Of a stretch of DNA of 64,000 nt, positions 1-64,000 are shown piece by piece; the stretch's first letter is position 1, and each line of letters opens with the position of its first letter. A program made the position numbers and the translations under genes. The stretch is from Aquimarina sp. AU474 (lineage in GTDB: Bacteria; Bacteroidota; Bacteroidia; Flavobacteriales; Flavobacteriaceae): assembly GCF_900312815.1 (NCBI RefSeq), contig NZ_OMPE01000006.1, forward strand, positions 1 to 64,000, written 5' to 3'. The notes below the pieces were generated by a model that saw only the letters and a list, made by a program, of their open reading frames with translations, was not told where the DNA came from and did not search any database.

Positions 1-118
1 AAAAGAATCTTGAATTACGTTTCTCATTATTTTCGATTTTATATGTATTTAATTTTTTGCTTGAAAAAGGGGAGTCCTGGCGCGGGTATCAGAGAACTCT
101 TTTTGATTAGAGGAACAA

Positions 119-3100
119 TCAGTAATTGACATATATCATTTTTGTCTCGTAGTCCAGCCCCGATTCGTTGTAGTCTATCACACATACATAGGAGCCAACT
201 GGTACTCGCCCGCCTTTATGGGTGCCGTCCCAACCATCGCCCGGTCCCCCATAATGAGCGCTGAACAGCAAGCGTTGGCTTAGGTCATATATCTTCACTA
301 CGTTGTTCCCATACGCTTCAAGGCCCTCGATCACCAAGGTATCGCCAATGCCATCGCCGTTAGGAGAAAACCCTCTATTGAAATCCATAAGCGGCTCCTT
401 AGAGTTACTACAATTCCCGGTAGCAACGGTCACGATCTGCCCACAAGAAGCGGTATTTCCGGCATCATCAGTTACAATCCAGGTCACGGTAGTTTCTCCG
501 ATACCGAACTCATAGGTATCGGGATCTATATCTGTACCATTTACCTGGGCAACAACAGTGGTAACAGAACAGTTGTCGGCGGTAACAGGGGTTCCAAGGT
601 CGACAGTAGTGGTACAATCGCCAGTACCATTATCAGAAGCATTGGCCTCCACATCGGCGGCACATGTTATTGTTGGAGCAATAGTATCCACAACAGCTAC
701 GTTTACCAGCTGTGCCGCCAGATAGGATAAACTGTTTGTGCCCATGACCATATTGGCCGGTACATTGATGGTAATGTTGCCATCACAGAGCAACTCGGGT
801 ACAATGGTAACGGTATATGTCGATCCGCTCCCCGTAAAGTCGCTTACCATGGCATTAGCAACTTGGATACCGCACAACCCAAAATCCGTGACCTCATCAT
901 CGAATCTAATGTTTACCGTAAAGGGTTCTGAACCATCCACATTTTGCGGGGCATCAATAGTTGGCCTAGGAGGAGTACTGCCATCCGATATGGATCTAAA
1001 CCCACTCCATCCATTATCCAAATAAGCTTGTCTGGTGTCCATGGGCACTACAAGGTCTATTTGGTGACGGTTTGCATTTACAAAAGCAATTGCATCGAGT
1101 GCCGGTGGGGTATTGGCCCCTACTGTCACCAGGTCAAGGGTCGGATTGTTATAAAAGGCCTGAGACCCTATACTTTGAACACTGCCCGGTATGGTCACCT
1201 CTGTCAATAGGTTATCACTAAAAGCCATTTCCCCAATACTGGTGACACTGGATGGAATCTCAACACTAACCAGTTCGTTGTTTTGAAAAGCTTCTTCCCC
1301 GATAGCGATCACATCGTAGGTGTTCCCGCCATGATCCACCGTTTCGGGGATGATGACCGCTGTGGTTGTATCGCTATAGTCGACTACCATTACTTCTCTT
1401 GAAGAGGTAATGGCGTATTTGATGCCATCAATGGTAAAGTTTCCGAAGCTGATGGACCTGAACCCGCCCCACCCATTGTCCAAATAGGTCTGTCTGCTGC
1501 CCATGGGCACCACAACGTCTATTTGGTCACGGTCCGCATCTGAAAAGGCATCCTTATGGAGCGCTGGGGGATCGTTGGCCTCTACCGTTACCAAACGAAG
1601 ATCCGGGTTGTCCTCAAAAGCATACAACTCTATGGCTGTCACATTGCTAGATATGGTCACCTCTGTCAATTTGTTGGAGGAATAGGCCCATCTTGTAATC
1701 CTACTCACATTGCTCGGTATGGTCACACTGGTCAAGTTACTGTTCGAAAAAGCTCCCTCCTCGATACTGGTAACACTGTTGGGTATCTCAACACTTTCCA
1801 AGTTGTTGTTCAAAAAAGCACCCTCTCCGATACTGGTGACACCGGTAGGAATCTCGACACCGGTCAGTTGGTTATGTGCAAACGCATGATCTCCGATCTC
1901 GGTAACACCTTCAGGTATGGTGACCTCTGTCAATTGGTTGTCTGCAAAAGCACCTTTCCCGATCTTGGTGACACTTTCGGGAATGTGGACGGTGTTTAAT
2001 GTTCTGTCAATTGATTCCGGATCATCATCCCAAATCTTTGAATCCGTGTTCCGCATAGCATCATCCCCGATGGAGGTTACCAAATACTCCCCTCCAAAGT
2101 AGATTACCTTCGAGGGGATCTCCACGTGGCCCCCAGTGGGAACTCCATTAAGACCAATATGTCTGTGAAGCTCCACTTCATTGGGGGATGTCGATGTGAC
2201 TTCCCATATAAAGCCATTATTATTGTGTTCTTGTCCAATGAGCGAAAAGATATCATTAAAACCTGTCCACCCTGCATCTTTATAAGCTTGCACCTTGCCC
2301 TTGGGCACGATCACCTTTATTTTGTCGTGACGTTGTGGATACTCAAAGGCATCTTCATCGAGCATTGGTGGATCTGTGGAATTCAATGTCACGCGATTAA
2401 GGTCTGGCGAATGAAAGGCCTGAAACCCGATTCTTTTTACATTGCCTTGTATGATAACCGTTAGCAACGCACCTATGCCGCGAAAAGCACCATCTCCTAT
2501 AGCGGTCACTGGATAGGTACTCCCATCAATCTCCACCGTTGGAGGAATGGTCATATTAAAGCCTACACCACCTGCATTACCAATCACCGTTACTTCGTTT
2601 GGAGTGTCAATAATTCCGTACCTAACGCCATCCAAGTTGGTGACTCCGGAGGTAATATTCTCGAACCCTAAGTCCTTCCAGCCTGCATCTTCATAAGCCT
2701 GCATACTACCAAAGGGCACCACAAGATCCATTTTTATAAAGCTCGGGCCGAGAGGATGGCTAAAGGCTGTTTCATCAATTTCTGGTGGTGGATTGCGATA
2801 GGACCTCACAATGGGAATGTTTTGGCTTCCAAAAAAAGCGCCAGGCCCAATATATTCAACATTGGCTGGTATGTTCAACTCTTCTATACTGTTTCCGGAA
2901 AAGCCCCACCTCCTTATATGAGTGACACTGTTCGGTATTTCTACCTCGGTCAATTTATTGTTAGTAAAAGCCCCAAGTCCAATAGTGGTTACTGTGTTGG
3001 GTATGGTGACACGGATTAGCCCCTTTCCTATAAAAGGTCGAATAACACCACCTTGAAAAGTATCGGTATCTTCTCCAATGAGGGTCACTGCATAGGTTTC

Positions 3101-3316
3101 GCCATTATGAAGGACCGTTCCGGGGATATCCACCTCTGTGGCCGAACCCTCATAAACCACGATCCTAACTTCGGCTGTAGTGATTGAAGTAATTTCGTAG
3201 GTGATGTTATCATCGGTAAATTGGTCTCCTACATTTTGACCATAAACACTAAAGCCTGCCAATACTATAAAGATGGCAGACATTATCAACTGTAACTGTT
3301 TTTCCATTTTTGACAT
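119..3316 (-). CDS. Secreted BspA-like leucine-rich-repeat protein with HYR domain and type IX sorting domain
   Basis: This 1065-residue protein begins with a signal peptide (about residues 1-27, ending VYGQ). Most of it is BspA/LRR_5-type repeats of the form 'VTIPxxVTxIGxxAFxxNxLTEV', broken several times by a conserved 'VVPxGxxQAYxDAGW' segment. It continues with an Ig-like segment, a HYR domain near residues 865-960 ('DTIAPTITC', 'TVTWIVTDDAGNTASC'), and a C-terminal gliding-motility/CHU_C-like sorting domain with 'FSPNGDGIGD'. Such proteins are exported by Sec, then displayed or released by the type IX system. Binding or adhesion is an inference; no catalytic residues are visible. Met4 is an alternative start. 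The gene is clearly richer in GC than everything to its right, suggesting transfer or unusual codon use. No gene is seen between it and base 1. Confidence 0.9.
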   Translation of the reverse strand: MSKMEKQLQLIMSAIFIVLAGFSVYGQNVGDQFTDDNITYEITSITTAEVRIVVYEGSATEVDIPGTVLHNGETYAVTLIGEDTDTFQGGVIRPFIGKGLIRVTIPNTVTTIGLGAFTNNKLTEVEIPNSVTHIRRWGFSGNSIEELNIPANVEYIGPGAFFGSQNIPIVRSYRNPPPEIDETAFSHPLGPSFIKMDLVVPFGSMQAYEDAGWKDLGFENITSGVTNLDGVRYGIIDTPNEVTVIGNAGGVGFNMTIPPTVEIDGSTYPVTAIGDGAFRGIGALLTVIIQGNVKRIGFQAFHSPDLNRVTLNSTDPPMLDEDAFEYPQRHDKIKVIVPKGKVQAYKDAGWTGFNDIFSLIGQEHNNNGFIWEVTSTSPNEVELHRHIGLNGVPTGGHVEIPSKVIYFGGEYLVTSIGDDAMRNTDSKIWDDDPESIDRTLNTVHIPESVTKIGKGAFADNQLTEVTIPEGVTEIGDHAFAHNQLTGVEIPTGVTSIGEGAFLNNNLESVEIPNSVTSIEEGAFSNSNLTSVTIPSNVSRITRWAYSSNKLTEVTISSNVTAIELYAFEDNPDLRLVTVEANDPPALHKDAFSDADRDQIDVVVPMGSRQTYLDNGWGGFRSISFGNFTIDGIKYAITSSREVMVVDYSDTTTAVIIPETVDHGGNTYDVIAIGEEAFQNNELVSVEIPSSVTSIGEMAFSDNLLTEVTIPGSVQSIGSQAFYNNPTLDLVTVGANTPPALDAIAFVNANRHQIDLVVPMDTRQAYLDNGWSGFRSISDGSTPPRPTIDAPQNVDGSEPFTVNIRFDDEVTDFGLCGIQVANAMVSDFTGSGSTYTVTIVPELLCDGNITINVPANMVMGTNSLSYLAAQLVNVAVVDTIAPTITCAADVEANASDNGTGDCTTTVDLGTPVTADNCSVTTVVAQVNGTDIDPDTYEFGIGETTVTWIVTDDAGNTASCGQIVTVATGNCSNSKEPLMDFNRGFSPNGDGIGDTLVIEGLEAYGNNVVKIYDLSQRLLFSAHYGGPGDGWDGTHKGGRVPVGSYVCVIDYNESGLDYETKMIYVNY

Positions 3317-3716
3317 TTTGTATGACTTTTTGAATATTATTTAAAAACAAAGAATGATCATATGAAGAAAACACCCAACAATTCGTGCTAAAACCAATTA
3401 AACAAGGGACATAACTGGGTACTTTTGGGATTTTAAAAAAGGGAATCAACCCGGTAGCAAAGTATTTTACTCGATCGAGATTAAATGCTCTAAGGCTAAG
3501 CTCGAGATAGCTTCTGAATTTATTTTCAGAATAATTTTATTTGAAGGAATAAGGAGATACGATATTTGGTTGTTGAAGATATCTTGAGACTAGCGTCATA
3601 CAATTCACTTGTTTTGTAAGGGCCTATACATTAAAATTAAACTTTGTAAGCTATTTCAATGTACTGAAAATCTAAAACCATGTAATAGTCTCTTGTAATT
3701 GTATACAGCGTTTGAG
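3317..3716. other. Intergenic stretch without a supported gene
   Basis: These 400 bases upstream of the LRR gene are AT-rich and contain no convincing ORF on either strand. The part next to the LRR start should hold its promoter. A weak Bacteroidota-like -7 (ATTCTTTG on the minus strand) can be seen about 35 bases before the start. I see nothing else. Confidence 0.5.
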
Positions 3717-3742
3717 CTAAACTGCGTTTTAATGCAGTTTAG
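3717..3742. repeat. Perfect 9-bp inverted repeat after the HNH remnant
   Basis: CTAAACTGC and GCAGTTTAG flank an 8-base loop. The hairpin overlaps the stop codon of the HNH-like remnant and is followed on the plus strand by a TTTTGTTGTA segment. The same TTGTTGTA motif ends the palindromes near 6810 and 16685, so this may be another member of that interspersed family rather than a simple terminator. Confidence 0.45.
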
Positions 3743-4050
3743 GTTTTGTTGTACTTAGTTTGCTCTATTACGATCTCTATGAGCTGTTTTGCTATTTTTA
3801 TTGGTCCTCTATCACTACACTTAACTGAATAATGGTCTGCATCCATTTCTCCATAACTATTAATTTTCCCGCCACAAAAACCACATTTTTTGTCTTTGTT
3901 TTATGCCATAATATTTGGTGTTGGGTTTCTGAAAAACTCTTTGTTTGTTTCGTTTATTTGTACATGGGACGATTAATTCTTTCAGGAAATTATTTCTATA
4001 AGTTTTATTTTGTTTCCTTCCATAAGCCTTACCACCAAAGAACGGGCCTT
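3739..4050 (-). pseudogene. Decayed HNH-endonuclease-like remnant
   Basis: No intact ORF exists here, but the minus strand encodes a C-terminal fragment reading 'KCGFCGGKINSYGEMDADHY' followed by 'SVKCSDRG' and about 25 more residues to a stop at 3739. A CxxC pair followed by a D-x-D-H motif is typical of HNH nucleases. The second zinc pair and the start are missing. Just upstream the frame meets a stop, and a basic reading ('GPFFGGKAYGRKQNK') continues in another frame up to about 4050, consistent with a frameshifted, truncated gene. The original nuclease family cannot be told. Confidence 0.4.
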
Positions 4051-4092
4051 TGACAATCCATTATGCCAGATGAACTAGTCTATACACAAGGT

Positions 4093-5748
4093 CTATTTCA
4101 GTAACCTTCTCAGAATTTTTCCAACATTGGACTTCGGCAACTCATCCCTAAAGTGAATCACCTTAGGTACTTTGTATTTGGTTAAATTATCTCTACAAGT
4201 TTTGATAACCTCTTCTTTGGTTAAAGAGTCGTCTTTTTTCACAATGAAGGCTTGAACGTATTCTATTCCGTCATCATTTTTACCACCACAAACACCTACT
4301 TCTAATACCTTAGGATTTTCAGTAATTGCTTTTTCTACTTCACTTGGATATACGTTAAATCCTGAAACCAAGACCATTTCTTTTTTCCGATCAACTATTT
4401 TAAAAAAGCCATCTTCATCCATTATCCCAACATCACCCGTGAGGAAATATTCTTCATGCATGCAATTGGCGGTTTCTTCAATCCTGTTCCAATAACCCTT
4501 CATTACCTGTGGGCCTTTGATTCCGATTTCACCCTTTTCACCTTGGGCAACTTCAGCTCTACTATCATCAAAAATCTTGATATCCGTATTCGGAAGAGGC
4601 AAGCCTATTGTACCCACCTTGTGTGTTCCCCCAACCGGATTAATCGTAGCTGCAGGACTCGTTTCAGATAAGCCATATGCTTCTAGAAGAGGACTATTCG
4701 TAACTTTCTCCCATTCAGCGGCGACGACGTCTTGAACAGCCATCCCACCCCCAAGAGCCATCTTAAGAGAGCTAAAATCTAGACTACGGAAGGTTTCCTG
4801 GTTGAGCAATCCATTGAAAAGAGTATTTACTCCGGTGATAAAAGTGAAGGGGTTTTTCTTGAGGTCTTTACAAAAACTTTTCATATCCCGTGGATTGGTG
4901 ATCAAAATGTTTTTTGCCCCATATCTAAAGAAGACAACACAATTTGCTGTTAAGGCAAAAATGTGGTACATGGGAAGAGCAGTGATGATGGTTTCCTGTC
5001 CCTCCTTAAACTTATGTCCAATCCAGGCCTCTACTTGTAGCACATTAGCGCATATGTTTCCGTGAGATAGCGTAGCTCCTTTTGAAACTCCTGTTGTACC
5101 ACCCGTGTATTGAAGAAAAGCATGATCCTCTTTCCCTAGAGAAACTGCTGCGCCTTTCTTTCCTTTACAATCTTTAAAAATTTGCTTTAGCGGTGTTGTA
5201 TCATTTAGGGTAAACGGGGGCACCATTTTTTTTACTTTTCGAACGACAAAATTTGTGATAGCACCCTTTAATCCACCTAACATATCACCAATGGTCGTTG
5301 TGATAACTGTTTCTATTTCAGTTTCATCAAGAATTTGCTCAAGGTTATGAGCAAAATTTTCCAGAATTATAATAGCTTTTGCTCCTGAATCTTTATACTG
5401 GTGGCGCATCTCCTCTGCCGTATATAAAGGATTTGTATTTACGATTACCAAGCCGGCCTTCAAACAGGCAAAAATGGTTATTGGAAACTGAAGAAGGTTG
5501 GGCATTTGAAGTGCTATTCGGTCTCCTTTTTTTAGTTTCGTATTTTTTTGAAGGTGCCAAACAAGCGCATCTACACGTGCTGAAACTTCGTTAAAGCTCA
5601 TTTCGACATCCATGTTTTTGTAAGCGATTTTGTCACCAAAGTTTTTTACGGATTGCTCAAATATTTCAACAAGGTTATTGTATCTATTTAGCTCTATTGT
5701 TTTTGACACATCACTTGGGTAGGATTTGAACCATGGAAAATCACTCAT
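4093..5748 (-). CDS. Long-chain fatty-acid-CoA ligase (AMP-binding enzyme)
   Basis: This ANL-superfamily enzyme activates a fatty acid with ATP to an acyl-adenylate and transfers it to CoA. The P-loop-like motif 'YTGGTTGVSKGA', the 'YGLSETSP' motif, 'LTGDVG' and 'FFKIVDRKKEMVLVSGFNVYP' are all present, and it ends with the catalytic-lysine region 'LPKSNVGKILRR'. Its roughly 550 residues match FadD-type ligases. I place the start at the internal Met of 'MSDFPWFKSYP' because FadD proteins begin with this kind of sequence; the ORF could extend to 5772. It is monocistronic: an HNH remnant lies downstream and a palindromic repeat upstream. Substrate chain length is not visible. Confidence 0.9.
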   Translation of the reverse strand: MSDFPWFKSYPSDVSKTIELNRYNNLVEIFEQSVKNFGDKIAYKNMDVEMSFNEVSARVDALVWHLQKNTKLKKGDRIALQMPNLLQFPITIFACLKAGLVIVNTNPLYTAEEMRHQYKDSGAKAIIILENFAHNLEQILDETEIETVITTTIGDMLGGLKGAITNFVVRKVKKMVPPFTLNDTTPLKQIFKDCKGKKGAAVSLGKEDHAFLQYTGGTTGVSKGATLSHGNICANVLQVEAWIGHKFKEGQETIITALPMYHIFALTANCVVFFRYGAKNILITNPRDMKSFCKDLKKNPFTFITGVNTLFNGLLNQETFRSLDFSSLKMALGGGMAVQDVVAAEWEKVTNSPLLEAYGLSETSPAATINPVGGTHKVGTIGLPLPNTDIKIFDDSRAEVAQGEKGEIGIKGPQVMKGYWNRIEETANCMHEEYFLTGDVGIMDEDGFFKIVDRKKEMVLVSGFNVYPSEVEKAITENPKVLEVGVCGGKNDDGIEYVQAFIVKKDDSLTKEEVIKTCRDNLTKYKVPKVIHFRDELPKSNVGKILRRLLK

Positions 5749-5873
5749 ATTTTTTTTATTAATTAAGTACAACGGACTTGTGTATGAAACGTAGCGTATA
5801 AAAAGACACTAATTTTTCGGATTAACACAGAGCCGAATTTTTATATTTTGTTTTTAATTTTTCTCTTTTAATA

Positions 5874-5960
5874 CCAAATCAAAAGATTTGGCGGACATTA
5901 TAAAAATACACTAAACTTTGGGTTAAGCACCAAAACCCGTATTAATTATAGCCAATGTTG
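5874..5960. repeat. Interspersed palindromic element downstream of the 250-aa gene
   Basis: Two hairpins occur together: CCAAATC-AAAA-GATTTGG at 5874-5891 and GGGTT-N9-AACCC at 5920-5938, followed by a TGTTGTGTG segment that reaches the stop of the 250-aa gene. The arrangement resembles the element at 6745-6815 beyond the other end of that gene. From memory, similar palindromes are scattered between orphan genes in Flavobacteriaceae; this needs a genome search. Confidence 0.45.
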
Positions 5961-5968
5961 TGTGTAGT

Positions 5969-6721
5969 TTATTTTATGTCGCAATTTTTAAGTACATATT
6001 TCAATGTAAATCTTTCGAGATTTTCACTTACAATGAAATTTCGGACTCTTCGACTATCATTAATTGTATAAAATATTCTGTAAGCTCCTTTTGATAAAGC
6101 AAATTCAATTATCTGGTCATAGAAATATTGTCCATCTAATAATGGATTTCCATTTGTCTCACTGAGATGAATTTTTAAAGGAGATTTATCTTCATTTTCA
6201 AGTCCATTTTCATAAATTCCAATTGAATCATAATCTTTATCACCTTCACTAAATAAATCAATTGGTGTATTGTTCTTAAATAGTAAGCAGAGTCCGTGTT
6301 CACAATCATATTTGAAGTCAAATTCAATTAAAAAGTAAACAGAATCATACGATTCAAGTGGAGCTATTTCAATCCCTTTAACTCCGAAAATTTTTGAAAG
6401 TTCTGATTTGTTGTTTGCAATATCTTCCGCTTCAATGTCTATAGCTGATTTATATACAGGTAGAATCAAGTTTTGATAATAATTCCAAATACCGTCTAAA
6501 ATTGCAAATTCATTTTCTATAACAAACTCAAGTGCTTTTATTTGATTTTCTCTTGGAAATTCAGTATTGTTGAAAGATTCAATTCTGATTTTAATTTCAT
6601 CATTTTCTCTTGGATTCCAACAATAATAATTGAGTGTTTTTAGTATTTCGAAAGAGGGATTATTTGTAGGTTTATAACACCAATAATCTTCCCAGACTTC
6701 GTATTTCTCAAATTCTTTCAA
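5969..6721 (-). CDS. Hypothetical protein, cytosolic, 250 aa
   Basis: I do not recognise this protein. It has no signal peptide or membrane segment, is acidic and rich in aromatic residues, and starts 'MKEFEKYEVWEDYWCYKP'. The middle and C-terminal halves ('SVYFLIEFDFKYDCEHGLCL', then 'LFKNNTPIDLF') vaguely recall DUF6985-type domains found in small accessory genes; that is a weak impression. It stands alone, flanked on both sides by palindromic repeat elements (5874-5960 and 6745-6815), as if it were a movable single-gene unit. Its AT content is higher than that of the neighbouring acyl-CoA ligase. Confidence 0.7.
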   Translation of the reverse strand: MKEFEKYEVWEDYWCYKPTNNPSFEILKTLNYYCWNPRENDEIKIRIESFNNTEFPRENQIKALEFVIENEFAILDGIWNYYQNLILPVYKSAIDIEAEDIANNKSELSKIFGVKGIEIAPLESYDSVYFLIEFDFKYDCEHGLCLLFKNNTPIDLFSEGDKDYDSIGIYENGLENEDKSPLKIHLSETNGNPLLDGQYFYDQIIEFALSKGAYRIFYTINDSRRVRNFIVSENLERFTLKYVLKNCDIK

Positions 6722-6744
6722 TTAGGTTTGTTTTAATTACACAC

Positions 6745-6815
6745 AACGTTCTGTATAAGATGTCGTAGCCATCCCGCAGGGTGGCTATGCATTTTATACC
6801 TTGTTGTATGCCGTT
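6745..6815. repeat. Long imperfect palindrome (attC-like or interspersed repeat)
   Basis: The centre is TAGCCATCC-CGCA-GGGTGGCTA with one G-T mismatch. Outside it, TATAA pairs with TTATA and ACAAC with GTTGT, giving a cruciform of about 65 bases that ends TTGTTGTATGCC. The same terminal motif occurs in reverse complement at 16677-16690 on the far side of the restriction island. It resembles folded cassette-boundary sites but does not fit the canonical integron core (RYYYAAC/GTTRRRY), and no integrase is present here. Confidence 0.5.
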
Positions 6816-6832
6816 TTTATTTTTTCATTTCG

Positions 6833-6912
6833 TTTTTTCAGCGTTGGGGTAAACATACTCTTTGACAAGTTTTGGCACTTGCGGTTGGCTTTTTGAGCGA
6901 CTTGGCAATGTG
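6833..6912 (+). repeat. Left direct repeat bracketing the restriction island
   Basis: TTTTTTCAGC at 6833-6842 and TGCGGTTGGCTTTT at 6880-6893 recur in the same order, orientation and nearly the same spacing (38 versus 40 bases) at 16609-16617 and 16657-16670. Both copies continue to a TGTGTAT motif. The copy ends directly beside the stop codon of the HNH gene. Confidence 0.55.
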
Positions 6913-6917
6913 TATGG

Positions 6918-8042
6918 TTACTTTGGTGTCTCATTTTTGAATAATCCTTTAGTTTTACACTCCTCTAAAAAAACACTCTTAATAAAGCCATAACTGGATA
7001 AAGGAACTTTCTTAGCATCTTTCAATTGAGCCTTGTAATAAGATTCTGCATCATTAATTTCTGATAATTCCGTTGCATTCTCAAATTCATCAATGATAGA
7101 ATCAAACCAAGCTTTACCCTCGCTTGGACTGCATAAAAGAGCTTTATACCTTTCTTCCATTCCAAAAACTCTTAACCATGTATCAACATGTTCGTCATAA
7201 CCAGTCGCTTCTATCTTTAGATCGATTTCACTAGGCCTTAAATTAATTATGTCTTTGGATTTCAAGTCAATCTTTATTTCAATGTTAGGATGTGATTTGG
7301 CATATGGAAAGAAGGCTAAACTCCGATGAGTTTCTTTAATTAATGGGTCTATTTTTTTTACATCATTATTGTAAATAGGAACCTTGGACAGCTTGTATGT
7401 TGAATTACACTCGTGACACATAGGTGCTAGGTTCTTAAAATTCAAACTATTAAAAGGGTATAGTCCTTTTGGAATGTAATGATCATAAGCTTCTCGATAG
7501 CTATGGTTGTTCCCTTTAAGATGATTGATCCCGCAAAATGGACAAACCTCTTTATTGTTTGCCTCCATAAACTTAACATCATACTCTGCAATCAATTTAT
7601 CATTTAAAAAGCCGAAAACTTTCAAATTAAAAGGAGAACTGCTCCCATAAATTCTGCCATAGAACGATTTTAATGCTTTAGCTAGATCTGGGTATTGTCT
7701 TTCTATATCATCATAAGTAATAGGTAAAGAGGATTTGTCTTCACACAATTTCTTTATATTGTTATTTGCCTTATATGCTTTGATCAGGTCTTTCTTAAAT
7801 TTATCGTCTTTAATCTTTACAAACTCATCGAAAATCCAAGCTATTCTCCCATTAAAGAAATTTCCCCACTCGGTATCGTCAATTTCCAGTTGAATACAAA
7901 TGTCGTACAGCTCCTTATTGCCTTTAAGCTTTCTATAATTGAAATTTCCTTTAGCAACAATCCAAACGTTATGGAATAAAAAGTCCAGATACTCCTGAAG
8001 TTTTTCAATATGATGTGGTATATGCTTGTAGGTAAATAACAT
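6918..8042 (-). CDS. HNH endonuclease, PtuB-like, last gene of the restriction operon
   Basis: A 374-residue protein with an HNH nuclease core at about residues 166-214: zinc pair C167/C170 ('CPFCG'), the catalytic 'YDHYIPKGLYP' with D187-H188, and a second pair C209/C212 ('CHECN'). HNH domains cut DNA (or RNA) with a metal ion. The 'DHYxPKxxYP...NLAPMCxxCN' layout recalls the PtuB nuclease of Septu and retron-Ec78 defence systems, although this protein has longer N- and C-terminal parts (about 160 residues each). Its start overlaps the stop of the ATPase gene (TAATG), so the two are translationally coupled. I infer that it is the effector of an ATPase-nuclease defence module attached to the type I system. 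Target and trigger are unknown. Confidence 0.8.
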   Translation of the reverse strand: MLFTYKHIPHHIEKLQEYLDFLFHNVWIVAKGNFNYRKLKGNKELYDICIQLEIDDTEWGNFFNGRIAWIFDEFVKIKDDKFKKDLIKAYKANNNIKKLCEDKSSLPITYDDIERQYPDLAKALKSFYGRIYGSSSPFNLKVFGFLNDKLIAEYDVKFMEANNKEVCPFCGINHLKGNNHSYREAYDHYIPKGLYPFNSLNFKNLAPMCHECNSTYKLSKVPIYNNDVKKIDPLIKETHRSLAFFPYAKSHPNIEIKIDLKSKDIINLRPSEIDLKIEATGYDEHVDTWLRVFGMEERYKALLCSPSEGKAWFDSIIDEFENATELSEINDAESYYKAQLKDAKKVPLSSYGFIKSVFLEECKTKGLFKNETPK

Positions 8043-9868
8043 TATTTAATCGCTTCAATTTTATCCATTATCTTATTGACGAACAGCACTCTCTCAACAG
8101 AGTCTCCCATTTCTGATTTGACTTTTACTATCAATTTCTCCAAGCTCTTCTTCGACTTGAGCCTTTTCAATTCTTTATCAAACTCATTTAATCGCTGCTG
8201 CGCATACTCTCCAATCGTATTTGGCATCTCAAAAATTCGGATACCAATCTTATTAACAGAAGTACCAAACGTTTGAAAACCTGGGCGTAAATTCTCAATC
8301 ACTTTTCCTGTTTCTCTGTCTTTCTTGAATACATGGACATACTCACTTCTGCTATCTGAAATAAGATAAGGTGAGTGTGTCGTGATCAACATTTCACGCA
8401 TTGTTTCTTCACTTGACTTTTCCTCTTTGCTGAAACAATTTCTTAGACTTGTTACAAACTTGGCTTTCCAGTCTGGATTAAAGTGCGTCTCAGGTTCATC
8501 CATTAGAAATAAGCTACGTGTATCTTTAAACAGTAGACAAAGTCCAAGGGAATGAAGAAATTGATGTTCGCCATCTGACAGCGATTTTGTAAAAATCGTT
8601 TCCTTAAGACCTTCTTTTTTAATGTGAAAATCCTTGAATCGAATGATTCGATCTAACTCATTTGGTCGAAGACTGATGTCTTGATTCAAGAACATATTCT
8701 GCGAGCCATAAATATTTGTTTTCTCCTTAATGCTTACCTTGTACAAGTCTTGAACAAGAAGTAATTGGAATAATTCAAACAGTTTTAAAGGATCATGTTC
8801 AAAATGAAATTGGAATGCTTGTTTAGTCGCATCATTGACCTTATAGTCTAGAACCAAATGTTTACTGTCATCAAAGTATTCTTCTAAATCATCCTCCTCT
8901 CGGTACGTGTCATAATTCTGTTGTTCATACCACGAAGAAGCACATCTCTTTAATTTTTCGATATAAGACCGAATGAACACAGAATCTTCACGGTCTTTCA
9001 AATCCAAATTACGAAGAAGATTCACTTTCGATTCGAATGTTGATTTCGTTTTAACATCTTCATCGTCATCTTGGTAACCTGTTATGTTCATGTTGATATC
9101 CTGCCGAATTACCAATCGGAAGGAATCAACGTCAGTTAAACCAACATAGTTCATGAATGGCTCAAGAACCTTTTTCTTGTCAGGGTATTCGATAGAATCC
9201 CACATTAAGAGGTTTGTCAACAAGATGGCTTGGCTATATGATTCTTCGAGATATACAAGTGAAGCCTCTGGGCTGGGACTAACAAACTCTTGAGTTGCTA
9301 ACCCACTTACGTATTCATCGAATTGTAGGAATCGACTTTTGAAGAAGGGCAGACTCAACGTTTCATTGTTTCCAGATGCATAACCCACAACATATTCGGG
9401 CAATAGAAATTTGATTTCCTTTTGAGAAAGTCCTTCTAATTCTGGTGATCGAAACTCAGCTTCATTCACCCATTTAACGATTGGCCTTTCACCAGCCTTC
9501 TTTTCAATAGAAACATGCACTTTCTTGGTTCTGTCGAAATCTCCAAAGTCCTTATCGAGGAAAGTGAAATATTCTAAATCATAGGCATCAATCCGTGATA
9601 CCTTAGGGTCAAATCCCTTTGGGTTCTTCTCACTCTTATAGAAATAGTTTGGTTTGTATGCTAAATAAATGCAATCTAAGTGGAAGAATATTTCAGCTAA
9701 CGCTTCCAATACATTGGACTTTCCACTTCCATTGGATCCTGCGAGTAAATACGGATTAAAATCCGATGCCAAAGAATAATCGAAATCCCTTAGAAAGTAA
9801 ATTTCAAATTCTTTTGGTAAGGACCTGAAGCCTTCCTCTTGGTTTATTTTAAGCCTTAAAAGCTTCAT
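8042..9868 (-). CDS. Restriction-associated AAA/ABC-type ATPase (PtuA-like)
   Basis: This 608-residue ATPase has an SMC/Rad50-like head. It carries Walker A GSNGSGKS at residues 44-51, ABC signature SLSDGEHQ at 429-436, Walker B LFLMDE at 453-458 continuing DEPETHFNP, and the H-loop THSP at 497-500. The approximately 370 residues between Walker A and the signature are acidic and partly helical, and a basic helix closes the protein. It belongs to the AAA_15/AAA_21 group that pairs with effectors in OLD, Septu and retron systems, where ATP hydrolysis is thought to gate a partner nuclease. It begins 20 bases inside the end of hsdS and ends on the start codon of the HNH gene, so it is made together with the restriction subunits. 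Confidence 0.85.
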   Translation of the reverse strand: MKLLRLKINQEEGFRSLPKEFEIYFLRDFDYSLASDFNPYLLAGSNGSGKSNVLEALAEIFFHLDCIYLAYKPNYFYKSEKNPKGFDPKVSRIDAYDLEYFTFLDKDFGDFDRTKKVHVSIEKKAGERPIVKWVNEAEFRSPELEGLSQKEIKFLLPEYVVGYASGNNETLSLPFFKSRFLQFDEYVSGLATQEFVSPSPEASLVYLEESYSQAILLTNLLMWDSIEYPDKKKVLEPFMNYVGLTDVDSFRLVIRQDINMNITGYQDDDEDVKTKSTFESKVNLLRNLDLKDREDSVFIRSYIEKLKRCASSWYEQQNYDTYREEDDLEEYFDDSKHLVLDYKVNDATKQAFQFHFEHDPLKLFELFQLLLVQDLYKVSIKEKTNIYGSQNMFLNQDISLRPNELDRIIRFKDFHIKKEGLKETIFTKSLSDGEHQFLHSLGLCLLFKDTRSLFLMDEPETHFNPDWKAKFVTSLRNCFSKEEKSSEETMREMLITTHSPYLISDSRSEYVHVFKKDRETGKVIENLRPGFQTFGTSVNKIGIRIFEMPNTIGEYAQQRLNEFDKELKRLKSKKSLEKLIVKVKSEMGDSVERVLFVNKIMDKIEAIK

Positions 9869-11552
9869 CAGTCAATCTTAATTTTATTCTGTTATCATTT
9901 TCATCAAAGTACTGATCCACTATCGGAGGGTTTACTTCTATGAATTTAAAGAGATGTTTCTTGTAAACTTCATATTCGAAATCTTTCCCTTTAGGGATGA
10001 AGTATTCATTAAAATCTGCCTCTACTTGATCTAAATCGAAAGGTTCTTTCTTGTATCGGCCTTTCAGAAAGAACTGCCAGAACAATTCTTCTTCTACAAA
10101 GTCAGTCTCGATCGAATAGTCTGAAGCATAATTCTCCATTTGAATTTCTTCGGGCATACCTATGAAATCCAGATAGGTCATTTTTGAGATGTCGATCTTC
10201 TCGCGTTTTGGATCTTTCTTTTTAGGGCTAAATTTTTCTACTTCTTTGTTTAGTTGCTCTTCGAATGTTTCGGGAGTTTCGACTTTATCAGTTGAAAATG
10301 CTCTTGTTTCTTGAATTAAAATATTGCTAATATCTATTTCATCTCCCTTTTTTGGATTTAGAATCCGTTTTTGTATCGTCCTGTTAAGTTCAACTAGTTC
10401 ATCAAAACTTTTATAGGCAACCTTCTTAAGTAACAAAACTTTATCTACAATTTCAGCGAATTGTTTTTGAGCTTTTGGAGAAGGAACGATTATTTCCAAT
10501 TTCTCCAATTGATCTTTTGTTATTGCTTCACGAGTAGCACCTCCTATAGTAGCAATCCGAATCAAGTGTTTTTTGAAATTATCTGAGCATAACAAGTAGT
10601 TCAAGAAATTTGGATTCAACTTAGAGTCTTTGACTCTAATAATGGAAACATGCTGGTTTACTCTAGCTGGTAATATGCTATCTGGAACAACTGTACATCT
10701 GCAAACAGACGCTCCTGTGATGTTGAACAGTACATCTCCACTGTTAACAATCACATTTTTTAGCTTTTCAGCTTGATCATTATCAATACGAGCAAGGTTC
10801 TTCACCTTGAATCGATAATCATGAACATTAAGACTCCTTATCAAAGAAATCCCAACAGTTTTATACGATTCTTTACCTCCTCGTGGTGTTGAGCCGCTAC
10901 CGATTTTTAACGTAAGATTTTCCAAAACATCTGTCTTCCATCCTTTATCATTAAATACAGGATCTCCAAACATTTCAAGAAAAGTAGATTTAAGAAATTT
11001 CTCAAGCAGAGAAATACTTTCTTTTCTTTTAGAGATCAACTTTTCACTATCTGCAAATATTTTAGCAATTCTCTTTTGATCTCCAATTGAAGGTAGGTCA
11101 AATTCAATTTGATTCAGGTTTTTACGAGAAATTCTTTTACGAGTTGTGCCTGTTACATGTCGATTGATCTCCCTTCTAAAAATGTCGTTATTGATTAGAA
11201 ACTTCAGAAATGGAGGATGTACTTCTGAGTTATTAGGTCGAATCACACAGACATCTACTACAGTAACGGCTTTTTGATCTAGACCAGGAAAGATACAGGC
11301 TCTTCCTATGGGGTCAGGCATTCTTGCAACAAGAATATCTCCCTTTTGAAGATATGTACATTTTAATTTTTCAGCTTTTGCCTCGGTCATAAATCGACTA
11401 GACTTATTGATGAATGCTCCATCACCAATATCAGCTAATTGAATCAAACGTACACCCCCAGAAGGATCCTGATCTTTACTTTCTATCCAATCCCCATCTG
11501 TAAAAACTCCTTCAGGGGTAATTAAATCACCAATTGTTTTCAATTTCCCCAT
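9849..11552 (-). CDS. hsdS: Type I restriction-modification specificity subunit with C-terminal extension
   Basis: HsdS reads the two halves of the target site for both the methylase and the nuclease. The first target-recognition domain spans about residues 1-155, the first conserved helix 158-197 ('DQKRIAKIFADSEKLISKRK'), the second recognition domain 200-355, and the second helix 360-400. Beyond a usual HsdS length lie about 165 extra residues: a charged linker (402-455) and a folded-looking acidic segment (456-567, 'MTYLDFIGMPEEI', 'EEELFWQFFLKGRY'). I cannot assign that segment; it may dock HsdR, HsdM or the downstream ATPase. The start overlaps the hsdM stop (TAATG) and the end overlaps the ATPase gene by 20 bases. 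The recognised sequence cannot be deduced. Confidence 0.92.
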   Translation of the reverse strand: MGKLKTIGDLITPEGVFTDGDWIESKDQDPSGGVRLIQLADIGDGAFINKSSRFMTEAKAEKLKCTYLQKGDILVARMPDPIGRACIFPGLDQKAVTVVDVCVIRPNNSEVHPPFLKFLINNDIFRREINRHVTGTTRKRISRKNLNQIEFDLPSIGDQKRIAKIFADSEKLISKRKESISLLEKFLKSTFLEMFGDPVFNDKGWKTDVLENLTLKIGSGSTPRGGKESYKTVGISLIRSLNVHDYRFKVKNLARIDNDQAEKLKNVIVNSGDVLFNITGASVCRCTVVPDSILPARVNQHVSIIRVKDSKLNPNFLNYLLCSDNFKKHLIRIATIGGATREAITKDQLEKLEIIVPSPKAQKQFAEIVDKVLLLKKVAYKSFDELVELNRTIQKRILNPKKGDEIDISNILIQETRAFSTDKVETPETFEEQLNKEVEKFSPKKKDPKREKIDISKMTYLDFIGMPEEIQMENYASDYSIETDFVEEELFWQFFLKGRYKKEPFDLDQVEADFNEYFIPKGKDFEYEVYKKHLFKFIEVNPPIVDQYFDENDNRIKLRLTDEAFKA

Positions 11553-13213
11553 TAGAATAGTTTTTTCAGCTCTTTTAATCCATCAACTATTTCCTTTTCT
11601 AGACCACCTTTTCCGTCTTTGCCTATAAGGCGTTCCAAAATGTCTTCTGGTTTATCATATTCAATCTCTTCGAACACTTCTTCATGGTAGCGAGAGAAAC
11701 TTAAATCGTACCCTTCATCTACAATCTCCTGCTTCGAAACAAAGAAGTGTTTAATTTTTCTATTGTTATCCTTTTTTGGGTTTGCCTTTTCGTATTGCTG
11801 AATAATTTCTTGAAGATCACCGTGATCATCTGCTCCACCTTTTAATTTAAGCGGAGTACGTTTGTCATCCATACTATACCCATCACTCTCCATGTCATAG
11901 AACCAGACATTATCTGTTTCACCACCTTTTGTAAAGATTAAAATAGCAGTACTTACACCAGCATACGGTTTAAAAACACCACTTGGCATGGAGACAACAG
12001 CCTTCAACTGAGATTTTTCAATCATTAACTTTCTAGCATCTTTAAATGCCTTACCTGAGCTAAACAAGACTCCTTGAGGAATAACGATTCCTGCAGTTCC
12101 TCCAGACTTGAGCATGTTAAAAATTCGTTCTATAAATAGAAGTTCAGTCTTCGTTGTTTTAAGGTTAAGCTCTTCATTTATATCTCCCTTATCTACATTA
12201 CCGGTAAATGGAGGGTTCGCTAATACAATGTCGTAATCACCAGTTTCATGATAGCTTTTGCTTAAAGTGTCTTTATAGTTAATCTGAGGGCTATCAATCC
12301 CATGCATCATCAGGTTCATTAGGCCTAATCGAACCATAGTTTGATCAATATCATATCCTCGAAGGTTCTTTCCTATAATTTCTTTGACATCCTCTGTCAA
12401 TTTAGCACTTACACTTGTACGGATAAAACCATCTTCATCAGGTTTTACCTTCTTCAATTCTTTCTTATCGTTCAAGTGAGTAACCATATACTGATATGCA
12501 CCTAACAAGAAACCTCCCGTACCACATGCGGGATCTGCAATTTTTTGCTTCCAAGTTGGCTTAACCATTTCAACTAATAACTTAATGATGTGCCTAGGGG
12601 TTCTGAACTGTCCATTTTTACCAGCGCTAGCTATTTCCTTTAATAGCATTTCATATACGTCCCCTTGAATGTCTTGGAAATCCTGTCCTTTTTCGTCTGC
12701 ATCTTTATCAATCTCATCAAAGATGTCATCAATACTGCTTATCGCTTCTTTTAAAAGAGAGGGTTTCGGAATGATGAACACAGCATTGGCCATGTGCTTA
12801 GAAAAAGGAGAATCTGTTTGGTCAAGTTCTTTTATAAAAGGAAAAGCATAACGTTGCACATGTTCCAACATGGCATCGGTTTTTGTAATTCGTTTTATTT
12901 GACTCCACCTCAAGGAATTCTTATCAACTCCTTTGTCCTTCAGTATTTTTTCAATTTCTTTCTTAGTAGCGTCCTCCTTAGGCCTATCTGCCGGGAGCAA
13001 ATAAACACCTTCGAATTTTGACTTGTATTCATAACCAAAATCTTTAGCATTGGCCATTTCATTTAGATCGTTATCGTCCAATTTTTTCATGAACAACAAA
13101 TAAGTGATTTGCTCAATCGCTGTCAATGGATTTGAGATTCCTCCACTCCAGAATTTTTGCCAGAGGTCATTTATTTTTGATGCAATTGCTGGGTTGCTAC
13201 TTATTAAGCTCAT
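11552..13213 (-). CDS. hsdM: Type I restriction-modification N6-adenine methyltransferase subunit
   Basis: HsdM transfers a methyl group from S-adenosylmethionine to adenine in the site chosen by HsdS. An HsdM N-terminal helical domain covers about residues 10-150. Then follow 'QFRTPRHI' (202), the SAM-binding motif DPACGTGGF (227-235), and the catalytic NPPF (333-336, in 'DIVLANPPFTG'). Its 553 residues are normal for the family. It sits two bases after hsdR and overlaps hsdS by one base. All key residues are present, so modification should be active, protecting the host against HsdR. Confidence 0.95.
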   Translation of the reverse strand: MSLISSNPAIASKINDLWQKFWSGGISNPLTAIEQITYLLFMKKLDDNDLNEMANAKDFGYEYKSKFEGVYLLPADRPKEDATKKEIEKILKDKGVDKNSLRWSQIKRITKTDAMLEHVQRYAFPFIKELDQTDSPFSKHMANAVFIIPKPSLLKEAISSIDDIFDEIDKDADEKGQDFQDIQGDVYEMLLKEIASAGKNGQFRTPRHIIKLLVEMVKPTWKQKIADPACGTGGFLLGAYQYMVTHLNDKKELKKVKPDEDGFIRTSVSAKLTEDVKEIIGKNLRGYDIDQTMVRLGLMNLMMHGIDSPQINYKDTLSKSYHETGDYDIVLANPPFTGNVDKGDINEELNLKTTKTELLFIERIFNMLKSGGTAGIVIPQGVLFSSGKAFKDARKLMIEKSQLKAVVSMPSGVFKPYAGVSTAILIFTKGGETDNVWFYDMESDGYSMDDKRTPLKLKGGADDHGDLQEIIQQYEKANPKKDNNRKIKHFFVSKQEIVDEGYDLSFSRYHEEVFEEIEYDKPEDILERLIGKDGKGGLEKEIVDGLKELKKLF

Positions 13214-13214
13214 A

Positions 13215-16010
13215 TTATGCTGCGAATTTTTCTGTTAATGCTATAATTTCTTTTATTTCTTGTGGAGAGAAAATCCCTCGTATTCCTTTTGGGTGAATAA
13301 TTGTAAATGGAGCTTGAATTAATGCTCGTTTCTCAATGTTCCCTCTTTCAATGATGTAATCTTTTAACAAGTTCAAGAACTCAATTTGCCTCGTGGAAAG
13401 GTTAGTGTGTTCTTGAATAAATTGTTGAACTGCCTTCGTCACTTGCTCATCAAAACTTTCTAAGATTTCTATTCCTAAAATGTGACGAATGAATTCAATG
13501 AATTTTGCCTGCTGGTGTTTGTAAACCTTTCTTAAAAGACTCTCTGTAATGTGAGGATCTTCATCGTGCAGATCATCTGCGAGTTGTTGAGATTCTTCTT
13601 CCGTTACTGCTCCACCAGATTTAATTTTTTGCAGTATCTGATTTTGTTCAGTTAGTTCTGCTATTTTGGCTTCAACCATTTCACGGTATTTTGAAATACT
13701 TACCGCTTCGTTTTGAGGTCCAAACTCAACCATTTCTTTGGTCTGGATAATATCTTTTAAGTCCAATTTTGAAGGCCCGTCAGTTTGGATTCGTTGCTCT
13801 CTGAACTTGATAATTGGTGCAATCGTTTCTGCTAACTCATCTAAACTTTCATCGTCTATATCTGACCAAAACTGACTAGTTAGGACTTGTTTGATGTAAG
13901 CTTCATGCCTTGCAACAATGTTTATTGAAAGAGGTAATTCACTAACTACAGTAATGATATTCTCTTTCAGCGTATCAAACTTTTCTTCTTCCTCAGATAA
14001 ATGAGCTAGACTAATTTCCAATACATCCTTTTTAAATCGCATTGCCTTGAAATCGGTTTGAGACAATGTTCTAAACAATGGTTTTATAGTATGTCTAAGG
14101 AACTCAATTCGCTCCGTTGAAAGATGGTTCCAGAATTCTTCTTGTTCAACTTTCGCCAATTCAGGTTTAGCGTCTTGTATTACTACAGATTTAGCTGGTA
14201 AAGCCTTTATCTGTTCTTTCAGAATTTCGATTTCCTTATTCGCTATTTCTAGTTCATCTTTTTCAATAGCTACTTCAATCTTGTCAATCCTTATTCCAAT
14301 AAATCGAACTGGCAATGGTATCTGTGCTTTTAATTCTTTTCCCTTTGGATTTAATTTAAAGTATTCAAAGTTATCCCAACAGTCCATGATGAGGAAGCTG
14401 TCTTTTTCTGGGCACCATGGTTTCATTTTTGTAGGCTCTAACAATCGAGTTCCTCTACCTATCATTTGCCAGAACTTAGTATAGGAATACACAGGTTTTG
14501 CGAATACTAAATTTACCAGTTCCCTAACGTCAATTCCTGTATCCAACATATCAACGCTCACGGCAACCCTTGGCATATCATTATGCGTGAATTGATGCAA
14601 TAAACCGCCTTTACCATAAACACGTGGATCATCAGATACGATCACTTTTGCTAGTTCCCCAGCATATTCTGGATATAAGGAGTCAAATATTTTTTCAATC
14701 CGTCTGGCATGTGCTTTTGTGGAACAAAAGAATATTGTTTTTCCAGGAAGGACACCATTCGGATCTTTTATACATTCTTCCATAAACTCTTTAACAATTG
14801 TAACATTGGTTCCCTTGTTAATGACCGATTTTTCGAGGTCAGTTCCTTCAAAATTAATTTCTGCAACCTCCTTTCCATCAAGGATCAAATTCTTTTGATC
14901 TTCAAGGCTAATCGTTCTTTTACTTATTCCTTCTTCCTGAAACTTTGTTTGGATTTTCATTACTTGAAAATCGCACAAATAAGGAGGGACATTATTTACT
15001 GCTTCCTCATAGGAATAGGCAAACGTAGGTATACCATCTTCACATTTAAAAAGCTTAAATGTATTATGGTCAATAACATCAGTTGGTGTTGCGGTTAACC
15101 CAAGTGTTATTGTATTGAAGTAGTCCAGTACTTCCTGATATGTATTGTAGATTGATCGATGACTTTCATCAACTACTATCAGATCAAAAAAATGAGGAGA
15201 TAAAGAATACTCTTCATCTCTAATAATGTTCAGCATTGTGGGGTAAGTAGCTGTATAAACCTTTCTGTCTTTAGCTATTGTTTTCTCTCCAACTTTTGGC
15301 CACCTTGGTTCATTTGGAAGATGTTCCTTAAATGCTTCTAAGGCTTGATTTCTAAGGGCTATCCTATCAACTAAAAATAAGATTCGTTCAGCCCATCCAG
15401 CACTCATCAGTGCATCAACCATGGCAATAGTGGTCCTAGTTTTACCCGTCCCTGTTGCCATTACTAATAGAAATTTCCTTCTCTTCTTTTCGATTCCTTC
15501 CATTACAGAACGTATCGCATGTATCTGGTAATCTCGTCCAGCGACATCCGTATTGATCAGCTCACGAGCAAGTGGTTTTCTATTCTTTCTAATGTACAAG
15601 TATCGCTCAAGATCATCACGAGTCGGAAACCCAACAACCTTTCTTGGAGGGTAATTACCTAAGTCCCAGAAATATATTTCGTGTCCGTTTGTATAAAAAC
15701 AAAAAGGAAGTTCACCACCAGATTCTTTCTGAATATTGTGACAATATTGTTTAGCTTGCTCTCTCCCAAGTTCAGCGTTTACAGAAGTCTTCTTCGCTTC
15801 AACAACTGCTAAAGCATTTCCATCTTTCCCATGTAGAACATAGTCCGAATATTGATGACCTTGATACGGGGTTTGAGGCTCATTAACTCCTTCAGGAAGA
15901 CCTACATTAATATCATACTCAACTGATACCTGAGTACGATCATTAATGTTCCAACCAGCTTCATGCAGTTGTTTATCGATTAGTTCTTTCCTTGTTTTAG
16001 CCTCGTTCAT
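13215..16010 (-). CDS. hsdR: Type I restriction endonuclease subunit (translocase/nuclease)
   Basis: HsdR pumps DNA with ATP and cleaves unmodified DNA away from the site. The N-terminal PD-(D/E)xK nuclease reads D56 ('YSDYVLHG') and E71-A-K73 ('VVEAKK'). The superfamily 2 motor has ATGTGKT (185-191), DESH (281-284), GLTATP (304-309) and the motif VI-like 'QMIGRGTRL'. The last third matches the helical EcoEI-type R C-terminal region. At 931 residues it is full length with no broken motif. The gene starts two bases after the XRE regulator gene and is followed immediately by hsdM, so restriction and modification are co-expressed. The order R-M-S puts the toxic subunit first, which makes upstream control important. 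Confidence 0.95.
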   Translation of the reverse strand: MNEAKTRKELIDKQLHEAGWNINDRTQVSVEYDINVGLPEGVNEPQTPYQGHQYSDYVLHGKDGNALAVVEAKKTSVNAELGREQAKQYCHNIQKESGGELPFCFYTNGHEIYFWDLGNYPPRKVVGFPTRDDLERYLYIRKNRKPLARELINTDVAGRDYQIHAIRSVMEGIEKKRRKFLLVMATGTGKTRTTIAMVDALMSAGWAERILFLVDRIALRNQALEAFKEHLPNEPRWPKVGEKTIAKDRKVYTATYPTMLNIIRDEEYSLSPHFFDLIVVDESHRSIYNTYQEVLDYFNTITLGLTATPTDVIDHNTFKLFKCEDGIPTFAYSYEEAVNNVPPYLCDFQVMKIQTKFQEEGISKRTISLEDQKNLILDGKEVAEINFEGTDLEKSVINKGTNVTIVKEFMEECIKDPNGVLPGKTIFFCSTKAHARRIEKIFDSLYPEYAGELAKVIVSDDPRVYGKGGLLHQFTHNDMPRVAVSVDMLDTGIDVRELVNLVFAKPVYSYTKFWQMIGRGTRLLEPTKMKPWCPEKDSFLIMDCWDNFEYFKLNPKGKELKAQIPLPVRFIGIRIDKIEVAIEKDELEIANKEIEILKEQIKALPAKSVVIQDAKPELAKVEQEEFWNHLSTERIEFLRHTIKPLFRTLSQTDFKAMRFKKDVLEISLAHLSEEEEKFDTLKENIITVVSELPLSINIVARHEAYIKQVLTSQFWSDIDDESLDELAETIAPIIKFREQRIQTDGPSKLDLKDIIQTKEMVEFGPQNEAVSISKYREMVEAKIAELTEQNQILQKIKSGGAVTEEESQQLADDLHDEDPHITESLLRKVYKHQQAKFIEFIRHILGIEILESFDEQVTKAVQQFIQEHTNLSTRQIEFLNLLKDYIIERGNIEKRALIQAPFTIIHPKGIRGIFSPQEIKEIIALTEKFAA

Positions 16011-16012
16011 TA

Positions 16013-16231
16013 TTAATCATTCTCCAATTTCAAATCACTAAACACTTCCTTAAACATTTCTCCCGGATCAATATCAATTGCCAAAGCAATTAGATACAAT
16101 TCATCTGCACGTAGTTTTGTCGATTCATTTGAAGTCAACTGAGAAAGTCGAGCTTGACTGATTCCTGTTCGCCTGGAAACCATTGCTCTATTCACAGATT
16201 TCTTAGTAAGATATAGTCCTAAAGATGTCAT
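16013..16231 (-). CDS. XRE-family HTH regulator heading the restriction operon
   Basis: A 72-residue protein that is almost only a helix-turn-helix domain: 'VNRAMVSRRTGISQARLSQL' followed by 'TSNESTKLRADELYLIALAI'. It resembles short C-protein-type or XRE repressors that delay restriction-gene expression. It is the first gene of the operon and is separated from hsdR by two bases. Facing it upstream are palindromic TTTAGAnnnTCTAAA sites (16279-16347), which I infer it binds, autoregulating the whole six-gene unit and possibly the divergent small gene at 16371. Confidence 0.88.
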   Translation of the reverse strand: MTSLGLYLTKKSVNRAMVSRRTGISQARLSQLTSNESTKLRADELYLIALAIDIDPGEMFKEVFSDLKLEND

Positions 16232-16278
16232 GATTCTTTTGAATTTGTTAAGATAAATATATAGTTATTAAATAAAAA

Positions 16279-16294
16279 TTTAGAATATCTAAAG
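16279..16294. promoter_or_regulatory. Putative XRE operator O1
   Basis: TTTAGA-ATA-TCTAAA is a perfect 6-bp inverted repeat with a 3-bp spacer, followed by G. It lies about 48 bases upstream of the XRE start codon, where a promoter-overlapping operator is expected. The same pattern recurs at 16332-16347. Confidence 0.65.
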
Positions 16295-16331
16295 TTTTGT
16301 TTTGGATTTAGATAGATTATCATTAGATTTG

Positions 16332-16347
16332 TTTAGAAAATCTAAAG
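16332..16347. promoter_or_regulatory. Putative XRE operator O2
   Basis: TTTAGA-AAA-TCTAAA followed by G repeats O1 with only two bases changed, both in or beside the spacer. Centre-to-centre distance from O1 is 53 bases, about five helical turns. A lone TTTAGA half-site at 16307-16312 lies midway between them. O2 ends about 24 bases before the ATG of the divergent gene. Confidence 0.62.
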
Positions 16348-16370
16348 AATTATTTATAAAGTATAATGAT

Positions 16371-16574
16371 ATGAGCAAAAGATATACCAAAGCAGATTTA
16401 GAAGAAATTGTATATAAGCAATTAGATAATCTAAACGCAATGCATGATTTGTTACGAATTATGAAAGTCCAAAATGACCTAATCCAAAATATCAATCAAA
16501 CGCTCAGAAAGGAAATCGGTCAATTCAAAGAGCAACAGGTAATGTATCCGACTAGAAGAAAGTCAAAATCGTAA
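16371..16574 (+). CDS. Small basic helical protein divergent from the restriction operon, 67 aa
   Basis: I do not recognise this protein. From the ATG at 16371 it reads 'MSKRYTKADLEEIVYKQLDN', then a predicted amphipathic helix ('LNAMHDLLRIMKVQNDLIQN') and a lysine/arginine-rich tail. An upstream TTG at 16302 would lengthen it but would run through the operator array, so I prefer 16371. It sits alone on the plus strand, inside the direct repeats that bound the restriction island and next to operator O2. A role linked to the island (for example antirestriction, regulator partner or structural helper) is conjecture. Confidence 0.55.
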   Translation: MSKRYTKADLEEIVYKQLDNLNAMHDLLRIMKVQNDLIQNINQTLRKEIGQFKEQQVMYPTRRKSKS

Positions 16575-16608
16575 CTATTGGGAGCGTGGGAAGATTAAGC
16601 TCTTTTGG

Positions 16609-16700
16609 TTTTTCAGCTTTGGATTGTGTAGTGGCAAAAACCAAATGTGCTTAATGTGCGGTTGGCTTTTCCGCAATGGCATACAACAACTGTGTATATG
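16609..16700 (+). repeat. Right direct repeat bracketing the restriction island
   Basis: TTTTTCAGC (16609-16617) and TGCGGTTGGCTTTT (16657-16670) match the left copy at 6833-6893 in order and orientation. Here TGCGG pairs with the following CCGCA around TTGGCTTTT to make a hairpin, and GGCATACAACAA (16678-16689) mirrors the end of the palindrome at 6803-6813. It marks the likely right edge of the inserted island. Confidence 0.55.
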
Positions 16701-16784
16701 TAAAAGTACACATATAACCAATTGTAAGTGTTTGTAAATAATTAAAATTACTTAAGGTTGTATAAAACTGCAAATTAAAACAAG

Positions 16785-16815
16785 AAACACCACTTCATAA
16801 AAGTGGTGTTTGTAT
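16785..16815 (-). terminator. Rho-independent terminator after the VWA lipoprotein gene
   Basis: AAACACCACTT and AAGTGGTGTTT form an 11-bp perfect stem around a CATAA loop. It lies about 30 bases beyond the stop of the VWA gene on the minus strand and is AT-flanked on both sides. Confidence 0.8.
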
Positions 16816-16839
16816 AAAATAAATATTCAAATTAAAAAA

Positions 16840-18012
16840 TTACTGCTCCCAGCTAAACGATTTTTTACCCCCTTGTTTTTTGATAGCATTTAATAATGCT
16901 GTCTCAAGACTGGTCTCATCCTTTTTACTATTACTTTTGATAAATGCAGTTCTTTTTTTGTTTAACTCCTGTATTTCTTGTTGTATTTTTTTACGTTGAG
17001 CGCTCTTTTCTGCAATATGCTTTTTTAATTCATTAGCAGATTTCCCTTTAAGCTCTTGTGGGAGTTGATCATCGGCAATTTCTTCTATTTCAAATTCTTT
17101 GTCTTCGGCCGCATCAATCAAATCCCAACTTTTGTTTTTATAAAATCCAGAACTTTTACTCACGGTTCTACTCACAGCATTGGCTGCACTATATGATTTT
17201 GCATTACTGTCTTGTTCACGTTGCAAGCTTCTTTTTTGGGCTCCATGACTACCGTAATAGATATAGGTGTCATTTAATTGGTGGTTAAGTTTTAAAATGA
17301 TATCATCATAAGGTGTTGCAATATGTACTGTTTGGCGATTGTGATCTATAGCACTATACTCTCCTTGGGTGATATCTGCTCCGTGTTTCCACATAGTATC
17401 TATTCCTTGTCTGTAATTACCACAAAAAATAGTGTTTACAGTAATGTCTTTTTCTAAGGCATCTGTGGCTGCATCTTTATAATTAGTAGGTCCTTGTGTA
17501 AAAGGCTCGTTACCGGCAATAAATATTAGTTTAAGATGGTCATTATTCTTTTTCCAATCAAGTTGATTTATAGAAGTGGTAATAACCTTACCGCAGTATT
17601 CATTACCTCCATTAGTGGTTAATGCAAAGAGTTCTTTAGAGATTTCATCCAAATCTTCAGAAAAAGGTAGTACCTGGCGTATATATCCTTCTTTTGATGA
17701 TAAGCCATCATTGCCATACTCATATAAAGCGATCTGTAATTTTATCGTATTATGGCCACATTTGGCGTAGGATAATTCATTTACTATTTCCCATAATTGT
17801 GCTTTGGCTTGATCAATAAGCCCATCCATACTATTACTGGTGTCTAATAAAAGGGCTACTTGTATATTACTTGTGTTGGGGTCGGTTTTGGTAGTTTGGA
17901 TCTTATGTGTACTCTCATTCTGGAAAGCTAACTCGGTATCTCTCTTGTTATTGGCATTACAAGAAATATGAATTAATAGGCATAATGTGCTCCATACAAA
18001 AAAAGTTTTCAT
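16840..18012 (-). CDS. VWA-domain lipoprotein
   Basis: The N-terminus is a lipoprotein signal ending 'LIHISC', so the mature protein should be membrane-anchored, probably outside the cytoplasm. Residues of about 50-240 form a von Willebrand factor A domain with the metal-binding MIDAS motif 'LLLDTSNSM' (DxSxS), plus cysteines in 'YAKCGHN', 'EYCGK' and 'TIFCGNY'. The C-terminal part is a charged, helical region ('ELKKHIAEKSAQRKKIQQEI'). VWA domains bind partner proteins in a metal-dependent way; the partner is unknown. The gene is divergent from a TPR histidine kinase, with tandem LytTR-type sites between them, so it is the best candidate target of that two-component system. Confidence 0.85.
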   Translation of the reverse strand: MKTFFVWSTLCLLIHISCNANNKRDTELAFQNESTHKIQTTKTDPNTSNIQVALLLDTSNSMDGLIDQAKAQLWEIVNELSYAKCGHNTIKLQIALYEYGNDGLSSKEGYIRQVLPFSEDLDEISKELFALTTNGGNEYCGKVITTSINQLDWKKNNDHLKLIFIAGNEPFTQGPTNYKDAATDALEKDITVNTIFCGNYRQGIDTMWKHGADITQGEYSAIDHNRQTVHIATPYDDIILKLNHQLNDTYIYYGSHGAQKRSLQREQDSNAKSYSAANAVSRTVSKSSGFYKNKSWDLIDAAEDKEFEIEEIADDQLPQELKGKSANELKKHIAEKSAQRKKIQQEIQELNKKRTAFIKSNSKKDETSLETALLNAIKKQGGKKSFSWEQ

Positions 18013-18074
18013 GGCTTTGTTTTTTTAAATTTAGGCTAAAACTATGGCTAAGCTTTTTTAATAAAAATCTACAA

Positions 18075-18109
18075 TGAGTAAACTCGACGTATAATTGAGT
18101 AAACTCGAC
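18075..18109. promoter_or_regulatory. Tandem 14-bp direct repeat, candidate LytTR operator
   Basis: TGAGTAAACTCGAC occurs at 18075-18088 and again, identical, at 18096-18109. The repeats start 21 bp apart, about two helical turns. LytTR-type regulators bind pairs of direct repeats on one DNA face with about this spacing. The pair lies 63-97 bases upstream of the VWA gene start and 124-158 bases upstream of the kinase start. The kinase gene is followed by a LytTR regulator gene, so autoregulation plus control of the VWA gene is the natural inference. Confidence 0.72.
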
Positions 18110-18232
18110 TTTTGATTTAGGGAAGTTTCAGTTTCTGTCTCTAAAAGCCCCATAAAATGATATTTCTTGAAATGAGTGATTTTATTATCCGGGTTAAATG
18201 GATTAAGTTTATCCTATTCAAATAAAACAGTA

Positions 18233-20446
18233 ATGAAAAAAATAGGCGTCATACTACTTGCACTTTGGTTATTGCCAGTGTTGATATATGGTCAAGAAAA
18301 AAACGAAACGGCTAGATCCGTTGCGCCTATGACCATAAAAGGATCTGTTAAAGAAGAAAGCACCAAAAAACCAATTAAAGGAGCCGATATCACCATAATG
18401 GGTAAGGGAACTGTGATCACAGATGTGTTTGGAGATTTTAAAATACAAGCACGAGTTGGTGATGAGTTGGTGATTAGTCATGATAGTTTCGAAACTGTAC
18501 ATTATATTATTGAAGATGCACAACGAATAGATGTAACTGTACAAGAAAACCCTCAAGAATCCAGATCAAAATCCTTGTCTAAGAAAAAAAGAGAATCGGT
18601 CTATCAGGATAACTTAAGCCAGGCCAAAAAAACACTTCATAAAGATGCGGCCACCAGTATAGAATTTATAACTGCAGCACTAGAGAGTGTGCGGGATGAT
18701 GATGATGCAGGTGATACCAAAAAAGCCGAATTGTACGAGACCTTGGCCGATATTTATAGCTACTGGAAACAGCCAGATTTGGCAGAAAGTAATTATTTGA
18801 TTAGCCTTTCAAATAAAAGCAGTACCGATGTAAAAATAAAATTGGGCCAGGCGCAATTGGCAAATAAAAATTATCAAGGAGCTTTTAAAACTTTTGATCA
18901 ATTACAGCGCGCTAGATTAAATTCTAATCAAAGAATATTGGTTTATGAAGGATTAGGAGATAGCAATAAAGGCTTAGAAAATAATACGGCTGCAATCCAA
19001 AATTATAATAAAGCACTTGCTATTGGCGAGCGAAAAGGATTGGATGATAAAGTAATATCGCTCAATTCTAAATTAGCCGGCATATTACAACAACAAGGAA
19101 ACATATCTGATGCCGAGGGGTATTTGGATAACTCGGTACAGTTAGCTCGCCAAAAGGATAGAAAAACAGCAGCAAGACAAAGAAGTGTAGCAGCAGATTT
19201 TTATAATAAGAGTAATAGTTTTGATAAAGAAATACAATTACGAAAAGAGGCACTAGAAGATATCGAGGAGATTGAAGAAAGTGCGGATGACGAAGCCCCA
19301 TCCGAAGAGGATAGAGCTATTACCACACAAGTACAAAATTATAAAATAGCCAATGCTTTTGCGGCCCAAGAAAAATTTGATGAGGCCATTACCTATTTTG
19401 AAGAAAGTAAAAAAGAAGCGGCTTCAAAGAACGATTTAATTGTTCAAAAAGATGCCACTAGGAAATTGGGTGAGGTATATCGCGAAAAGGGTGAATTAAA
19501 AAAGGCATCCGAAGCGTTTGAGGAGTATGAGGCGATCGTAGATAAACTGCATATCCAAAAAGAACAAGAAATATCGCAAGCAGCAAGGTTTAGTCGGGAG
19601 CTTGCTTTAAGTGCAAATCGTATTACTACATTAGAAAAAGATCGTGAGTTAAACGAAACACGGTACCAATTGGCTTTTGCCTCACAAGAATTAGTCAATC
19701 AAAAAAGTTTACGGCAACAGATAGTAATTTACTTTTTGATCGGGCTTACTGTTTTATTATTATTGGCAGCCTACCTGATGTATCGTAATATGAAACAACA
19801 ACGACACGCTAATAATCTACTGGCTTTAAAATCACTACGATCTCAAATGAATCCACATTTTATTTTTAATGCATTAAACTCTGTAAACACATTTATAGCA
19901 ACAAATGATGAGAGAACAGCTAATCGTTATCTTACAGATTTTTCACTATTGATGAGAGCCGTTTTAGAAAATAGTGAAGAAAATTTTATACCACTAGAGA
20001 AAGAAATTGAATTACTTAAGCTATATACCCAATTAGAACATTTTAGATTTCAGGATAAATTTGAATATACTATCGAGGTCGATCCCGATATCAATGTGGG
20101 AGATTATATGATACCACCAATGTTATTACAACCCTATGTAGAAAATGCCGTATGGCACGGATTAAGATACAAATCTGAGAAAGGATTACTTGCCATACGT
20201 TTTCAAAAATTAAATGTAGATAACATAGAGATTACGATTAGTGATAATGGTATTGGCCGCAAAAAATCTAAAGAATTAAAGACTCAAAATCAAAAATTAC
20301 AAAAATCTCAAGGAATGGGTAATATCAAAAAAAGAATAGCCATTCTTAATACAATGTATAAAGACAAAGTGGATGTTTTTATTACAGATTTAGAAGAGAA
20401 CACCCAAGGTACTCTTGTGAAATTAATACTTAAAAAAGATAAATGA
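18233..20446 (+). CDS. LytS-type sensor histidine kinase with peptidase-regulatory-like domain and TPRs
   Basis: Starting at 18233 ('MKKIGVILLALWLLPVLIYG'), a signal peptide fits; the longer ORF from 18176 would bury it. Then come a carboxypeptidase-regulatory-like beta domain (about 30-105, 'IKGSVKEESTKKPIKGADIT'), TPR-like helices (about 130-440), a coiled coil, one membrane helix (about 496-518), the His_kinase domain with phospho-acceptor H542 ('SQMNPHFIFNALNSV'), and an ATPase domain with 'PYVENAVWHGLR', 'ISDNGIGR' and 'GMGNIKKRI'. The TPR part is therefore probably periplasmic and the kinase cytoplasmic. It overlaps the response regulator by four bases (ATGA). TPR-LytS kinases are common in Bacteroidota, but the N-terminal beta domain is less usual. 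The signal is unknown. Confidence 0.9.
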   Translation: MKKIGVILLALWLLPVLIYGQEKNETARSVAPMTIKGSVKEESTKKPIKGADITIMGKGTVITDVFGDFKIQARVGDELVISHDSFETVHYIIEDAQRIDVTVQENPQESRSKSLSKKKRESVYQDNLSQAKKTLHKDAATSIEFITAALESVRDDDDAGDTKKAELYETLADIYSYWKQPDLAESNYLISLSNKSSTDVKIKLGQAQLANKNYQGAFKTFDQLQRARLNSNQRILVYEGLGDSNKGLENNTAAIQNYNKALAIGERKGLDDKVISLNSKLAGILQQQGNISDAEGYLDNSVQLARQKDRKTAARQRSVAADFYNKSNSFDKEIQLRKEALEDIEEIEESADDEAPSEEDRAITTQVQNYKIANAFAAQEKFDEAITYFEESKKEAASKNDLIVQKDATRKLGEVYREKGELKKASEAFEEYEAIVDKLHIQKEQEISQAARFSRELALSANRITTLEKDRELNETRYQLAFASQELVNQKSLRQQIVIYFLIGLTVLLLLAAYLMYRNMKQQRHANNLLALKSLRSQMNPHFIFNALNSVNTFIATNDERTANRYLTDFSLLMRAVLENSEENFIPLEKEIELLKLYTQLEHFRFQDKFEYTIEVDPDINVGDYMIPPMLLQPYVENAVWHGLRYKSEKGLLAIRFQKLNVDNIEITISDNGIGRKKSKELKTQNQKLQKSQGMGNIKKRIAILNTMYKDKVDVFITDLEENTQGTLVKLILKKDK

Positions 20447-21174
20447 ATTTAACCGCAATTATAGTAGATGATGAGGCAAACAGCCGAGTAATTTTAAGAA
20501 ATTACCTAGGTAAGTATTGCCCATCGGTTAAGGTGTTGGGAGAAGCCGCTAGTGTAAAAGAAACACTAACATTGCTAGAGTCTCATAATCCCGATGTATT
20601 GTTTCTTGATGTAGAAATGCCTTATGGTAATGCTTTTGATTTATTAGAGCAGGTTCCTGATCGTACTTTCGAGATAGTGTTCGTTACGGCCTATGATCAT
20701 TATGCGGTAGAAGCATTAAATGCGCAAGCGACATATTATTTGCTAAAACCAATTGCGATTGATGATCTTATAAAGGCAGTAACTCATGTAACCCATATTA
20801 AGGAAAGGGAAAATGCATTGCAGGATACTGTATTGGTGCCTAAGGCCAATTTGGTCGAAGGTAAAATTACCATCCCACAACAAGATGGTTTTGAAGTGCT
20901 AGAGATAGCTAATATTTTGTATTGCGAAGCAGATGATAATTATACTAAGATTTATCTCGAAAAAGGACAAAAGCTAGTAAGTAAAACACTTAAGTATTTT
21001 GAAGAATCTCTAAAAGAACAAGGTTTTGCAAGGATTCATAAAAGTCATTTGGTAAATGTAAGTAGGATTGTACGTTATCGAAAAGGGAAGGGGGGGAGTA
21101 TTGTACTTTCTTCTGGTAAAGAATTGGCTGTATCTTCTTCAAAAAAAGGTGCTCTTTTGGATTATTTTAAATAA
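20443..21174 (+). CDS. LytTR-family response regulator
   Basis: A receiver domain occupies about residues 1-120, with acidic pocket 'IIVDDE' (D8, D9), phospho-acceptor D55 in 'FLDVEMP' and a conserved lysine in 'YYLLKPI'. A LytTR DNA-binding domain follows from about residue 140 to the end ('ILYCEADDNYTKIYL', 'FARIHKSHLVNVSRI'). At 243 residues it is complete. It is co-translated with the upstream kinase. The direct repeats at 18075-18109 are its likely binding site. It converges on the glutamate racemase gene with only seven bases between the stops. Confidence 0.93.
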   Translation: MNLTAIIVDDEANSRVILRNYLGKYCPSVKVLGEAASVKETLTLLESHNPDVLFLDVEMPYGNAFDLLEQVPDRTFEIVFVTAYDHYAVEALNAQATYYLLKPIAIDDLIKAVTHVTHIKERENALQDTVLVPKANLVEGKITIPQQDGFEVLEIANILYCEADDNYTKIYLEKGQKLVSKTLKYFEESLKEQGFARIHKSHLVNVSRIVRYRKGKGGSIVLSSGKELAVSSSKKGALLDYFK

Positions 21175-21181
21175 ATAGAAC

Positions 21182-21973
21182 CTAAAAATCTAAAGCCTTT
21201 ACAGAGTAATCTACCGTGTGTGTTTTTAATATATCTTTTAAAGGATATATATCGCCATTAGTATATAGCAAATGTGTCCCAGATGTAGTGTTGGGATTTA
21301 ATAGCTCATTAGTGGTGAGTATGGATTTGGTTTGTCTGGCGACCGCTTCTCCAGAGTCTATGATCTTAACATCACTGGATAACATCTTTTTTAAAATAGG
21401 AATCAAATATGGATAATGCGTGCACCCCAAAACAAGATAATCAATGTTTTGTGCTATCATGGGTGTGATATAAGAATCAAGCAGGGCGTACATTTCGGTA
21501 GAGTGAATTTTGCCTTCTTCAATAAGTTCAACTAGGCCTGTACCAATTACTTCAATTACTTCGATATTTTGGGCATACAGATCCGAAGTTTTTGCAAATA
21601 ATTCACTAGATAAGGTTCCTTTTGTGGCAAGTACCCCAACTTTTTTGGTTTGGGTATGAATAGCAGCAGGTTTTATAGCAGGCTCGATACCAATAAACGG
21701 AATATCATATGTAGATCGTAATACTTTTATAGCGTTTGTAGTAGCAGTATTACAGGCTACAACAATAATTTTACAGTTAAATTCTAGAAGTTTTTCTGTG
21801 TTTTTAATGCTTAATGCTAGGATCTCTTCTTTACTACGTTTGCCGTATGGAGCATATTTACTGTCTGCCAAAAAAATAGTGTCCTCAAAAGGAAGTGCTG
21901 CTGTAATTTCATTCCATATAGAAGTACCTCCAATACCAGAATCAAATATACCAATTGCTTGATTTTGCACCAT
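21182..21973 (-). CDS. murI: Glutamate racemase
   Basis: MurI converts L-glutamate to D-glutamate for peptidoglycan. The 'IGIFDSGIGGTSIW' N-terminus, first catalytic cysteine in 'VVACNTATTNA' and second in 'VLGCTHYPYL' are all present. I start it at the Met of 'MVQNQAIGIFDSGIGG', since the family begins just before this motif; the ORF itself runs to 21994. It follows the two skp genes but is separated from them by a strong hairpin (22002-22032), so it may be partly uncoupled from that operon. Confidence 0.95.
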   Translation of the reverse strand: MVQNQAIGIFDSGIGGTSIWNEITAALPFEDTIFLADSKYAPYGKRSKEEILALSIKNTEKLLEFNCKIIVVACNTATTNAIKVLRSTYDIPFIGIEPAIKPAAIHTQTKKVGVLATKGTLSSELFAKTSDLYAQNIEVIEVIGTGLVELIEEGKIHSTEMYALLDSYITPMIAQNIDYLVLGCTHYPYLIPILKKMLSSDVKIIDSGEAVARQTKSILTTNELLNPNTTSGTHLLYTNGDIYPLKDILKTHTVDYSVKALDF

Positions 21974-22001
21974 TCTTACTATAATTTGTTTCAAAAATAA
22001 A

Positions 22002-22032
22002 AAAGACAGTGAGATCTTGCCTCACTGTCTTT
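22002..22032 (-). terminator. Terminator between skp and murI
   Basis: AAAGACAGTGAG and CTCACTGTCTTT form a perfect 12-bp stem with a 7-base loop, followed on the minus strand by TTTTATTTTT. It lies downstream of the second skp-like gene and about 30 bases before murI. Confidence 0.8.
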
Positions 22033-22058
22033 AATTTTATTTTGTTAAAGTAGATATA

Positions 22059-22568
22059 TTAAATACCTAAATCTTTTTTAACATCTGCCATAAGGTTTTT
22101 ACCGTCTGCCATGATCACTCCAGTTCCTGTAGTAGAATCTAGTACATATTGAAAACCTTGAGCTCTTGCAACCTTTTGGATTGAAGTACGTGCTTTTTCG
22201 TATATAGGCTTCATTAATTCGATCTCTTTTTTCTGAAGATCTTGAAGTGCATTAGTTCTGTAATCGTTGATACTTTTTTCAGTAGCTTGAATTTCTTGCT
22301 GTCTTTTTAAGTTTTCCTCATCAGTTTTTGTTTCAGCTTCTTGAGAATATCTTTTGATAGTGCTTTGTAATTCTAGAACCATATTTCTAATCTCAGCATC
22401 ATAAGTTTTGTTCAACTTTTCGATCTCACTTTTAGCAGCTTTAAATGCAGGCATTGCTTCAACCAATTCTTGAGATGCTATATGTGCTACTTTAGATTGA
22501 GCGTTTACAAAACCTGAAGTTCCTATAGTAATTGCAATAGCTACTAGTAATGTTCTAAATTGTTTCAT
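22059..22568 (-). CDS. OmpH/Skp-family periplasmic chaperone (second copy)
   Basis: A signal peptide ('MKQFRTLLVAIAITIGTSGF', ending VNAQ) precedes a typical Skp fold: short beta strands at each end and a long helical hairpin between ('ELQSTIKRYSQEAETKTDEE'). It ends with 'FQYVLDSTTGTGVIMADGKN', the usual closing strands. Skp trimers hold unfolded outer-membrane proteins on the way to BamA. At 169 residues it has the normal family length. It lies directly after a longer skp-like gene and bamA. Confidence 0.9.
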   Translation of the reverse strand: MKQFRTLLVAIAITIGTSGFVNAQSKVAHIASQELVEAMPAFKAAKSEIEKLNKTYDAEIRNMVLELQSTIKRYSQEAETKTDEENLKRQQEIQATEKSINDYRTNALQDLQKKEIELMKPIYEKARTSIQKVARAQGFQYVLDSTTGTGVIMADGKNLMADVKKDLGI

Positions 22569-22613
22569 TTGTAAGTAATATTAAAGGGTGTTATAAATTT
22601 CAAATTAAATTTT

Positions 22614-23465
22614 TCAATTATTATCGGCTCCATCGTTGGATTGAGTACCGTCTTCTTTTAGTTTTTCTTTTGCAGCTTTTAAAGCGTTAATAGAATCTTT
22701 TTTCTTTTTTTGTAACTCTAATAGTTTAGCTCTTCTTTCTTCAAATTCTTTTCTCTTTACAGCTCTAATTGAGTCTCTTTCTGCCTTACGTTGCGCCAGA
22801 AGTTGTTCTCTTTCTGATTGTTTTTGCAATACGGCTCTTTCTCTATCTGTAACCTCTTTTTCTTGCTCTGCATTTCTCTTTTCAGATCTTTCTAGAGATT
22901 TCTTTTCTTTTTTGCTGTTTAACTGTTTTCTTTTTGATGCTCTGTTTAATCTAAGCAAAACTTGATCACTAATATCATATCTGTCTGCAGAATACAACAT
23001 CACTAAGTCTGCGGTTTTGTCAAAAACGAAATCATATTTCTTGTTTTTTGCAATTTCCTGTACAGCTACAAAAACTTGATCCTGGATAGGCTGTACCAAT
23101 CTTTTTTTCTGAAGAAATAAATCTCCATTTGGGCCAAATCGTTTTTGTTGATATTCTAATATTTCTTTTTCTTTAAAAAAGATATCTTCTTCTCGTTCTT
23201 CAATTAATTCTTTAGTTAATAAAACTCTTTCGTTATTAAGATCTTTTCGCATTTCATCAACATCTTTCAATTCTGCTTCAATCTCAACTTTCCATTTCTG
23301 TACTTTGGTAGCAAGTTCAGAAGACGCTTCGTTATATTCTGAAACATTTTCTAGGATATACTCCATATCGATGTAACCAATCCTGATACCTTTTTGCGCA
23401 TTTGCCGATTGTGTGAATGATAGCCAAGCCATCGCAGCAAACATTAAAAGAACCTTTGTTTTCAT
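22614..23465 (-). CDS. OmpH/Skp-family periplasmic chaperone with long charged C-terminus (first copy)
   Basis: The N-terminal 190 residues are Skp-like: signal peptide ending 'SANAQ', 'IGYIDMEYILENVSEYNEAS', helical arms, and 'KKYDFVFDKTADLVMLYSAD'. The remaining roughly 95 residues are a highly charged, probably coiled helix of lysine, arginine and glutamate ('KKEKKSLERSEKRNAEQEKE') ending in an acidic tail. The tail is absent from the second copy and makes the protein about 100 residues longer than usual. It lies 35 bases after bamA, in the same operon, and should act in outer-membrane protein delivery. Confidence 0.9.
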   Translation of the reverse strand: MKTKVLLMFAAMAWLSFTQSANAQKGIRIGYIDMEYILENVSEYNEASSELATKVQKWKVEIEAELKDVDEMRKDLNNERVLLTKELIEEREEDIFFKEKEILEYQQKRFGPNGDLFLQKKRLVQPIQDQVFVAVQEIAKNKKYDFVFDKTADLVMLYSADRYDISDQVLLRLNRASKRKQLNSKKEKKSLERSEKRNAEQEKEVTDRERAVLQKQSEREQLLAQRKAERDSIRAVKRKEFEERRAKLLELQKKKKDSINALKAAKEKLKEDGTQSNDGADNN

Positions 23466-23500
23466 AACTTTGTTTATTTATTGAAATAATCGTGCCAAAA

Positions 23501-26137
23501 CTAAAACTGTTGTCCTATTATGAAATGAGTTTCAAACCCATTAGCCCCTGTATTGGTTCCTGGGATAGGATCAAATCCATATCCTAAATCAATACCTAAT
23601 AACCCAAAAGCTGGCATAAATATACGTAAACCTGCTCCAGCAGAACGGTTTAATTGAAAAGGATTAAACCCTTTAAAGCTGTCGTATGATGCTCCACCTT
23701 CTAAAAACGCTAGCATATAAATTGATGCCGCTGGTTTTAGTGTTATAGGATAACGAAGTTCTAACGAATATTTGTTATAAATTGTTGCACCGTCTCCATC
23801 AAAATCTTGATCATTTGGTCTACTTAACGGAATTAAAGATTGATTTGGATATCCTCTAAGGGCTACAACTTCTCTACCATCAAGACTTGTTGCTCCTAAT
23901 CCATCTCCTCCTAAGAAAAAACGTTCGAAAGGAATGTTTCCTCTATCATTATTATATGCTCCTAAGAAACCATACTCGGCACTTGTTTTTAAAACTAATG
24001 GTTTTTTACCAAGATTTACCAAACGCGTGTACCAGGTTCCATCAAATTTAATTTTGTAATACTCTAACCACTTAAAACGTTCTTGATCAATTTCACCAAT
24101 CTCTTCATTTATTTCAGTATTTCTCACAACATCTCTAGAGTCTGTAAGATCAAGATTACTTCTTTCTTCATCTAATACGCTGCGTTGTGATGCTAAATCA
24201 CTATAATCGTTTCCGTCAAACAAAGAATACGGTAAAGAAAGTTTAGCAACAATATTAAATTCTGATCCACCAATAGGGAAAATCGGGTTTACTGTGGTGT
24301 TATTACGACTTAATCCTATAGTATATGATAAATCATTTGATGATCCGTTACCAAAGGTAAATAATCTTGTGTTATAATTCTTTAAATTATAGTGTCTTAT
24401 ACTAACTGCTTGCGAAAGTGTGAAGTAGTTATCTGGCCAATTTAATCTTTTGGCTATACCAATTGATCCACCAGTAATAAGAAATTTACTATCTCTATCT
24501 ACATCACGGTTAATATTATTAAATAAAAACTGAATCGTATGAGAAAATGAAGTAGATAACTGATAAGGTCTTTTTCCTCCTAGCCAAGGCTCAATAAACG
24601 AAAGGCTATAGGTCTGGAAAAATCTACTTGCTTGGGCTCTAAGCCTAAGCGTTTGACCATCACCCATAGGTAATGGACTATAAGCTTTACCATTAAAAAT
24701 ATTTCGAATAGAGAAGTTATTAAAAGCTAGTCCTAGAGTTCCGACAAATCCACCTCCTCCAAATCCACCTTGAAGTTCGATTTGACTGGATCCTTTTTCT
24801 ACAACAGGATAATTGATATCAATTGTTCCTGCCTGAGGATTTGCATTTTTAAATTGTGGTTCGAGTTGTTCTGGATCGAAGAAACCTAATTGTCCAATTT
24901 CACGAACGGTTCTTACAACTAAATCTTTGCTATATCGTTGACCAGGCCTTGTTCTTAAAATCCTATGTATAACGTGATCATTCGTTTTGTCATTTCCGGT
25001 AACGGTAATATGATCAAAATAGGTTAGTTTTCCTTCACGGATTCTGATTTCGAAATCAATAGTATCATTATATACATTGGTTTCTACAGCATCGATACTA
25101 GAGAATAAGTATCCGTTGTTTTGATATAAATTGGTAAGATCATCGGCATCAGGTTTGGTATTGTCTGCGATTTGCTTTTCAAGTAAAACACCATTATACA
25201 CATCACCTTTTTTAATAACCAGTTGCCTTGCCAATTGTCGGTCGGTATATACACTATTACCTAAGAAATTAATATCTCCAAAATAGTATTTATTTCCTTC
25301 TTCGATATTTAGATTTAACGAGATACTCTTGTCACTCTCTACAATTAATGTATCCGATGTGATTCGGGCATCTCTATATCCTTTTTCTTTATATTTTGTT
25401 ACGATATTAGCCTTATCTTCTTGATAGTCCGCCTTGATGTATTTTGATCGTTTCCAGAATCGATACCCTTTCTTTTGCTTGGTATTTTTCATTGCCCTGC
25501 GCACCTTGGCATCTGTAAGCTGTTCGTTTCCTTCAATATTAATGTTGTCAATTTTTACACGATCTCCTTTGTCCAAACGTAACAACATATTTACTTTGTT
25601 GGAAACAATAGTGTCTTTTACAGGAGTTGTGTTTATAACAACTTTGGTATTTAAGAAACCTTCTTTTTTGTATTTGTTAGAGATAAAGTTTCGGGTAGTA
25701 GTAATAAGGTTTTCTGTAACTTTAGCTCCTTTGGTCAAGCCATTATCCTTAATTAACTCTTCTCCTTTACGTTTTTTTACACCCTCTATACGAACTTCAT
25801 TAAGTTCTGGAACTTCCTGAATATTAATTTCAATATCCGCGACTTCCCCTTCGATATTTGAGATATAAAAATTAATATCGCTAAATAACTCGAGATCCCA
25901 TAACTTCTTAATTACTTTACTAATTCGATCGCCCGGAAGAAAAATACGTTCTCCTTTTCTAAGCCCTGTAAAAGTGATTACTGTTTTTTCATTGTAACTT
26001 GTGGTACCAGTTACTTTAATTTCTCCTAGGATATATTGTTTCCCATTAGAGCCAGGTACACTTTGTGCAGAAATCGTTAATGTATTTATGAATAAGGCAA
26101 GTAACGTAAAACACGCAATAGGTAATTTTTTTGTCAT
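23501..26137 (-). CDS. bamA: Outer-membrane protein assembly factor BamA
   Basis: BamA inserts beta-barrel proteins into the outer membrane. From the Met at 26137 a signal peptide is evident ('MTKKLPIACFTLLALFINTL', ending TISAQ). POTRA domains follow ('ILGEIKVTGTTSYNEKTVIT', 'KIDNINIEGNEQLTDAKVRR', 'DHITVTGNDKTNDHVIHRIL'), then a 16-strand Omp85 barrel with 'FFLGGDGLGATSLDGREVVA' and 'LRGYPNQS' and a C-terminal aromatic strand ending 'FIIGQQF'. The longer ORF to 26272 would overlap uppS, so I reject it. The start lies five bases after the uppS stop. The barrel contains a long charged insertion ('SVLDEERSNLDLTDSRDVVR'), probably an extracellular loop. Confidence 0.95.
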   Translation of the reverse strand: MTKKLPIACFTLLALFINTLTISAQSVPGSNGKQYILGEIKVTGTTSYNEKTVITFTGLRKGERIFLPGDRISKVIKKLWDLELFSDINFYISNIEGEVADIEINIQEVPELNEVRIEGVKKRKGEELIKDNGLTKGAKVTENLITTTRNFISNKYKKEGFLNTKVVINTTPVKDTIVSNKVNMLLRLDKGDRVKIDNINIEGNEQLTDAKVRRAMKNTKQKKGYRFWKRSKYIKADYQEDKANIVTKYKEKGYRDARITSDTLIVESDKSISLNLNIEEGNKYYFGDINFLGNSVYTDRQLARQLVIKKGDVYNGVLLEKQIADNTKPDADDLTNLYQNNGYLFSSIDAVETNVYNDTIDFEIRIREGKLTYFDHITVTGNDKTNDHVIHRILRTRPGQRYSKDLVVRTVREIGQLGFFDPEQLEPQFKNANPQAGTIDINYPVVEKGSSQIELQGGFGGGGFVGTLGLAFNNFSIRNIFNGKAYSPLPMGDGQTLRLRAQASRFFQTYSLSFIEPWLGGKRPYQLSTSFSHTIQFLFNNINRDVDRDSKFLITGGSIGIAKRLNWPDNYFTLSQAVSIRHYNLKNYNTRLFTFGNGSSNDLSYTIGLSRNNTTVNPIFPIGGSEFNIVAKLSLPYSLFDGNDYSDLASQRSVLDEERSNLDLTDSRDVVRNTEINEEIGEIDQERFKWLEYYKIKFDGTWYTRLVNLGKKPLVLKTSAEYGFLGAYNNDRGNIPFERFFLGGDGLGATSLDGREVVALRGYPNQSLIPLSRPNDQDFDGDGATIYNKYSLELRYPITLKPAASIYMLAFLEGGASYDSFKGFNPFQLNRSAGAGLRIFMPAFGLLGIDLGYGFDPIPGTNTGANGFETHFIIGQQF

Positions 26138-26141
26138 TTCT

Positions 26142-26879
26142 TTAACTGAGCTGCTCACTAGTTTTTCCAAATCTTCTTTCTCTTTTTTGATAATTGTATA
26201 TGGCTTCAAATAAATCTGATTTTTTAAAATCAGGCCATAAGACTTCTGTAAAATATAATTCTGCGTACGCAATCTGCCATAATAAAAAATTACTGATACG
26301 TTGCTCCCCGCTAGTACGTATCAATAAATCCACATCAGGTAGATTTTTTGTATACAAATGCTCATTAATGACTGTTTCATTTATAAGATGTGGCGAAATT
26401 ACACCATTTTTAACTTTAATACTTATTTCTTCGATAGTTTTTATAAGTTCTTCGCGACTTCCATAACTCAATGCCAAAGTTAGCGTCATGCGTTCATTGG
26501 ATTTGGTCTTGTCGATAACTTCACTAAGTTCGACTCTTGCTTTTTCGGGCAAGGACTTTAAATTTCCAATTGCATTAAGTTTGATATTGTTTTTCTGAAG
26601 TGTTTTAATTTCTTTTTTCAAAGAACTTACCAGAAGCTTCATTAAGGTGTCTACTTCGAGTTTTGGTCTGTTCCAGTTTTCTGTAGAAAATGCATATAAG
26701 GTAAGAAACTTAACTCCTATCTCGGCACTACTTTCGACAGCCTCCCGAACGGCTTTGGTGCCGTTTTCATGACCAACTGCTCTAAAAAAGCCTTTCTTCT
26801 TAGCCCATCTGCCATTGCCATCCATAATTATGGCAACATGCTTAGGGATATTAGAGTTTAATTGTTCTTTATCAATCAT
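26142..26879 (-). CDS. uppS: Isoprenyl (undecaprenyl) diphosphate synthase
   Basis: UppS extends farnesyl diphosphate with isopentenyl units to make the lipid carrier for cell-wall synthesis. The signature 'HVAIIMDGNGRWAKKKG' has the catalytic Asp20, and 'YAFSTENWNRP', 'ALSYGSREEL' and 'DLLIRTSGEQRISNFLLWQI' complete the active site and dimer interface. The start at 26879 follows the DUF6089 stop by two bases; an upstream Met at 26900 would overlap that gene. At 245 residues it is a normal length. Confidence 0.96.
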   Translation of the reverse strand: MIDKEQLNSNIPKHVAIIMDGNGRWAKKKGFFRAVGHENGTKAVREAVESSAEIGVKFLTLYAFSTENWNRPKLEVDTLMKLLVSSLKKEIKTLQKNNIKLNAIGNLKSLPEKARVELSEVIDKTKSNERMTLTLALSYGSREELIKTIEEISIKVKNGVISPHLINETVINEHLYTKNLPDVDLLIRTSGEQRISNFLLWQIAYAELYFTEVLWPDFKKSDLFEAIYNYQKRERRFGKTSEQLS

Positions 26880-26881
26880 TT

Positions 26882-27559
26882 TTAGAATGCACAATCGCAT
26901 GGTATTCTACCCCAGGTATATGATAGTGTTATACCTGTAAAAACATACCAGTCATTGTTATTTAAATTACCAAATCCTGTACCAAATCTATCGTCAGGAT
27001 CACTACCGTCTAAATTATCTGTAAAAGTGTATCGAGCCCCGATTTCGGCCCCGATCACAAAATCTCTTCCTAAAGTTTTCTTTATTCCTAAAACCATAGG
27101 GATAGCAAAACTCCATTTATCACTATAGGCATCAATCTCATTGTTTGAGTCTACAGCTTGGGCACCATAATTAAATGTAGTGATTCCGCTATAAATATAT
27201 GGAGTAAACTGTTGTTTTCCATCATACAAGTACCACTCCCAGAAATTAAATTCCATACCTAGGGATATTTCTTTTACAGAATTAGAAAAGCTTAATCCCC
27301 TTTCTTTTCTTCGGTCATCACCTTTAGAATCATCTGCATCTAATGCTGCATATAAAAATGATGCTCTAAACGCGTGACGTTTACTTCTGTTCCATTTTCC
27401 TATCGCTCCAAATGCAATATCATTGGGTGCAATATAATAAGTAGATCCAACATCACCAACGTAATTAGCTCCCCCGGCCATCAATCCTACTTCATAGGTT
27501 TGTGCTGCCATTGATTGTATAAAAAACACGATAATTATAAACGATGCTAAGTATCTCAT
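26882..27559 (-). CDS. DUF6089-type outer-membrane beta-barrel protein
   Basis: A signal peptide ('MRYLASFIIIVFFIQSMAAQ') is followed by alternating strands that look like a small porin-like barrel ('YEVGLMAGGANYVGDVGSTY', 'AFGAIGKWNRSKRHAFRASF', 'VIGAEIGARYTFTDNLDG') and the end 'SYTWGRIPCDCAF'. Members of this family are regularly found just before uppS-bamA in Flavobacteriia, suggesting a role in the envelope. The exact function is not known. A well-formed promoter lies upstream at 27577-27606. Confidence 0.85.
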   Translation of the reverse strand: MRYLASFIIIVFFIQSMAAQTYEVGLMAGGANYVGDVGSTYYIAPNDIAFGAIGKWNRSKRHAFRASFLYAALDADDSKGDDRRKERGLSFSNSVKEISLGMEFNFWEWYLYDGKQQFTPYIYSGITTFNYGAQAVDSNNEIDAYSDKWSFAIPMVLGIKKTLGRDFVIGAEIGARYTFTDNLDGSDPDDRFGTGFGNLNNNDWYVFTGITLSYTWGRIPCDCAF

Positions 27560-27576
27560 AGATTTTCAAAAGTTTG

Positions 27577-27606
27577 CAAATATAACAATTAACTTTAGTA
27601 CACAAG
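27577..27606 (-). promoter_or_regulatory. Bacteroidota-type promoter of the uppS-bamA-skp operon
   Basis: On the minus strand CTTG is followed after 18 bases by TATATTTG, a perfect TAnnTTTG -7 element. It ends 17 bases before the DUF6089 start codon. It would give the envelope cluster its own transcript even though nadK lies upstream. Confidence 0.7.
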
Positions 27607-27659
27607 AATTTGAGTAAAATAGTATGAATTAAAAAACACTTTTTAATAGATTTTATTGT

Positions 27660-28544
27660 TTAATTGCGTTTATCTTCTCCCCAAAGCATCTTTTTGCGTA
27701 ATGTTTTAAGAAAGCTCTCCTCTTGTAAAACTACCATGTTAATCTTAAAAGGAGCTTTTTTAATAATAACTGTTGTTTCGTTTGGTAATGTATGAATTCT
27801 CGAATCCAAAGAAACCAAATAAGTATCCTCTCTTCCAGATACTTGTAGTTTTATTTCTTGGGTATCGGGTATAACCAATGGTCTTGCGTTAAGATTATGA
27901 GGGGCAATAGGTGTGAGCATCATGCTTTCGGCATCCGGCATCATTACGGGGCCACCACAACTTAGTGAGTAACCGGTAGATCCAGTAGGTGTTGAAACAA
28001 TTAAACCATCTGCCCAGTACGAAGTTAAAAATTCATTATTAAGACTTGTGTGAACCGTGATCATCGAGGTGGTGTTTCTTCTGCTAACCGCGATTTCATT
28101 CATTGCAAAGTTTAGTACGCCAAATTCTTGAGTTGCAGGTAAGGTTTCTACGGTAACCAAACTTCGTGGAGAGAGATAAAACTTTTTGTCAAGAATGAGT
28201 GCAATACTTTCTTTTATCTCTTCTTTCTGGATTGTTGCCAAAAAACCAAGTCTTCCAGTGTTTATTCCAGCAATTGGAATGCCTAAATCTCTTACATAGG
28301 TTATTGTCTTTAATATAGTACCATCTCCACCAATACTAAAAAAAAGATCATAAGAGGTGTCTAGTTCTTCGAATGTGCTGAAATGAGAATACGATTTGTC
28401 AATTTCGTCATGAAGATTTATAAGTTCTAGAAAATTCTTTTCAATAACTACTTCTACGCCATTTTCATCAAGGGTTTCCAATAATTGTTGGATATATATT
28501 CCAGAATTCTTGTGGTAGAACTGTCCGTAAATACCGATCTTCAT
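27660..28544 (-). CDS. nadK: NAD kinase
   Basis: NadK phosphorylates NAD to NADP with ATP. Diagnostic motifs are 'FFSIGGDGTILKTI' (GGDGT), 'AGINTGRLGFLA', 'AMNEIAV' and the glycine-rich 'VSTPTGSTGYSLSCGGPVMM'. At 294 residues it is complete. It follows the CBS-domain gene by 38 bases and precedes the DUF6089-uppS cluster by 100 bases. Confidence 0.96.
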   Translation of the reverse strand: MKIGIYGQFYHKNSGIYIQQLLETLDENGVEVVIEKNFLELINLHDEIDKSYSHFSTFEELDTSYDLFFSIGGDGTILKTITYVRDLGIPIAGINTGRLGFLATIQKEEIKESIALILDKKFYLSPRSLVTVETLPATQEFGVLNFAMNEIAVSRRNTTSMITVHTSLNNEFLTSYWADGLIVSTPTGSTGYSLSCGGPVMMPDAESMMLTPIAPHNLNARPLVIPDTQEIKLQVSGREDTYLVSLDSRIHTLPNETTVIIKKAPFKINMVVLQEESFLKTLRKKMLWGEDKRN

Positions 28545-28582
28545 TAGGATTTGATTTGTGTTAGTTGGTTAGGTAAAAAGTG

Positions 28583-29239
28583 TCAAATATTCAAATATTT
28601 TTCAAGATATTGAGATCGTTCTTTAAGATTCGTTAAAAATGAATCATCATGATGTTTAGAAACAATATTATAACTATATCTTCTAAAAGTTTGTACTATA
28701 TTATTGATGTCGCTATCGTTAATTTTGATGGTAATTTGAGCAACGTCATTTTCCATATTAGAAATAAATAGCCCAAGAACTTTAGCATTATTGGATTCTA
28801 TGATTTGCGAAATTTCACTAAACGAATAATCCAAAACTCCCTTTTCTACAATTAAAATATTCCCTGGTTCACTAAGAAATGGAGTTTCATTAAATAAATT
28901 CATGATATCTCCTAATTCAAAAAAACCTAAATATCTATTGTTATCATCAAGAACAGGCATGATGTTAGAATTGTTTTGTGCAAATGCCTCTAGGATATCA
29001 AGCCAATTGTTGTCTTTTCTTACATAAAACCCTTCAAGAGCATATTGATAGGCATCTAGTGTTTTGTCCGTTTCAAAGCACCTGATATCTGCTTCAGAAA
29101 TACATCCCATATATATATTGTCTTTAATAACAGGGAAATGAGTATATGTGAGTTCATTAAATAATAGCTGTGCATCCGTGACTTTTACGGCAATATCCAA
29201 TGGCGCTATTTCATTAACTACGTACAAATTTGTCTTCAT
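28583..29239 (-). CDS. CBS-domain protein
   Basis: Starting at the Met of 'MKTNLYVVNEIAPLDIAV' the protein is 218 residues; the longer ORF adds a hydrophobic stretch that the family lacks. Two CBS motifs fill the N-terminal 125 residues ('LFNELTYTHFPVIKDNIYMG', 'NSNIMPVLDDNNRYLGFFEL'). An ACT-like regulatory fold may follow ('AKVLGLFISNMENDVAQITI'). CBS pairs usually sense adenine nucleotides. It is transcribed toward nadK, and this pairing is common in Flavobacteriia. Its output is not known. Confidence 0.88.
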   Translation of the reverse strand: MKTNLYVVNEIAPLDIAVKVTDAQLLFNELTYTHFPVIKDNIYMGCISEADIRCFETDKTLDAYQYALEGFYVRKDNNWLDILEAFAQNNSNIMPVLDDNNRYLGFFELGDIMNLFNETPFLSEPGNILIVEKGVLDYSFSEISQIIESNNAKVLGLFISNMENDVAQITIKINDSDINNIVQTFRRYSYNIVSKHHDDSFLTNLKERSQYLEKYLNI

Positions 29240-29306
29240 ATTTTTTTGGGGTGCTATATTATGCAAAATAATCAAAAAATATACAAACAAGGCGTTCCCA
29301 AGTTCG

Positions 29307-29314
29307 TATTTTTG
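29307..29314 (+). promoter_or_regulatory. -7 element upstream of pdxJ
   Basis: TATTTTTG matches TAnnTTTG exactly and lies 28 bases before the pdxJ start codon. No clear -33 TTTG is present at the usual distance. Confidence 0.5.
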
Positions 29315-29341
29315 CTTTTTTAGATAAAGACATCAAAAATC

Positions 29342-30055
29342 ATGACAAAGTTAAGTGTTAACGTTAATAAAATAGCAACTTTAAGAAATTCTAGAGGGGG
29401 GAATACTCCAAATTTGCTTAAAGTAGCATCAGATATTCAGGATTTCGGAGGGCAAGGTATTACTATACACCCAAGGCCAGATGAGAGACATATTAGATAT
29501 CAAGATGCCTACGATTTAAAACCTATTGTGCATACAGAATATAATATTGAAGGAAATCCTATTCCTAAATTTGTTGATTTGGTTTTGTCGATTAAACCTA
29601 CGCAAGTTACTCTGGTTCCTGACGCTATTGATGCAATAACCAGCAATGCAGGCTGGGATACGAAAAAGCATAAAGGCTTTTTGAAAGAAGTAATAACCGA
29701 GTTTAAAAATAACGGAATTCGAACGTCAATATTTGTGGATCCTAAAAAAGATATTATTGAAGGAGCAGCAGAGACGGGGACGGATAGAATTGAGTTATAT
29801 ACCGAAGAATTTGCTTCAGAATATATAAAAGGTAACAAAGCTGCTGTAGAACCTTATGCCCAATGTGCTCAGGTAGCAATAGATAGTGGTTTGGGGGTTA
29901 ATGCTGGCCATGATTTGTCATTGGATAACATCAAATTCTTTAAAGAAAATATACCTGGTTTATTAGAGGTTTCTATTGGTCATGCACTTATAAGCGAGTC
30001 TATTTACCTTGGATTAGAAAATGTGATTAACATGTATTTACATCGTCTTAAATAG
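29342..30055 (+). CDS. pdxJ: Pyridoxine 5'-phosphate synthase
   Basis: PdxJ condenses 1-deoxyxylulose 5-phosphate with 3-amino-2-oxopropyl phosphate, the last step in making vitamin B6. The family motifs 'LSVNVNKIATLRNSRGGNTP', 'GITIHPRPDERHIRYQDAYD', 'QVTLVPD', 'IELYTEEFA', 'LGVNAGHDLSLDN' and 'VSIGHALISES' cover the TIM barrel with its catalytic His and Glu residues. At 237 residues it is complete. It is divergent from the CBS/nadK unit and nine bases upstream of an alpha/beta hydrolase, likely one transcript. Confidence 0.96.
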   Translation: MTKLSVNVNKIATLRNSRGGNTPNLLKVASDIQDFGGQGITIHPRPDERHIRYQDAYDLKPIVHTEYNIEGNPIPKFVDLVLSIKPTQVTLVPDAIDAITSNAGWDTKKHKGFLKEVITEFKNNGIRTSIFVDPKKDIIEGAAETGTDRIELYTEEFASEYIKGNKAAVEPYAQCAQVAIDSGLGVNAGHDLSLDNIKFFKENIPGLLEVSIGHALISESIYLGLENVINMYLHRLK

Positions 30056-30063
30056 TATATAAT

Positions 30064-30831
30064 ATGCAATTATATGGAAATGTAATAGGAGAAGGTCAAC
30101 CGTTTATTATCCTTCATGGTTTTTTAGGAATGGGGGATAACTGGAAAACGCTAGGAAAGAAAATTTCAGAACATGGTTTTCAAGTGCATCTATTGGATCA
30201 ACGAAATCATGGAAGAAGCCCGCATAATGAAGAGTTTAGTTACGAGATCATGGCTGCGGATTTAGAACTCTATTGTAGAGAGAATAATTTAAAAAACTGT
30301 TACCTGTTAGGGCATTCTATGGGAGGTAAAACGGCAATGCTTTTTGCTACGCAATATCCAGATATAGTTAGTCGCTTAATTATAGCCGATATCGGGCCTA
30401 AATATTATCCATTGCATCATCAGGATATTTTGGACGGTTTAAGTGCATTGGATTTTGATCATATAAAATCAAGAGGCGAAGCAGATAAAGACCTAAGCCA
30501 GTATGTTTCTGATATAGGAGTTCGAATGTTTCTTTTGAAAAACCTGTACTGGAAAGAAAAAGGAATATTAGGGCTTCGAATAAATCTCAAAGTGTTGATT
30601 CAGAATTCGCAAGAAATAGGAGTAGAGCTTCCTAGTCATTATGATTTTAGTGGCCCAACATTGTTTCTTAAAGGAGAAAATTCTAATTACATCCTTCAGG
30701 AAGATGAAACCCGAATACAAAGACAATTTCCTGATGTTACGATAAGAGAAATTTCATCTGCGGGACATTGGTTACATGCCGAAAATCCAACAGATTTTTT
30801 GACAGAGGTATTAGAATTTGTCAATAAATAA
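30064..30831 (+). CDS. Alpha/beta-hydrolase (YbfF-like esterase)
   Basis: An alpha/beta-hydrolase fold is evident: oxyanion-hole region 'IILHGFLGMGDNWKTLG', nucleophile elbow 'LLGHSMGGKTAML' with the catalytic Ser, and the final His in 'SSAGHWLHAENP'. 'HLLDQRNHGRSPH' is typical of the YbfF/esterase group that includes acyl-CoA and carboxyl esterases. It has no signal peptide, so it is cytosolic. The substrate cannot be read from sequence. It follows pdxJ closely. Confidence 0.9.
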   Translation: MQLYGNVIGEGQPFIILHGFLGMGDNWKTLGKKISEHGFQVHLLDQRNHGRSPHNEEFSYEIMAADLELYCRENNLKNCYLLGHSMGGKTAMLFATQYPDIVSRLIIADIGPKYYPLHHQDILDGLSALDFDHIKSRGEADKDLSQYVSDIGVRMFLLKNLYWKEKGILGLRINLKVLIQNSQEIGVELPSHYDFSGPTLFLKGENSNYILQEDETRIQRQFPDVTIREISSAGHWLHAENPTDFLTEVLEFVNK

Positions 30832-30870
30832 ATAAAAAATGCTATGTATGCATAATATTTTCGTGATTTC

Positions 30871-30901
30871 GTTGGATAATTGGTATTTTCCTTTATTTTT
30901 G
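30871..30901 (+). promoter_or_regulatory. Promoter of the FadL-SGNH pair
   Basis: GTTG at 30871-30874 is followed after 19 bases by a perfect TATTTTTG (30894-30901), 43 bases before the start of the porin gene. Confidence 0.62.
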
Positions 30902-30944
30902 GAAAATCAATTTTACAAATTCAAAAAAAATATTCTAATTTATT

Positions 30945-32201
30945 ATGAAAAAACTTCTATTGTTAGTTCTATTCATCTCGGTGGCTACAGTCACTTATGC
31001 TGGTGGATATAGAGTTAGTGTACAAGGGCAGAGGGCAATGGCAATGGGCCATACAGGAGTAGCTGTAGTGAATAGTGCAGAACTTGTATTCTTTAACCCA
31101 GCAGGTTTGGTGTTCCTTGAGAATAAACTAAATGTGAGTGTAGGTGCTAGTGGGATTTTTACAGATGTAATTTATCAAAATGAAGATCTAGGAATATCTT
31201 CTGAAACAGATAGTTCTGTAGGAACTCCTATAAATCTCTATGCTTCTTACCAAGTGAATGAGTGGATGTCCGTAGGGCTTGGTGTGTATACACCATATGG
31301 TAGTGAAGTAACTTGGCCTACTGATTGGCCTGGATCTCACTTAGTAAACAATATAGAACTTGCTGCGATTTATGTTCAACCTGTAGTTTCTTTTAAATTA
31401 TCTGATCATTTTAGTATTGGTGGTGGACCGATTTATGTAACTGGATCTGTAAACTTTAATCGTAATTTGAATAGAACATTAGCAGATTTTGAAGGAAATC
31501 GTTCTAATGTAACTATCGATGATTCTGGTGTTAGTAACTGGGGATGGAGTGTTGGAGCTATGTTTAACCCTACAGAGAATTTTCGTATAGGATTTAATTA
31601 TCGTAGTGAGATTATTCTTGAAGCTGAAGGAGGAGATGCTACCTTTACTAATATTCCAAACTCACCGGCAGTTCCTTTTGCTAATGGATCAACAACATTC
31701 GATGCAGAATTACCATTACCAGCAGAGTTAACAGTTGGACTTTCTTACCAGTTTGAAAAATGGTTATTTGCTTTTGATTATAACAGACAGTTTTGGGATG
31801 TTTATGAATCTTTGGATATAGATTTCGGAAATACTCCTACAGGTCCTGATTCTGTAAACCCACGTAACTATAAGAACTCTTCTGTATACCGATTTGGATT
31901 ACAGTATGAGGCAACAGAAAAAATTACACTTAGAGCAGGATATTATAGAGATGAATCACCGGTACAAGAAGGTTTCTTTGCACCAGAAACACCTCGTAAT
32001 GATTCTGATGGATTTTCTGGAGGTTTAAGTTTTGCAATAACGCCTAAGTTAGCTATCGATGCTTCTTTCTTTTATTTAAGATTCGAAGAAGTTGACGCTT
32101 CTTATGATTTTTATCAAGAAAACGGACAGGGAGTTCCTTTTAGCGGAACATATAAATCAAGCGCATTTGCGCCAGGACTTGGTTTAACTTATAAAATGTA
32201 A
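30945..32201 (+). CDS. OmpP1/FadL-family outer-membrane transporter
   Basis: A signal peptide (ending VTYAG) is followed by 'GYRVSVQGQRAMAMGHTGVA', the plug-like N-terminus of FadL proteins, then 'LVFFNPAGLVFL' and many amphipathic strands ending 'APGLGLTYKM'. FadL-type barrels pass long-chain fatty acids or aromatic hydrocarbons across the outer membrane through a side opening. At 418 residues it is full length. An SGNH-like lipoprotein gene follows after six bases, so the two are presumably made together and may act on the same lipidic substrate. Confidence 0.93.
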   Translation: MKKLLLLVLFISVATVTYAGGYRVSVQGQRAMAMGHTGVAVVNSAELVFFNPAGLVFLENKLNVSVGASGIFTDVIYQNEDLGISSETDSSVGTPINLYASYQVNEWMSVGLGVYTPYGSEVTWPTDWPGSHLVNNIELAAIYVQPVVSFKLSDHFSIGGGPIYVTGSVNFNRNLNRTLADFEGNRSNVTIDDSGVSNWGWSVGAMFNPTENFRIGFNYRSEIILEAEGGDATFTNIPNSPAVPFANGSTTFDAELPLPAELTVGLSYQFEKWLFAFDYNRQFWDVYESLDIDFGNTPTGPDSVNPRNYKNSSVYRFGLQYEATEKITLRAGYYRDESPVQEGFFAPETPRNDSDGFSGGLSFAITPKLAIDASFFYLRFEEVDASYDFYQENGQGVPFSGTYKSSAFAPGLGLTYKM

Positions 32202-32207
32202 TTAGAG

Positions 32208-33779
32208 ATGATAAAGAAAAATATAAAATATCTAGCAATTCTGGCACTTGGTTTAGTCGCTTGTGAACCAGAATTTGATAATCCAATAGATGAGTCAGGT
32301 GTATTTACAAGTGGAGAAGCCGATTTTAGTAATTTCCTAGCATTAGGAAATTCGCTTACTGCTGGTTTTGCAGATGGAGCATTATACATTACAGGACAAG
32401 AAAATTCATTTCCTAATATATTATCACAGCAATTTGCTTTAGCTGGTGGTGGAGAATTTACGCAACCATTAATGGCAGATAATGCTGGTGGTGCATTACT
32501 TGGCGGAACTCAGATTTTAGAAAACAGATTTGTATTGGCGTTTGACGCTCAAGGTAACCCTGGGCCGGCAAGATATACAGGTGCTGCCCCTACAACCGAA
32601 ATTTCTACAAACCTAGGAAGCTCATTTAATAATTTGGGTGTGCCAGGAGCAAAGAGTTTTCACTTAGCCGCTCCAGGTTACGGAAACGTAGCGGGTGTAG
32701 CAACAGGACAAGCAAATCCTTATTACGCTAGATTCGCTTCTTCTGCTTCATCTACTGTGATTGGTGATGCTGTTGCGCAAAACCCTACTTTCTTTAGTTT
32801 ATGGATAGGTAATAATGATATTTTAAGTTATGCTACTTCTGGTGGTGTAGGAGTAGATCATAATGAAACTGGTAATTTAGATCCTACAACTTATGGAGGA
32901 AATGATATAACAAACAGTAATGTGTTTGCTTCAGTTTATAATGATTTACTTGGAGCACTAACTGCAAATGGAGCTAAGGGTGTGGTATTGAATTTACCTG
33001 ATGTTTCTTCTCTTCCATTTTTTACAACTGTTCCTAATAACGCTTTAGTTTTGGATGCTGCTACGGCTGGTAGTTTAACTGGATTTTTTCAAGCAGTTGC
33101 TGGTATAGTTACAGCTCAAATAGCAGGAACAGGAGTTCCTTTGGCACAGGCACAAGCCGTAGCTGCGCAATATGCTATTACTTTTAATGCTGGACCAAAT
33201 AGATTTTTGATCAAGACCGATGTTTCTGCAACTAATCCTCTTGGATTTAGACAAATGACAGAAGAAGAGTTATTGGTGCTTACAATTGATAGCGCTGCTT
33301 TGGCTCAAGGATATGGATCTGTAGTGCTTACTCCTGAAGTTCTTCAGGTATTAGGGATTCTTCAAGCTGGAGGAATGCCTACTGCAGAGCAAGGGGCATT
33401 GGTAATTGCAGCTATTAATGCAATCAATGACCAAGACGCTTTAGATTCTGGTGAGCTAACTGCTATTTCTAATGCTAGAACTTCATTTAACACCACTATC
33501 GCTGGACTAGCAACAGCGAATGGGTTGGCGTTTTATGATGTGGCTACTGATTTGGCTCAAGCGGCTAACGGGGGTATACCATTTGATGGTGGGATTATTA
33601 CTTCTGATTTTGTTACTGGAGGTGGTTTTTCTCTTGATGGAGTGCATCCTACTCCTAGAGCTCACGCATTAGTGACAAATGGAATAATTGACGCTATTCA
33701 AGATACATATGATGCAAATTTACCACGTGTTAACCCTGGAGATTACGGGACCGTTACATTAAGTAATGATGTAAATTAA
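32208..33779 (+). CDS. SGNH/GDSL-like hydrolase lipoprotein
   Basis: The lipoprotein signal 'YLAILALGLVACEPEFDN' is followed by block I 'FLALGNSLTAGFADG' (GNSL instead of GDSL), block III 'LWIGNNDIL' and block V 'DGVHPTPRAHALV', which supplies the Asp/His pair. The nucleophile Ser of block I is kept. Between these lies a long Ala/Gly/Thr-rich insertion (about residues 270-430). The family includes lipases and esterases, so an outer-membrane-linked esterase supplying the adjacent FadL porin is a reasonable inference. At 523 residues it is longer than simple SGNH enzymes because of the insertion. Confidence 0.88.
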   Translation: MIKKNIKYLAILALGLVACEPEFDNPIDESGVFTSGEADFSNFLALGNSLTAGFADGALYITGQENSFPNILSQQFALAGGGEFTQPLMADNAGGALLGGTQILENRFVLAFDAQGNPGPARYTGAAPTTEISTNLGSSFNNLGVPGAKSFHLAAPGYGNVAGVATGQANPYYARFASSASSTVIGDAVAQNPTFFSLWIGNNDILSYATSGGVGVDHNETGNLDPTTYGGNDITNSNVFASVYNDLLGALTANGAKGVVLNLPDVSSLPFFTTVPNNALVLDAATAGSLTGFFQAVAGIVTAQIAGTGVPLAQAQAVAAQYAITFNAGPNRFLIKTDVSATNPLGFRQMTEEELLVLTIDSAALAQGYGSVVLTPEVLQVLGILQAGGMPTAEQGALVIAAINAINDQDALDSGELTAISNARTSFNTTIAGLATANGLAFYDVATDLAQAANGGIPFDGGIITSDFVTGGGFSLDGVHPTPRAHALVTNGIIDAIQDTYDANLPRVNPGDYGTVTLSNDVN

Positions 33780-33802
33780 TATAGAATCAATTTCTTAAAT
33801 AT

Positions 33803-33837
33803 AAAAAAACCTGCTAATTAGTTAGCAGGTTTTTTTA
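33803..33837 (+). terminator. Terminator after the SGNH lipoprotein gene
   Basis: AACCTGCTAA and TTAGCAGGTT form a 10-bp stem with a TTAG loop, preceded by A-run and followed by TTTTTT. Confidence 0.88.
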
Positions 33838-33866
33838 TATTCATACATTAATAATAAGTATACATC

Positions 33867-34214
33867 ATGAAATTCTTTTTAAAACTTCTTTTAAGCGCGG
33901 TGGCAGTATTAGTACTAGCCGAAATTTTACCAGGAGCTCAAGTAAATAATTATGTAAGTGCTTTGATTGTAGCTGTGGTATTAGCAATTCTAAATGCTAT
34001 TGTGAAGCCTATATTAGTATTTCTTACACTTCCTGCGACAATTGTGACGTTGGGATTGTTTTTGTTGGTAATTAATGCTGCAATCATCTTATTGGCAGAT
34101 TATTTTATCCCTGGTTTTAATGTAAACGGATGGCTATGGGCACTGGTCTTTAGTGTTTTGCTATCAATATTTCAATCGATACTACATTCAATTTTGAAAA
34201 AAGATAAAAGCTAA
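33867..34214 (+). CDS. Small integral membrane protein, phage-holin-4_2-like
   Basis: A 115-residue protein of four hydrophobic helices ('FFLKLLLSAVAVLVLAEIL', 'ALIVAVVLAILNAIVKPILV', 'TLGLFLLVINAAIILLADYF', 'WLWALVFSVLLSIFQSILHS'). The 'NAIVKPILVFLTLPATIVTL' segment is the hallmark of the family often named phage holin family 4/DUF360-like. Despite that name, most chromosomal members are not in prophages, and none is seen here. Function is unknown. It lies in the inner membrane by prediction and precedes tig. Confidence 0.85.
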   Translation: MKFFLKLLLSAVAVLVLAEILPGAQVNNYVSALIVAVVLAILNAIVKPILVFLTLPATIVTLGLFLLVINAAIILLADYFIPGFNVNGWLWALVFSVLLSIFQSILHSILKKDKS

Positions 34215-34236
34215 CTGTTTTTCAGAGAGTTAAAAA

Positions 34237-34267
34237 TTTGTTGTGATGTAAAAAAGTATTACTTTTG
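34237..34267 (+). promoter_or_regulatory. Consensus promoter of tig
   Basis: TTTG (34237-34240), a 19-base spacer and TACTTTTG (34260-34267) match the Bacteroidota sigma consensus exactly. Transcription should begin about 25-28 bases before the tig start codon. Confidence 0.78.
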
Positions 34268-34299
34268 CAACCCAATTTTTAGTAGTAAACGTAGAGATA

Positions 34300-35622
34300 A
34301 TGAATATTTCAAAAGAGCAATTAGACGAATTAAACGCAGTAGTAACTGTCGATATCGCCAAAGAAGATTATACTGATAAGGTAGAAAATATACTTAAAGA
34401 TTATCGCAAAAACGCGAATATTCCTGGGTTTAGAAAAGGCCATGTTCCTATGGGGTTGGTTAAGAAACAATACGGGAAAGCAGTTTTGGTTGATGAGGTT
34501 AATAAACTATTGCAAGATGCTTTAAATAAATACCTGACTGAAGAGAAATTGGATGTTTTAGGTAATCCTTTACCTAAAGAACAAGAAAATTTTGATTGGG
34601 AAGCAGAAGATTATTCTTTTGAATTCGAGTTAGGGTTAGCACCAAAATTTGAGGTAAAATTGAATGGAAAAAAAGCAATAACACATTATAAAATTGTTGC
34701 TAATGATGAGATGATTGATAATCAAATCAAAACCATCCAAAAACAATACGGGAAACTAATCCCTAAAGATGTAGCTGAAAAGGAAGATTTAATTGCGGGT
34801 TCATTTGTTAATGAAGAAAAGGAAATTAATAATCCAACAACTGTTTCTCTTGAGAAAGTTAAAGGAAAAAGAAATCTTGACAAGTTTTTAAGTGCAAAGG
34901 TTGGAGACACTATTACATTAAAAACAAAGGGATTATTTAATGATGATCATGATTTGATTAATGCGTTAAAAATCTCTCAGGATGATGCTCATGATTTGGA
35001 TGTTGAGGTAGCTTTTACTGTAACAGAAATAAATACGCAAGAGCTTGCAGATTTGGATAAAGAGTTGTTTGATAAGTTATATGGTCCAGATGCTATAAAA
35101 TCAGTAACTGAATTACGAGATAGGATAAAAGAAGATGCTGAGAAGCAATTCGAACAACAATCAGAACAACAATTACTTAATGCTATTACTGAGGCTGCTT
35201 TAGAAAACACTAAATTTGAACTTCCTGTGGAGTTTTTGCAAAAATGGATTCAGGCAACTGGAGAACAACCTTTGACTGTAGATCAAGCCAAAGATGAGTT
35301 TGAAAAAAGCGAAAAAGGATTACGTTATCAATTGATCGAGGGTAAAATCATCAATGATAATAATCTTCAGGTTACTTTTGATGAACTTAAAGCATTTGCA
35401 AAAGAATTAATCAAAGGTCAAATGGCTCAATTTGGACAAAATTCGCCAGAAGATAAAGAGTTGGATGATATCGCTGCCAGAATATTATCAAATCAAGATG
35501 AAGTTAAAAGAATCTCTGAGCAATTAATGAGTAAAAAGTTGTTAAATTATTATAAAGAGAACGCTAAGCTTAAAACAAAAGAGGTTAGCTTTGACGAATT
35601 CATAAAAGAAGTTTACAAATAA
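34300..35622 (+). CDS. tig: Trigger factor
   Basis: Trigger factor binds the ribosome exit and shields new chains. The N-terminal ribosome-binding domain shows 'NIPGFRKGHVPMGLVKKQYG', close to the classic GFRxGxxP signature. The middle PPIase-like domain is divergent, and a long helical C-terminal chaperone domain follows. At 440 residues it has the normal length. The order tig-clpP-clpX is conserved in bacteria and links folding with proteolysis. Confidence 0.93.
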   Translation: MNISKEQLDELNAVVTVDIAKEDYTDKVENILKDYRKNANIPGFRKGHVPMGLVKKQYGKAVLVDEVNKLLQDALNKYLTEEKLDVLGNPLPKEQENFDWEAEDYSFEFELGLAPKFEVKLNGKKAITHYKIVANDEMIDNQIKTIQKQYGKLIPKDVAEKEDLIAGSFVNEEKEINNPTTVSLEKVKGKRNLDKFLSAKVGDTITLKTKGLFNDDHDLINALKISQDDAHDLDVEVAFTVTEINTQELADLDKELFDKLYGPDAIKSVTELRDRIKEDAEKQFEQQSEQQLLNAITEAALENTKFELPVEFLQKWIQATGEQPLTVDQAKDEFEKSEKGLRYQLIEGKIINDNNLQVTFDELKAFAKELIKGQMAQFGQNSPEDKELDDIAARILSNQDEVKRISEQLMSKKLLNYYKENAKLKTKEVSFDEFIKEVYK

Positions 35623-35662
35623 TTAATGTTGTAATTTACTAAGGAATTTATACTTATATTTA

Positions 35663-35698
35663 GGGCGTTAAACCATCATTTGGTTAACGCCTTTTTTA
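35663..35698 (+). terminator. Terminator between tig and clpP
   Basis: GGCGTTAAACC and GGTTAACGCC form a GC-containing stem (one bulge) followed by TTTTTT. It suggests that clpP has its own promoter or relies on read-through. Confidence 0.75.
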
Positions 35699-35725
35699 TA
35701 AATTAAAATTTACAGAAAAAGAAAT

Positions 35726-36400
35726 ATGGATTACGGTAAAGAATTCGAAAAATACGCTACTCAGCACCATGGGATTAATAGTAACTACTATAATCAGATT
35801 GTGAGTAGTATGTATCCAACAGGAATGACTCCTAATATCATAGAAGAGCGTCAAATGAATATTGCAATTTTTGATGTCTTTTCTAGATTGATGATGGATC
35901 GTATTATTTTTTTAGGAACTGGAATTAATGATCAAGTTGCCAATATCGTTCAGGCGCAATTATTGTTTCTGGAAAGTGTAGATTCTACAAAAGATATTCA
36001 GATATATATTAATTCGCCTGGTGGAAGTGTATACGCAGGTTTAGGAATATATGATACAATGCAGTTTATTAAGCCAGATGTTGCCACTATATGTACTGGT
36101 ATGGCCGCATCAATGGGCGCAGTATTGTTGTGTGCTGGACAAAAAGGGAAACGTTCTGGATTGCCTCATAGCCGTGTGATGATTCATCAACCATTAGGAG
36201 GAGCGCAAGGACAAGCAAGTGATATCGAAATTACAGCACGAGAAATTCTTATATTAAAAGAAGAATTATATAAGATTATAGCAAAACATTCTGGGCAAAA
36301 GTATGATAAAGTCTATGAAGATAGTGATAGAGATTATTGGATGAAAGCCGATAAAGCTCTTGAGTATGGAATGATTGATGAAATTTTGACTAGAGAATAA
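35726..36400 (+). CDS. clpP: ATP-dependent Clp protease proteolytic subunit
   Basis: ClpP is the serine-protease chamber fed by ClpX. The catalytic Ser129 lies in '[13 protein letters not shown]' and His154 in '[11 protein letters not shown]'; '[18 protein letters not shown]' is the conserved head region. The N-terminus is about 25 residues longer than E. coli mature ClpP ('[20 protein letters not shown]'), consistent with a propeptide. It lies 90 bases upstream of clpX. Confidence 0.97.
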
Positions 36401-36490
36401 ATACTGCTTTTAAAAAGAAGAGGAGTTTATATATGTAATCTGTTTTGTAAGCAGATGTATAAATTATGATGAAATAGAAACTAAATAACG

Positions 36491-37723
36491 ATGGCCAAAG
36501 AAGATTTAGAATGCTCTTTTTGTGGGAGAAAGAAGCCTGAAACTAATTTATTGATTGCTGGATTAGATGCGCACATTTGTGACCGATGTATAGTTCAGGC
36601 ACATGGAATTGTAGTAGAAGAAGCCAAGGATGAAGAAACCGGAGAGCTTAGTAGTGAATTAATGCTGCGTAAGCCAATGGCTATTAAGAAGTTCTTGGAT
36701 GAATACGTGATAGGGCAAGAGTTTACCAAGAAAGTAATGTCTGTAGCGGTTTATAATCATTATAAGCGTCTACTTCAACCCCAGACCGAAGATGAGATTG
36801 AGATTCAAAAAAGTAATATCATCATGGTTGGACAAACGGGTACAGGAAAAACATTGATGGCTAAGACAATTGCCAAAATGCTTAACGTGCCTTTAGCAAT
36901 TGTAGATGCAACAGTACTTACTGAAGCCGGATATGTAGGAGAAGATGTAGAAAGTATTTTAACAAGATTACTTCAAGCTGCAGATTATAATCTTGAAAAA
37001 GCGCAACGCGGAATTGTGTTTATAGATGAAATCGATAAAATAGCGCGTAAAAGTGATAACCCTAGTATAACACGTGATGTTTCTGGTGAAGGAGTTCAAC
37101 AAGCATTGTTAAAACTCTTAGAAGGAACAGTGGTAAATGTGCCACCCAAAGGAGGTAGAAAACACCCTGATCAAAAGTTTATTGAGGTGAATACAGAGAA
37201 TATACTTTTTATTGCAGGAGGTGCATTTGACGGAATTGAAAAAATCATTCAAAAACGTTTGAATATGCAAGCAGTCGGATATAGCGCTTCTAAAAGTGAA
37301 GATGCTATTGAGAAAGACAACCTATTGCAGTATATTATACCTAAGGATTTAAAAGATTTTGGATTGATTCCTGAGATTATAGGTAGGCTACCTGTGCTTT
37401 CATACATGAACCCTTTAGATGCAGAGACACTAAGATCTATTTTGACAGCACCAAAAAATGCTATTATTAAGCAATACAAGAAGTTGTTTGAAATGGATAA
37501 TATTGAGTTTTCTATTACAGATGGAGCATTAGATTATATTGTGGATAAGGCGATGGAGTATAGACTTGGTGCTCGTGGTTTAAGGTCACTATGTGAGGCT
37601 ATTTTGACAGATGCAATGTTTGAGCTGCCAGAAAGTGACGAAAAGGAATTTAGGGTGACTAAGGACTATGCCGAAAAGAAACTTAATAAATCAACCATTA
37701 AAAAACTAAAAGCCGTTTCTTAA
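36491..37723 (+). CDS. clpX: ClpX, ATPase subunit of Clp protease
   Basis: ClpX unfolds tagged proteins and feeds ClpP. The N-terminal zinc domain has '[10 protein letters not shown]' and 'HICDRC', the AAA module has Walker A '[15 protein letters not shown]' and Walker B '[11 protein letters not shown]', and 'EIIGRLPV' and '[13 protein letters not shown]' close the fold. At 410 residues it is complete. A strong bidirectional terminator follows. Confidence 0.97.
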
Positions 37724-37770
37724 TTAGGGATGATTTAATTACATACACTTTTTATAAAGTGTTGACATAA

Positions 37771-37806
37771 AAAAACACCTTTATATCAGATATAAAGGTG
37801 TTTTTT
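37771..37806. terminator. Bidirectional terminator between clpX and the 111-aa secreted protein gene
   Basis: AAAACACCTTTATAT and ATATAAAGGTGTTTT pair perfectly around a CAG loop, with A/T runs on both ends, so it can stop clpX transcription and that of the convergent gene. Confidence 0.9.
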
Positions 37807-37833
37807 GTTGGTTGATTAGTTGGATGAATCTAT

Positions 37834-38169
37834 TTAATCAGAATATGATATTCTTTGTTTGTTGTTGGTAATGATGTCTTCAGTATTTCTTAATACAATC
37901 TGACTATCCTTAAGTCGAATATCAAAATTGTTTTGACGAATCAAAGCTTCATAAAAAGTAACTTTAGAAATTTCACTGTAGCATATTATTTTTTCTTCTA
38001 ATGTATAATCTTTTTGAGATGATTGGTATGAAGAAATGTCCGTGTTAGTTTTTACAACTTCAGCAACTTCATTATTCCTATTATCATCAAGAGTTGTTGT
38101 ATTGATTTCTTGTGCGCTAATTCCCGTAGCTGAGAGTAAAAAAATAAAACAAGATATCGTAGTTTTCAT
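37834..38169 (-). CDS. Small secreted hypothetical protein, 111 aa
   Basis: A signal peptide ('MKTTISCFIFLLSATGISAQ') precedes about 90 residues that are polar and acidic at first, then a likely helix 'YTLEEKIICYSEISKVTFYE' and 'DIRLKDSQIVLRNTEDIITN'. I do not recognise the family. It has its own promoter (38207-38235) and terminator. It is probably periplasmic, as no barrel or lipid anchor is visible. Confidence 0.78.
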   Translation of the reverse strand: MKTTISCFIFLLSATGISAQEINTTTLDDNRNNEVAEVVKTNTDISSYQSSQKDYTLEEKIICYSEISKVTFYEALIRQNNFDIRLKDSQIVLRNTEDIITNNKQRISYSD

Positions 38170-38206
38170 ATTTTGGGACTTTGAAAAATTTATAACTATC
38201 TGGGAA

Positions 38207-38235
38207 CAAATTTAATATGAAAAACAGATGTCAAA
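38207..38235 (-). promoter_or_regulatory. Promoter of the 111-aa secreted protein gene
   Basis: On the minus strand TTTG is followed after 17 bases by TAAATTTG (38207-38214), a perfect -7 element. It leaves an untranslated leader of about 30 bases. Confidence 0.62.
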
Positions 38236-38413
38236 AAGCAATTCACTAATTTTTAGATTAAACGCTTTTTTTGGTCGATGAAAAACACTTTTTTTTGTTA
38301 AAATTTACAATTCCCACATACTTATTTTACGGTTTAACCATAATTTTGATCATATTCCCGACCATACTTTGATCAAAAAAGGTCAATTTCTTTAAACGAT
38401 TGTAACTGAGTGT

Positions 38414-39943
38414 TTAAGTGAAGGAGTTTACACTATTTAATTCTAATAATTCATCAATATACGTTCTCTTATTCGAAAGTCTAGGTATTTTATGTTGTCC
38501 GCCAAGTTTGTCGTTCTTTTTTAACCAGTCATAAAACAAACCTTTTCTCGCTTCTTGTATTTCGAGTAAGTTTAGTGTAGTGTTATTGTATCGTTTGGCT
38601 TCGTAATCACTATTTACCTGTTGTAGATTTTGATCCAAAAGGTATCTAAATTGATCAATATCCTTTGGTGGTTTGTTAAATTCGATAATCCACTCATGAG
38701 CACCTTTTTCTTTTCCTACCATAAAAATAGGGGCAACGGTGTATTCTACGATTTCACTATTGGTACTTTTGGTGGTTTTTCTCAAAGCCTCTTCTGCATT
38801 TTCAATAATTAATTCTTCGCCAAATACATTAATGTGATGTTTAGTTCTGCCAGATACCTTAATTCTATAAGGATTGATAGATGTAAAACGTACAGTATCT
38901 CCTATTTGATATCTCCATAATCCAGCATTGGTGGTAATAATAACAGCATAATTTTTTCCCACTTCTACTTCACTTAGTGGTATCACTTTTTCATTTTTAG
39001 AACCATAACTATCCATTGGGATGAACTCATAAAATATACCATAATCTAACATTAATAAAAGCTCAGAAGAGTCATTATGATCTTGTATAGCAAAGAAACC
39101 TTCAGAAGCATTGTATATTTCATAATACTTAAAAGAACCTTTGGGCAAAATTTTGTTGTATTGATCCTTGTAAGGTTCAAAACTAACTCCTCCATGAAAA
39201 TATACTTCTAGGTTATTCCAGATTTCAAAAAGGTTTTCATTACCGGTGGCTTCGAGTACTTCGTTAAGCAAAACGAGCATCCACGAGGGTACACCAGCTA
39301 GACTTGTTACATTTTCTTGAATAGTTTCATTAACAATAGCCTTCATTTTAAATTCCCAATCACTCATTAAAGAGACTTCGCTACTGGGTGTAGAGCTAAA
39401 ATCTGCCCAAAAAGGCATGTTGTCTATAATTATTGCTGATAAATCCCCAAAAGAAGTGCCGTTTTCTTTATAAAGTTCTTTACTGCCTCCTAAGCGTAGG
39501 CTTTTTCCTGTAAAGAGTTTTGCATTTTCATTATTATTAAGATACATGCATAAAAGATCCTTGCCAGCAGCAAAATGACAATTCTCAAGAGATTCTTGAC
39601 TTACTGGGATAAATTTACTCTTGGCACTAGTTGTTCCACTAGATTTGGCAAACCATTTAATAGGAGTAGGCCAAAATATGTTGTGTTCGCCAAGACGACT
39701 TCTTTCGATCATAGATTCATAATCTTCATAGGATCGAATAGGAACACGTTCTTTAAATGTTTCGTAATTGTATATAGAAGAGAAATCGTACGTTTTCCCA
39801 ATTTCGGTATTTTTTGCTGATTCCAATAGCACATGTAATAATTCAAGCTGGACTTCATTAGGATACTTTAAGAAAAGTTCCATTTGATGAAATCGTTTTT
39901 TTAAGAACCAGCTGGCAATAGAATTAACTAATGGGATTGGCAT
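38414..39943 (-). CDS. GH3-family acyl-acid-amido synthetase-like protein
   Basis: This 509-residue protein belongs to the GH3 family, related to adenylating enzymes that in plants join auxin or jasmonate to amino acids. Visible motifs are 'KSSGTTSAKSKFIPVSQES' (the ATP-binding SSGTT loop), 'YNASEGFFAIQD' and 'WRYQIGDTVRFTS', with the closing domain 'IKVSGRTKHHINVFGEEL'. Such homologs are standard in Flavobacteriia and their substrate is unknown. It is monocistronic and divergent from the DUF2797 gene, with a small inverted repeat between them. Confidence 0.9.
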   Translation of the reverse strand: MPIPLVNSIASWFLKKRFHQMELFLKYPNEVQLELLHVLLESAKNTEIGKTYDFSSIYNYETFKERVPIRSYEDYESMIERSRLGEHNIFWPTPIKWFAKSSGTTSAKSKFIPVSQESLENCHFAAGKDLLCMYLNNNENAKLFTGKSLRLGGSKELYKENGTSFGDLSAIIIDNMPFWADFSSTPSSEVSLMSDWEFKMKAIVNETIQENVTSLAGVPSWMLVLLNEVLEATGNENLFEIWNNLEVYFHGGVSFEPYKDQYNKILPKGSFKYYEIYNASEGFFAIQDHNDSSELLLMLDYGIFYEFIPMDSYGSKNEKVIPLSEVEVGKNYAVIITTNAGLWRYQIGDTVRFTSINPYRIKVSGRTKHHINVFGEELIIENAEEALRKTTKSTNSEIVEYTVAPIFMVGKEKGAHEWIIEFNKPPKDIDQFRYLLDQNLQQVNSDYEAKRYNNTTLNLLEIQEARKGLFYDWLKKNDKLGGQHKIPRLSNKRTYIDELLELNSVNSFT

Positions 39944-39983
39944 TTTTTGATGTATATTTATGCGAAAATTGTGGTTTATTTGT

Positions 39984-40004
39984 GTTCAGATTGTTGTGAT
40001 CTGA
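39984..40004. promoter_or_regulatory. Inverted repeat between divergent GH3 and DUF2797 genes
   Basis: TTCAGAT-N7-ATCTGAA lies 40 bases upstream of the GH3 start and 60 bases upstream of the DUF2797 start. It could be a repressor site serving both genes, or only a small hairpin; sequence alone cannot decide. Confidence 0.35.
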
Positions 40005-40064
40005 AAACTAAAATAGTAAAAATAATAACATTCTTCCCAGAACCTTAATTTATAATACAACTTT

Positions 40065-40859
40065 ATGCAATATCAAGGGGTGCTTACCAAGATGCAAACA
40101 GAAATAGGGAGTCCTATTCAATATTACCTAGTTTTTGAATCTGATTTTATTCATATCAATCAGTTATTAGATAAAAAAGTGAGTATAGCTTTCGTAGGTT
40201 ATCAATGTCTTGCTTGTGGTAAGAATAAGAAGATATTTAGACAAGGGTATTGTTATGACGATTTTTATAATCAACCTCAAGTGGGGGATTGGGTAATGCG
40301 ACCTGAGCTAAGTACAGCGCATTTAGGTGTTGAGGATAGAGATCTTGAGTTTGAAAAAAAAGCACAACTTCAGCCTCATATAGTGTATTTGGCTAATTCG
40401 AGTAATGTTAAGGTAGGAGTTACCCGTAAATCACAAGTGCCAACACGTTGGATAGATCAAGGAGCTCATGAAGCTATTGAGATTGTTGAAGTGCCAAATA
40501 GATATTTGGCAGGAATTACTGAAGTGGCATTAAAAGATCAGGTGGCAGATAAAACAAATTGGCGTACCATGTTAAAAAATGAAATTGTGGATGAAGATCT
40601 CGTAGCGTTTAAAGATAAGATGAAAAGTTTTATTCCTGGTGAGGTTAAAGAGTACTTTATTGAAAATGGAAAAGAAACCAAATTAGATTTTCCTGTGCTT
40701 AGATATCCTGATAAATTGAAAAGTCTTAACCTTGAAAAAACACCTGAATATGCAGGTGTTTTAAAAGGGATTAAGGGTCAATATCTTATTTTTGAAGACA
40801 ATACTGTTTTTAATGTGCGAAACAATGAAGGATATGTGGTGCGATTAACTATTAATTAA
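40065..40859 (+). CDS. DUF2797 family protein
   Basis: This 264-residue protein has a zinc-like cysteine motif 'YQCLACGKNKKIFRQGYCYD' and the segment 'HIVYLANSSNVKVGVTRKSQ' followed by 'VPTRWIDQGAHEAI', which are the family hallmarks. The latter resembles a GIY-YIG nuclease core ('VYL...KVGVTR...R'), so DUF2797 may be a nucleic-acid enzyme; that is inference. It has no signal peptide. The stop overlaps that of the convergent decarboxylase gene by four bases. Confidence 0.86.
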   Translation: MQYQGVLTKMQTEIGSPIQYYLVFESDFIHINQLLDKKVSIAFVGYQCLACGKNKKIFRQGYCYDDFYNQPQVGDWVMRPELSTAHLGVEDRDLEFEKKAQLQPHIVYLANSSNVKVGVTRKSQVPTRWIDQGAHEAIEIVEVPNRYLAGITEVALKDQVADKTNWRTMLKNEIVDEDLVAFKDKMKSFIPGEVKEYFIENGKETKLDFPVLRYPDKLKSLNLEKTPEYAGVLKGIKGQYLIFEDNTVFNVRNNEGYVVRLTIN

Positions 40860-42313
40860 TTTTGTTCGTTAATTATTGCTAACTCTTCTTTACCGTAAAC
40901 TTCACATTGTTCTAGTGTGTTAGTGATGTCTTCAAGAGTAGTTCTTGGGTTAATAAGGCACATTCTAAGTACAACTTGACCTTGTAAAACAGTAGTGACT
41001 AATAATGCTTCTCTAGAATCTGTTATTTTTTTAGAAATGCTTTGATTTACTCGATCGAGTTCTTCTTCAGAGAGATTTTGTTGTATAGGATTATATCTAA
41101 AATTGATGATGGCCAATGTTGCCGGAGAAGTAATTTCCCATAGTACACTTTTTCTTAAAAGAGCTTCAGTTTGTTCTGCCAGGTCGATATTGTAAGTTAT
41201 GGCCTTTTTAAAAGAATCTAATCCAAAGGTCTTTAATGACATGTAAAATTTTAAGGCACGAAAACGCCTAGTTAATTGGATGCCGTGATCATAAAAATTA
41301 ATTTCAGATTGATTGCCTTCTATGTCTCTAAGGTATTCTGGTTTTTCGGTAAAAGTACTGCTTAACCATTCATGATTTTTAACCAACAAACATCCCATTT
41401 CATAAGGTTGAAAAAACCATTTATGAGGATCTACAGTTAACGAATCAGCACGTTCTATACCTTTTAAAAGTTGTTTCCCATTTTCTGATAATATAGCAGC
41501 TCCACCATAAGCACCATCTATATGAAACCATAAATTTTCGGCCTTACATATATTGGCCATATCCTCAAGAGGATCTACAGTTCCGGTATTGGTAGTTCCC
41601 GCAGATGCTATAATACAAAAGGGTTGTAATCCTTCCAAACGATCTCTTGCAATTATGTTTTTTAATTTATTTAAGGATATTTTAAATTCGATATCTGTTG
41701 GGATAATGCGAATTTGTTCTTTTTTAAATCCAATAACTTTAATAGCTTTTATATTTGATGAATGTGCTTGATCGGAAAGGTATATGGTGGCCTTAGAAAA
41801 ATCACTTCCACATTTTATTCTTCGCGCCGTTACCAAAGCTGTTAAATTGGCCATAGAACCACCACTAGTAAATATACCACCTCCTTTTTTTGTGGGGAAC
41901 CCAAAAATGTCTAATAACCAATTCATAGTTACGATCTCTAATTCGGCGGCGGCAGGAGATGCAGCCCAACCACCTGAAAATATATTGAATCCGGTAGCCA
42001 AAGTATCTGCCATTACACTAATGTAGTTACTGGGGCCAGGAACAAAAGAATAAGATTTTGGATGAGATACAATATTACTATGAGGTATGATTTGTTTCAT
42101 AACAAAATCAAGAACATCATTAGCAGGCGAAGGCACGTTAGGAATATCTTCTGCAAGTAAAGAATCCATTTCTTCTCTTGTTGCTAATGCAACTGGCTTT
42201 TTATCTTTTTGAGTTTCGAAATGATCTACAATATGGTCAATTACTTGATAGCCATATTTTTTCATTTCGTCTTTTGATAATTTTAATTTAGAATTGAGGT
42301 CATTTTCAATCAT
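40856..42313 (-). CDS. PLP-dependent group II amino-acid decarboxylase
   Basis: A fold-type I PLP enzyme of the aromatic-amino-acid/diaminobutyrate/glutamate decarboxylase family. The cofactor lysine is in 'SLTVDPHKWFFQPYEMG', the Asp that holds the pyridine nitrogen in 'FHIDGAYGGAA', and 'FTSGGSMANLTALVTARR' and 'ASAGTTNTGTVDPL' are also typical. I start it at the Met of 'MIENDLNSKL' because a TACATTTG -7 element (42343-42350) would place the transcript start at the longer ORF's first codon. The substrate (aromatic amino acid or diaminobutyrate) cannot be settled by eye. Confidence 0.92.
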   Translation of the reverse strand: MIENDLNSKLKLSKDEMKKYGYQVIDHIVDHFETQKDKKPVALATREEMDSLLAEDIPNVPSPANDVLDFVMKQIIPHSNIVSHPKSYSFVPGPSNYISVMADTLATGFNIFSGGWAASPAAAELEIVTMNWLLDIFGFPTKKGGGIFTSGGSMANLTALVTARRIKCGSDFSKATIYLSDQAHSSNIKAIKVIGFKKEQIRIIPTDIEFKISLNKLKNIIARDRLEGLQPFCIIASAGTTNTGTVDPLEDMANICKAENLWFHIDGAYGGAAILSENGKQLLKGIERADSLTVDPHKWFFQPYEMGCLLVKNHEWLSSTFTEKPEYLRDIEGNQSEINFYDHGIQLTRRFRALKFYMSLKTFGLDSFKKAITYNIDLAEQTEALLRKSVLWEITSPATLAIINFRYNPIQQNLSEEELDRVNQSISKKITDSREALLVTTVLQGQVVLRMCLINPRTTLEDITNTLEQCEVYGKEELAIINEQN

Positions 42314-42342
42314 GATCAAATGTTTTTTTATCACAACATGAA

Positions 42343-42350
42343 CAAATGTA
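42343..42350 (-). promoter_or_regulatory. -7 element of the decarboxylase gene
   Basis: TACATTTG on the minus strand matches TAnnTTTG exactly, about 30 bases before the preferred start codon at 42313. No good -33 match is visible. Confidence 0.45.
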
Positions 42351-42416
42351 AGAGTATATACAGTGATTTACTTGTATAATCCAATAAAAAAATGGTACGT
42401 TGCTATTAACACTAAA

Positions 42417-43055
42417 TTAATCTATGATGAATTTTATGCCTTGAAAAAAAGATATTGTAATTAAAGCGATACCAATGATTCTATGAAGTTTTGTTTTTGA
42501 ACCTTCTTGTTTTTGAGACATTTTGTTTCCCCATTTACCATAAAAGTAGAGTGTAGTGATTTTACCTAGATAGATGCCTAAGAAAAATAATGCGAGCGAT
42601 GAAATAGGATTTTGAGCAGTTAATTCAAAAATATACTTGTTAGTGAGCGAAATAGCAATAATCCAATAAATAACTACGGGTGGGTTAAGTAATGCTAAAG
42701 AGAATCCAGTTAAAAATTTAGATTTGGGTAGTTTTGTTTTGTATTTGGATTTTGTCTTGGTGTTATTTTCTTTGGATTTGATTACCATAAAATAGATTCC
42801 AATAGAAAAAAATAAGGTGATAAAGGCAACTTGAATCCATCTATTCTCTTGAAAGAAATCGGATAACTCCATGCTACAGTGTAATGCAAAAAGTGCCAAT
42901 AATACCTCGCCGATACCCGCCGCTAATGCTACGTATGAAGCTTTTTTGATATTTTCCTTGATAGAGGTGTTAATTACTGCCAAATTAACTGCACCTATGG
43001 GTACAGCTCCTATTATGGCAATTATGGTTCCGATAAAAAGATATAGTATAATCAT
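42417..43055 (-). CDS. LysE/RhtB-family amino-acid exporter
   Basis: Six hydrophobic helices in 212 residues begin with 'IGTIIAIIGAVPIGAVNLAV', the LysE-family N-terminus (usually GPxxxxV). Others are 'IQVAFITLFFSIGIYFMVI' and 'PPVVIYWIIAISL'. LysE/RhtB proteins export amino acids or related metabolites. The C-terminus ends in a final helix 'IIGIALITISFFQGIKFIID'. It stands next to the decarboxylase gene with the same orientation, 80 bases upstream, so export of a related metabolite is possible but unproven. Confidence 0.85.
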   Translation of the reverse strand: MIILYLFIGTIIAIIGAVPIGAVNLAVINTSIKENIKKASYVALAAGIGEVLLALFALHCSMELSDFFQENRWIQVAFITLFFSIGIYFMVIKSKENNTKTKSKYKTKLPKSKFLTGFSLALLNPPVVIYWIIAISLTNKYIFELTAQNPISSLALFFLGIYLGKITTLYFYGKWGNKMSQKQEGSKTKLHRIIGIALITISFFQGIKFIID

Positions 43056-43106
43056 GCCTCTTTAGTTGCATTTGGTCATGTAATCTTACAAAAGATACGA
43101 TTTTAA

Positions 43107-43134
43107 AAAACAAAGAAGCGGCATTCGCCGCTTC
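43107..43134 (-). terminator. Terminator after the first secreted two-gene module
   Basis: GAAGCGGC and GCCGCTTC form a GC-rich 8-bp stem with an ATTC loop; on the minus strand it is followed by TTTGTTTTTT. It closes the 43182/43697 pair. Confidence 0.85.
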
Positions 43135-43181
43135 CTACCCTAAGTAATATAATGATAATTTAAAAACACATTACTGATTTT

Positions 43182-43625
43182 TTAAAAACTTCCATTGACC
43201 CCTATTCGCATCTTTTTTATGATTTCTTCGAAATAGAGTATGGTCCAAATAATTTTTTCGGTATCTGCATAAGGGACTAATTCTTCAATCACCTCTTTAG
43301 TAGTTTCTAGATTTTTTTCGGTTGACTCTGTACCATTTTTCAAGATTTTGAGATGTCTTGAATCTTCCTTTATGCCTATGTCGCTTAATTTAACACCCGC
43401 TTCATTGGTTAAAGAAATAAATGGAAGTATAGTCATGATTTCTTCTACTCGATCGGTGTAAAGCTTAATAAGCTCTCCTTTTTTTAAGGTTTCTAGATCG
43501 CTAATGGTATGAAATCTGGTTATTTGTTTCTTCTGCGTAAAAAACACCGCGTCGTTTACTTTTTGAGCTATAGCGCTATGTGCAATTATAAAGAAGAAAA
43601 AACTAATGGATAATAATCTAAACAT
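43182..43625 (-). CDS. Small secreted protein, partner B of duplicated module (copy 1)
   Basis: A signal peptide ('MFRLLSISFFFFIIAHSAIA') precedes a helical domain with 'LKKGELIKLYTDRVEEIMTI', 'LPFISLTNEAGVKLSDIGIK' and 'VPYADTEKIIWTILYFEEII'. I do not recognise it. It is clearly paralogous to the protein at 45490-45927: the same order of motifs, the same length and mostly identical conserved blocks. Each copy follows a large beta-helix-like secreted protein, which suggests that the two products work together on the cell surface or in the periplasm. No catalytic motif is seen. Confidence 0.85.
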   Translation of the reverse strand: MFRLLSISFFFFIIAHSAIAQKVNDAVFFTQKKQITRFHTISDLETLKKGELIKLYTDRVEEIMTILPFISLTNEAGVKLSDIGIKEDSRHLKILKNGTESTEKNLETTKEVIEELVPYADTEKIIWTILYFEEIIKKMRIGVNGSF

Positions 43626-43696
43626 ATGAATATTTAATAAAGTTGTATTTGACCCAATTCTAAGTTGTACTTAAAACTGGGTCAAATTTTAATCTA

Positions 43697-44974
43697 CTAC
43701 TGCATAACCATATAGTTATTCATAGATTGCTTTAATTTAAATTTGGGAGCAAGATTATTTTGGGGATCATCAAATAGATCTTTCACATCAATAAAATTTT
43801 TGGTGAATCTATTATATTTTAAAATATTTAAAGAACTTTTCTTAATCACTTGGTTTGAAACTTCGACACCTTCACTGTGGATATTAAAGAAACTATTATC
43901 CATCATAAACGCTTTTTGTATTAACGCCAATGAAGTATATGATTTATCAAATTTGACAACATCCGAAAAACCTGATATTTTTGATTTATGGATATAGGTC
44001 ATTGCAGAGTTTGTGGTGTAAATTGCTGACCCAGTGTGTTGAAAATTGGTCTTATCGGATAGATTTACTAATGTTGCGTTGGTAATAGTAACATCTGTAA
44101 TGTCATTTGGTTTTGTAAAACCTAAGCTTTTATTGTAACCATCAACCTCGATCGCATAAGAACCGGTAGGACTTGTGATATAAGGATGACGTACGGCTAC
44201 TATGTTATTTAAGTTTCCTTTAAAACCTTCCGAAATATGGTAATCATCTTCATTGGCTTTAAAAGAAATTAGGTTTTGAATATTGTTTGTTCCTCCGTGA
44301 AAATTAAAAGAATCTTGTCCAGAGTGACTTATCATAATATTATCTATAATAGAAGATGAGCCGATGCTGTATAAAGAAAGTCCGTTAGATCCTTTTTTTC
44401 TTTTGGTAGTGTTACCAGAAAATTCAATTCGTACATATCTAAGGATGACAGTCTCTTCATTTAATTGATCTCCACCATATGATGAGAATTGAGGATTAAA
44501 GTTCCCTTCCATAATACCTGTTCCGGAGGCAGTGTTTGTTTTTCCTGATCCAGCAATAATGATACCACCCCAATCTCCGCTGTTACGTGATTTGGCAGCT
44601 TTATTAGAAGTAAAAACAATAGGATAAGATTTTGTTCCGGCAGCAATTAGTTTTGATCCTTTTGTGATAATAAGGTTTGCTGGGTTTTTATGATCACCTC
44701 TTATAATTGTACCTTCTTGAATCGTTAATGATGCGCCACTTGTTACATAAACATCGCCAGAGATTAAATACACAACATCATTTGTTAAGTATGTATTATT
44801 GGCAATAATATTTGGTAGTTTTTCTTCAGCAGTAGGGTAATCTGTTTTGTTCGGGGAGAAATTGGTCCATACTTTCGCCCATCTGTCGTCATTTTCATTA
44901 AAATCTTGTGCAATAATAGTTGAAGAAAAAAGGAGTAAAATTAAACCTGTAACCAATGAGCAATGTTTAAGCAT
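43697..44974 (-). CDS. Secreted parallel beta-helix-like protein, partner A of duplicated module (copy 1)
   Basis: A signal peptide ('MLKHCSLVTGLILLLFSSTI', ending IIAQ) is followed by repeated strands typical of right-handed beta-helix surface proteins of Bacteroidota: 'YLISGDVYVTSGASLTIQEG', 'TIIRGDHKNPANLIITKGSK', 'PIVFTSNKAAKSRNSGDWGG' and 'YVRIEFSGNTT'. The GDWGG segment is conserved in such proteins, which are often called hypothetical or adhesin-like. No type IX sorting domain or lipobox is visible, so final location is uncertain. The 147-aa partner gene follows after 71 bases. A paralog with the same partner lies immediately upstream (45971). Confidence 0.85.
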   Translation of the reverse strand: MLKHCSLVTGLILLLFSSTIIAQDFNENDDRWAKVWTNFSPNKTDYPTAEEKLPNIIANNTYLTNDVVYLISGDVYVTSGASLTIQEGTIIRGDHKNPANLIITKGSKLIAAGTKSYPIVFTSNKAAKSRNSGDWGGIIIAGSGKTNTASGTGIMEGNFNPQFSSYGGDQLNEETVILRYVRIEFSGNTTKRKKGSNGLSLYSIGSSSIIDNIMISHSGQDSFNFHGGTNNIQNLISFKANEDDYHISEGFKGNLNNIVAVRHPYITSPTGSYAIEVDGYNKSLGFTKPNDITDVTITNATLVNLSDKTNFQHTGSAIYTTNSAMTYIHKSKISGFSDVVKFDKSYTSLALIQKAFMMDNSFFNIHSEGVEVSNQVIKKSSLNILKYNRFTKNFIDVKDLFDDPQNNLAPKFKLKQSMNNYMVMQ

Positions 44975-45430
44975 AATAGTTTGTTTTGGGGTTAAAACTA
45001 TTGGAGGAAATTTCTCTCCCTCAATTTTGGGATTACTAAGTTAACAGAGTTTTGTTAAAGTTGGTTACGTTTTTACCGTAAACTTTGTACGTTCGTCGTT
45101 ATTTTAACTATAATTATGAAAACATTATGAGTATTATTCCTACTCTTGTTAAATTTAGTTTACTGATAATCAAAAAATTAAGAAATATTGGTGTATATCA
45201 GCTGGGTATTGTGTAATTCGACGAGCGTCGTTCATTTTTGTTAAAAAAAGGGTCTTTTCCCCTGAATATTATTATCTATAATGTCATTTTTGACAGCTAA
45301 ATTTTTGATTTATTTTGAAAAAACTAACCTGTTAGTTGCCAATCGATTATAAAAGTTGCCTAAATGAACACTTAAATCATAGAAATTTACTTTGAAATCG
45401 ATGCGATATTATATCCTAAAAAGAAATTAA
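44975..45430. other. Intergenic region between the two module copies
   Basis: About 450 bases hold no convincing ORF on either strand. The part near 44975-45110 must carry the promoter for copy 1. Several short T/A runs occur, but no TAnnTTTG with a proper -33 was found. The terminator of copy 2 lies at its right end. Confidence 0.5.
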
Positions 45431-45431
45431 C

Positions 45432-45464
45432 AAAAAACCAACCTTTTTAAGGTTGGTTTTTAAT
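45432..45464 (-). terminator. Terminator after the second module copy
   Basis: AAAAACCAACC and GGTTGGTTTTT form a perfect stem around TTTTTAA, with A/T runs on both sides. It follows the stop at 45490 in the minus direction. Confidence 0.85.
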
Positions 45465-45489
45465 ATGTTGTAATAGTTGGTTGTGCTAT

Positions 45490-45927
45490 TTAGAAATTCC
45501 CATTAGCTCCAATTCTTATCTTTTTTATAATTTCTTCAAAATATAAAATAGCCCAAACTATTTTTTCCGTATCTGCATAAGGAATAAACTCGGATATTAT
45601 CTCGTTTGTACTTTCTGCGGTTTCAGTTGTCTCTTCGTGATATTTATCGAGAGATTTTAGGTGATCAGAACTTTCTTTAATACCGATATCCGATAAACTA
45701 ACTCCTGCTTCATTGGTTAAAGCTAGATAAGGCAGGATTGTTGTTATTTCTTTTACTCGTTCTGTGTATAGTTGTATTAGTTCCCCTTTTTTTAATTCTT
45801 CTAGTTGATCAATAGTATGAAATTTACCAATCATAATATTTTGGTCAAAAAACACATTTTTTTTGGATTGTGCATGACTGTAAGCCGAGATAAAAATTAG
45901 AAAAAGGATACTACTTAATGTTTTCAT
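45490..45927 (-). CDS. Small secreted protein, partner B of duplicated module (copy 2)
   Basis: This 145-residue protein has a signal peptide ('MKTLSSILFLIFISAYSHAQ') and the blocks 'LKKGELIQLYTERVKEITTI', 'LPYLALTNEAGVSLSDIGIK' and 'IPYADTEKIVWAILYFEEII', ending 'KKIRIGANGNF'. The match to copy 1 is strong over the whole mature protein and weakest in the linker around residues 85-105. The same two-gene order occurs in both copies, indicating selection to keep the pair. Function unknown. Confidence 0.85.
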   Translation of the reverse strand: MKTLSSILFLIFISAYSHAQSKKNVFFDQNIMIGKFHTIDQLEELKKGELIQLYTERVKEITTILPYLALTNEAGVSLSDIGIKESSDHLKSLDKYHEETTETAESTNEIISEFIPYADTEKIVWAILYFEEIIKKIRIGANGNF

Positions 45928-45970
45928 TGTGTAAAAGTATTTATTAATATTCGATCATATATGCCAAAGA

Positions 45971-47239
45971 CTAATGCGTAACAGTGTAACTCTTAGGGTC
46001 TTTGATCGAAAATTTAGGATGTTTTTTGTTAAGCGGATCTGTGAACAGATCTTTGACGCTTTTAAAATTATTAGTGTACATATTATACTTTAATAGTCGA
46101 TCTGTTTGGATCTTAAACTCAAAGCTAAGCAATACTGGTGTATTATGTACATTAAAAATACTGTTTTCTAATAAAAAACACTTCTCTATATCATGATAAG
46201 ATTGGTATGATTTATCAAATTGTATAATATTTGCGAAACCAGATATTTTTGATTCGGTAATTTCTAATCTAGCTAGATTTTTTGAAGAAATCGCTGCTAC
46301 TGTATGTTGATAATTTTTTTGATCGGATAAATTAATTAGGGATGCGTTTCGGATATTAACATGAGATAAAGAACTTGGATTAACATACCCTTCCTTTTTA
46401 TCATACCCATCAGTTTCGATAGCATAAGAACCGCTAACGTCGCTAATGTAAGGGTGTCTTATTGCCATAATATTGTTAAGCTCTGCTTTATATCCAAGGG
46501 TGAAATCAAAATCATCATCCTTGGCTTTGTAGGATATTAAATTATGCATGTCTACCGATCCCCCAAAGCATTCAAAAGAATCGTCTGCCGAATAGCTTAT
46601 CATGATGTTATTTATAATTGATTTTTTACCTAAAGCATATAATGATAGACCATTTAGTTCTTTGGATTTATCAATTTTTTTTCCAGCAAATTCAATTCTT
46701 ACAAATGACATTTCGGCTGTTGATTCGTTATTAAGATCACCGCCATAACTTGAGTATTGAGGTAAAAAATTCCCTTCCAGCACTTTTGAAGTCGAAGGGG
46801 AGTTAATTTTTCCTGAACCTGCAATAATAATTCCTCCCCAGTCTCCAGGTTTCCTAGATCTTGGAGCGCTGTTAGATGTAAAAATAATAGGAGATGTCTT
46901 GGTGCCATTTGCTATTAGTTTTGATCCTTTTGTTATTATTAAACTTGTAGGGTTTTCTTTATCGCATCTTATAATTGTACCTTCTTGAATGGTGAGTGTT
47001 GCGTCGTTGGCTACATACACATTTCCGGACATCAAATACACAACATCATTTCTTAAATAAGAATCTGTTTCGATAAGATTAGGGAGAATTTCTTCGGGTT
47101 CAGGGTAGTCCTGAAGGTTGGGTTCAAAACTTGTCCACCCATTAGTCCATTTCATATGGGGGTCGCTAATTTCGGTTTGTGAAAAAGAGAAAATGGAGAA
47201 ACAACAACAAATAATTATTGGTAGTGTATTCAATTTCAT
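45971..47239 (-). CDS. Secreted parallel beta-helix-like protein, partner A of duplicated module (copy 2)
   Basis: Paralog of the protein at 43697-44974. After the signal peptide (ending FSFSQ) come 'YLMSGNVYVANDATLTIQEG', 'TIIRCDKENPTSLIITKGSK', 'RKPGDWGGIIIAGSG' and 'MSFVRIEFAGKK', and near the end both copies share a similar 'NxFxVKDLFxDPxNxxxPKF' block. At 422 residues the length is almost equal to copy 1 (425). Divergence is spread over the protein, so the duplication is not recent. No sorting domain or lipid anchor is visible. Confidence 0.85.
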   Translation of the reverse strand: MKLNTLPIIICCCFSIFSFSQTEISDPHMKWTNGWTSFEPNLQDYPEPEEILPNLIETDSYLRNDVVYLMSGNVYVANDATLTIQEGTIIRCDKENPTSLIITKGSKLIANGTKTSPIIFTSNSAPRSRKPGDWGGIIIAGSGKINSPSTSKVLEGNFLPQYSSYGGDLNNESTAEMSFVRIEFAGKKIDKSKELNGLSLYALGKKSIINNIMISYSADDSFECFGGSVDMHNLISYKAKDDDFDFTLGYKAELNNIMAIRHPYISDVSGSYAIETDGYDKKEGYVNPSSLSHVNIRNASLINLSDQKNYQHTVAAISSKNLARLEITESKISGFANIIQFDKSYQSYHDIEKCFLLENSIFNVHNTPVLLSFEFKIQTDRLLKYNMYTNNFKSVKDLFTDPLNKKHPKFSIKDPKSYTVTH

Positions 47240-47446
47240 AGCGGGGTTATTTTGGTTTGGAATTAAAATTAAAATTATACCATTATTTTACTGACAATTG
47301 TGACGTTATTAAATCGTTAACCTAATTTTAAGCAATATATTGCCTGTAGGATAATGGTTTTATCCACAAAAATTCCTTTGGGAGTTGAAAAGAATATCCA
47401 GTTCTAAAATGTGAAGAAAGTATTGTTAGTAAGTTTTTGGATGTGT

Positions 47447-50080
47447 TTAATTTTTAACCGAATCCTTTTTCTTTTTTCGCCCTAAAAATCCACCTAAAAT
47501 GTTTTTAGCAGTATTTTTTAATGCATCATCATTAGTTGCCGAAGAATCTTTTTTCTTTGACCCTCCTAGAAGGTCCGTAAGCACCTTTGTACCTTCGCCT
47601 ACAATCTTTTCTTTTGCCTTTTCTTTTTGCTTATTAACTATTTGCTGGGTAAGCTGTTTTACAGCTTGACCTGTATTTAAATTTACCTTAGGATTAGTGA
47701 AATTTCCTGAAATTCCTATAGGAAGTCCAACGGTCATACTATTGGCTTCTTTTTCATCAAGTTGAGATATTAAACTCCCTACCTCACTACCTAGATACTT
47801 AGCAGGAACATCAAGGGTAACATTGTAATTCATACTTTGATCAAAACTGTGATTTCCTCCGGCCGTTATTTTTATACCTTCTACATCAAACTCGAAAGGC
47901 TTAACATTAATTTTTCCATCATCAAAACTCAAATTGGTTTTGATATCCTTTAAATTTAATTTATCGAGTTCTACAAAATTAAGTTGACCATCTAATTTTG
48001 ATAAAAGAGGAGTTTTAGTGGTAGATATTTGAGCATTTAAGATTTCGGCAAGGGCTTTTCCTTTTAATGAGGTTAATACTGGTGTAAGATCATCGTTTAA
48101 TCTACCGTTAAGGTTTATTTGAGAAGTAAGATTTCCTGTTAGTGCACGTGCAATAGGAGCAAGACCTTTAATGAGCTCAAGATTATTGAAAGATTGAACG
48201 ATATCAATTTTACTTAAATCTAAGGCCATATCAAATGTGGGGACTTCAGATTTTGTAGATACATTACCATTAAAAGCTAATCCACCATCGAATATATTTG
48301 AAGTAACATCTTGTAAGTAAGCAGTTTCATCTTTGATTTTTACTGTTCCCTTTGTGTTTTGAAGTGTTAGGTTATCGTAGATAACTTTTTTAGTATCAAA
48401 ATTAAGAGTAGCATCTAGAAAAGAGGGTATCTTCATTACTTCATTTTCTTTCTGCCTAGAATCAGAAGTTTCTTCAGAGACATCTTCGGGAGTACCAGAA
48501 TCGCTGACCATAAAATCACTTACTGCAAAAACACTGGATGTAACATTAAAGTTTCCTTTTAAATCTTGTTTAGAAAATAAAAACCCCATAAGATTGTCTA
48601 TAGTTCCTGTAGCTCCAAGATCAGATTTGCCTGTACTGGCTTCCATTTTATCTAATGAAATAGTTTGAGGATTAAAACTTACGTTTGCTTCTTCAATTTT
48701 AACTTCATTTGGGAGATCCGCAGATGCGTATGTGAACTTAGATATACTAGCTGTTCCCGAGCTTTTTACATTTTGATATTGCTCTTTTTCCAAAGATTGC
48801 ATGTCAAAATGTGTTCTTATATCGGCATTTACTATGCCATTGATTTTTTCCTCAAGCTCTAATGGGTAGGCTTGATTTAAATTTGCCAAATTTAGAGTTC
48901 CTTTCATCATCATGTCGACGATCATGTTTTTGGTTAGATTTTTTAAATACCCTTTGGCGGCAAAAGAATCTTCGTCTATCCTAAAAGTTAAGTTATCTAT
49001 CTTAACAAAGGTATCATCAACTAATCCTGTTTCATTTTTTATTTGCGTGTCGATATTAATGTTTCTAACTCCTTTAGGGAGATCAGGGTATTTAAAGGAT
49101 GCATTGTGAGATTGTATTTGTATATCCATGGTAGGGATATAGGTGTCATCAGATTTTCCTTTAACGATTCCATTAATCGAAAAATCTCCTGTGGTGGTTA
49201 CTCCATCAAGGTTTTTTGCGTAGGTTTCTGGTATAACAGCAAGAAAATTTTTAAAATCAGAAGTTGGAGTCTTAAAACTTAAATCTACATCTATATGTTT
49301 TTCATTCAATTGAACAAATCCAGCAAACTCTAAAGGTAATCTATTGATAAGAGCCTTATTTTCTTTAAAAGAATATCGTTGGTTTTTAAGGTCTAATTCT
49401 ATTTCTGCATCCAAGTGCAGTTTGTTGTTGTTTAAATATTTAGTGTCCTCTAAACTAAATGATACCTCGGTATTTGTTTTGGTGTCCAAAATCACCTTTT
49501 CGCCAGAAACAGATCCGTCACCTTGATGATTAAGATGTGTCATTTCTAAAACGGTTTTACTTACATCATCAATAAAAAAGATTTTACTATCATTAATTTC
49601 ATAATGTTCTAGATCAAAAACAAAAGAACCACTGTCTTCTTCATCAGGTGCAGGTGCAGGTGTTACTTCGTTTTTATTCGTTTTGGTAATGTCAAAATTT
49701 GAATTACCCAGAGAATCTGTTTTAATGGCAATATGAGCTTCGTCAATAATTATTTTTTGAACATTTATGGCTTCCGATGCATCTTTGAACAATTCATTGA
49801 TCGACATATTTAATGCTATTTTTTTAGAATAGGCAAGTGTGTCTCCTTCAAAAGGAGCGTAATTTATGACCGAAAGTTCATCTATAATGACCGAAGCTTT
49901 AGGGAAGCTTCTGACTAAGCTAATATCAATATCAGCAAAATCAACCTTTGCATTTACATGTTCATTAACCAGATAACGCACCTTATCTTTAATGGTTCCT
50001 TTAAATATAAAAGGTATCGAAATGATGCCGATAATGCAAAGTAAAAGGATAACACCAAGAATTTTTAGGGCCTTTTTCAT
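47447..50080 (-). CDS. AsmA-family envelope protein
   Basis: An N-terminal membrane helix ('ALKILGVILLLCIIGIISIP') anchors a long periplasmic beta-rich body of about 800 residues. 'NEHVNAKVDFADIDISLVRS' and 'FPKASVIIDELSVINYAPFE' are the usual AsmA start, and the C-terminal region has 'ARALTGNLTSQINLNGRLND' and 'VGLPIGISGNFTNPKVNLNT'. It ends in a lysine-rich tail. AsmA-like proteins are thought to help lipid or outer-membrane protein transport between the two membranes. It appears monocistronic. Confidence 0.9.
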   Translation of the reverse strand: MKKALKILGVILLLCIIGIISIPFIFKGTIKDKVRYLVNEHVNAKVDFADIDISLVRSFPKASVIIDELSVINYAPFEGDTLAYSKKIALNMSINELFKDASEAINVQKIIIDEAHIAIKTDSLGNSNFDITKTNKNEVTPAPAPDEEDSGSFVFDLEHYEINDSKIFFIDDVSKTVLEMTHLNHQGDGSVSGEKVILDTKTNTEVSFSLEDTKYLNNNKLHLDAEIELDLKNQRYSFKENKALINRLPLEFAGFVQLNEKHIDVDLSFKTPTSDFKNFLAVIPETYAKNLDGVTTTGDFSINGIVKGKSDDTYIPTMDIQIQSHNASFKYPDLPKGVRNINIDTQIKNETGLVDDTFVKIDNLTFRIDEDSFAAKGYLKNLTKNMIVDMMMKGTLNLANLNQAYPLELEEKINGIVNADIRTHFDMQSLEKEQYQNVKSSGTASISKFTYASADLPNEVKIEEANVSFNPQTISLDKMEASTGKSDLGATGTIDNLMGFLFSKQDLKGNFNVTSSVFAVSDFMVSDSGTPEDVSEETSDSRQKENEVMKIPSFLDATLNFDTKKVIYDNLTLQNTKGTVKIKDETAYLQDVTSNIFDGGLAFNGNVSTKSEVPTFDMALDLSKIDIVQSFNNLELIKGLAPIARALTGNLTSQINLNGRLNDDLTPVLTSLKGKALAEILNAQISTTKTPLLSKLDGQLNFVELDKLNLKDIKTNLSFDDGKINVKPFEFDVEGIKITAGGNHSFDQSMNYNVTLDVPAKYLGSEVGSLISQLDEKEANSMTVGLPIGISGNFTNPKVNLNTGQAVKQLTQQIVNKQKEKAKEKIVGEGTKVLTDLLGGSKKKDSSATNDDALKNTAKNILGGFLGRKKKKDSVKN

Positions 50081-50131
50081 GTGTTTATGTTGATTATGTT
50101 TTGTTAAAAAGTTTTATAAAGTAACGATTTG

Positions 50132-50139
50132 CAAAGGTA
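50132..50139 (-). promoter_or_regulatory. -7 element of the AsmA-family gene
   Basis: TACCTTTG on the minus strand is an exact TAnnTTTG match 52 bases before the start codon. The -33 region is weak. Confidence 0.45.
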
Positions 50140-50176
50140 CTATGTTGCTTTTTTTAAGTTAACTATTTGTTAGATT

Positions 50177-50884
50177 TTATATTTCAAGATTAATTTCTTC
50201 TCCTTGTTTCAGGTTAAATTTCTTACGAAAAGCATAAACTGCCAAGTATAAAATTGGCGTATCAAGTGCAGCTACTAGGATTTTAAACAAAAAACCATTT
50301 AGCAACAACAATCCAAATCTATCCCAGGAAATGATATCAGTAGAGCATAGTAATAAAAGTACTGTTGCAGTATCAATAAATTGAGAAGAAAATGTAGAGA
50401 AGTTATTTCGTAGCCATAGATGTTTTCCTTTGGTAACTCGCTTCCAGAAATGAAAAATTTGAATATCAATATATTGTGCAAATAGATAGGCTATCATAGA
50501 AGCAAAAACAGCAATAGCTGTGGCTCCAAAGACGCTTTTAAATACTTCATCATTTATAGGTGACCAAGAGGTGGCTGGAACGGCTGTAGCGACTGATACT
50601 ATTAATAAAGAGAAAAATGAGGCAAAAATTCCTGCAGTAACTATTTGATTTGCCTTTCGTTTTCCGAAAATTTCACTGATAATATCTGTTATCAAAAAAG
50701 TTATTGGATATGGTAATATGCCAACAGAGATTTCAAAAGTGTAAATTCCGAAAAAATCCCAATGAAAAAATTTTTGAAAAATTAGATTAGATGCAACAAG
50801 AGAGGAGATAAACAAAGCCCCTAGGATAAGATAAATTCTGTACGCGGCTTGTTTGTCCTTAATGCTTAAGGTAGAATTGTTCAA
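50177..50884 (-). CDS. Queuosine-precursor (YhhQ/VUT-type) membrane transporter
   Basis: Six hydrophobic helices and the family motifs 'VASNLIFQKF', 'LPYPITFLITDIISEIFGKR' and 'YLFAQYIDIQIFHFWKRVTK' identify a DUF165/VUT-family transporter, which in E. coli (YhhQ) imports queuosine precursors. The longest ORF runs to 51016, but its first 44 residues are polar, unlike the family, and it would overlap the divergent folK start. A TTG at 50884 ('NNSTLSIKDKQAAYRIYL') gives a family-like 235-residue protein; I prefer this start without certainty. Confidence 0.85.
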   Translation of the reverse strand: MNNSTLSIKDKQAAYRIYLILGALFISSLVASNLIFQKFFHWDFFGIYTFEISVGILPYPITFLITDIISEIFGKRKANQIVTAGIFASFFSLLIVSVATAVPATSWSPINDEVFKSVFGATAIAVFASMIAYLFAQYIDIQIFHFWKRVTKGKHLWLRNNFSTFSSQFIDTATVLLLLCSTDIISWDRFGLLLLNGFLFKILVAALDTPILYLAVYAFRKKFNLKQGEEINLEI

Positions 50885-50992
50885 AATAGAGTAGTTAATA
50901 ATACTTCGCACAAAAATAAGGCGATGTGGTTTTGTTTTACTTAATTTGTTCTTAAAAATAAGAAGTTCTGTCCAGAATATAAACCTCTCGTA

Positions 50993-52117
50993 TTGAAAAC
51001 ACCAAATCTCGTACATATTTCATTAGGTAGTAATATGGGAAATCGACTAGATTTTCTTCAAAAAGCTACTCAAAAAATTTATCAAACTATTGGAGGCATT
51101 AGGGCTATTTCTGGTGTGTATAAAACACCTTCTTGGGGGTTTGAAAGTGATGATTTTTACAATGCTTGTATTGCTATAGATACATTTTATTCCACTAGTG
51201 AAGTCTTAGGCTATTTACTGCAAATTGAGGTAGAGTTAGGAAGGAAAAGGGAAGGGGATGATGTCTATCAAGCAAGGACAATAGATTTGGATATAGTGCT
51301 TTCCTCTGAAGGAATAATTAATACTAAAAAACTTATTGTTCCTCATCCGTCTATGCAGGATAGAAAATTTGTTTTGGCACCTTTGGCTGAAATTGCGGAG
51401 AAAGAAAAGCATCCAGTGCTACAACAAACTATTAAAGAATTATTAGAAAGTGGTGAAGACGATTCGATAGTGTCATTAATCGATGAAAAGATTGTAAACC
51501 CTAAAGAGGGTTATGATCTGGCACGATTTCAGTATTTAACAATTGAAGGAAATATAGGCGCAGGAAAAACAAGTTTAGCACAACTAATTTCAAACGAGTT
51601 TAATGCTAAGCTTATTTTAGAACGTTTTGCTGATAATCCTTTTTTGCCAAAGTTTTATGAAAATATGGAGCGATATGCATTTCCTTTAGAAATGTCTTTT
51701 CTTGCCGATAGATATCAGAGATTGCAGGATGATATTGCTCAATTTGATCTTTTTACAGACTTTGTAGTAAGTGATTATGATGTGTTTAAGTCTTTAATTT
51801 TTGCACAAGTTACTTTACAAGAGGAAGAATTTGTATTGTATAAAAGAGTATTTGATTTAATGTACAGAAACCTTGCTAAACCGGGGCTATATATTTATTT
51901 ATACCAAAATACTGAGCGCCTATTGAGAAATATTAAAAAAAGGGGAAGGGATTATGAGCAAAAAATTAAACCTGAATATCTCGATAATATTAATAAAGGC
52001 TACCTACAGTTTATGAAATCTCAACCCGCCCTTAATGTGAAAATAATAGATGTTTCTGATTTGGATTTTATTGCTAATCGATCTGATTTTGTTTCAATCT
52101 TGGAGCAGATTTGCTAG
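50993..52117 (+). CDS. folK: Bifunctional FolK / deoxynucleoside kinase fusion
   Basis: Two enzymes are joined. Residues of about 1-165 are 6-hydroxymethyl-7,8-dihydropterin pyrophosphokinase: 'VHISLGSNMGNR', 'TPSWGFESDDFYNACI', 'RTIDLDIVL' and 'VPHPSMQDRKFVLAPLAEI'. Residues of about 175-374 are a deoxyadenosine/deoxyguanosine-kinase-like domain: P-loop 'TIEGNIGAGKTSLAQLI', 'ERFADNPFLPKFYENMERYA' and 'KKRGRDYEQKI'. This fusion is known in Bacteroidota. The start is a TTG at 50993, the only one that includes the first beta strand. It is divergent from the transporter gene. Confidence 0.92.
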   Translation: MKTPNLVHISLGSNMGNRLDFLQKATQKIYQTIGGIRAISGVYKTPSWGFESDDFYNACIAIDTFYSTSEVLGYLLQIEVELGRKREGDDVYQARTIDLDIVLSSEGIINTKKLIVPHPSMQDRKFVLAPLAEIAEKEKHPVLQQTIKELLESGEDDSIVSLIDEKIVNPKEGYDLARFQYLTIEGNIGAGKTSLAQLISNEFNAKLILERFADNPFLPKFYENMERYAFPLEMSFLADRYQRLQDDIAQFDLFTDFVVSDYDVFKSLIFAQVTLQEEEFVLYKRVFDLMYRNLAKPGLYIYLYQNTERLLRNIKKRGRDYEQKIKPEYLDNINKGYLQFMKSQPALNVKIIDVSDLDFIANRSDFVSILEQIC

Positions 52118-52156
52118 TAATTTGATTTTTTACACAACTTTGTCCGGTACTAGTTC

Positions 52157-53461
52157 TTAAGTTTTTTGTAATTCTTCAGCAATTTTTTGCACTTCATCAA
52201 GTACACGAAGTAGGTTGCCACTCCATAGTTGGGCAATCTGCTCTTCGGTATATCCACGTTTTACTAATTCTAAGGTTACGTTAAAAGTTTCTGAAGCATC
52301 GCTCCAGCCTTCAATTCCACCACCACCATCAAAATCTGAACTAATACCAACATGATCGATACCTATTTTGCCTACCATATAGTCAATGTGATTTACAAAA
52401 TCTATTACATCTACAGCAGGGGGTAAATTATCCATTTTTTTAACTTTTGCTCTACGTATGGCTGCCATGGTGCCTAAAAAATCATAGTATTTTTCTTTTC
52501 CTTCGGCACTTAGTTTCATTACTTCTTCGCGCTCTAACCAAGTAACCCCCATCGAATCGGCTATTTGTTTTCCTATTTCAATTTCTTTTACAGAACGCTT
52601 TTCAAATTTTTCTGTGTTTAGGTATGATGTAAAGGCAACAGTTTGTACAACACCACCATTTTCTTTTAACCATTGTAATTGCTCATCATCTAGGTTTCGA
52701 CTATGATCACAAAGTGCTCTGGCAGAAGAATGTGAAGCAATAATTGGAGCTTTGGTGAGTTCAATCATTTTACGCATAGATTCTTTGGATGGATGAGAAA
52801 CATCGATCATTATTCCTTGTTTATTCATCTCTGCAATAACTTCTTTGCCTAGGTGGCTTAATCCATTATGCAGCCATTTTCCATCTGCTTCACCAGTATT
52901 AGAATCACATAACTGGCTATGGCCATTATGAGATAAGGACATGTATCTCGCTCCTAAATCATGAAATTTTTTCACATTACTAATATCTAAACCTACAGGG
53001 TATCCATTTTCTATTCCGATCATGGCAACTTTCTTACCCTTTTTATAAATTCGTCGAACATCATCAGAAGTTAACGCGAGTTCTATTTGGTTTGGAGCAA
53101 TTTCTTTAGTGAGCTTATGGATAGCATCAAATTTAGACATAGCAATATCATAAGCTTTTGTATATCCAGCTTGATTTAGAGAATCTTGACCAGTATATAC
53201 AATAAACCAAGCGACATCTAATCCACCTTTATTCATTTTGGGTAATGTGATTTGCGAATTCAAGTCCTGAGTATAATTGATAGAATCTGTGAAGTTTTTA
53301 ATATTAATATCGCAGTGGGTGTCTAGAGTAATTATTTTATCATGAATTTCTTTTGCTTTGACAATGAGTTGATCTTCTAATAAGTTCTCTTTTTTTTGGC
53401 TTTCTTTCTTGCACGATATCATAAGAAATATAATTGCTACGAATAGTGAGATGTATTTCAT
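52157..53461 (-). CDS. Membrane dipeptidase (peptidase family M19), lipoprotein
   Basis: A lipoprotein signal ('MKYISLFVAIIFLMISCKKE') is followed by an M19 renal-dipeptidase fold. Metal ligands show in 'ITLDTHCDIN' (H-x-D), 'AMIGIENGYPV' (Glu), 'MIDVSHPSKESM' and 'IIASHSSARALCDHSRN', with the final Asp in 'VGISSDFDGGGG'. It should cleave dipeptides outside the cytoplasm with two zinc ions. At 434 residues it is complete. It follows the SpoU methyltransferase gene by 11 bases, so they form one transcript. Confidence 0.93.
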   Translation of the reverse strand: MKYISLFVAIIFLMISCKKESQKKENLLEDQLIVKAKEIHDKIITLDTHCDINIKNFTDSINYTQDLNSQITLPKMNKGGLDVAWFIVYTGQDSLNQAGYTKAYDIAMSKFDAIHKLTKEIAPNQIELALTSDDVRRIYKKGKKVAMIGIENGYPVGLDISNVKKFHDLGARYMSLSHNGHSQLCDSNTGEADGKWLHNGLSHLGKEVIAEMNKQGIMIDVSHPSKESMRKMIELTKAPIIASHSSARALCDHSRNLDDEQLQWLKENGGVVQTVAFTSYLNTEKFEKRSVKEIEIGKQIADSMGVTWLEREEVMKLSAEGKEKYYDFLGTMAAIRRAKVKKMDNLPPAVDVIDFVNHIDYMVGKIGIDHVGISSDFDGGGGIEGWSDASETFNVTLELVKRGYTEEQIAQLWSGNLLRVLDEVQKIAEELQKT

Positions 53462-53472
53462 GAGTGTGAATT

Positions 53473-54015
53473 TTATTTCACATTAAACTTACAAAACAAA
53501 TCCCAAACCACCACCCCGGTGCTTACCGAAATGTTTAAAGAGTGTTTGCTGCCAAATTGAGGGATTTCTATAACCGCATCACTTTCAGAAACGACCTCTT
53601 GTTGCACGCCCTTTACTTCATTTCCAAATACAATAGCATAGGTTTGATTGCTTTCGGGTTTAAACGTATTCAACATTGTAGCATTTTCTGCTTGCTCAAT
53701 AGATAAGATTTTAACTTTATCTGCTTGTAAGTTTTTGATTAGTTCCAGCGTGTTTTCTTTGTGTTCCCAATCTACAGTATCGGTTGCTCCTAGAGCTGTT
53801 TTTTGGATATCCTTGTGAGGAGGAGTGGCTGTAATGCCGCAGAGATATATTTTTTGTACCAAAAAGGCATCGGCGGTTCTAAAAACCGACCCAATATTAT
53901 TTAAGCTTCGAATATTATCTAATATAATAATCAAAGGAGTTTTTGATGCTGCTTTAAATTGGGCTATCGTTTTTCGATCGAGCTCGCTGTTTTTAAGTTT
54001 TCTGTTTTTTTCCAT
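53473..54015 (-). CDS. SpoU/TrmH-family RNA 2'-O-methyltransferase
   Basis: This 180-residue SPOUT methyltransferase shows the three SpoU motifs: 'ILDNIRSLNNIGSVFRTADA', 'TYAIVFGNEVKGVQQEV' and 'VIEIPQFGSKHSLNISVSTG'. These bind S-adenosylmethionine in a knotted fold and methylate ribose in tRNA or rRNA. Its short length resembles TrmH/TrmL-like members, but the target base cannot be told. A TATTTTTG -7 element sits only about six bases upstream of the start codon (54021-54028), which would give a nearly leaderless message. Confidence 0.9.
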   Translation of the reverse strand: MEKNRKLKNSELDRKTIAQFKAASKTPLIIILDNIRSLNNIGSVFRTADAFLVQKIYLCGITATPPHKDIQKTALGATDTVDWEHKENTLELIKNLQADKVKILSIEQAENATMLNTFKPESNQTYAIVFGNEVKGVQQEVVSESDAVIEIPQFGSKHSLNISVSTGVVVWDLFCKFNVK

Positions 54016-54020
54016 TACTG

Positions 54021-54028
54021 CAAAAATA
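54021..54028 (-). promoter_or_regulatory. -7 element very close to the SpoU gene start
   Basis: TATTTTTG on the minus strand ends five bases before the start codon. If used, transcription would begin at or next to the ATG. A -33 TTTG is not obvious. Confidence 0.35.
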
Positions 54029-54150
54029 TCATTTATTCATTTTATTAAAGAAATAAGATTGTGAATAAAATTGAATAACTCGTAGTGATGATATTTCAAA
54101 AAAAATAGGAGAATAGCTACTTTAGCTTCATTCATAAAATTAGATGTTGA

Positions 54151-56778
54151 ATGGCAGGAAAGAATGGTAAAAAGGTAACTCCTTTAATGAAACAGTATAA
54201 TGCAATTAAGGCAAAGTACCCAGATGCATTATTATTATTCAGGGTTGGGGATTTTTATGAGACTTTTGGATCAGATGCTATAAAGGCTGCGGCAATTTTG
54301 AATATTGTTTTGACCAAAAGAGGGAATGGTAGTGAGCAGGAAACGGCTTTAGCGGGTTTCCCTCATCATTCGTTAAATACCTATTTACCAAAATTGGTAA
54401 AGGCTGGGGAGCGTGTTGCCATATGTGATCAACTTGAAGATCCAAAGCAAACCAAAACAATTGTAAAAAGAGGAGTGACCGAATTGGTTACCCCAGGAGT
54501 AGCACTTAATGATGAGGTTTTACAGAGTAAAACCAATAATTTTTTATGCGCGGTGCATTATGGTAAAAAAGGTTTAGGGATTGCTTTTTTGGATGTGTCT
54601 ACAGGAGAGTTTTTAACAGCTCAAGGAGATATCGCACATATGGATAAGTTAATGCAAAATTTCAATCCTAGTGAAGTATTGGTTACTAAACCAAAAAAAC
54701 AAACATTTTATAATGATTTTGGGCAAAATTACCACGCCTTTTTCATGGAGGATTGGGCGTTTAAGACTGATTATGCACACGAAACGTTAAATGACCATTT
54801 TGGGACTAACTCTTTAAAAGGGTTTGGAGTAGATCATTTGAATGAAGGGATTATCGCAGCAGGTGTGATTTTACATTACCTTAGTGAAACCCAGCACCAT
54901 AAATTGCAACATATAACAGCGATCCAGCGTATTGCCGAAGATCAGTATATCTGGATGGATAGGTTTACTATTCGTAATTTAGAATTATATCGTGCTAATG
55001 CAACAAATGCCGTTACACTTTTGGATGTGATTGATAAAACTATTTCTCCAATGGGTGGTCGAACATTAAAACGATGGTTGGCATTGCCATTAAAAAATAT
55101 TTCTAATATTCAAAAACGTCATGAGGTAGTGCAGTATTTTTTGGATACTCCTGCATTACATCAAAAAATTCAACATCAAATTAAACAGATAGGGGATGTA
55201 GAGCGTTTGATTTCTAAAGTAGCTACTGGTAAAGTGGGACCGCGTGAAGTGATTCAACTTAAGAATTCTCTAGAGGCTATTGCTCCAATTAAACTACAAG
55301 CCTCTAATAGTGATAATGAAGCATTAAAAGTTATAGGAGAAACCCTGAACGATTGCGAATTACTTCGTGATAAAATTAAAGAAACCTTAAATGAAGAAGC
55401 TCCTGTAAATGTTTTAAAAGGAAATACAATCGCCAATGGGTATCTAGATGAACTTGATGAATTACGATCAATAGCATTTTCTGGTAAAGATTATCTGGAT
55501 AAGATGCTTGAACGTGAAACCGAAAGCACTGGGATAACTTCACTTAAGATTGCTTCGAATAATGTTTTTGGATATTATATTGAAGTTAGAAATACGCATA
55601 AGGATAAAGTCCCCGATACTTGGATTAGGAAACAGACTCTAGTGAATGCAGAACGATATATTACAGAAGAACTTAAGGAATATGAAGCCAAAATATTAGG
55701 CGCAGAGGAAAAAATACTTGCGCTAGAACAGCAATTGTTTAATGATTTAGTGGTGTGGATGAATGAGTACATTAAACCTGTACAATTAAATGCCTCTTTA
55801 ATTGGTAGATTAGATTGTTTATGCTCCTTTGCTCAATTAGCGCAGGATAATCAGTATGTTAGGCCTTTGATGGATGAATCATATGATCTAGAGATTAAAA
55901 ATGGACGTCATCCAGTTATTGAGAAACAATTACCACCTGGAGAGCAATATATAGCAAATGATGTGCTCTTAGATAGAGATGTACAGCAAATCATAATGAT
56001 CACCGGGCCTAATATGAGTGGTAAATCTGCTATATTAAGACAAACAGCCTTGATCGTACTCTTGGCTCAGATGGGTTGTTTTGTGCCTGCAGAAGAAGCC
56101 AGAATCGGTGTGGTGGATAAAATATTTACTCGTGTAGGTGCAAGTGATAATATTTCTATGGGAGAATCTACATTTATGGTAGAAATGAATGAAACAGCAA
56201 ACATCCTTAATAATATTTCGGATCGTAGTTTAGTTCTGTTAGATGAAATAGGTCGAGGGACGAGTACTTATGATGGGATTTCTATTGCATGGGCTATTAG
56301 TGAATTTTTGCATGAACATCCTGCACGACCAAAAACATTGTTTGCAACGCATTATCATGAACTCAATGAAATGTGCGAAACTTTTGGTAGAATTAAAAAC
56401 TACAATGTTGCTGTTAAGGAGTTGAAGAACAATGTGTTGTTTTTGCGTAAACTTATTCCTGGCGGTAGTGAGCATAGTTTTGGGATACATGTAGCAAAAA
56501 TGGCCGGAATGCCACAACAAGTATTGCACAGAGCTAATAAAATGCTTAAGAAATTAGAAAAATCTCATAGTAGCGAAGAGCTTACCGATAAAATTAAAAA
56601 CATACAGGAAGAGGATGAATTGCAACTTAGTTTCTTTAATCTCGATGATCCTTTATTAGAAGAAATTAAGGAAGAAATATTACATATTGATATAGATACG
56701 CTCACTCCTGTTGAGGCATTAATGAAACTAAATGAGATTAAACGTATGTTAACCAGGAAGAAAGCATCGCAGGTGTAA
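54151..56778 (+). CDS. mutS: DNA mismatch repair protein MutS
   Basis: MutS finds mismatches and recruits MutL. The N-terminus carries '[20 protein letters not shown]' and '[14 protein letters not shown]', the mismatch-binding F-x-E motif. The ATPase has Walker A '[19 protein letters not shown]', '[20 protein letters not shown]', Walker B '[20 protein letters not shown]' and '[12 protein letters not shown]'. At 875 residues it is full length. It is divergent from the SpoU/dipeptidase pair and followed by a tRNA pair with its own promoter. Confidence 0.97.
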
Positions 56779-56806
56779 TTTTTTTAATTCTTTTTTTAAA
56801 AAAGAC

Positions 56807-56836
56807 TTTGGTATTTCTATAATTGTTTTAAATTTG
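56807..56836 (+). promoter_or_regulatory. Promoter of the tRNA-Gly/tRNA-Leu pair
   Basis: TTTG (56807-56810), an 18-base spacer and TAAATTTG (56829-56836) fit the Bacteroidota consensus. The first tRNA begins about 37 bases downstream. Confidence 0.75.
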
Positions 56837-56873
56837 CATCCGCAATAAGGAATTGCAACGTTCTTAAAATACT

Positions 56874-56945
56874 GCGAAAGTAGCTCAGGGGTAGAGCATC
56901 ACCTTGCCAAGGTGAGGGTCGCGGGTTCAAATCCCGTCTTTCGCT
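56874..56945 (+). tRNA. tRNA-Gly(GCC)
   Basis: The acceptor stem GCGAAAG pairs with CTTTCGC. The anticodon stem TCACC/GGTGA encloses loop TTGCCAA, giving anticodon GCC. The T arm GGGTTCAAATCCC is standard. The CCA end is not encoded. Confidence 0.96.
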
Positions 56946-56961
56946 CTGAGATACGCACCAT

Positions 56962-57046
56962 GCTGAAGTGGTGGAATTGGTAGACACGTTGGACTTAAAA
57001 TCCAATGGCCTGTAAGGCCGTGCGGGTTCAAGTCCCGCCTTCAGTA
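56962..57046 (+). tRNA. tRNA-Leu(TAA)
   Basis: The 85-base class II tRNA has acceptor GCTGAAG paired with CTTCAGT (first pair G-T), anticodon stem TTGGA/TCCAA enclosing CTTAAAA (anticodon TAA), a variable arm around GGCCTGTAAGGCC, and T arm GCGGGTTCAAGTCCCGC. The CCA end is not encoded. Confidence 0.95.
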
Positions 57047-57050
57047 CTAA

Positions 57051-57085
57051 ACCCTCTTAATCTTAAGATTAAGAGGGTTTTTTGT
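57051..57085 (+). terminator. Terminator of the tRNA operon
   Basis: ACCCTCTTAATC and GATTAAGAGGGT form a perfect 12-bp stem with a TTAA loop, followed by TTTTTTG and more T. It is four bases after the tRNA-Leu discriminator. Confidence 0.92.
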
Positions 57086-57275
57086 TTTTTAATAACACAT
57101 TTCTTTAATTTGTGACTAAGGGAAATTTTGATTATTGGGATTAGCCAAGATATTCCATATTCAAAATCCGTATACTAGGCCTTGAAGATTTTTTCTTCGA
57201 GGCTTTTGCGTATTGTATTGGCTATTTTCTTAAATATTATACGGGAAAGAAGGTGGTTAAAGAGGCAATGAGCTT

Positions 57276-57710
57276 CTATTTGTTCTTTACGGTAGGAACC
57301 AGACTTATAATCTCTATTTCTTGATCTAATAAAGTTGTATTTAATTCGGAGATATTCGTTAGATCCCTCAAATTATTTAATTCTGATTTTGTTTTTTTAC
57401 TAATAAGACTTTGTAAATATTCCGAAACAGCAGGTTTTACAGTGTTAGTATTTACAGTTTCATTAGAAATCGTATCCACCTCTTTGGATCGATAACTGTT
57501 TACAGTAAAGCGATAAACTACATTTAAGGATATATCTTTTTGGTCAGAAGACTGGGCAGATAATTCGTATAGATAGAAAAGTGTGTCTTTTGGTGTAATG
57601 GGTATTATCTCCTGATTCATATCTGAAGAACGACTAGAACCTTGTTTTTCTTTGCAAGATACAAGTATCAAAATTGAAATAATAGACAGGAGTATAATTC
57701 TTCGTTTCAT
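57276..57710 (-). CDS. Small lipoprotein, function unknown
   Basis: Starting at 'MKRRIILLSIISILILVSCK', it carries a lipoprotein signal with lipobox LVSC. The mature part of about 120 residues is polar and contains 'TPKDTLFYLYELSAQSSDQK' and 'VVYRFTVNSYRSKEVDTISN'. It ends with an acidic stretch and a basic tip. I do not recognise a family. The alternative start at 57725 adds five residues. It is a single gene with about 190 untranslated bases between it and the tRNA terminator, in which I see only a weak hairpin (57179-57201). Confidence 0.75.
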   Translation of the reverse strand: MKRRIILLSIISILILVSCKEKQGSSRSSDMNQEIIPITPKDTLFYLYELSAQSSDQKDISLNVVYRFTVNSYRSKEVDTISNETVNTNTVKPAVSEYLQSLISKKTKSELNNLRDLTNISELNTTLLDQEIEIISLVPTVKNK

Positions 57711-57900
57711 AAAGCAATGTTTCAAATGGGTACGTTGTAAAAGTAATAAATAGATGAATTAAATGTATAATTCCTTAAAAACGATAAAACTGGTTTTTTA
57801 TCGAATAATGATCATTTAAATCAATCTATTTTTGTCTTGATGACTGTGTAGAGTTGTATTTTGATGTATTTCCCCGATAGTTTGTTTAAAAAGATATGTC

Positions 57901-58122
57901 ATGAAAAATGATTTAAATAACGCCGAAATACGTTTGATTATCCATAATTTGATCACTTTTATAGTAGTTGATGCTAAAGAATACGTAAGTGATAAACACA
58001 AAAAAGAATATGTTCTGGGTTATGTGCATCTTTTGATTAAAACTATTAATCTTATAGATGACGATGTAGAATTTTCGGTTATAGAAGATATTGCTAATGA
58101 CATTTCAATGTATCTTGAATAA
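57901..58122 (+). CDS. Small hypothetical protein, 73 aa
   Basis: A short, mostly helical, cytosolic protein: 'MKNDLNNAEIRLIIHNLITF', then 'VSDKHKKEYVLGYVHLLIKT' and an acidic end 'DDDVEFSVIEDIANDISMYL'. No family is recognised. It precedes the pentapeptide-repeat gene by 125 bases on the same strand. The composition is like that of a real gene and no overlapping ORF competes strongly with it. Confidence 0.5.
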   Translation: MKNDLNNAEIRLIIHNLITFIVVDAKEYVSDKHKKEYVLGYVHLLIKTINLIDDDVEFSVIEDIANDISMYLE

Positions 58123-58247
58123 GTATTTGTTGAATTCTCCATGTTTTTGAAAGAAGGCCTTTTTATCTGGGATAAATGGGCTTTCTTTTTCTAAGTAATA
58201 ATAACTTTTATATCTTGAACGTTTTAATATCCAAAATCTATAGTATA

Positions 58248-59375
58248 GTGAACAACGAACAAGAATACATTGATAGATTAAAAACTGAGAATAAGTTACT
58301 TCAGGATAAACTGGATAAGATAAATACAGGGAAGCAAAAGAAAAGAAAATTTAGGCGGTGGCTTCTAAAAAAATCTAGTGTTCCTATTTTTGGTTCAAGA
58401 CTTAAAAAAAGCATTAGTAATGCCATTAACGAGTATAAAGAATTTAAAACGGTATCTGTAGATACAGTTTCTGATGTTTCTTCAAGTTTGATATGGAGAA
58501 TTACCAGAATTGGTTTATTCGCTTTTATGGTGGCTATAGTGCCTGCTGCGGTTTTGATTTTTCAGACAAAGTTGTTGATGAATCAAAATAAATTAATTAC
58601 TAGTCAAAATAACCTGGTAGAAGCAGATCGAAGATCATCCCTTGTTTTTGTAATGGGAGATGTATTAGCCGATCTCAATGAAGAATTAAAATATAAAGGA
58701 TCTAGTAGTCGAAACATTAGTAAGACTTTAGAAGCAAGAATAATTGGATTATGTATGGCAATGAAGCCATATAAGTTTATTGAAAACGGTGAATTGATTA
58801 AGGAGCCTATTAGTCCAGAAAGAGGGCAGTTATTATTTAGTCTTTTAAAAAGTGATTTGGGTACAGAATCCTCTCAGGATATCTTAAACTCTGCGGATTT
58901 TAAATATACTAATCTTAGAAAGGTGAATTTGGGAAGAGGTGTGAACCTAAAGTATGCAAGATTGGACTACTCCGATTTGAGTGAAGCTCAAATGCCTGCT
59001 GCTAATTTAGAACGAAGCGAGCTTAAGGAAGCCCAAATGAGTAAAATAAATCTATCAGATGCTATACTAAAAAGAGCAAGACTACATAACGCTAATTTAC
59101 AACGAGCAGAATTATTAAGTGCTGATTTAACGCATGCTAATTTGTTTGGAGCTGATCTTACGGGAGCAGATTTATCCGAAGCAACTTTGTGGGGTACGAA
59201 ATTAGAAAATGCGAATTTAAGCGATGTTATTTTGGATAATGCTATTGTGGATAGGCAAGATTGGATTGACTACATAGACGATACCTTAAATATTAAAGGT
59301 GCTGGAGATATTGCCGATAAGTATAGGGTTAAAAAGCAAGGGAAACAACAGTTTGTATTAATTCCCAGGAAATAA
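58248..59375 (+). CDS. Pentapeptide-repeat membrane protein
   Basis: From a GTG at 58248 ('MNNEQEYIDRLKTENKLLQD') it begins with a coiled coil and a basic patch ('KQKKRKFRRWLLKKSS'), then a hydrophobic segment ('IGLFAFMVAIVPAAVLIF') and a second helix 'LLMNQNKLITSQNNLVEADR'. From about residue 220 of this form come pentapeptide repeats A(D/N)LXX: 'SDLSEAQMPAANLERSELKE', 'ANLQRAELLSADLTHANLFG', 'ADLTGADLSEATLWGTKLEN'. These fold as a right-handed quadrilateral beta-helix. An ATG at 58176 would extend it by 24 residues. The membrane-anchored form suggests a scaffold rather than a DNA-gyrase mimic. Function unknown. Confidence 0.82.
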   Translation: MNNEQEYIDRLKTENKLLQDKLDKINTGKQKKRKFRRWLLKKSSVPIFGSRLKKSISNAINEYKEFKTVSVDTVSDVSSSLIWRITRIGLFAFMVAIVPAAVLIFQTKLLMNQNKLITSQNNLVEADRRSSLVFVMGDVLADLNEELKYKGSSSRNISKTLEARIIGLCMAMKPYKFIENGELIKEPISPERGQLLFSLLKSDLGTESSQDILNSADFKYTNLRKVNLGRGVNLKYARLDYSDLSEAQMPAANLERSELKEAQMSKINLSDAILKRARLHNANLQRAELLSADLTHANLFGADLTGADLSEATLWGTKLENANLSDVILDNAIVDRQDWIDYIDDTLNIKGAGDIADKYRVKKQGKQQFVLIPRK

Positions 59376-59377
59376 TT

Positions 59378-59812
59378 TCATTCTTGTTTTAAAAAAATAA
59401 GCCTATGTATTTTTTGTACTAACCAATTCCCTGCAGGGAAGTATAAAGCAAAAAATAATGCCATCCCTAAACTAAAATTTTGAGGACTAAATATCTGATC
59501 TAAAATATTATTGGGATACACGTATGATGTGTGAAGCCAATAGCCTAAGAACTCTAATATTCCCATAGCAACTAACCCATAAGCATACTGGTTAAAAAAG
59601 GTATAATTTTTCAATAAAATTGAAATCGGTACCATATACAAGATGTAACATGTAATTACTTGCCACCAATATGAAAATCTTGCTATTTCCATTTCTGCAC
59701 CAAAACGATTCATACCTAACCCCCATAAAAAATAAATAACAACGTACGTTAAGATTAGTGTTTTGGGAGTTTCTTGTAATATTTTTAGCTTTTTTACTAC
59801 TGTGTTAATCAT
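59378..59812 (-). CDS. Four-helix membrane protein, unknown
   Basis: A 144-residue integral membrane protein with four hydrophobic segments ('LILTYVVIYFLWGLGM', 'WWQVITCYILYMVPISILL', 'YAYGLVAMGILEFLGYWL', 'LGMALFFALYFPAGNWLV'). I do not recognise the family. It is encoded three bases after the methyltransferase gene on the same strand, so the two are co-transcribed and may belong to one lipid or pigment pathway; that is inference. It converges on the pentapeptide-repeat gene with two bases between the stops. Confidence 0.72.
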   Translation of the reverse strand: MINTVVKKLKILQETPKTLILTYVVIYFLWGLGMNRFGAEMEIARFSYWWQVITCYILYMVPISILLKNYTFFNQYAYGLVAMGILEFLGYWLHTSYVYPNNILDQIFSPQNFSLGMALFFALYFPAGNWLVQKIHRLIFLKQE

Positions 59813-59815
59813 ATG

Positions 59816-60520
59816 TTACGGTTCTATTTTAGCGACCATACGGAAAAATGGTTTTTTATTAATTTTAAATTTTTTGCTACTACTTTGTTTTATGATTTCT
59901 CGCAATTCATTAATCGAAAAAGCTCTTTGGATAGCAGTCAAACCATCCTTTTTTGCCATATTAGAAATAGGTAATAAATAGCTCATATTTTTAAACAAAT
60001 AATAAGCCATTCTGCTTCTATACAGTTCACTAAAAATAATATGTTTTATCTTTTTTCGTTGCGTTTTTTTTAAAAAATCAACAAGACCCTCATTGTCAAA
60101 ATGATAGATAAAATGACTGCTTATTAGAAGATCGCAATCTGGGATTTTAAAATTTTTGTCAAGTATATCTGCAACTACAAAATTAATATTTTGCGAATGA
60201 GGTATTTTTTCTGAAGCAAACAATATACTAGAGGGGTTACCATCTATTCCTGTAAAAGAGACTTCAACATCTTTTTGTTTAAGTTTTTTGGAAATGTAAA
60301 AAATGCAATCACCTCCTCCGCAACCTAAATCGACTATATGAATTCGTTTTTTATTCTTATTCTTTTTACAATATTGTACTACTGCATTAGATAATTGTGT
60401 GTGGTTCCCTAAAACCGAATTTATCCATTTTAGGCTGGATAAAGTGTGTGTAAGCGGTTCTCCGGATAAGGATAAGTCATCCAGTTTTTCTGATGTACGT
60501 AGTCTTACTCTGGGATTCAT
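59816..60520 (-). CDS. Class I SAM-dependent methyltransferase
   Basis: The Rossmann-type motif I 'HIVDLGCGGGDCIFYISKKL' binds S-adenosylmethionine. 'VSFTGIDGNPSSILFASEKI', 'INFVVADI' and 'DLLISSHFIYHF' are motifs II-IV of a UbiE/Methyltransf_25-like fold. At 234 residues it is complete. The N-terminal 'RVRLRTSEKLDDLSLSGEPL' resembles methyltransferases that lie beside polyketide-synthase or FAD-oxidoreductase genes in Bacteroidota; no such genes are seen here. Substrate unknown. Confidence 0.86.
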   Translation of the reverse strand: MNPRVRLRTSEKLDDLSLSGEPLTHTLSSLKWINSVLGNHTQLSNAVVQYCKKNKNKKRIHIVDLGCGGGDCIFYISKKLKQKDVEVSFTGIDGNPSSILFASEKIPHSQNINFVVADILDKNFKIPDCDLLISSHFIYHFDNEGLVDFLKKTQRKKIKHIIFSELYRSRMAYYLFKNMSYLLPISNMAKKDGLTAIQRAFSINELREIIKQSSSKKFKINKKPFFRMVAKIEP

Positions 60521-60597
60521 TAATAGTACATTAAATAGCTATTAGGCATCATTAGTCATAAGAATAATAATAACTTTACAAAAAAAGAAATTGTAGG

Positions 60598-61164
60598 ATG
60601 AAAATAAATGATATTATTAAAAAAAGGAGATCTGTTTTTCCACCGCAATATAATGATACACCTATATCTGAGGCGTTAATAAAAACAGTTTTAGAAAATG
60701 CAAATTGGGCACCAACACACAGATTAACAGAACCATGGCGTTTTAAAGTTTTACGAGGGGGAGCAAAGGATAGGTTAGGCACGTTTTTATCGAATACATA
60801 TACCGATATTACGCCAGATGCCAGTTTTTCTCCTTTTAAGCATAAAAAAATTATCAATAATTGTAAATCTGCAAATGTTATCATTTTGATATGCATGCAA
60901 AGAGATCTCGAAGAGCGAATACCAGAATGGGAAGAAATAGCATCTACCGCCATGGCAGTCCAAAACATGTGGTTAACATGTTCAGAATATGGTGTGGGTT
61001 CTTATTGGAGTAGTCCTAAGTTAATTGAATATATGGGTGATTTTTTAGAATTTGAAGAAGGAGAACGCTGTTTGGGTATCTTTTATATGGGGAATTATGA
61101 TGCTGAAGTTGAGCTAGATTCAAAAAGAGAGAGTATAGCCAACAAGGTTAAATGGTTGGATTAA
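60598..61164 (+). CDS. Nitroreductase-family flavoprotein
   Basis: An FMN-dependent nitroreductase fold of 188 residues: 'IIKKRRSVFPPQYNDTPI', 'ALIKTVLENANWAPTHRLTE' (FMN-binding) and 'STAMAVQNMWLTCSEYGVGS', ending 'GIFYMGNYD'. Such enzymes reduce nitro compounds or quinones with NAD(P)H. It is a single gene, divergent from the methyltransferase, and ends at a bidirectional terminator shared with the next gene. Confidence 0.9.
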   Translation: MKINDIIKKRRSVFPPQYNDTPISEALIKTVLENANWAPTHRLTEPWRFKVLRGGAKDRLGTFLSNTYTDITPDASFSPFKHKKIINNCKSANVIILICMQRDLEERIPEWEEIASTAMAVQNMWLTCSEYGVGSYWSSPKLIEYMGDFLEFEEGERCLGIFYMGNYDAEVELDSKRESIANKVKWLD

Positions 61165-61170
61165 AATATA

Positions 61171-61203
61171 AAAGCCATCTCAAATATTTGAGATGGCTTT
61201 AAA
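61171..61203. terminator. Bidirectional terminator between nitroreductase and alanine-rich lipoprotein genes
   Basis: AAAGCCATCTCAAA and TTTGAGATGGCTTT pair perfectly around TA, with A/T runs outside both arms. Confidence 0.9.
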
Positions 61204-61222
61204 AAATTACATTAAATTTTGA

Positions 61223-61603
61223 TTACTGCTTTTTTAGAGCGTCTTTAGCGGCATTAGCAGCTTTATCAGTACCTTCTTTTGCAGCGTCTTTTACAGCGTC
61301 TGTAGCTTCACCAGCGGCATCTTTTGCAGCGTCTACTGCATCACCAGCAGCATCCTTTGCAGCATCTACTGCATCACCAGCAGCATCTTTTGCAGCGTCT
61401 ACTGCATCACCAGCAGCGTCTTTTGCAGCGTCTACTGCTTCACCAGCAGCGTCTTTTGCAGCATCTGCAGCTTCACCAGCAGCATCTACTGCTTCTGTAG
61501 CTGCATCTTTAGCAGCTTCTTCTGCCTTATTAGCTGTTTCTCTACATGATGTTACTGATACTGCTAACATTAGAGCCATAGCTCCTAGAAAAATTTTTTT
61601 CAT
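61223..61603 (-). CDS. Alanine-rich 11-residue-repeat lipoprotein (LEA-like)
   Basis: A lipoprotein signal ('MKKIFLGAMALMLAVSVTSC') is followed by about 105 residues of nearly pure A, D, K, G, E, V. The core is tandem 11-residue units such as DAAKDAAGDAV, repeated about six times with small changes, then DAVKDAAKEGT. An 11-residue period gives long amphipathic helices like those of group 3 LEA proteins and apolipoproteins. At DNA level it is a 33-bp tandem repeat. A role in protecting membranes or proteins under stress is suggested by this resemblance only. A TACATTTG -7 element lies at 61638-61645. Confidence 0.82.
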   Translation of the reverse strand: MKKIFLGAMALMLAVSVTSCRETANKAEEAAKDAATEAVDAAGEAADAAKDAAGEAVDAAKDAAGDAVDAAKDAAGDAVDAAKDAAGDAVDAAKDAAGEATDAVKDAAKEGTDKAANAAKDALKKQ

Positions 61604-61637
61604 AATAAATAGATATAGTTATTTGGTTACTTAACGT

Positions 61638-61645
61638 CAAATGTA
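61638..61645 (-). promoter_or_regulatory. -7 element of the alanine-rich lipoprotein gene
   Basis: TACATTTG on the minus strand is an exact TAnnTTTG match 34 bases before the start codon; a -33 TTTG is not clear. Confidence 0.45.
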
Positions 61646-61713
61646 ACACTTTATTTTAACAGTTAAAAAAGCTTCCTAGATTGAAAGTGTAAAACATGTC
61701 AAATCTATTTGAC

Positions 61714-62490
61714 TTATGAATTGTTAGTTTTTTCAATAAGATACTTCCAATATCGTTTTGGGATATGCTGTAAATGAAGTTTCGTATTTTTTCGGGAGGT
61801 AATGTTTACGCTTCTATAATAGGTGCTCCAAAGTTTTTGGAAATCCCTTTCTTGACCATTATAATGCTTTTCGATGTTTTTAGAGGATATTGTGTTACTA
61901 TTCTCAAAAGTTATGATTTCTACAGAAGAAAGGTTGTAATATAGGCCATATTTTCTCGTGGTATCATAAATGAGCCATTTTTGATCGGCATAACGATCTT
62001 TGAAGTGATGTGAAATTAATGGTAATACATTGAAATCTGGAGCAACTGTTGCTACGTATACGTTGTCGTTGGTTAATTGGAAACGAACAAATGCTTCCAT
62101 TCTATGTTTTTCACGTTGAACCATTTTAGCAACTTGAGTAATTTTCAAAATATTTTTATTGCTAAAATCGGTACTTGGGGCATGTGTTTTTTCAAAAACA
62201 TGCCTCATATAATTCAATAATGTATTCTCAACTCCTTTAATTTCACTCAAAAAAACTTTGAAAAAATCCCGTTGTTGTGTAGCATTTGTTTTTTCTTTAA
62301 AACCTTTCCATACTCGATGTGCTTTATGTTCTTCAGTTACAATGTGCTCAACAATCATAAACATTTGATTATTAGTTTGCGATGCTTTTCTAATTATTGG
62401 GTTTTTTATTTTTTGATCATATACAATAAAAATGCAAGATAAGAACCCATCAAAACTTCCATCGTAGACTAATATGGTTTGTGGATTCAT
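61714..62490 (-). CDS. TIGR03915-type putative DNA metabolism protein
   Basis: This 258-residue protein starts 'TILVYDGSFDGFLSCIFIVY', the hallmark of the family annotated as probable DNA metabolism or repair protein (DUF4130), and continues with 'AKMVQREKHRMEAFVRFQL' and 'RYADQKWLIYDTTRKYGLYY'. Members nearly always lie beside a radical-SAM protein of the TIGR03916 type, as here (12 bases between them), and the pair is thought to repair or modify DNA. The actual reaction is not established. Confidence 0.88.
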   Translation of the reverse strand: MNPQTILVYDGSFDGFLSCIFIVYDQKIKNPIIRKASQTNNQMFMIVEHIVTEEHKAHRVWKGFKEKTNATQQRDFFKVFLSEIKGVENTLLNYMRHVFEKTHAPSTDFSNKNILKITQVAKMVQREKHRMEAFVRFQLTNDNVYVATVAPDFNVLPLISHHFKDRYADQKWLIYDTTRKYGLYYNLSSVEIITFENSNTISSKNIEKHYNGQERDFQKLWSTYYRSVNITSRKNTKLHLQHIPKRYWKYLIEKTNNS

Positions 62491-62501
62491 TCTCTTTGCT
62501 T

Positions 62502-63764
62502 TTATGAAAATAAACTAAGTTGTTGATTAAAATAATTAGAGTATTTACTTTTCGTACTTTTTAATATTTTATTTTTTAACATTATTGGGGTCAGATCTTT
62601 AGAGTAAAAGTCTTTAGAGTTGCATGTAATAAAATATTGGGCTCTGTTTGTGGCGATACCAATTGCTTTAAGATGCGACCAATCTAAACGTCTAAATTTT
62701 CTTGCCTGTACTATTTTTGAAACTGATGCCATACCAATTCCAGGTACACGCGCCAACGTTCTTTTATCCGCGGTGTTAATATCAATCGGGAAGAGTTGTA
62801 AATTACGCAATGCCCAACTCAACTTTGGGTCTATATCCAAATCTAAATTTTTATGCGTAGTATTAAGTATTTCGGCGATAGAAAACCCATAAAACCTAAT
62901 TAACCAATCCGTTTGATACAATCTGTTTTCTCTTAGAGTAGGCACCTCAGTTCCTATGGATGGTAAGCGGTTATCTGGCATAACCGGTATGTAACCAGAA
63001 TAATATACTCTACGCATATTGAATTTTTTGTAATAATATGTGGCAGAATACATAATATCTTTATCACTTTCTCCTGTGGCGCCAATGATCATTTGTGTGC
63101 TTTGACCAGCTGGGGCATAACGAGGTGTTGATTTAATAATTTTTTTTTCGGTTTTGTACTGAATAATTTCATTTTTTACCTTTTGCATAGGTTTTATGAA
63201 ATCTTCATGTTTTTTATCTGGAGCTAACAACTTGAGTCCTGAAACTGTGGGGATTTCTATATTTACACTTAATCGATCTGCATATAATCCAGCCTGCCTC
63301 ATCAATTCATCACTTGCTCCTGGAATAGATTTAAGGTGTATGTAACCATTAAAATTTTCTTCTAAACGCAGTTTTTTGGCTACAGTTATCAACCTTTCCA
63401 TGGTGTAATCTGAGTTTTTGAAAATACCTGAACTTAGAAACAATCCTTCTATATAATTTCTTCTATAAAAATTTATGGTAAGATCAACTACTTCCTGGAT
63501 TTTGAAAGCAGCGCGTTTAATATCATTACTTTTCCTAGTAACGCAATATGCACAATCATATATACAATGATTGGTGAGTAATATTTTTAAGAGAGAAACA
63601 CAACGTCCATCTTCAGTATAGGTATGACAAATGCCCATACCAGTGTTGTTGCCTAGCCCTTTTTGAGTATTTGCTCGTTTACCACCACTACTCGCACAAG
63701 AAACATCGTATTTTGCTGCATCTGCAAGAATTGAGAGTTTCTCTCTAATTCGATCAAACGACAT
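62502..63764 (-). CDS. Radical SAM protein, putative DNA modification/repair (TIGR03916-type)
   Basis: The radical SAM iron-sulfur motif CxxxCxxC is at C67/C71/C74 ('NHCIYDCAYC'). An additional cysteine-containing N-terminus ('AKYDVSCASSGGKR', 'TGMGICHTYTEDGRC') is typical of this family. The C-terminal third has helix-hairpin-helix DNA-binding motifs ('VPGIGMASVSKIVQARKF'). At 420 residues it is complete. It overlaps the end of the upstream DUF559-like gene by 11 bases and precedes the TIGR03915-type gene by 12 bases, so at least three genes are co-expressed. Confidence 0.9.
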   Translation of the reverse strand: MSFDRIREKLSILADAAKYDVSCASSGGKRANTQKGLGNNTGMGICHTYTEDGRCVSLLKILLTNHCIYDCAYCVTRKSNDIKRAAFKIQEVVDLTINFYRRNYIEGLFLSSGIFKNSDYTMERLITVAKKLRLEENFNGYIHLKSIPGASDELMRQAGLYADRLSVNIEIPTVSGLKLLAPDKKHEDFIKPMQKVKNEIIQYKTEKKIIKSTPRYAPAGQSTQMIIGATGESDKDIMYSATYYYKKFNMRRVYYSGYIPVMPDNRLPSIGTEVPTLRENRLYQTDWLIRFYGFSIAEILNTTHKNLDLDIDPKLSWALRNLQLFPIDINTADKRTLARVPGIGMASVSKIVQARKFRRLDWSHLKAIGIATNRAQYFITCNSKDFYSKDLTPIMLKNKILKSTKSKYSNYFNQQLSLFS

Positions 63765-64000
63765 ATACGGTAGATGCAGATTTTATCTGGTTTTTAAGTG
63801 CTCTAAGTACTTCATCAATATCAACCAAAATTTGATGATCGGTAAATCGAAACACTGTTATACCCAAAGATGAAATACATAATTTTTTTGGAGCATCCTG
63901 ATTATAGATTTCAAGAAACTCGTGTGCATAACCATCTATCTCTATTGCTATTTTTAGTTGAGGACAATAAAAGTTAAAATGGTAACGACCAATAGTTTGA
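63754..64000 (-). CDS. DUF559-like (Vsr-type) endonuclease domain, partial
   Basis: The gene continues beyond the window; only its last 81 residues are here. They contain 'YHFNFYCPQLKIAIEIDGYA' with the E-x-D-G motif, and 'KLCISSLGITVFRFTDHQIL', matching the core of DUF559 domains related to very-short-patch-repair nucleases. Its stop overlaps the start of the radical SAM gene, suggesting translational coupling and a shared function in DNA processing. The N-terminal part cannot be seen. Confidence 0.75.
   Translation of the reverse strand, partial: QTIGRYHFNFYCPQLKIAIEIDGYAHEFLEIYNQDAPKKLCISSLGITVFRFTDHQILVDIDEVLRALKNQIKSASTVYVV

Follow-up and report, generated by a model that had tools for sequence, protein, structure and literature searches.

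In a 64,000-nucleotide stretch of the Aquimarina sp. AU474 genome (hereafter, the window), a type I restriction-modification system shares one operon with a PtuA-like ATPase and an HNH protein, and its specificity subunit HsdS carries a C-terminal domain that pairs exclusively with this ATPase in the loci examined. Based on the gene order, the covariation of this domain with the ATPase, and loci in which HsdR is missing while the ATPase and HNH motifs are kept, we propose that the methylase complex uses the HsdS tail to dock the ATPase-HNH effector and to gate it, with HsdR as an optional second effector. We regard this proposal as evenly balanced between being right and being wrong. The genome from which the window was taken amounts to 4.84 Mb in 11 contigs.

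The preliminary description of this DNA had claimed a six-gene operon on a single strand, which was borne out with its gaps and overlaps (Table 1). From XRE through HsdR, HsdM, HsdS, and the ATPase to HNH, the junctions are +2, +1, -1, -20, and -1 bp, and the overlap of the genes may indicate a controlled stoichiometry. The motifs that had been named were also all present, namely GSNGSGKS, LSDGEHQ, DEPETH, and TTHSP in the ATPase and CPFCG, DH, and CHEC with N in the HNH protein. What had not been picked up were the HsdS tail, the forms lacking HsdR, and TIGR04435 as an existing family.

Table 1. Features of the operon and domains of HsdS, in window coordinates.
Feature	Position	Strand	Remark
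XRE regulator gene	16013-16231	-	72 aa; first gene of operon (ORF list)
HsdR gene	13215-16010	-	931 aa
HsdM gene	11552-13213	-	553 aa
HsdS gene	9849-11552	-	567 aa
HsdS core, aa 1-403	10344-11552	-	two target-recognition domains and coiled coils
HsdS linker, aa 404-481	10110-10343	-	predicted partly disordered
HsdS C-terminal winged-helix domain, aa 482-567	9852-10109	-	candidate ATPase dock
ATPase gene	8042-9868	-	608 aa
HNH gene	6918-8042	-	374 aa
Divergent 90-aa ORF	16302-16574	+	probably small gene of regulatory module

HsdR contains the Pfam domains ResIII, EcoEI_R_C, and HSDR_N and is an EcoAI-like type I restriction subunit, although its score against NCBIfam NF046051 was 283.6 bits, under the cut-off of 550. 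A pattern search found the HsdR nuclease motif in 54 of the 55 HsdR proteins longer than 850 aa, that of the window among them. HsdM is an N6-adenine methylase (Pfam N6_Mtase, 205.8 bits) with the motifs DPACGTGG and NPPF. HsdS was likewise recognized by Pfam. With nuclease and helicase motifs in HsdR, motifs I and IV in HsdM, and two target-recognition domains (TRDs) in the fold of HsdS, the type I system has all its parts, and methylation-dependent restriction is predicted from its sequence. The XRE protein matched Pfam HTH_26 at 34.7 bits (cut-off 22). A closely similar XRE copy (phmmer 3.5e-39) precedes hsdM in L109, one of the hsdR-less loci described below, and the divergent ORF has a counterpart there with 90.5% identity over 74 aa in the equivalent divergent position. 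As both recur directly before hsdM in L109, a common control module stands before operons that contain hsdR and before others that lack it.

With 682 bits against a cut-off of 300, the ATPase falls within NCBIfam TIGR04435 (restrict_AAA_1, "restriction system-associated AAA family ATPase"), and its tie to restriction loci is thus already named. It also matched Pfam AAA_21, PADLOC PtuA1 at 2.5e-50 (among the best 25 of 87 PADLOC matches), and seven different PDB entries by sequence, annotated as PtuA or as retron/AAA ATPase, with E between 7.9e-6 and 0.0096. Its nearest named relative among the matches listed is from Lacinutrix, a flavobacterium, at 65% identity, and no match was found in phage records at E 1e-10. 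The HNH protein matched no Pfam family above the cut-off, and its profile gave weak matches to PDB sequences, which were taken for chance. In its predicted structure, the protein shows the PtuB fold and an HNH site; Foldseek returned nine matches with this model, none better than E 5, so the likeness to PtuB comes from a second structure aligner. The ATPase is PtuA-like, and the HNH protein appears to be an enlarged PtuB-like nuclease according to its predicted fold. The preliminary description had seen a Septu-type module joined to a complete type I system. The joining of a PtuAB-like pair at the operon level stood, but strict PtuA and PtuB membership was not supported, since the ATPase reached 55 bits against the PtuA equivalog NF041760 (cut-off 500) and the HNH protein 13.2 bits against the PtuB equivalog NF041761 (cut-off 150).

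To follow the order hsdS-ATPase-HNH, for which a neighborhood survey had been suggested, genomes were scanned with an ATPase profile, one genome per species, and the best 80 of 464 confirmed relatives were analyzed. These 80 loci span 12 named phyla, with 28 in Bacteroidota and 26 in Pseudomonadota. The order held throughout this set: hsdS precedes the ATPase gene in 78 of 78 loci where that side is visible (the other two end at a contig edge), and the HNH gene follows it in 79 of 79 (the other one is at a contig end). Within the same 80, the junction between hsdS and the ATPase gene is -4 in 40 loci and -20 in 13, together 53 of 78, and that between the ATPase and HNH genes is -1 in 48. Three loci are irregular: hsdS and the ATPase gene are about 1.3 kb apart in L096, their called ORFs overlap by 235 bases in L084, and hsdR, hsdM, hsdS, and HNH are fragmented in L083. 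Beyond R, M, S, ATPase, and HNH, no further core gene was common, the top other cluster being present in 8 of the 80 loci. Other clusters of neighboring genes are presumably rhuM, DUF1016, or KilA-N, and some loci have AbiE, SIR2, or integrase-like genes at their sides.

Among 395 Bacteroidota genomes, with three candidates scored per genome, an over-cut-off ATPase was present in eight, all with adjoining S and HNH; this sample overlaps the 80-locus set in at least three loci (L002, L003, and L005, which equal L061, L073, and L079), and one of its loci is the window. In E. coli, 11 of 5426 complete genomes gave a match to the stretch of the Citrobacter locus L063 that holds S, ATPase, and HNH, ten of them over at least 80%, and an orphan there encodes a truncated ATPase. 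Loci L132 and L134 carry a deletion scar that fuses the start of an HsdS to the end of an HNH protein, and the ATPase is gone. Among sub-cut-off relatives of the ATPase, 15 of 22 loci were fetched, and the order hsdM-hsdS-ATPase-nuclease was found in six and not in nine; three distant nucleases escaped the strict HNH pattern and were recognized by eye. According to the preliminary description, homologs residing mostly away from hsd genes and protecting equally well in the absence of HsdRMS would point to chance adjacency. Such a location was not seen in the ATPase family, given the 78 of 78 visible loci (best 80 of 464), whereas nine of the 15 fetched sub-cut-off loci in the wider family do lie away from hsd genes.

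HsdS terminates in a tail with a winged-helix domain on a flexible linker. In the predicted structure, the linker before the winged helix has a mean pLDDT of 40-59 at residues 411-450, 78-84 at residues 451-470, and 53 at residues 471-480. The tail is present in 79 of 79 ATPase-linked HsdS proteins, including 44 of 44 held out of the tail model, and absent from all 32 HsdS-like controls, which come from loci that lack the ATPase. Likewise, the eight of the 395 Bacteroidota genomes with a strong tail match (E ≤2.3e-5) are exactly the eight with an over-cut-off ATPase, three of which supplied sequences to the tail model. For structure alignment, the HsdS proteins from 71 of the 78 loci and the window were used, and short or odd ORFs were dropped. 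A known Pfam family was rejected as the identity of the tail, as 23 families were matched, each by just one of 35 members, and the matches of the tail profile to PDB sequences were weak and taken for chance. A Priestia plasmid encodes M, S, ATPase, and an HNH-profile match, and its gene table, which by design does not list every gene, shows no HsdR; its HsdS has a tail of about 115 residues that scored only 7.6 bits with the tail model. From the pairing of tail and ATPase in the loci examined, we infer that the tail would serve as a dock for the ATPase.

HsdR is found in 57 of the best 80 of 464 loci, and 15 of the other 23 are cut by contig ends. Seven loci (L054, L070, L091, L102, L104, L108, and L109) keep HsdM-HsdS-ATPase-HNH without HsdR, those of Pedobacter foliorum (L104) and Flavobacterium beibuense (L108) among them. 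L066 retains S, ATPase, and HNH, with M and R both missing from the locus although 8.5 kb is visible upstream of hsdS. The hsdR-free sequence upstream of hsdM exceeds 6.7 kb in six of the seven and is 3.1 kb in L070; the genomes of L070 and L066 were binned from metagenomes and could have parts missing. A SIR2-domain protein is located at the hsdR position in L054, and an AbiE pair precedes hsdM in L102. When the window HsdR was used as a query (E 1e-10) against these eight genomes, nothing was found in six and 30-31% matches in two. Among the seven HsdR-less genomes, those of L070, L091, L104, L108, and L109 had no HsdR homolog in this search, and those of L054 and L102 had only distant ones. 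As a control, HsdR proteins with 62-79% identity were recovered from eight of eight HsdR-containing genomes. Walker A, Walker B, H-loop, and HNH residues are conserved in all seven HsdR-less loci, the ATPase signature being SDGEQQ in three (L104, L108, and L109). HsdM motif IV is also kept in all seven, with a variant of motif I in five (L070, L102, L104, L108, and L109). On the ATPase tree, which includes 12 of the 15 distant loci and has long branches outside the family, the HsdR-less label requires four changes, at least three of them forced by well-supported branches.

The HsdR-less loci favor the complex of two HsdM and one HsdS (M2S) as the sensor. We suggest a mechanism in which M2S would carry a Septu-like effector: the winged helix on its flexible linker would dock the PtuA-like ATPase, which in turn would hold the PtuB-like HNH nuclease. 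On correctly methylated self DNA, M2S would keep the effector restrained. At unmethylated or disturbed targets, arising from foreign DNA or a phage anti-restriction protein, the ATPase would switch, and the nuclease might then cut phage DNA, or tRNA with cell arrest as in some PtuAB systems. This sensor would also serve HsdR, a further effector that the system can do without. Precedents have been described: RT-msDNA neutralizes PtuAB in retron-Eco7 (available text of PMC11555353), the Septu EcB88 cleaves tRNA-Tyr in infected cells according to the available text of PMC13096335, and another Septu is reported to act on DNA (PMC13096335 and PMC11555353, same extent). A wider evolutionary reading seems to us somewhat less secure and falls short of even: that a type I methylase became the sensor of a PtuAB-type effector, that HsdS evolved a winged-helix dock, and that the ATPase-HNH pair replaced HsdR in several lineages, giving an "R-less type I" immunity with DNA methylation as its input and an ATPase-HNH nuclease as its response.

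The strongest alternative is a PrrC-like guard, in which a latent suicide ATPase-HNH pair is silenced by the whole restriction complex and freed only when a phage inhibitor disables that complex; this corresponds to the second-layer option of the preliminary description. It has a precedent in the type I enzyme EcoprrI, which silences PrrC when bound (PMC2610378 and PMC12707154, in their available text), and the two natural losses, the L132/L134 scars without ATPase and the shortened ATPase of the E. coli orphan, fit the need for a partner. However, with HsdR absent from seven loci, the general trigger cannot lie in its inhibition, although a guard on M2S alone would still be compatible with them. 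We consider the whole-complex guard unlikely, at rather more than one chance in four. These loci also bear on two options in the preliminary description. That the pair fires when restriction is inhibited does not hold generally if HsdR activity is meant, with HsdR missing from seven loci, whereas the option of HsdS/HsdM as sensor for the pair gains support from the hsdR-less loci and from a tail exclusive to these operons.

LmrR-type winged helices bind DNA, and the tail might accordingly be an extra DNA-binding module of HsdS, with the ATPase-HNH pair an independent Septu merely sharing the operon, as the sub-cut-off relatives located away from hsd genes would allow. Yet the ATPase-HNH pair was found without HsdS in none of the 78 visible loci (best 80 of 464), and the tail, which in the loci examined was never seen apart from the ATPase, follows its evolution. 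In the 51 of 57 HsdR-containing loci with all parts, the rank correlation of tail distances was highest with the ATPase (0.57), followed by HsdR (0.51), HsdM (0.45), HNH (0.39), and the HsdS core (0.37). The link between tail and ATPase persisted once HsdM and HsdR were accounted for (partial r 0.37, reached in 0 of 500 permutations), and a weaker residual link to HsdR was seen (0.19, 2 of 500 permutations). By contrast, the link to HsdM was gone given the ATPase and HNH (partial r -0.03), as was that to HNH given the ATPase, HsdM, and HsdR (-0.13). Part of this covariation may be accounted for by the linkage of neighboring gene ends. Taken all together, an independent Septu with a DNA-binding tail seems improbable, and clearly more so than the guard. 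Chance or defense-island adjacency was rejected as having next to no probability, for although defense genes cluster in islands and some of the loci border on AbiE, SIR2, or integrase-like genes, the fixed order and overlaps across 12 named phyla contradict it.

Returning to docking and gating by the methylase complex, its parts can be compared with known systems. The ATPase is a clear member of TIGR04435, whose name states the restriction link and is silent on the HNH partner, the HsdS tail, and the HsdR-less forms; neither accession nor family phrase was found in the literature searched. An AAA-like ATPase with a putative RNA-binding protein has been described between hsdS and hsdR in four genomes (available text of PMC12255303), a pair that differs in position and in having a partner other than HNH. 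MADS resembles the operon in that an AAA ATPase accompanies type I-like M and S, but the scores against cut-offs were 129/720 bits for MAD2, 67.8/400 for MAD5, and 17.6/420 for MAD3. PARIS (AriA-AriB) was rejected, as the partner here is HNH and not TOPRIM, and AriA matched at 1.1e-15, far weaker than PtuA1 (among the best 25 of 87 PADLOC matches). OLD-ABC and nuclease backup modules share the ATPase-HNH dyad on a modification system; the available text of PMC12839542 treats BREX, where ABC ATPase-HNH dyads serve as backup effectors, and for RM-like systems refers to Krishnan 2020, so part of the association with RM-like systems may stand in that paper. Krishnan 2020 and the PtuAB structure paper aside, neither an hsdS-ATPase-HNH operon nor the HsdS tail domain was found in the literature searched. 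The docking-type domain in HsdS, the strict ATPase pairing, and the HsdR-less forms were not found in print there, each part being of a known kind.

The closest likenesses are with PrrC, Septu, and the retrons. PrrC, like the pair here, joins an ABC-type ATPase and a nuclease to a type I locus that silences it (available text of PMC2610378), but PrrC is one protein with an anticodon-nuclease domain at type Ic loci, whereas here two proteins are involved, the nuclease is HNH, and HsdR is absent from some loci. No PrrC family was present in the Pfam or NCBIfam matches, and the ATPase and HNH are on separate genes, so the operon is not assigned to PrrC. Stand-alone Septu (PtuAB) has the same two enzyme types, but the scores here are under the equivalog cut-offs, and hsdS always accompanies the pair in the 78 visible loci (best 80 of 464). 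Type I-A retrons (Ec78/Eco7, Ec83) likewise have a PtuA-like ATPase and an HNH protein with a PtuB-like fold as an effector restrained by a separate sensor module (PMC11555353, available text). The partner here is instead a type I methylase, the HNH protein has 374 aa compared with 205-250 residues in the matched PtuB chains, and Pfam gave no reverse-transcriptase family in the six operon proteins, unlike the reverse transcriptase beside PtuAB in retron I-A. Control by the methylase would bear on the old question of what accessory ATPases do in hsd loci, for which the HsdR-less operons offer natural minimal versions, and a single sensor may thus govern two antiviral responses. Effectors of the PtuAB type are known by themselves, in Septu, and under a reverse transcriptase, in retron I-A; if our reading is true, the type I methylase, a widespread sensor of self and non-self, would be a third form of control.

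Neighbouring genes differed among the operons that retain HsdM, HsdS, the ATPase and the HNH protein without HsdR. At locus L054, a SIR2-domain protein occupies the expected place of hsdR and is followed by hsdM, hsdS, the ATPase and HNH genes, and at L102 the HsdR-less operon is immediately preceded by AbiEi/AbiEii. Neither hsdM nor hsdR was present at locus L066, where the ORF ahead of hsdS, the ATPase and HNH genes resembles an integrase. The divergent window ORF shares 90.5% identity over 74 aa with its counterpart in Aestuariivivens insulae (L109), one of the HsdR-less loci. In the remaining window ORF listed, the repeats appear to us to resemble BspA-type leucine-rich repeats, and we take the C-terminal domain to be sorting-like.

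Features of the window and of the surveyed loci
Feature	Locus	Position	Strand
Divergent 90-aa ORF	window	16302-16574	+
1065-aa protein with repeats and C-terminal sorting-like domain	window	119-3316	-
HsdS, 596 aa	L136	6683-8473	
SIR2-domain protein, 1050 aa	L054	3630-6782	
AbiEi/AbiEii pair	L102	5416-7001	
HsdS, ATPase and HNH behind an integrase-like ORF	L066	7204-12751	
114-aa fused ORF, HsdS start and HNH protein end	L132	7398-7742	
114-aa fused ORF, HsdS start and HNH protein end	L134	316-660	
ATPase and HNH pair, E. coli Br_167_kylling	L191	9051-11839	
Operon with fragmented genes, Pectobacterium sp. PL152	L083	3000-12605	

Several loci were incomplete. The fused ORF of L132 and L134 adjoins an intact hsdM and looks like a scar, in which one deletion removed most of hsdS, the ATPase gene and most of the HNH gene. 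In the E. coli locus L191, an IS3 insertion is followed by the retained ATPase and HNH genes and the hsd genes are absent; its annotated ATPase gene has 566 codons, compared with 596 in L192. In the Pectobacterium locus, the ATPase frame is whole, whereas hsdR, hsdM, hsdS and HNH are fragmented.

The HsdS of L136, a locus without the ATPase gene, carries a C-terminal extension of approximately 218 aa that is different from and unrelated to the ATPase-linked tail, which prompts the suggestion that HsdS tails of other kinds may serve as docks for different partners. Among distant relatives, L161, L163, L164 and L166 encode a small nuclease of the HNH type together with hsdM, hsdS and the ATPase gene. 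Within these four loci nothing matched HsdR, and the C-terminal end of HsdS in L161 and L164 also resembles, by eye, a helix-and-wing tail.

What the first reader, a model, noticed from the sequence alone, without database searches (positions are those of the whole stretch)
6918..16231. Six-gene operon: XRE regulator + type I R-M (HsdR, HsdM, HsdS) + AAA ATPase + HNH nuclease
All six genes run on one strand with gaps of 1-2 bases or overlaps of 1-20 bases, so stoichiometry looks controlled. The last two genes have intact PtuA-like (Walker A, SDGEHQ signature, DEPETH, THSP) and PtuB-like (CxxC, DH, CxxC) motifs, i.e. a Septu-type module fused at operon level to a complete type I system. Known biology: 'restriction-linked' ATPases occur near type I loci, and ATPase-HNH pairs act alone or with retrons. 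Inference: the ATPase-HNH pair may be a second layer that fires when restriction is inhibited, or may use HsdS/HsdM as its sensor.
Basis: partly seen in the sequence, partly recalled or inferred. Interest (0 to 1): 0.78.

Follow-up and report, generated by a model that had tools for sequence, protein, structure and literature searches.

The report
Type I modification guiding Septu-like nuclease
A bacterial DNA-marking (restriction-modification) operon carries a second weapon, an ATPase plus a nuclease related to the Septu anti-phage system, and relatives that lack the usual DNA-cutting gene but keep this pair suggest that the marking machinery can aim it directly.

Summary
The operon is real and at the stated coordinates: XRE, HsdR, HsdM, HsdS, ATPase, HNH on the minus strand, with gaps of 1-2 bp or overlaps of 1-20 bp. 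The ATPase belongs to a family NCBI already names 'restriction system-associated AAA family ATPase' (TIGR04435, 682 bits), so linkage to restriction genes is not new. Its profile hits in the PDB are PtuA or retron ATPases where named; the HNH protein resembles retron PtuB in fold only.

Three results go beyond the finding. (1) hsdS lies directly upstream of the ATPase in 20 of 20 genomes over the family cut-off; HNH follows in 19 of 20. (2) Eight loci, one supported clade, are M-S-ATPase-HNH with no HsdR beside them; 12 of 14 HSDR_N hits elsewhere in such genomes sit beside their own M and S, and 2 are fragments. (3) HsdS has a 77-313-aa C-terminal extension in 26 of 26 loci with ATPase and HNH; 22 of 23 informative control loci lack it, as does the one locus with ATPase but no HNH. 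It ends in a predicted winged helix in the window's HsdS.

Best reading: HsdM-HsdS recruits a Septu-type effector through the HsdS tail, beside HsdR here and without it elsewhere. No function was tested.

The parts
16013..16231 (-). XRE/HTH_26 regulator, 72 aa, first gene of the operon; not conserved in relatives
   Evidence: profile matched only the window among the first set of loci
13215..16010 (-). HsdR, 931 aa (HSDR_N, ResIII helicase, EcoEI_R_C)
11552..13213 (-). HsdM, 553 aa, m6A methyltransferase subunit; DPACGTG at residue 227, NPPF at residue 333
9849..11552 (-). HsdS, 567 aa, two Methylase_S stretches plus C-terminal extension
9852..10370 (-). C-terminal extension of HsdS (residues 395-567)
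   Evidence: present in 26 of 26 measured loci with ATPase+HNH, absent in 22 of 23 informative controls
9852..10106 (-). predicted winged-helix module at the end of the extension (about residues 483-567)
   Evidence: AlphaFold model, pLDDT mostly 75-97 from model residue 91; winged-helix proteins lead both fold comparisons
8042..9868 (-). PtuA-like AAA/ABC-type ATPase, 608 aa, family TIGR04435
   Evidence: 682.2 bits against cut-off 300; profile hits in PDB are PtuA or retron ATPases where named
9716..9739 (-). ATPase Walker A, GSNGSGKS (residues 44-51)
8561..8578 (-). ATPase signature SDGEHQ (residues 431-436)
8483..8500 (-). ATPase DEPETH (Walker B, residues 457-462)
6918..8042 (-). PtuB-like HNH protein, 374 aa
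   Evidence: fold resemblance to retron I-A HNH nucleases
7404..7544 (-). HNH core CPFC...DH...CHECN (residues 167-213)

Best explanation
[quoted passage not shown] SHOWN: hsdS, ATPase and HNH form one conserved, translationally overlapping unit; HsdS in that unit has an extra C-terminal segment; relatives exist that keep M, S, ATPase and HNH with intact motifs but have no HsdR beside them. INFERRED: the HsdM-HsdS complex scans DNA and reads methylation of its target sites as in any type I enzyme; when it stays on unmethylated (foreign) sites, the HsdS C-terminal extension, which ends in a winged helix, acts as the docking or trigger surface for the PtuA-like ATPase and the HNH protein. ATP binding or hydrolysis by the ATPase then releases the HNH nuclease, which cleaves DNA or, as for Septu EcB88 and retron-Eco7, a tRNA. 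In the window the pair works beside HsdR; in the HsdR-less clade it is the only effector.
For: hsdS directly upstream of the ATPase in 20 of 20 genomes over the cut-off, HNH downstream in 19 of 20, hsdM upstream of hsdS in 18 of 20 (one at a contig edge, one without M) (for the genomes; 34, 36, 37, 38 for the neighbourhoods). S and ATPase ORFs overlap in 26 of 29 loci, while R and M can be 849-1487 bp apart. HsdR-less M-S-ATPase-HNH loci: 8 chromosomal, one clade at 99/97 in the ATPase tree and 100/100 in the HsdM tree, catalytic motifs kept with the regex misses listed in the Against line; of 14 HSDR_N hits in 8 of 9 such genomes 12 lie beside their own M and S and 2 are fragments; no full-length window-type HsdR in the 4 of these genomes searched with it. 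Extension of HsdS: 77-313 aa in 26 of 26 loci with both genes; at most 50 aa in 22 of 23 informative controls (Mann-Whitney p 4e-8); 12 aa in L081, which has the ATPase but no HNH. On the HsdM tree the pair's state changes 10 times and the extension goes the same way in 6-7 independent pairs, the other way in 0, undecided in 2 (p 0.016; p 0.031 without one truncated control). L063 and L085: R 94% and M 95% identical in DNA, cassette present in one and absent in the other.
Against: No experiment. Nothing shows physical contact of HsdS with the ATPase or HNH. The extension is poorly conserved (mean column identity 23%) and matches no Pfam family in numbers. L091 has a 226-aa HsdS extension of other sequence and no ATPase or HNH hit by profile. 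L081 has the ATPase but neither HNH nor extension, so the extension may serve HNH rather than the ATPase, on one case. The HsdR-less state is essentially one clade in the ATPase tree (2 changes), so it is few independent events, and the root is not known. My HsdR profile misses many HsdR families (10 of the 12 real ones), so absence leans on the HSDR_N search; a 572-aa helicase-like ORF (58 bits) lies upstream of one HsdR-less locus (L119). In one search the simple patterns missed in several loci (for example the SAM motif pattern in many HsdM and CxxCN in L071 and L075), so 'intact' is by homology plus most motifs.
Confidence: 0.55

Rival explanations
1. Guard model (PrrC-like). HsdM-HsdS, or HsdRMS where R is present, holds the ATPase-HNH pair silent; when a phage anti-restriction protein binds the complex, the pair is released and stops infection by cleaving tRNA or DNA. 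In HsdR-less loci HsdM-HsdS is then a decoy.
For: PrrC is encoded inside the EcoprrI type IC locus and is activated when EcoPrrI is inhibited by T4 Stp (PMC12707154, passages). Septu EcB88 and retron-Eco7 PtuAB target tRNA-Tyr (PMC13096335 and PMC11555353, passages). In HsdR-positive relatives the cassette comes and goes, as an add-on would.
Against: It does not need a methylation sensor, yet HsdM motifs NPPF are kept in the HsdR-less loci. It gives no special reason for HsdR to be absent in a long-lived clade.
Confidence: 0.27
2. HsdM-HsdS-ATPase-HNH is an epigenetic or regulatory unit: methylation is the output and the ATPase-HNH pair controls or protects the methyltransferase.
For: HsdR is dispensable in one clade; orphan methyltransferases are common in general (recalled).
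Against: Relatives of the pair (PtuAB) are anti-phage effectors whose ATPase and HNH motifs are both essential (PMC13096335, passages); HNH catalytic residues are conserved.
Confidence: 0.08
3. Chance or defence-island adjacency: a Septu-like pair that works alone and happens to lie next to hsd genes.
For: Defence genes cluster; Septu is found embedded in Hma systems (PMC12255303, passage).
Against: 20 of 20 genomes have the same hsdS-ATPase order; HsdS extension tracks the pair; distances of ATPase, HNH, HsdM and HsdS correlate across 24 loci (r 0.46-0.77, 0 of 2000 permutations as high; shared organism history also contributes).
Confidence: 0.05

Closest known systems
TIGR04435 'restriction system-associated AAA family ATPase' (NCBIfam)
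   Same: The window ATPase is a full-length member, 682.2 bits against a cut-off of 300; the family name already states the link to restriction systems.
   Different: The family model covers one protein. The searches made here found no description of the HNH partner, the HsdR-less form or the HsdS extension (listings, plus passages of six papers).
Septu (PtuA-PtuB), including retron type I-A effectors
   Different: NCBI's PtuA and PtuB models are far below cut-off (55.1 of 500; 13.2 of 150); the pair is joined to hsdS; HNH protein is longer (374 aa; the two retron chains are 225 and 206 aa).
Type I restriction-modification (HsdRMS)
   Same: Window has all three subunits with their Pfam domains.
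   Different: Extended HsdS and two extra genes; a clade of relatives has no HsdR beside M-S.
PrrC/EcoprrI and PrrC170 (ATPase-type tRNA nuclease in a type I locus)
   Same: An ATPase-type toxin sits within a type I locus (passages in PMC12707154 and PMC11555353).
   Different: PrrC is one protein and is tied to HsdR-containing enzymes; here ATPase and HNH are separate and HsdR can be missing.
DarTG2 embedded in a type I system (RRDM island, repressor RptR)
   Same: Another defence module inside a type I operon, under a small (9-kDa) repressor (PMC12255303, passages).
   Different: Other effector, placed between hsdS and hsdR; relation of RptR to the window's XRE was not tested.
MADS (methylation-associated defense system)
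   Same: Combines a methyltransferase, an HsdS-like protein and an AAA ATPase (names from NCBIfam).
   Different: Scores far below cut-off: MAD2 129.4 of 720, MAD5 67.8 of 400, MAD3 17.6 of 420.

Membership tests
TIGR04435 | score over the curated cut-off (300 bits), full length | tested here: met
   682.2 bits, residues 1-603, profile 1-566 of 568
Type I restriction-modification | HsdR with HSDR_N and ResIII domains | tested here: met
   41.0 and 140.6 bits, cut-offs 25.1 and 22.5
Type I restriction-modification | HsdM (N6_Mtase, NPPF) and two-domain HsdS | tested here: met
   N6_Mtase 205.8 bits; Methylase_S in two stretches; NPPF at residue 333
Type I restriction-modification | sequence-specific methylation and restriction | not testable with these tools
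   needs methylome and restriction assays
Septu | PtuA by NCBIfam NF041760 cut-off (500 bits) | tested here: not met
   55.1 bits; relatives 28.3-53.8 bits
Septu | PtuB by NCBIfam NF041761 cut-off (150 bits) | tested here: not met
   13.2 bits
Septu | ATPase homologous to PtuA | tested here: met
   11 PDB sequences hit by the ATPase profile at E <= 0.001: 5 named PtuA, 3 retron ATPase, 3 only 'AAA family ATPase', one of these in a retron I-A complex by title; the best matched stretch is the C-terminal part; PADLOC PtuA model 170 bits over residues 1-575
Septu | HNH protein with the PtuB fold | tested here: inconclusive
Septu | stand-alone ptuA-ptuB operon | tested here: not met
   hsdS directly upstream in 20 of 20 genomes
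Retron type I-A | reverse transcriptase and retron RNA beside the pair | tested here: inconclusive
   Rfam found only two tRNAs in the window; none of the seven proteins scanned matched a reverse transcriptase in Pfam; other ORFs were not scanned
MADS | MAD2, MAD3, MAD5 over NCBIfam cut-offs | tested here: not met
   129.4/720, 17.6/420, 67.8/400
PrrC anticodon nuclease | PrrC family match and silencing by the type I enzyme | not tested
   no PrrC profile was compared; silencing needs experiments

The most novel reading that the evidence does not exclude
HsdM-HsdS-ATPase-HNH loci without HsdR are a distinct kind of methylation-guided immunity in which the type I specificity complex, through a winged-helix tail on HsdS, aims a Septu-type effector instead of the classical translocating HsdR; the window shows the two-effector form that links it to ordinary type I systems.
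Probability: 0.5. Interest if true: 0.85.

Novelty: new variant of a known kind. Interest (0 to 1): 0.68.

Why it matters
Septu and retron PtuAB are potent effectors whose trigger is the open question. If HsdM-HsdS is the trigger in this lineage, it gives a defined, sequence-programmable sensor (unmethylated target sites) for a PtuAB-like effector, and it shows that a type I specificity complex can command a non-HsdR effector. HsdR-less loci make the question directly testable in a four-gene system, and the HsdS extension gives a small target for mutation.

Full report
OBSERVATION. The six genes lie on the minus strand exactly as described, with junctions of 1-2 bp gaps or 1-20 bp overlaps. 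Pfam identifies XRE, HsdR, HsdM and HsdS. NCBIfam places the ATPase in TIGR04435, 'restriction system-associated AAA family ATPase', at 682.2 bits against a cut-off of 300. The link of this ATPase to restriction systems was therefore known to curators. The HNH protein has no Pfam family above cut-off; PADLOC's best hits are candidate families PDC-M62B and PDC-M01B (52.5 and 42.4 bits). A survey paper treats PDC-M62 and PDC-M01 as duplicates of Septu in many genomes (PMC11811056, passages).

NEIGHBOURHOOD SURVEY. Genome searches with TIGR04435 found matches over the cut-off in 8 of 395 (phylum), 8 of 395 (class), 3 of 86 (family of G071), 2 of 398 (phylum of G730, itself chosen because it had one) and 5 of 395 (order) genomes; these are 20 different genomes. 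Neighbourhoods: hsdS directly upstream in 20 of 20 (in G495 a 268-aa ORF near the contig end), HNH downstream in 19 of 20 (not in G1441), hsdM upstream of hsdS in 18 of 20 (G495 contig edge; G594 has no M there). A window-type HsdR is present in 9, absent in 8 and undetermined in 3 (G217, G495, G594). Further loci came from contig collections and plasmids, among them HsdR-less plasmid loci of Priestia and Hymenobacter.

HSDR-LESS LOCI. Eight chromosomal loci (L068, L069, L071, L074, L075, L078, L079, L080) are M-S-ATPase-HNH. Large neighbouring ORFs scanned by Pfam were unrelated: laminin-G/FG-GAP repeats, TonB receptor, TPR, patatin; in the Priestia plasmid the neighbours are a Schlafen-type helicase and an MrcB_N protein. 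In the nine genomes searched (the eight plus G594), HSDR_N gave 14 hits in 8 genomes; 12 lie beside their own M and S, and the other two are weak and short (38.4 bits, 358 aa; 28 bits, 164 aa). Flanks of about 20-30 kb of seven of the loci held no window-type HsdR; one helicase-like ORF (572 aa, 58 bits) lies upstream in G1474. My HsdR profile missed 10 of the 12 real HsdR of other families, so absence rests on both searches together. A search of 4 of the 8 genomes with the window HsdR found only helicase-domain matches of 70 and 44 bits. In the ATPase tree the eight form one clade (99/97), the window lies in a 14-row clade in which 11 rows have HsdR and 3 are undetermined (97/97), and the HsdR state needs 2 changes. 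In the HsdM tree the eight are again one clade (100/100), all with the pair. Motifs of HsdM (NPPF), ATPase and HNH are kept, though simple patterns missed in some, for example CxxCN in L071 and L075.

COUPLING. ORFs of S and ATPase overlap in 26 of 29 loci, whereas R and M are 849 and 1487 bp apart in two. Distances among ATPase, HNH, HsdM and HsdS correlate over 24 loci (r 0.46-0.77; 0 of 2000 permutations), partly from shared organism history. Loci with the pair lack HsdR in 11 of 24 cases against 2 of 25 without it (p 0.0036), not corrected for descent.

MECHANISM. Shown: conserved coupling, the extension, HsdR-less relatives. Established elsewhere: type I M2S reads methylation; both ATPase and HNH motifs of Septu EcB88 are essential and it cleaves tRNA-Tyr, as retron-Eco7 does (PMC13096335, PMC11555353; passages). 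Inferred: HsdS tail docks or triggers the pair when M2S meets unmethylated sites. The main rival is a PrrC-like guard (PMC12707154, passage). The DNA or tRNA target is open.

NOVELTY. Paper searches (listings, with passages of six papers) showed no description of an hsdS-ATPase-HNH unit, an HsdR-less form or the HsdS extension. Preprints and most subscription papers are not in the library, and a preprint on defences embedded in other systems (Payne et al. 2024, seen only as a reference) may touch on it. I rate it a new variant of a known kind.

Noticed in passing
window 5969-6721 (-): A 250-aa protein with a DUF6985 match (33.3 bits) follows the HNH gene on the same strand after 196 bp; its profile matched only itself among the first set of loci.
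   Followed up: partly
L087 6898-7242 (-), L089 316-660 (-): An ORF fuses the first HsdS residues to the last part of the HNH protein beside hsdM: a deletion scar of the S-ATPase-HNH cassette.
   Followed up: partly
L044 3775-12438 (+): A viral contig carries R-M-S plus a distant PtuA-like ATPase and a PtuB-like protein: a second, independent-looking coupling of a Septu-like pair to a type I system.
   Followed up: partly
L036 8691-14125, L077 7353-13267: Gene order S-ATPase-HNH-M instead of M-S-ATPase-HNH.
   Followed up: no
L063 4424-5932, L032 6166-6981: Extra genes of 502 and 271 aa sit between hsdR and hsdM in some relatives.
   Followed up: no
G000:C4:360701-361153 (own genome): A second HSDR_N match with an in-frame TAG lies on another contig of the window's genome.
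   Followed up: no
window 56874-57047 (+): tRNA-Gly and tRNA-Leu genes in tandem.
   Followed up: no
L091 9183-10973 (+): A 596-aa HsdS with a different long C-terminal extension and no ATPase or HNH hit by profile beside it: possibly another kind of adaptor.
   Followed up: no
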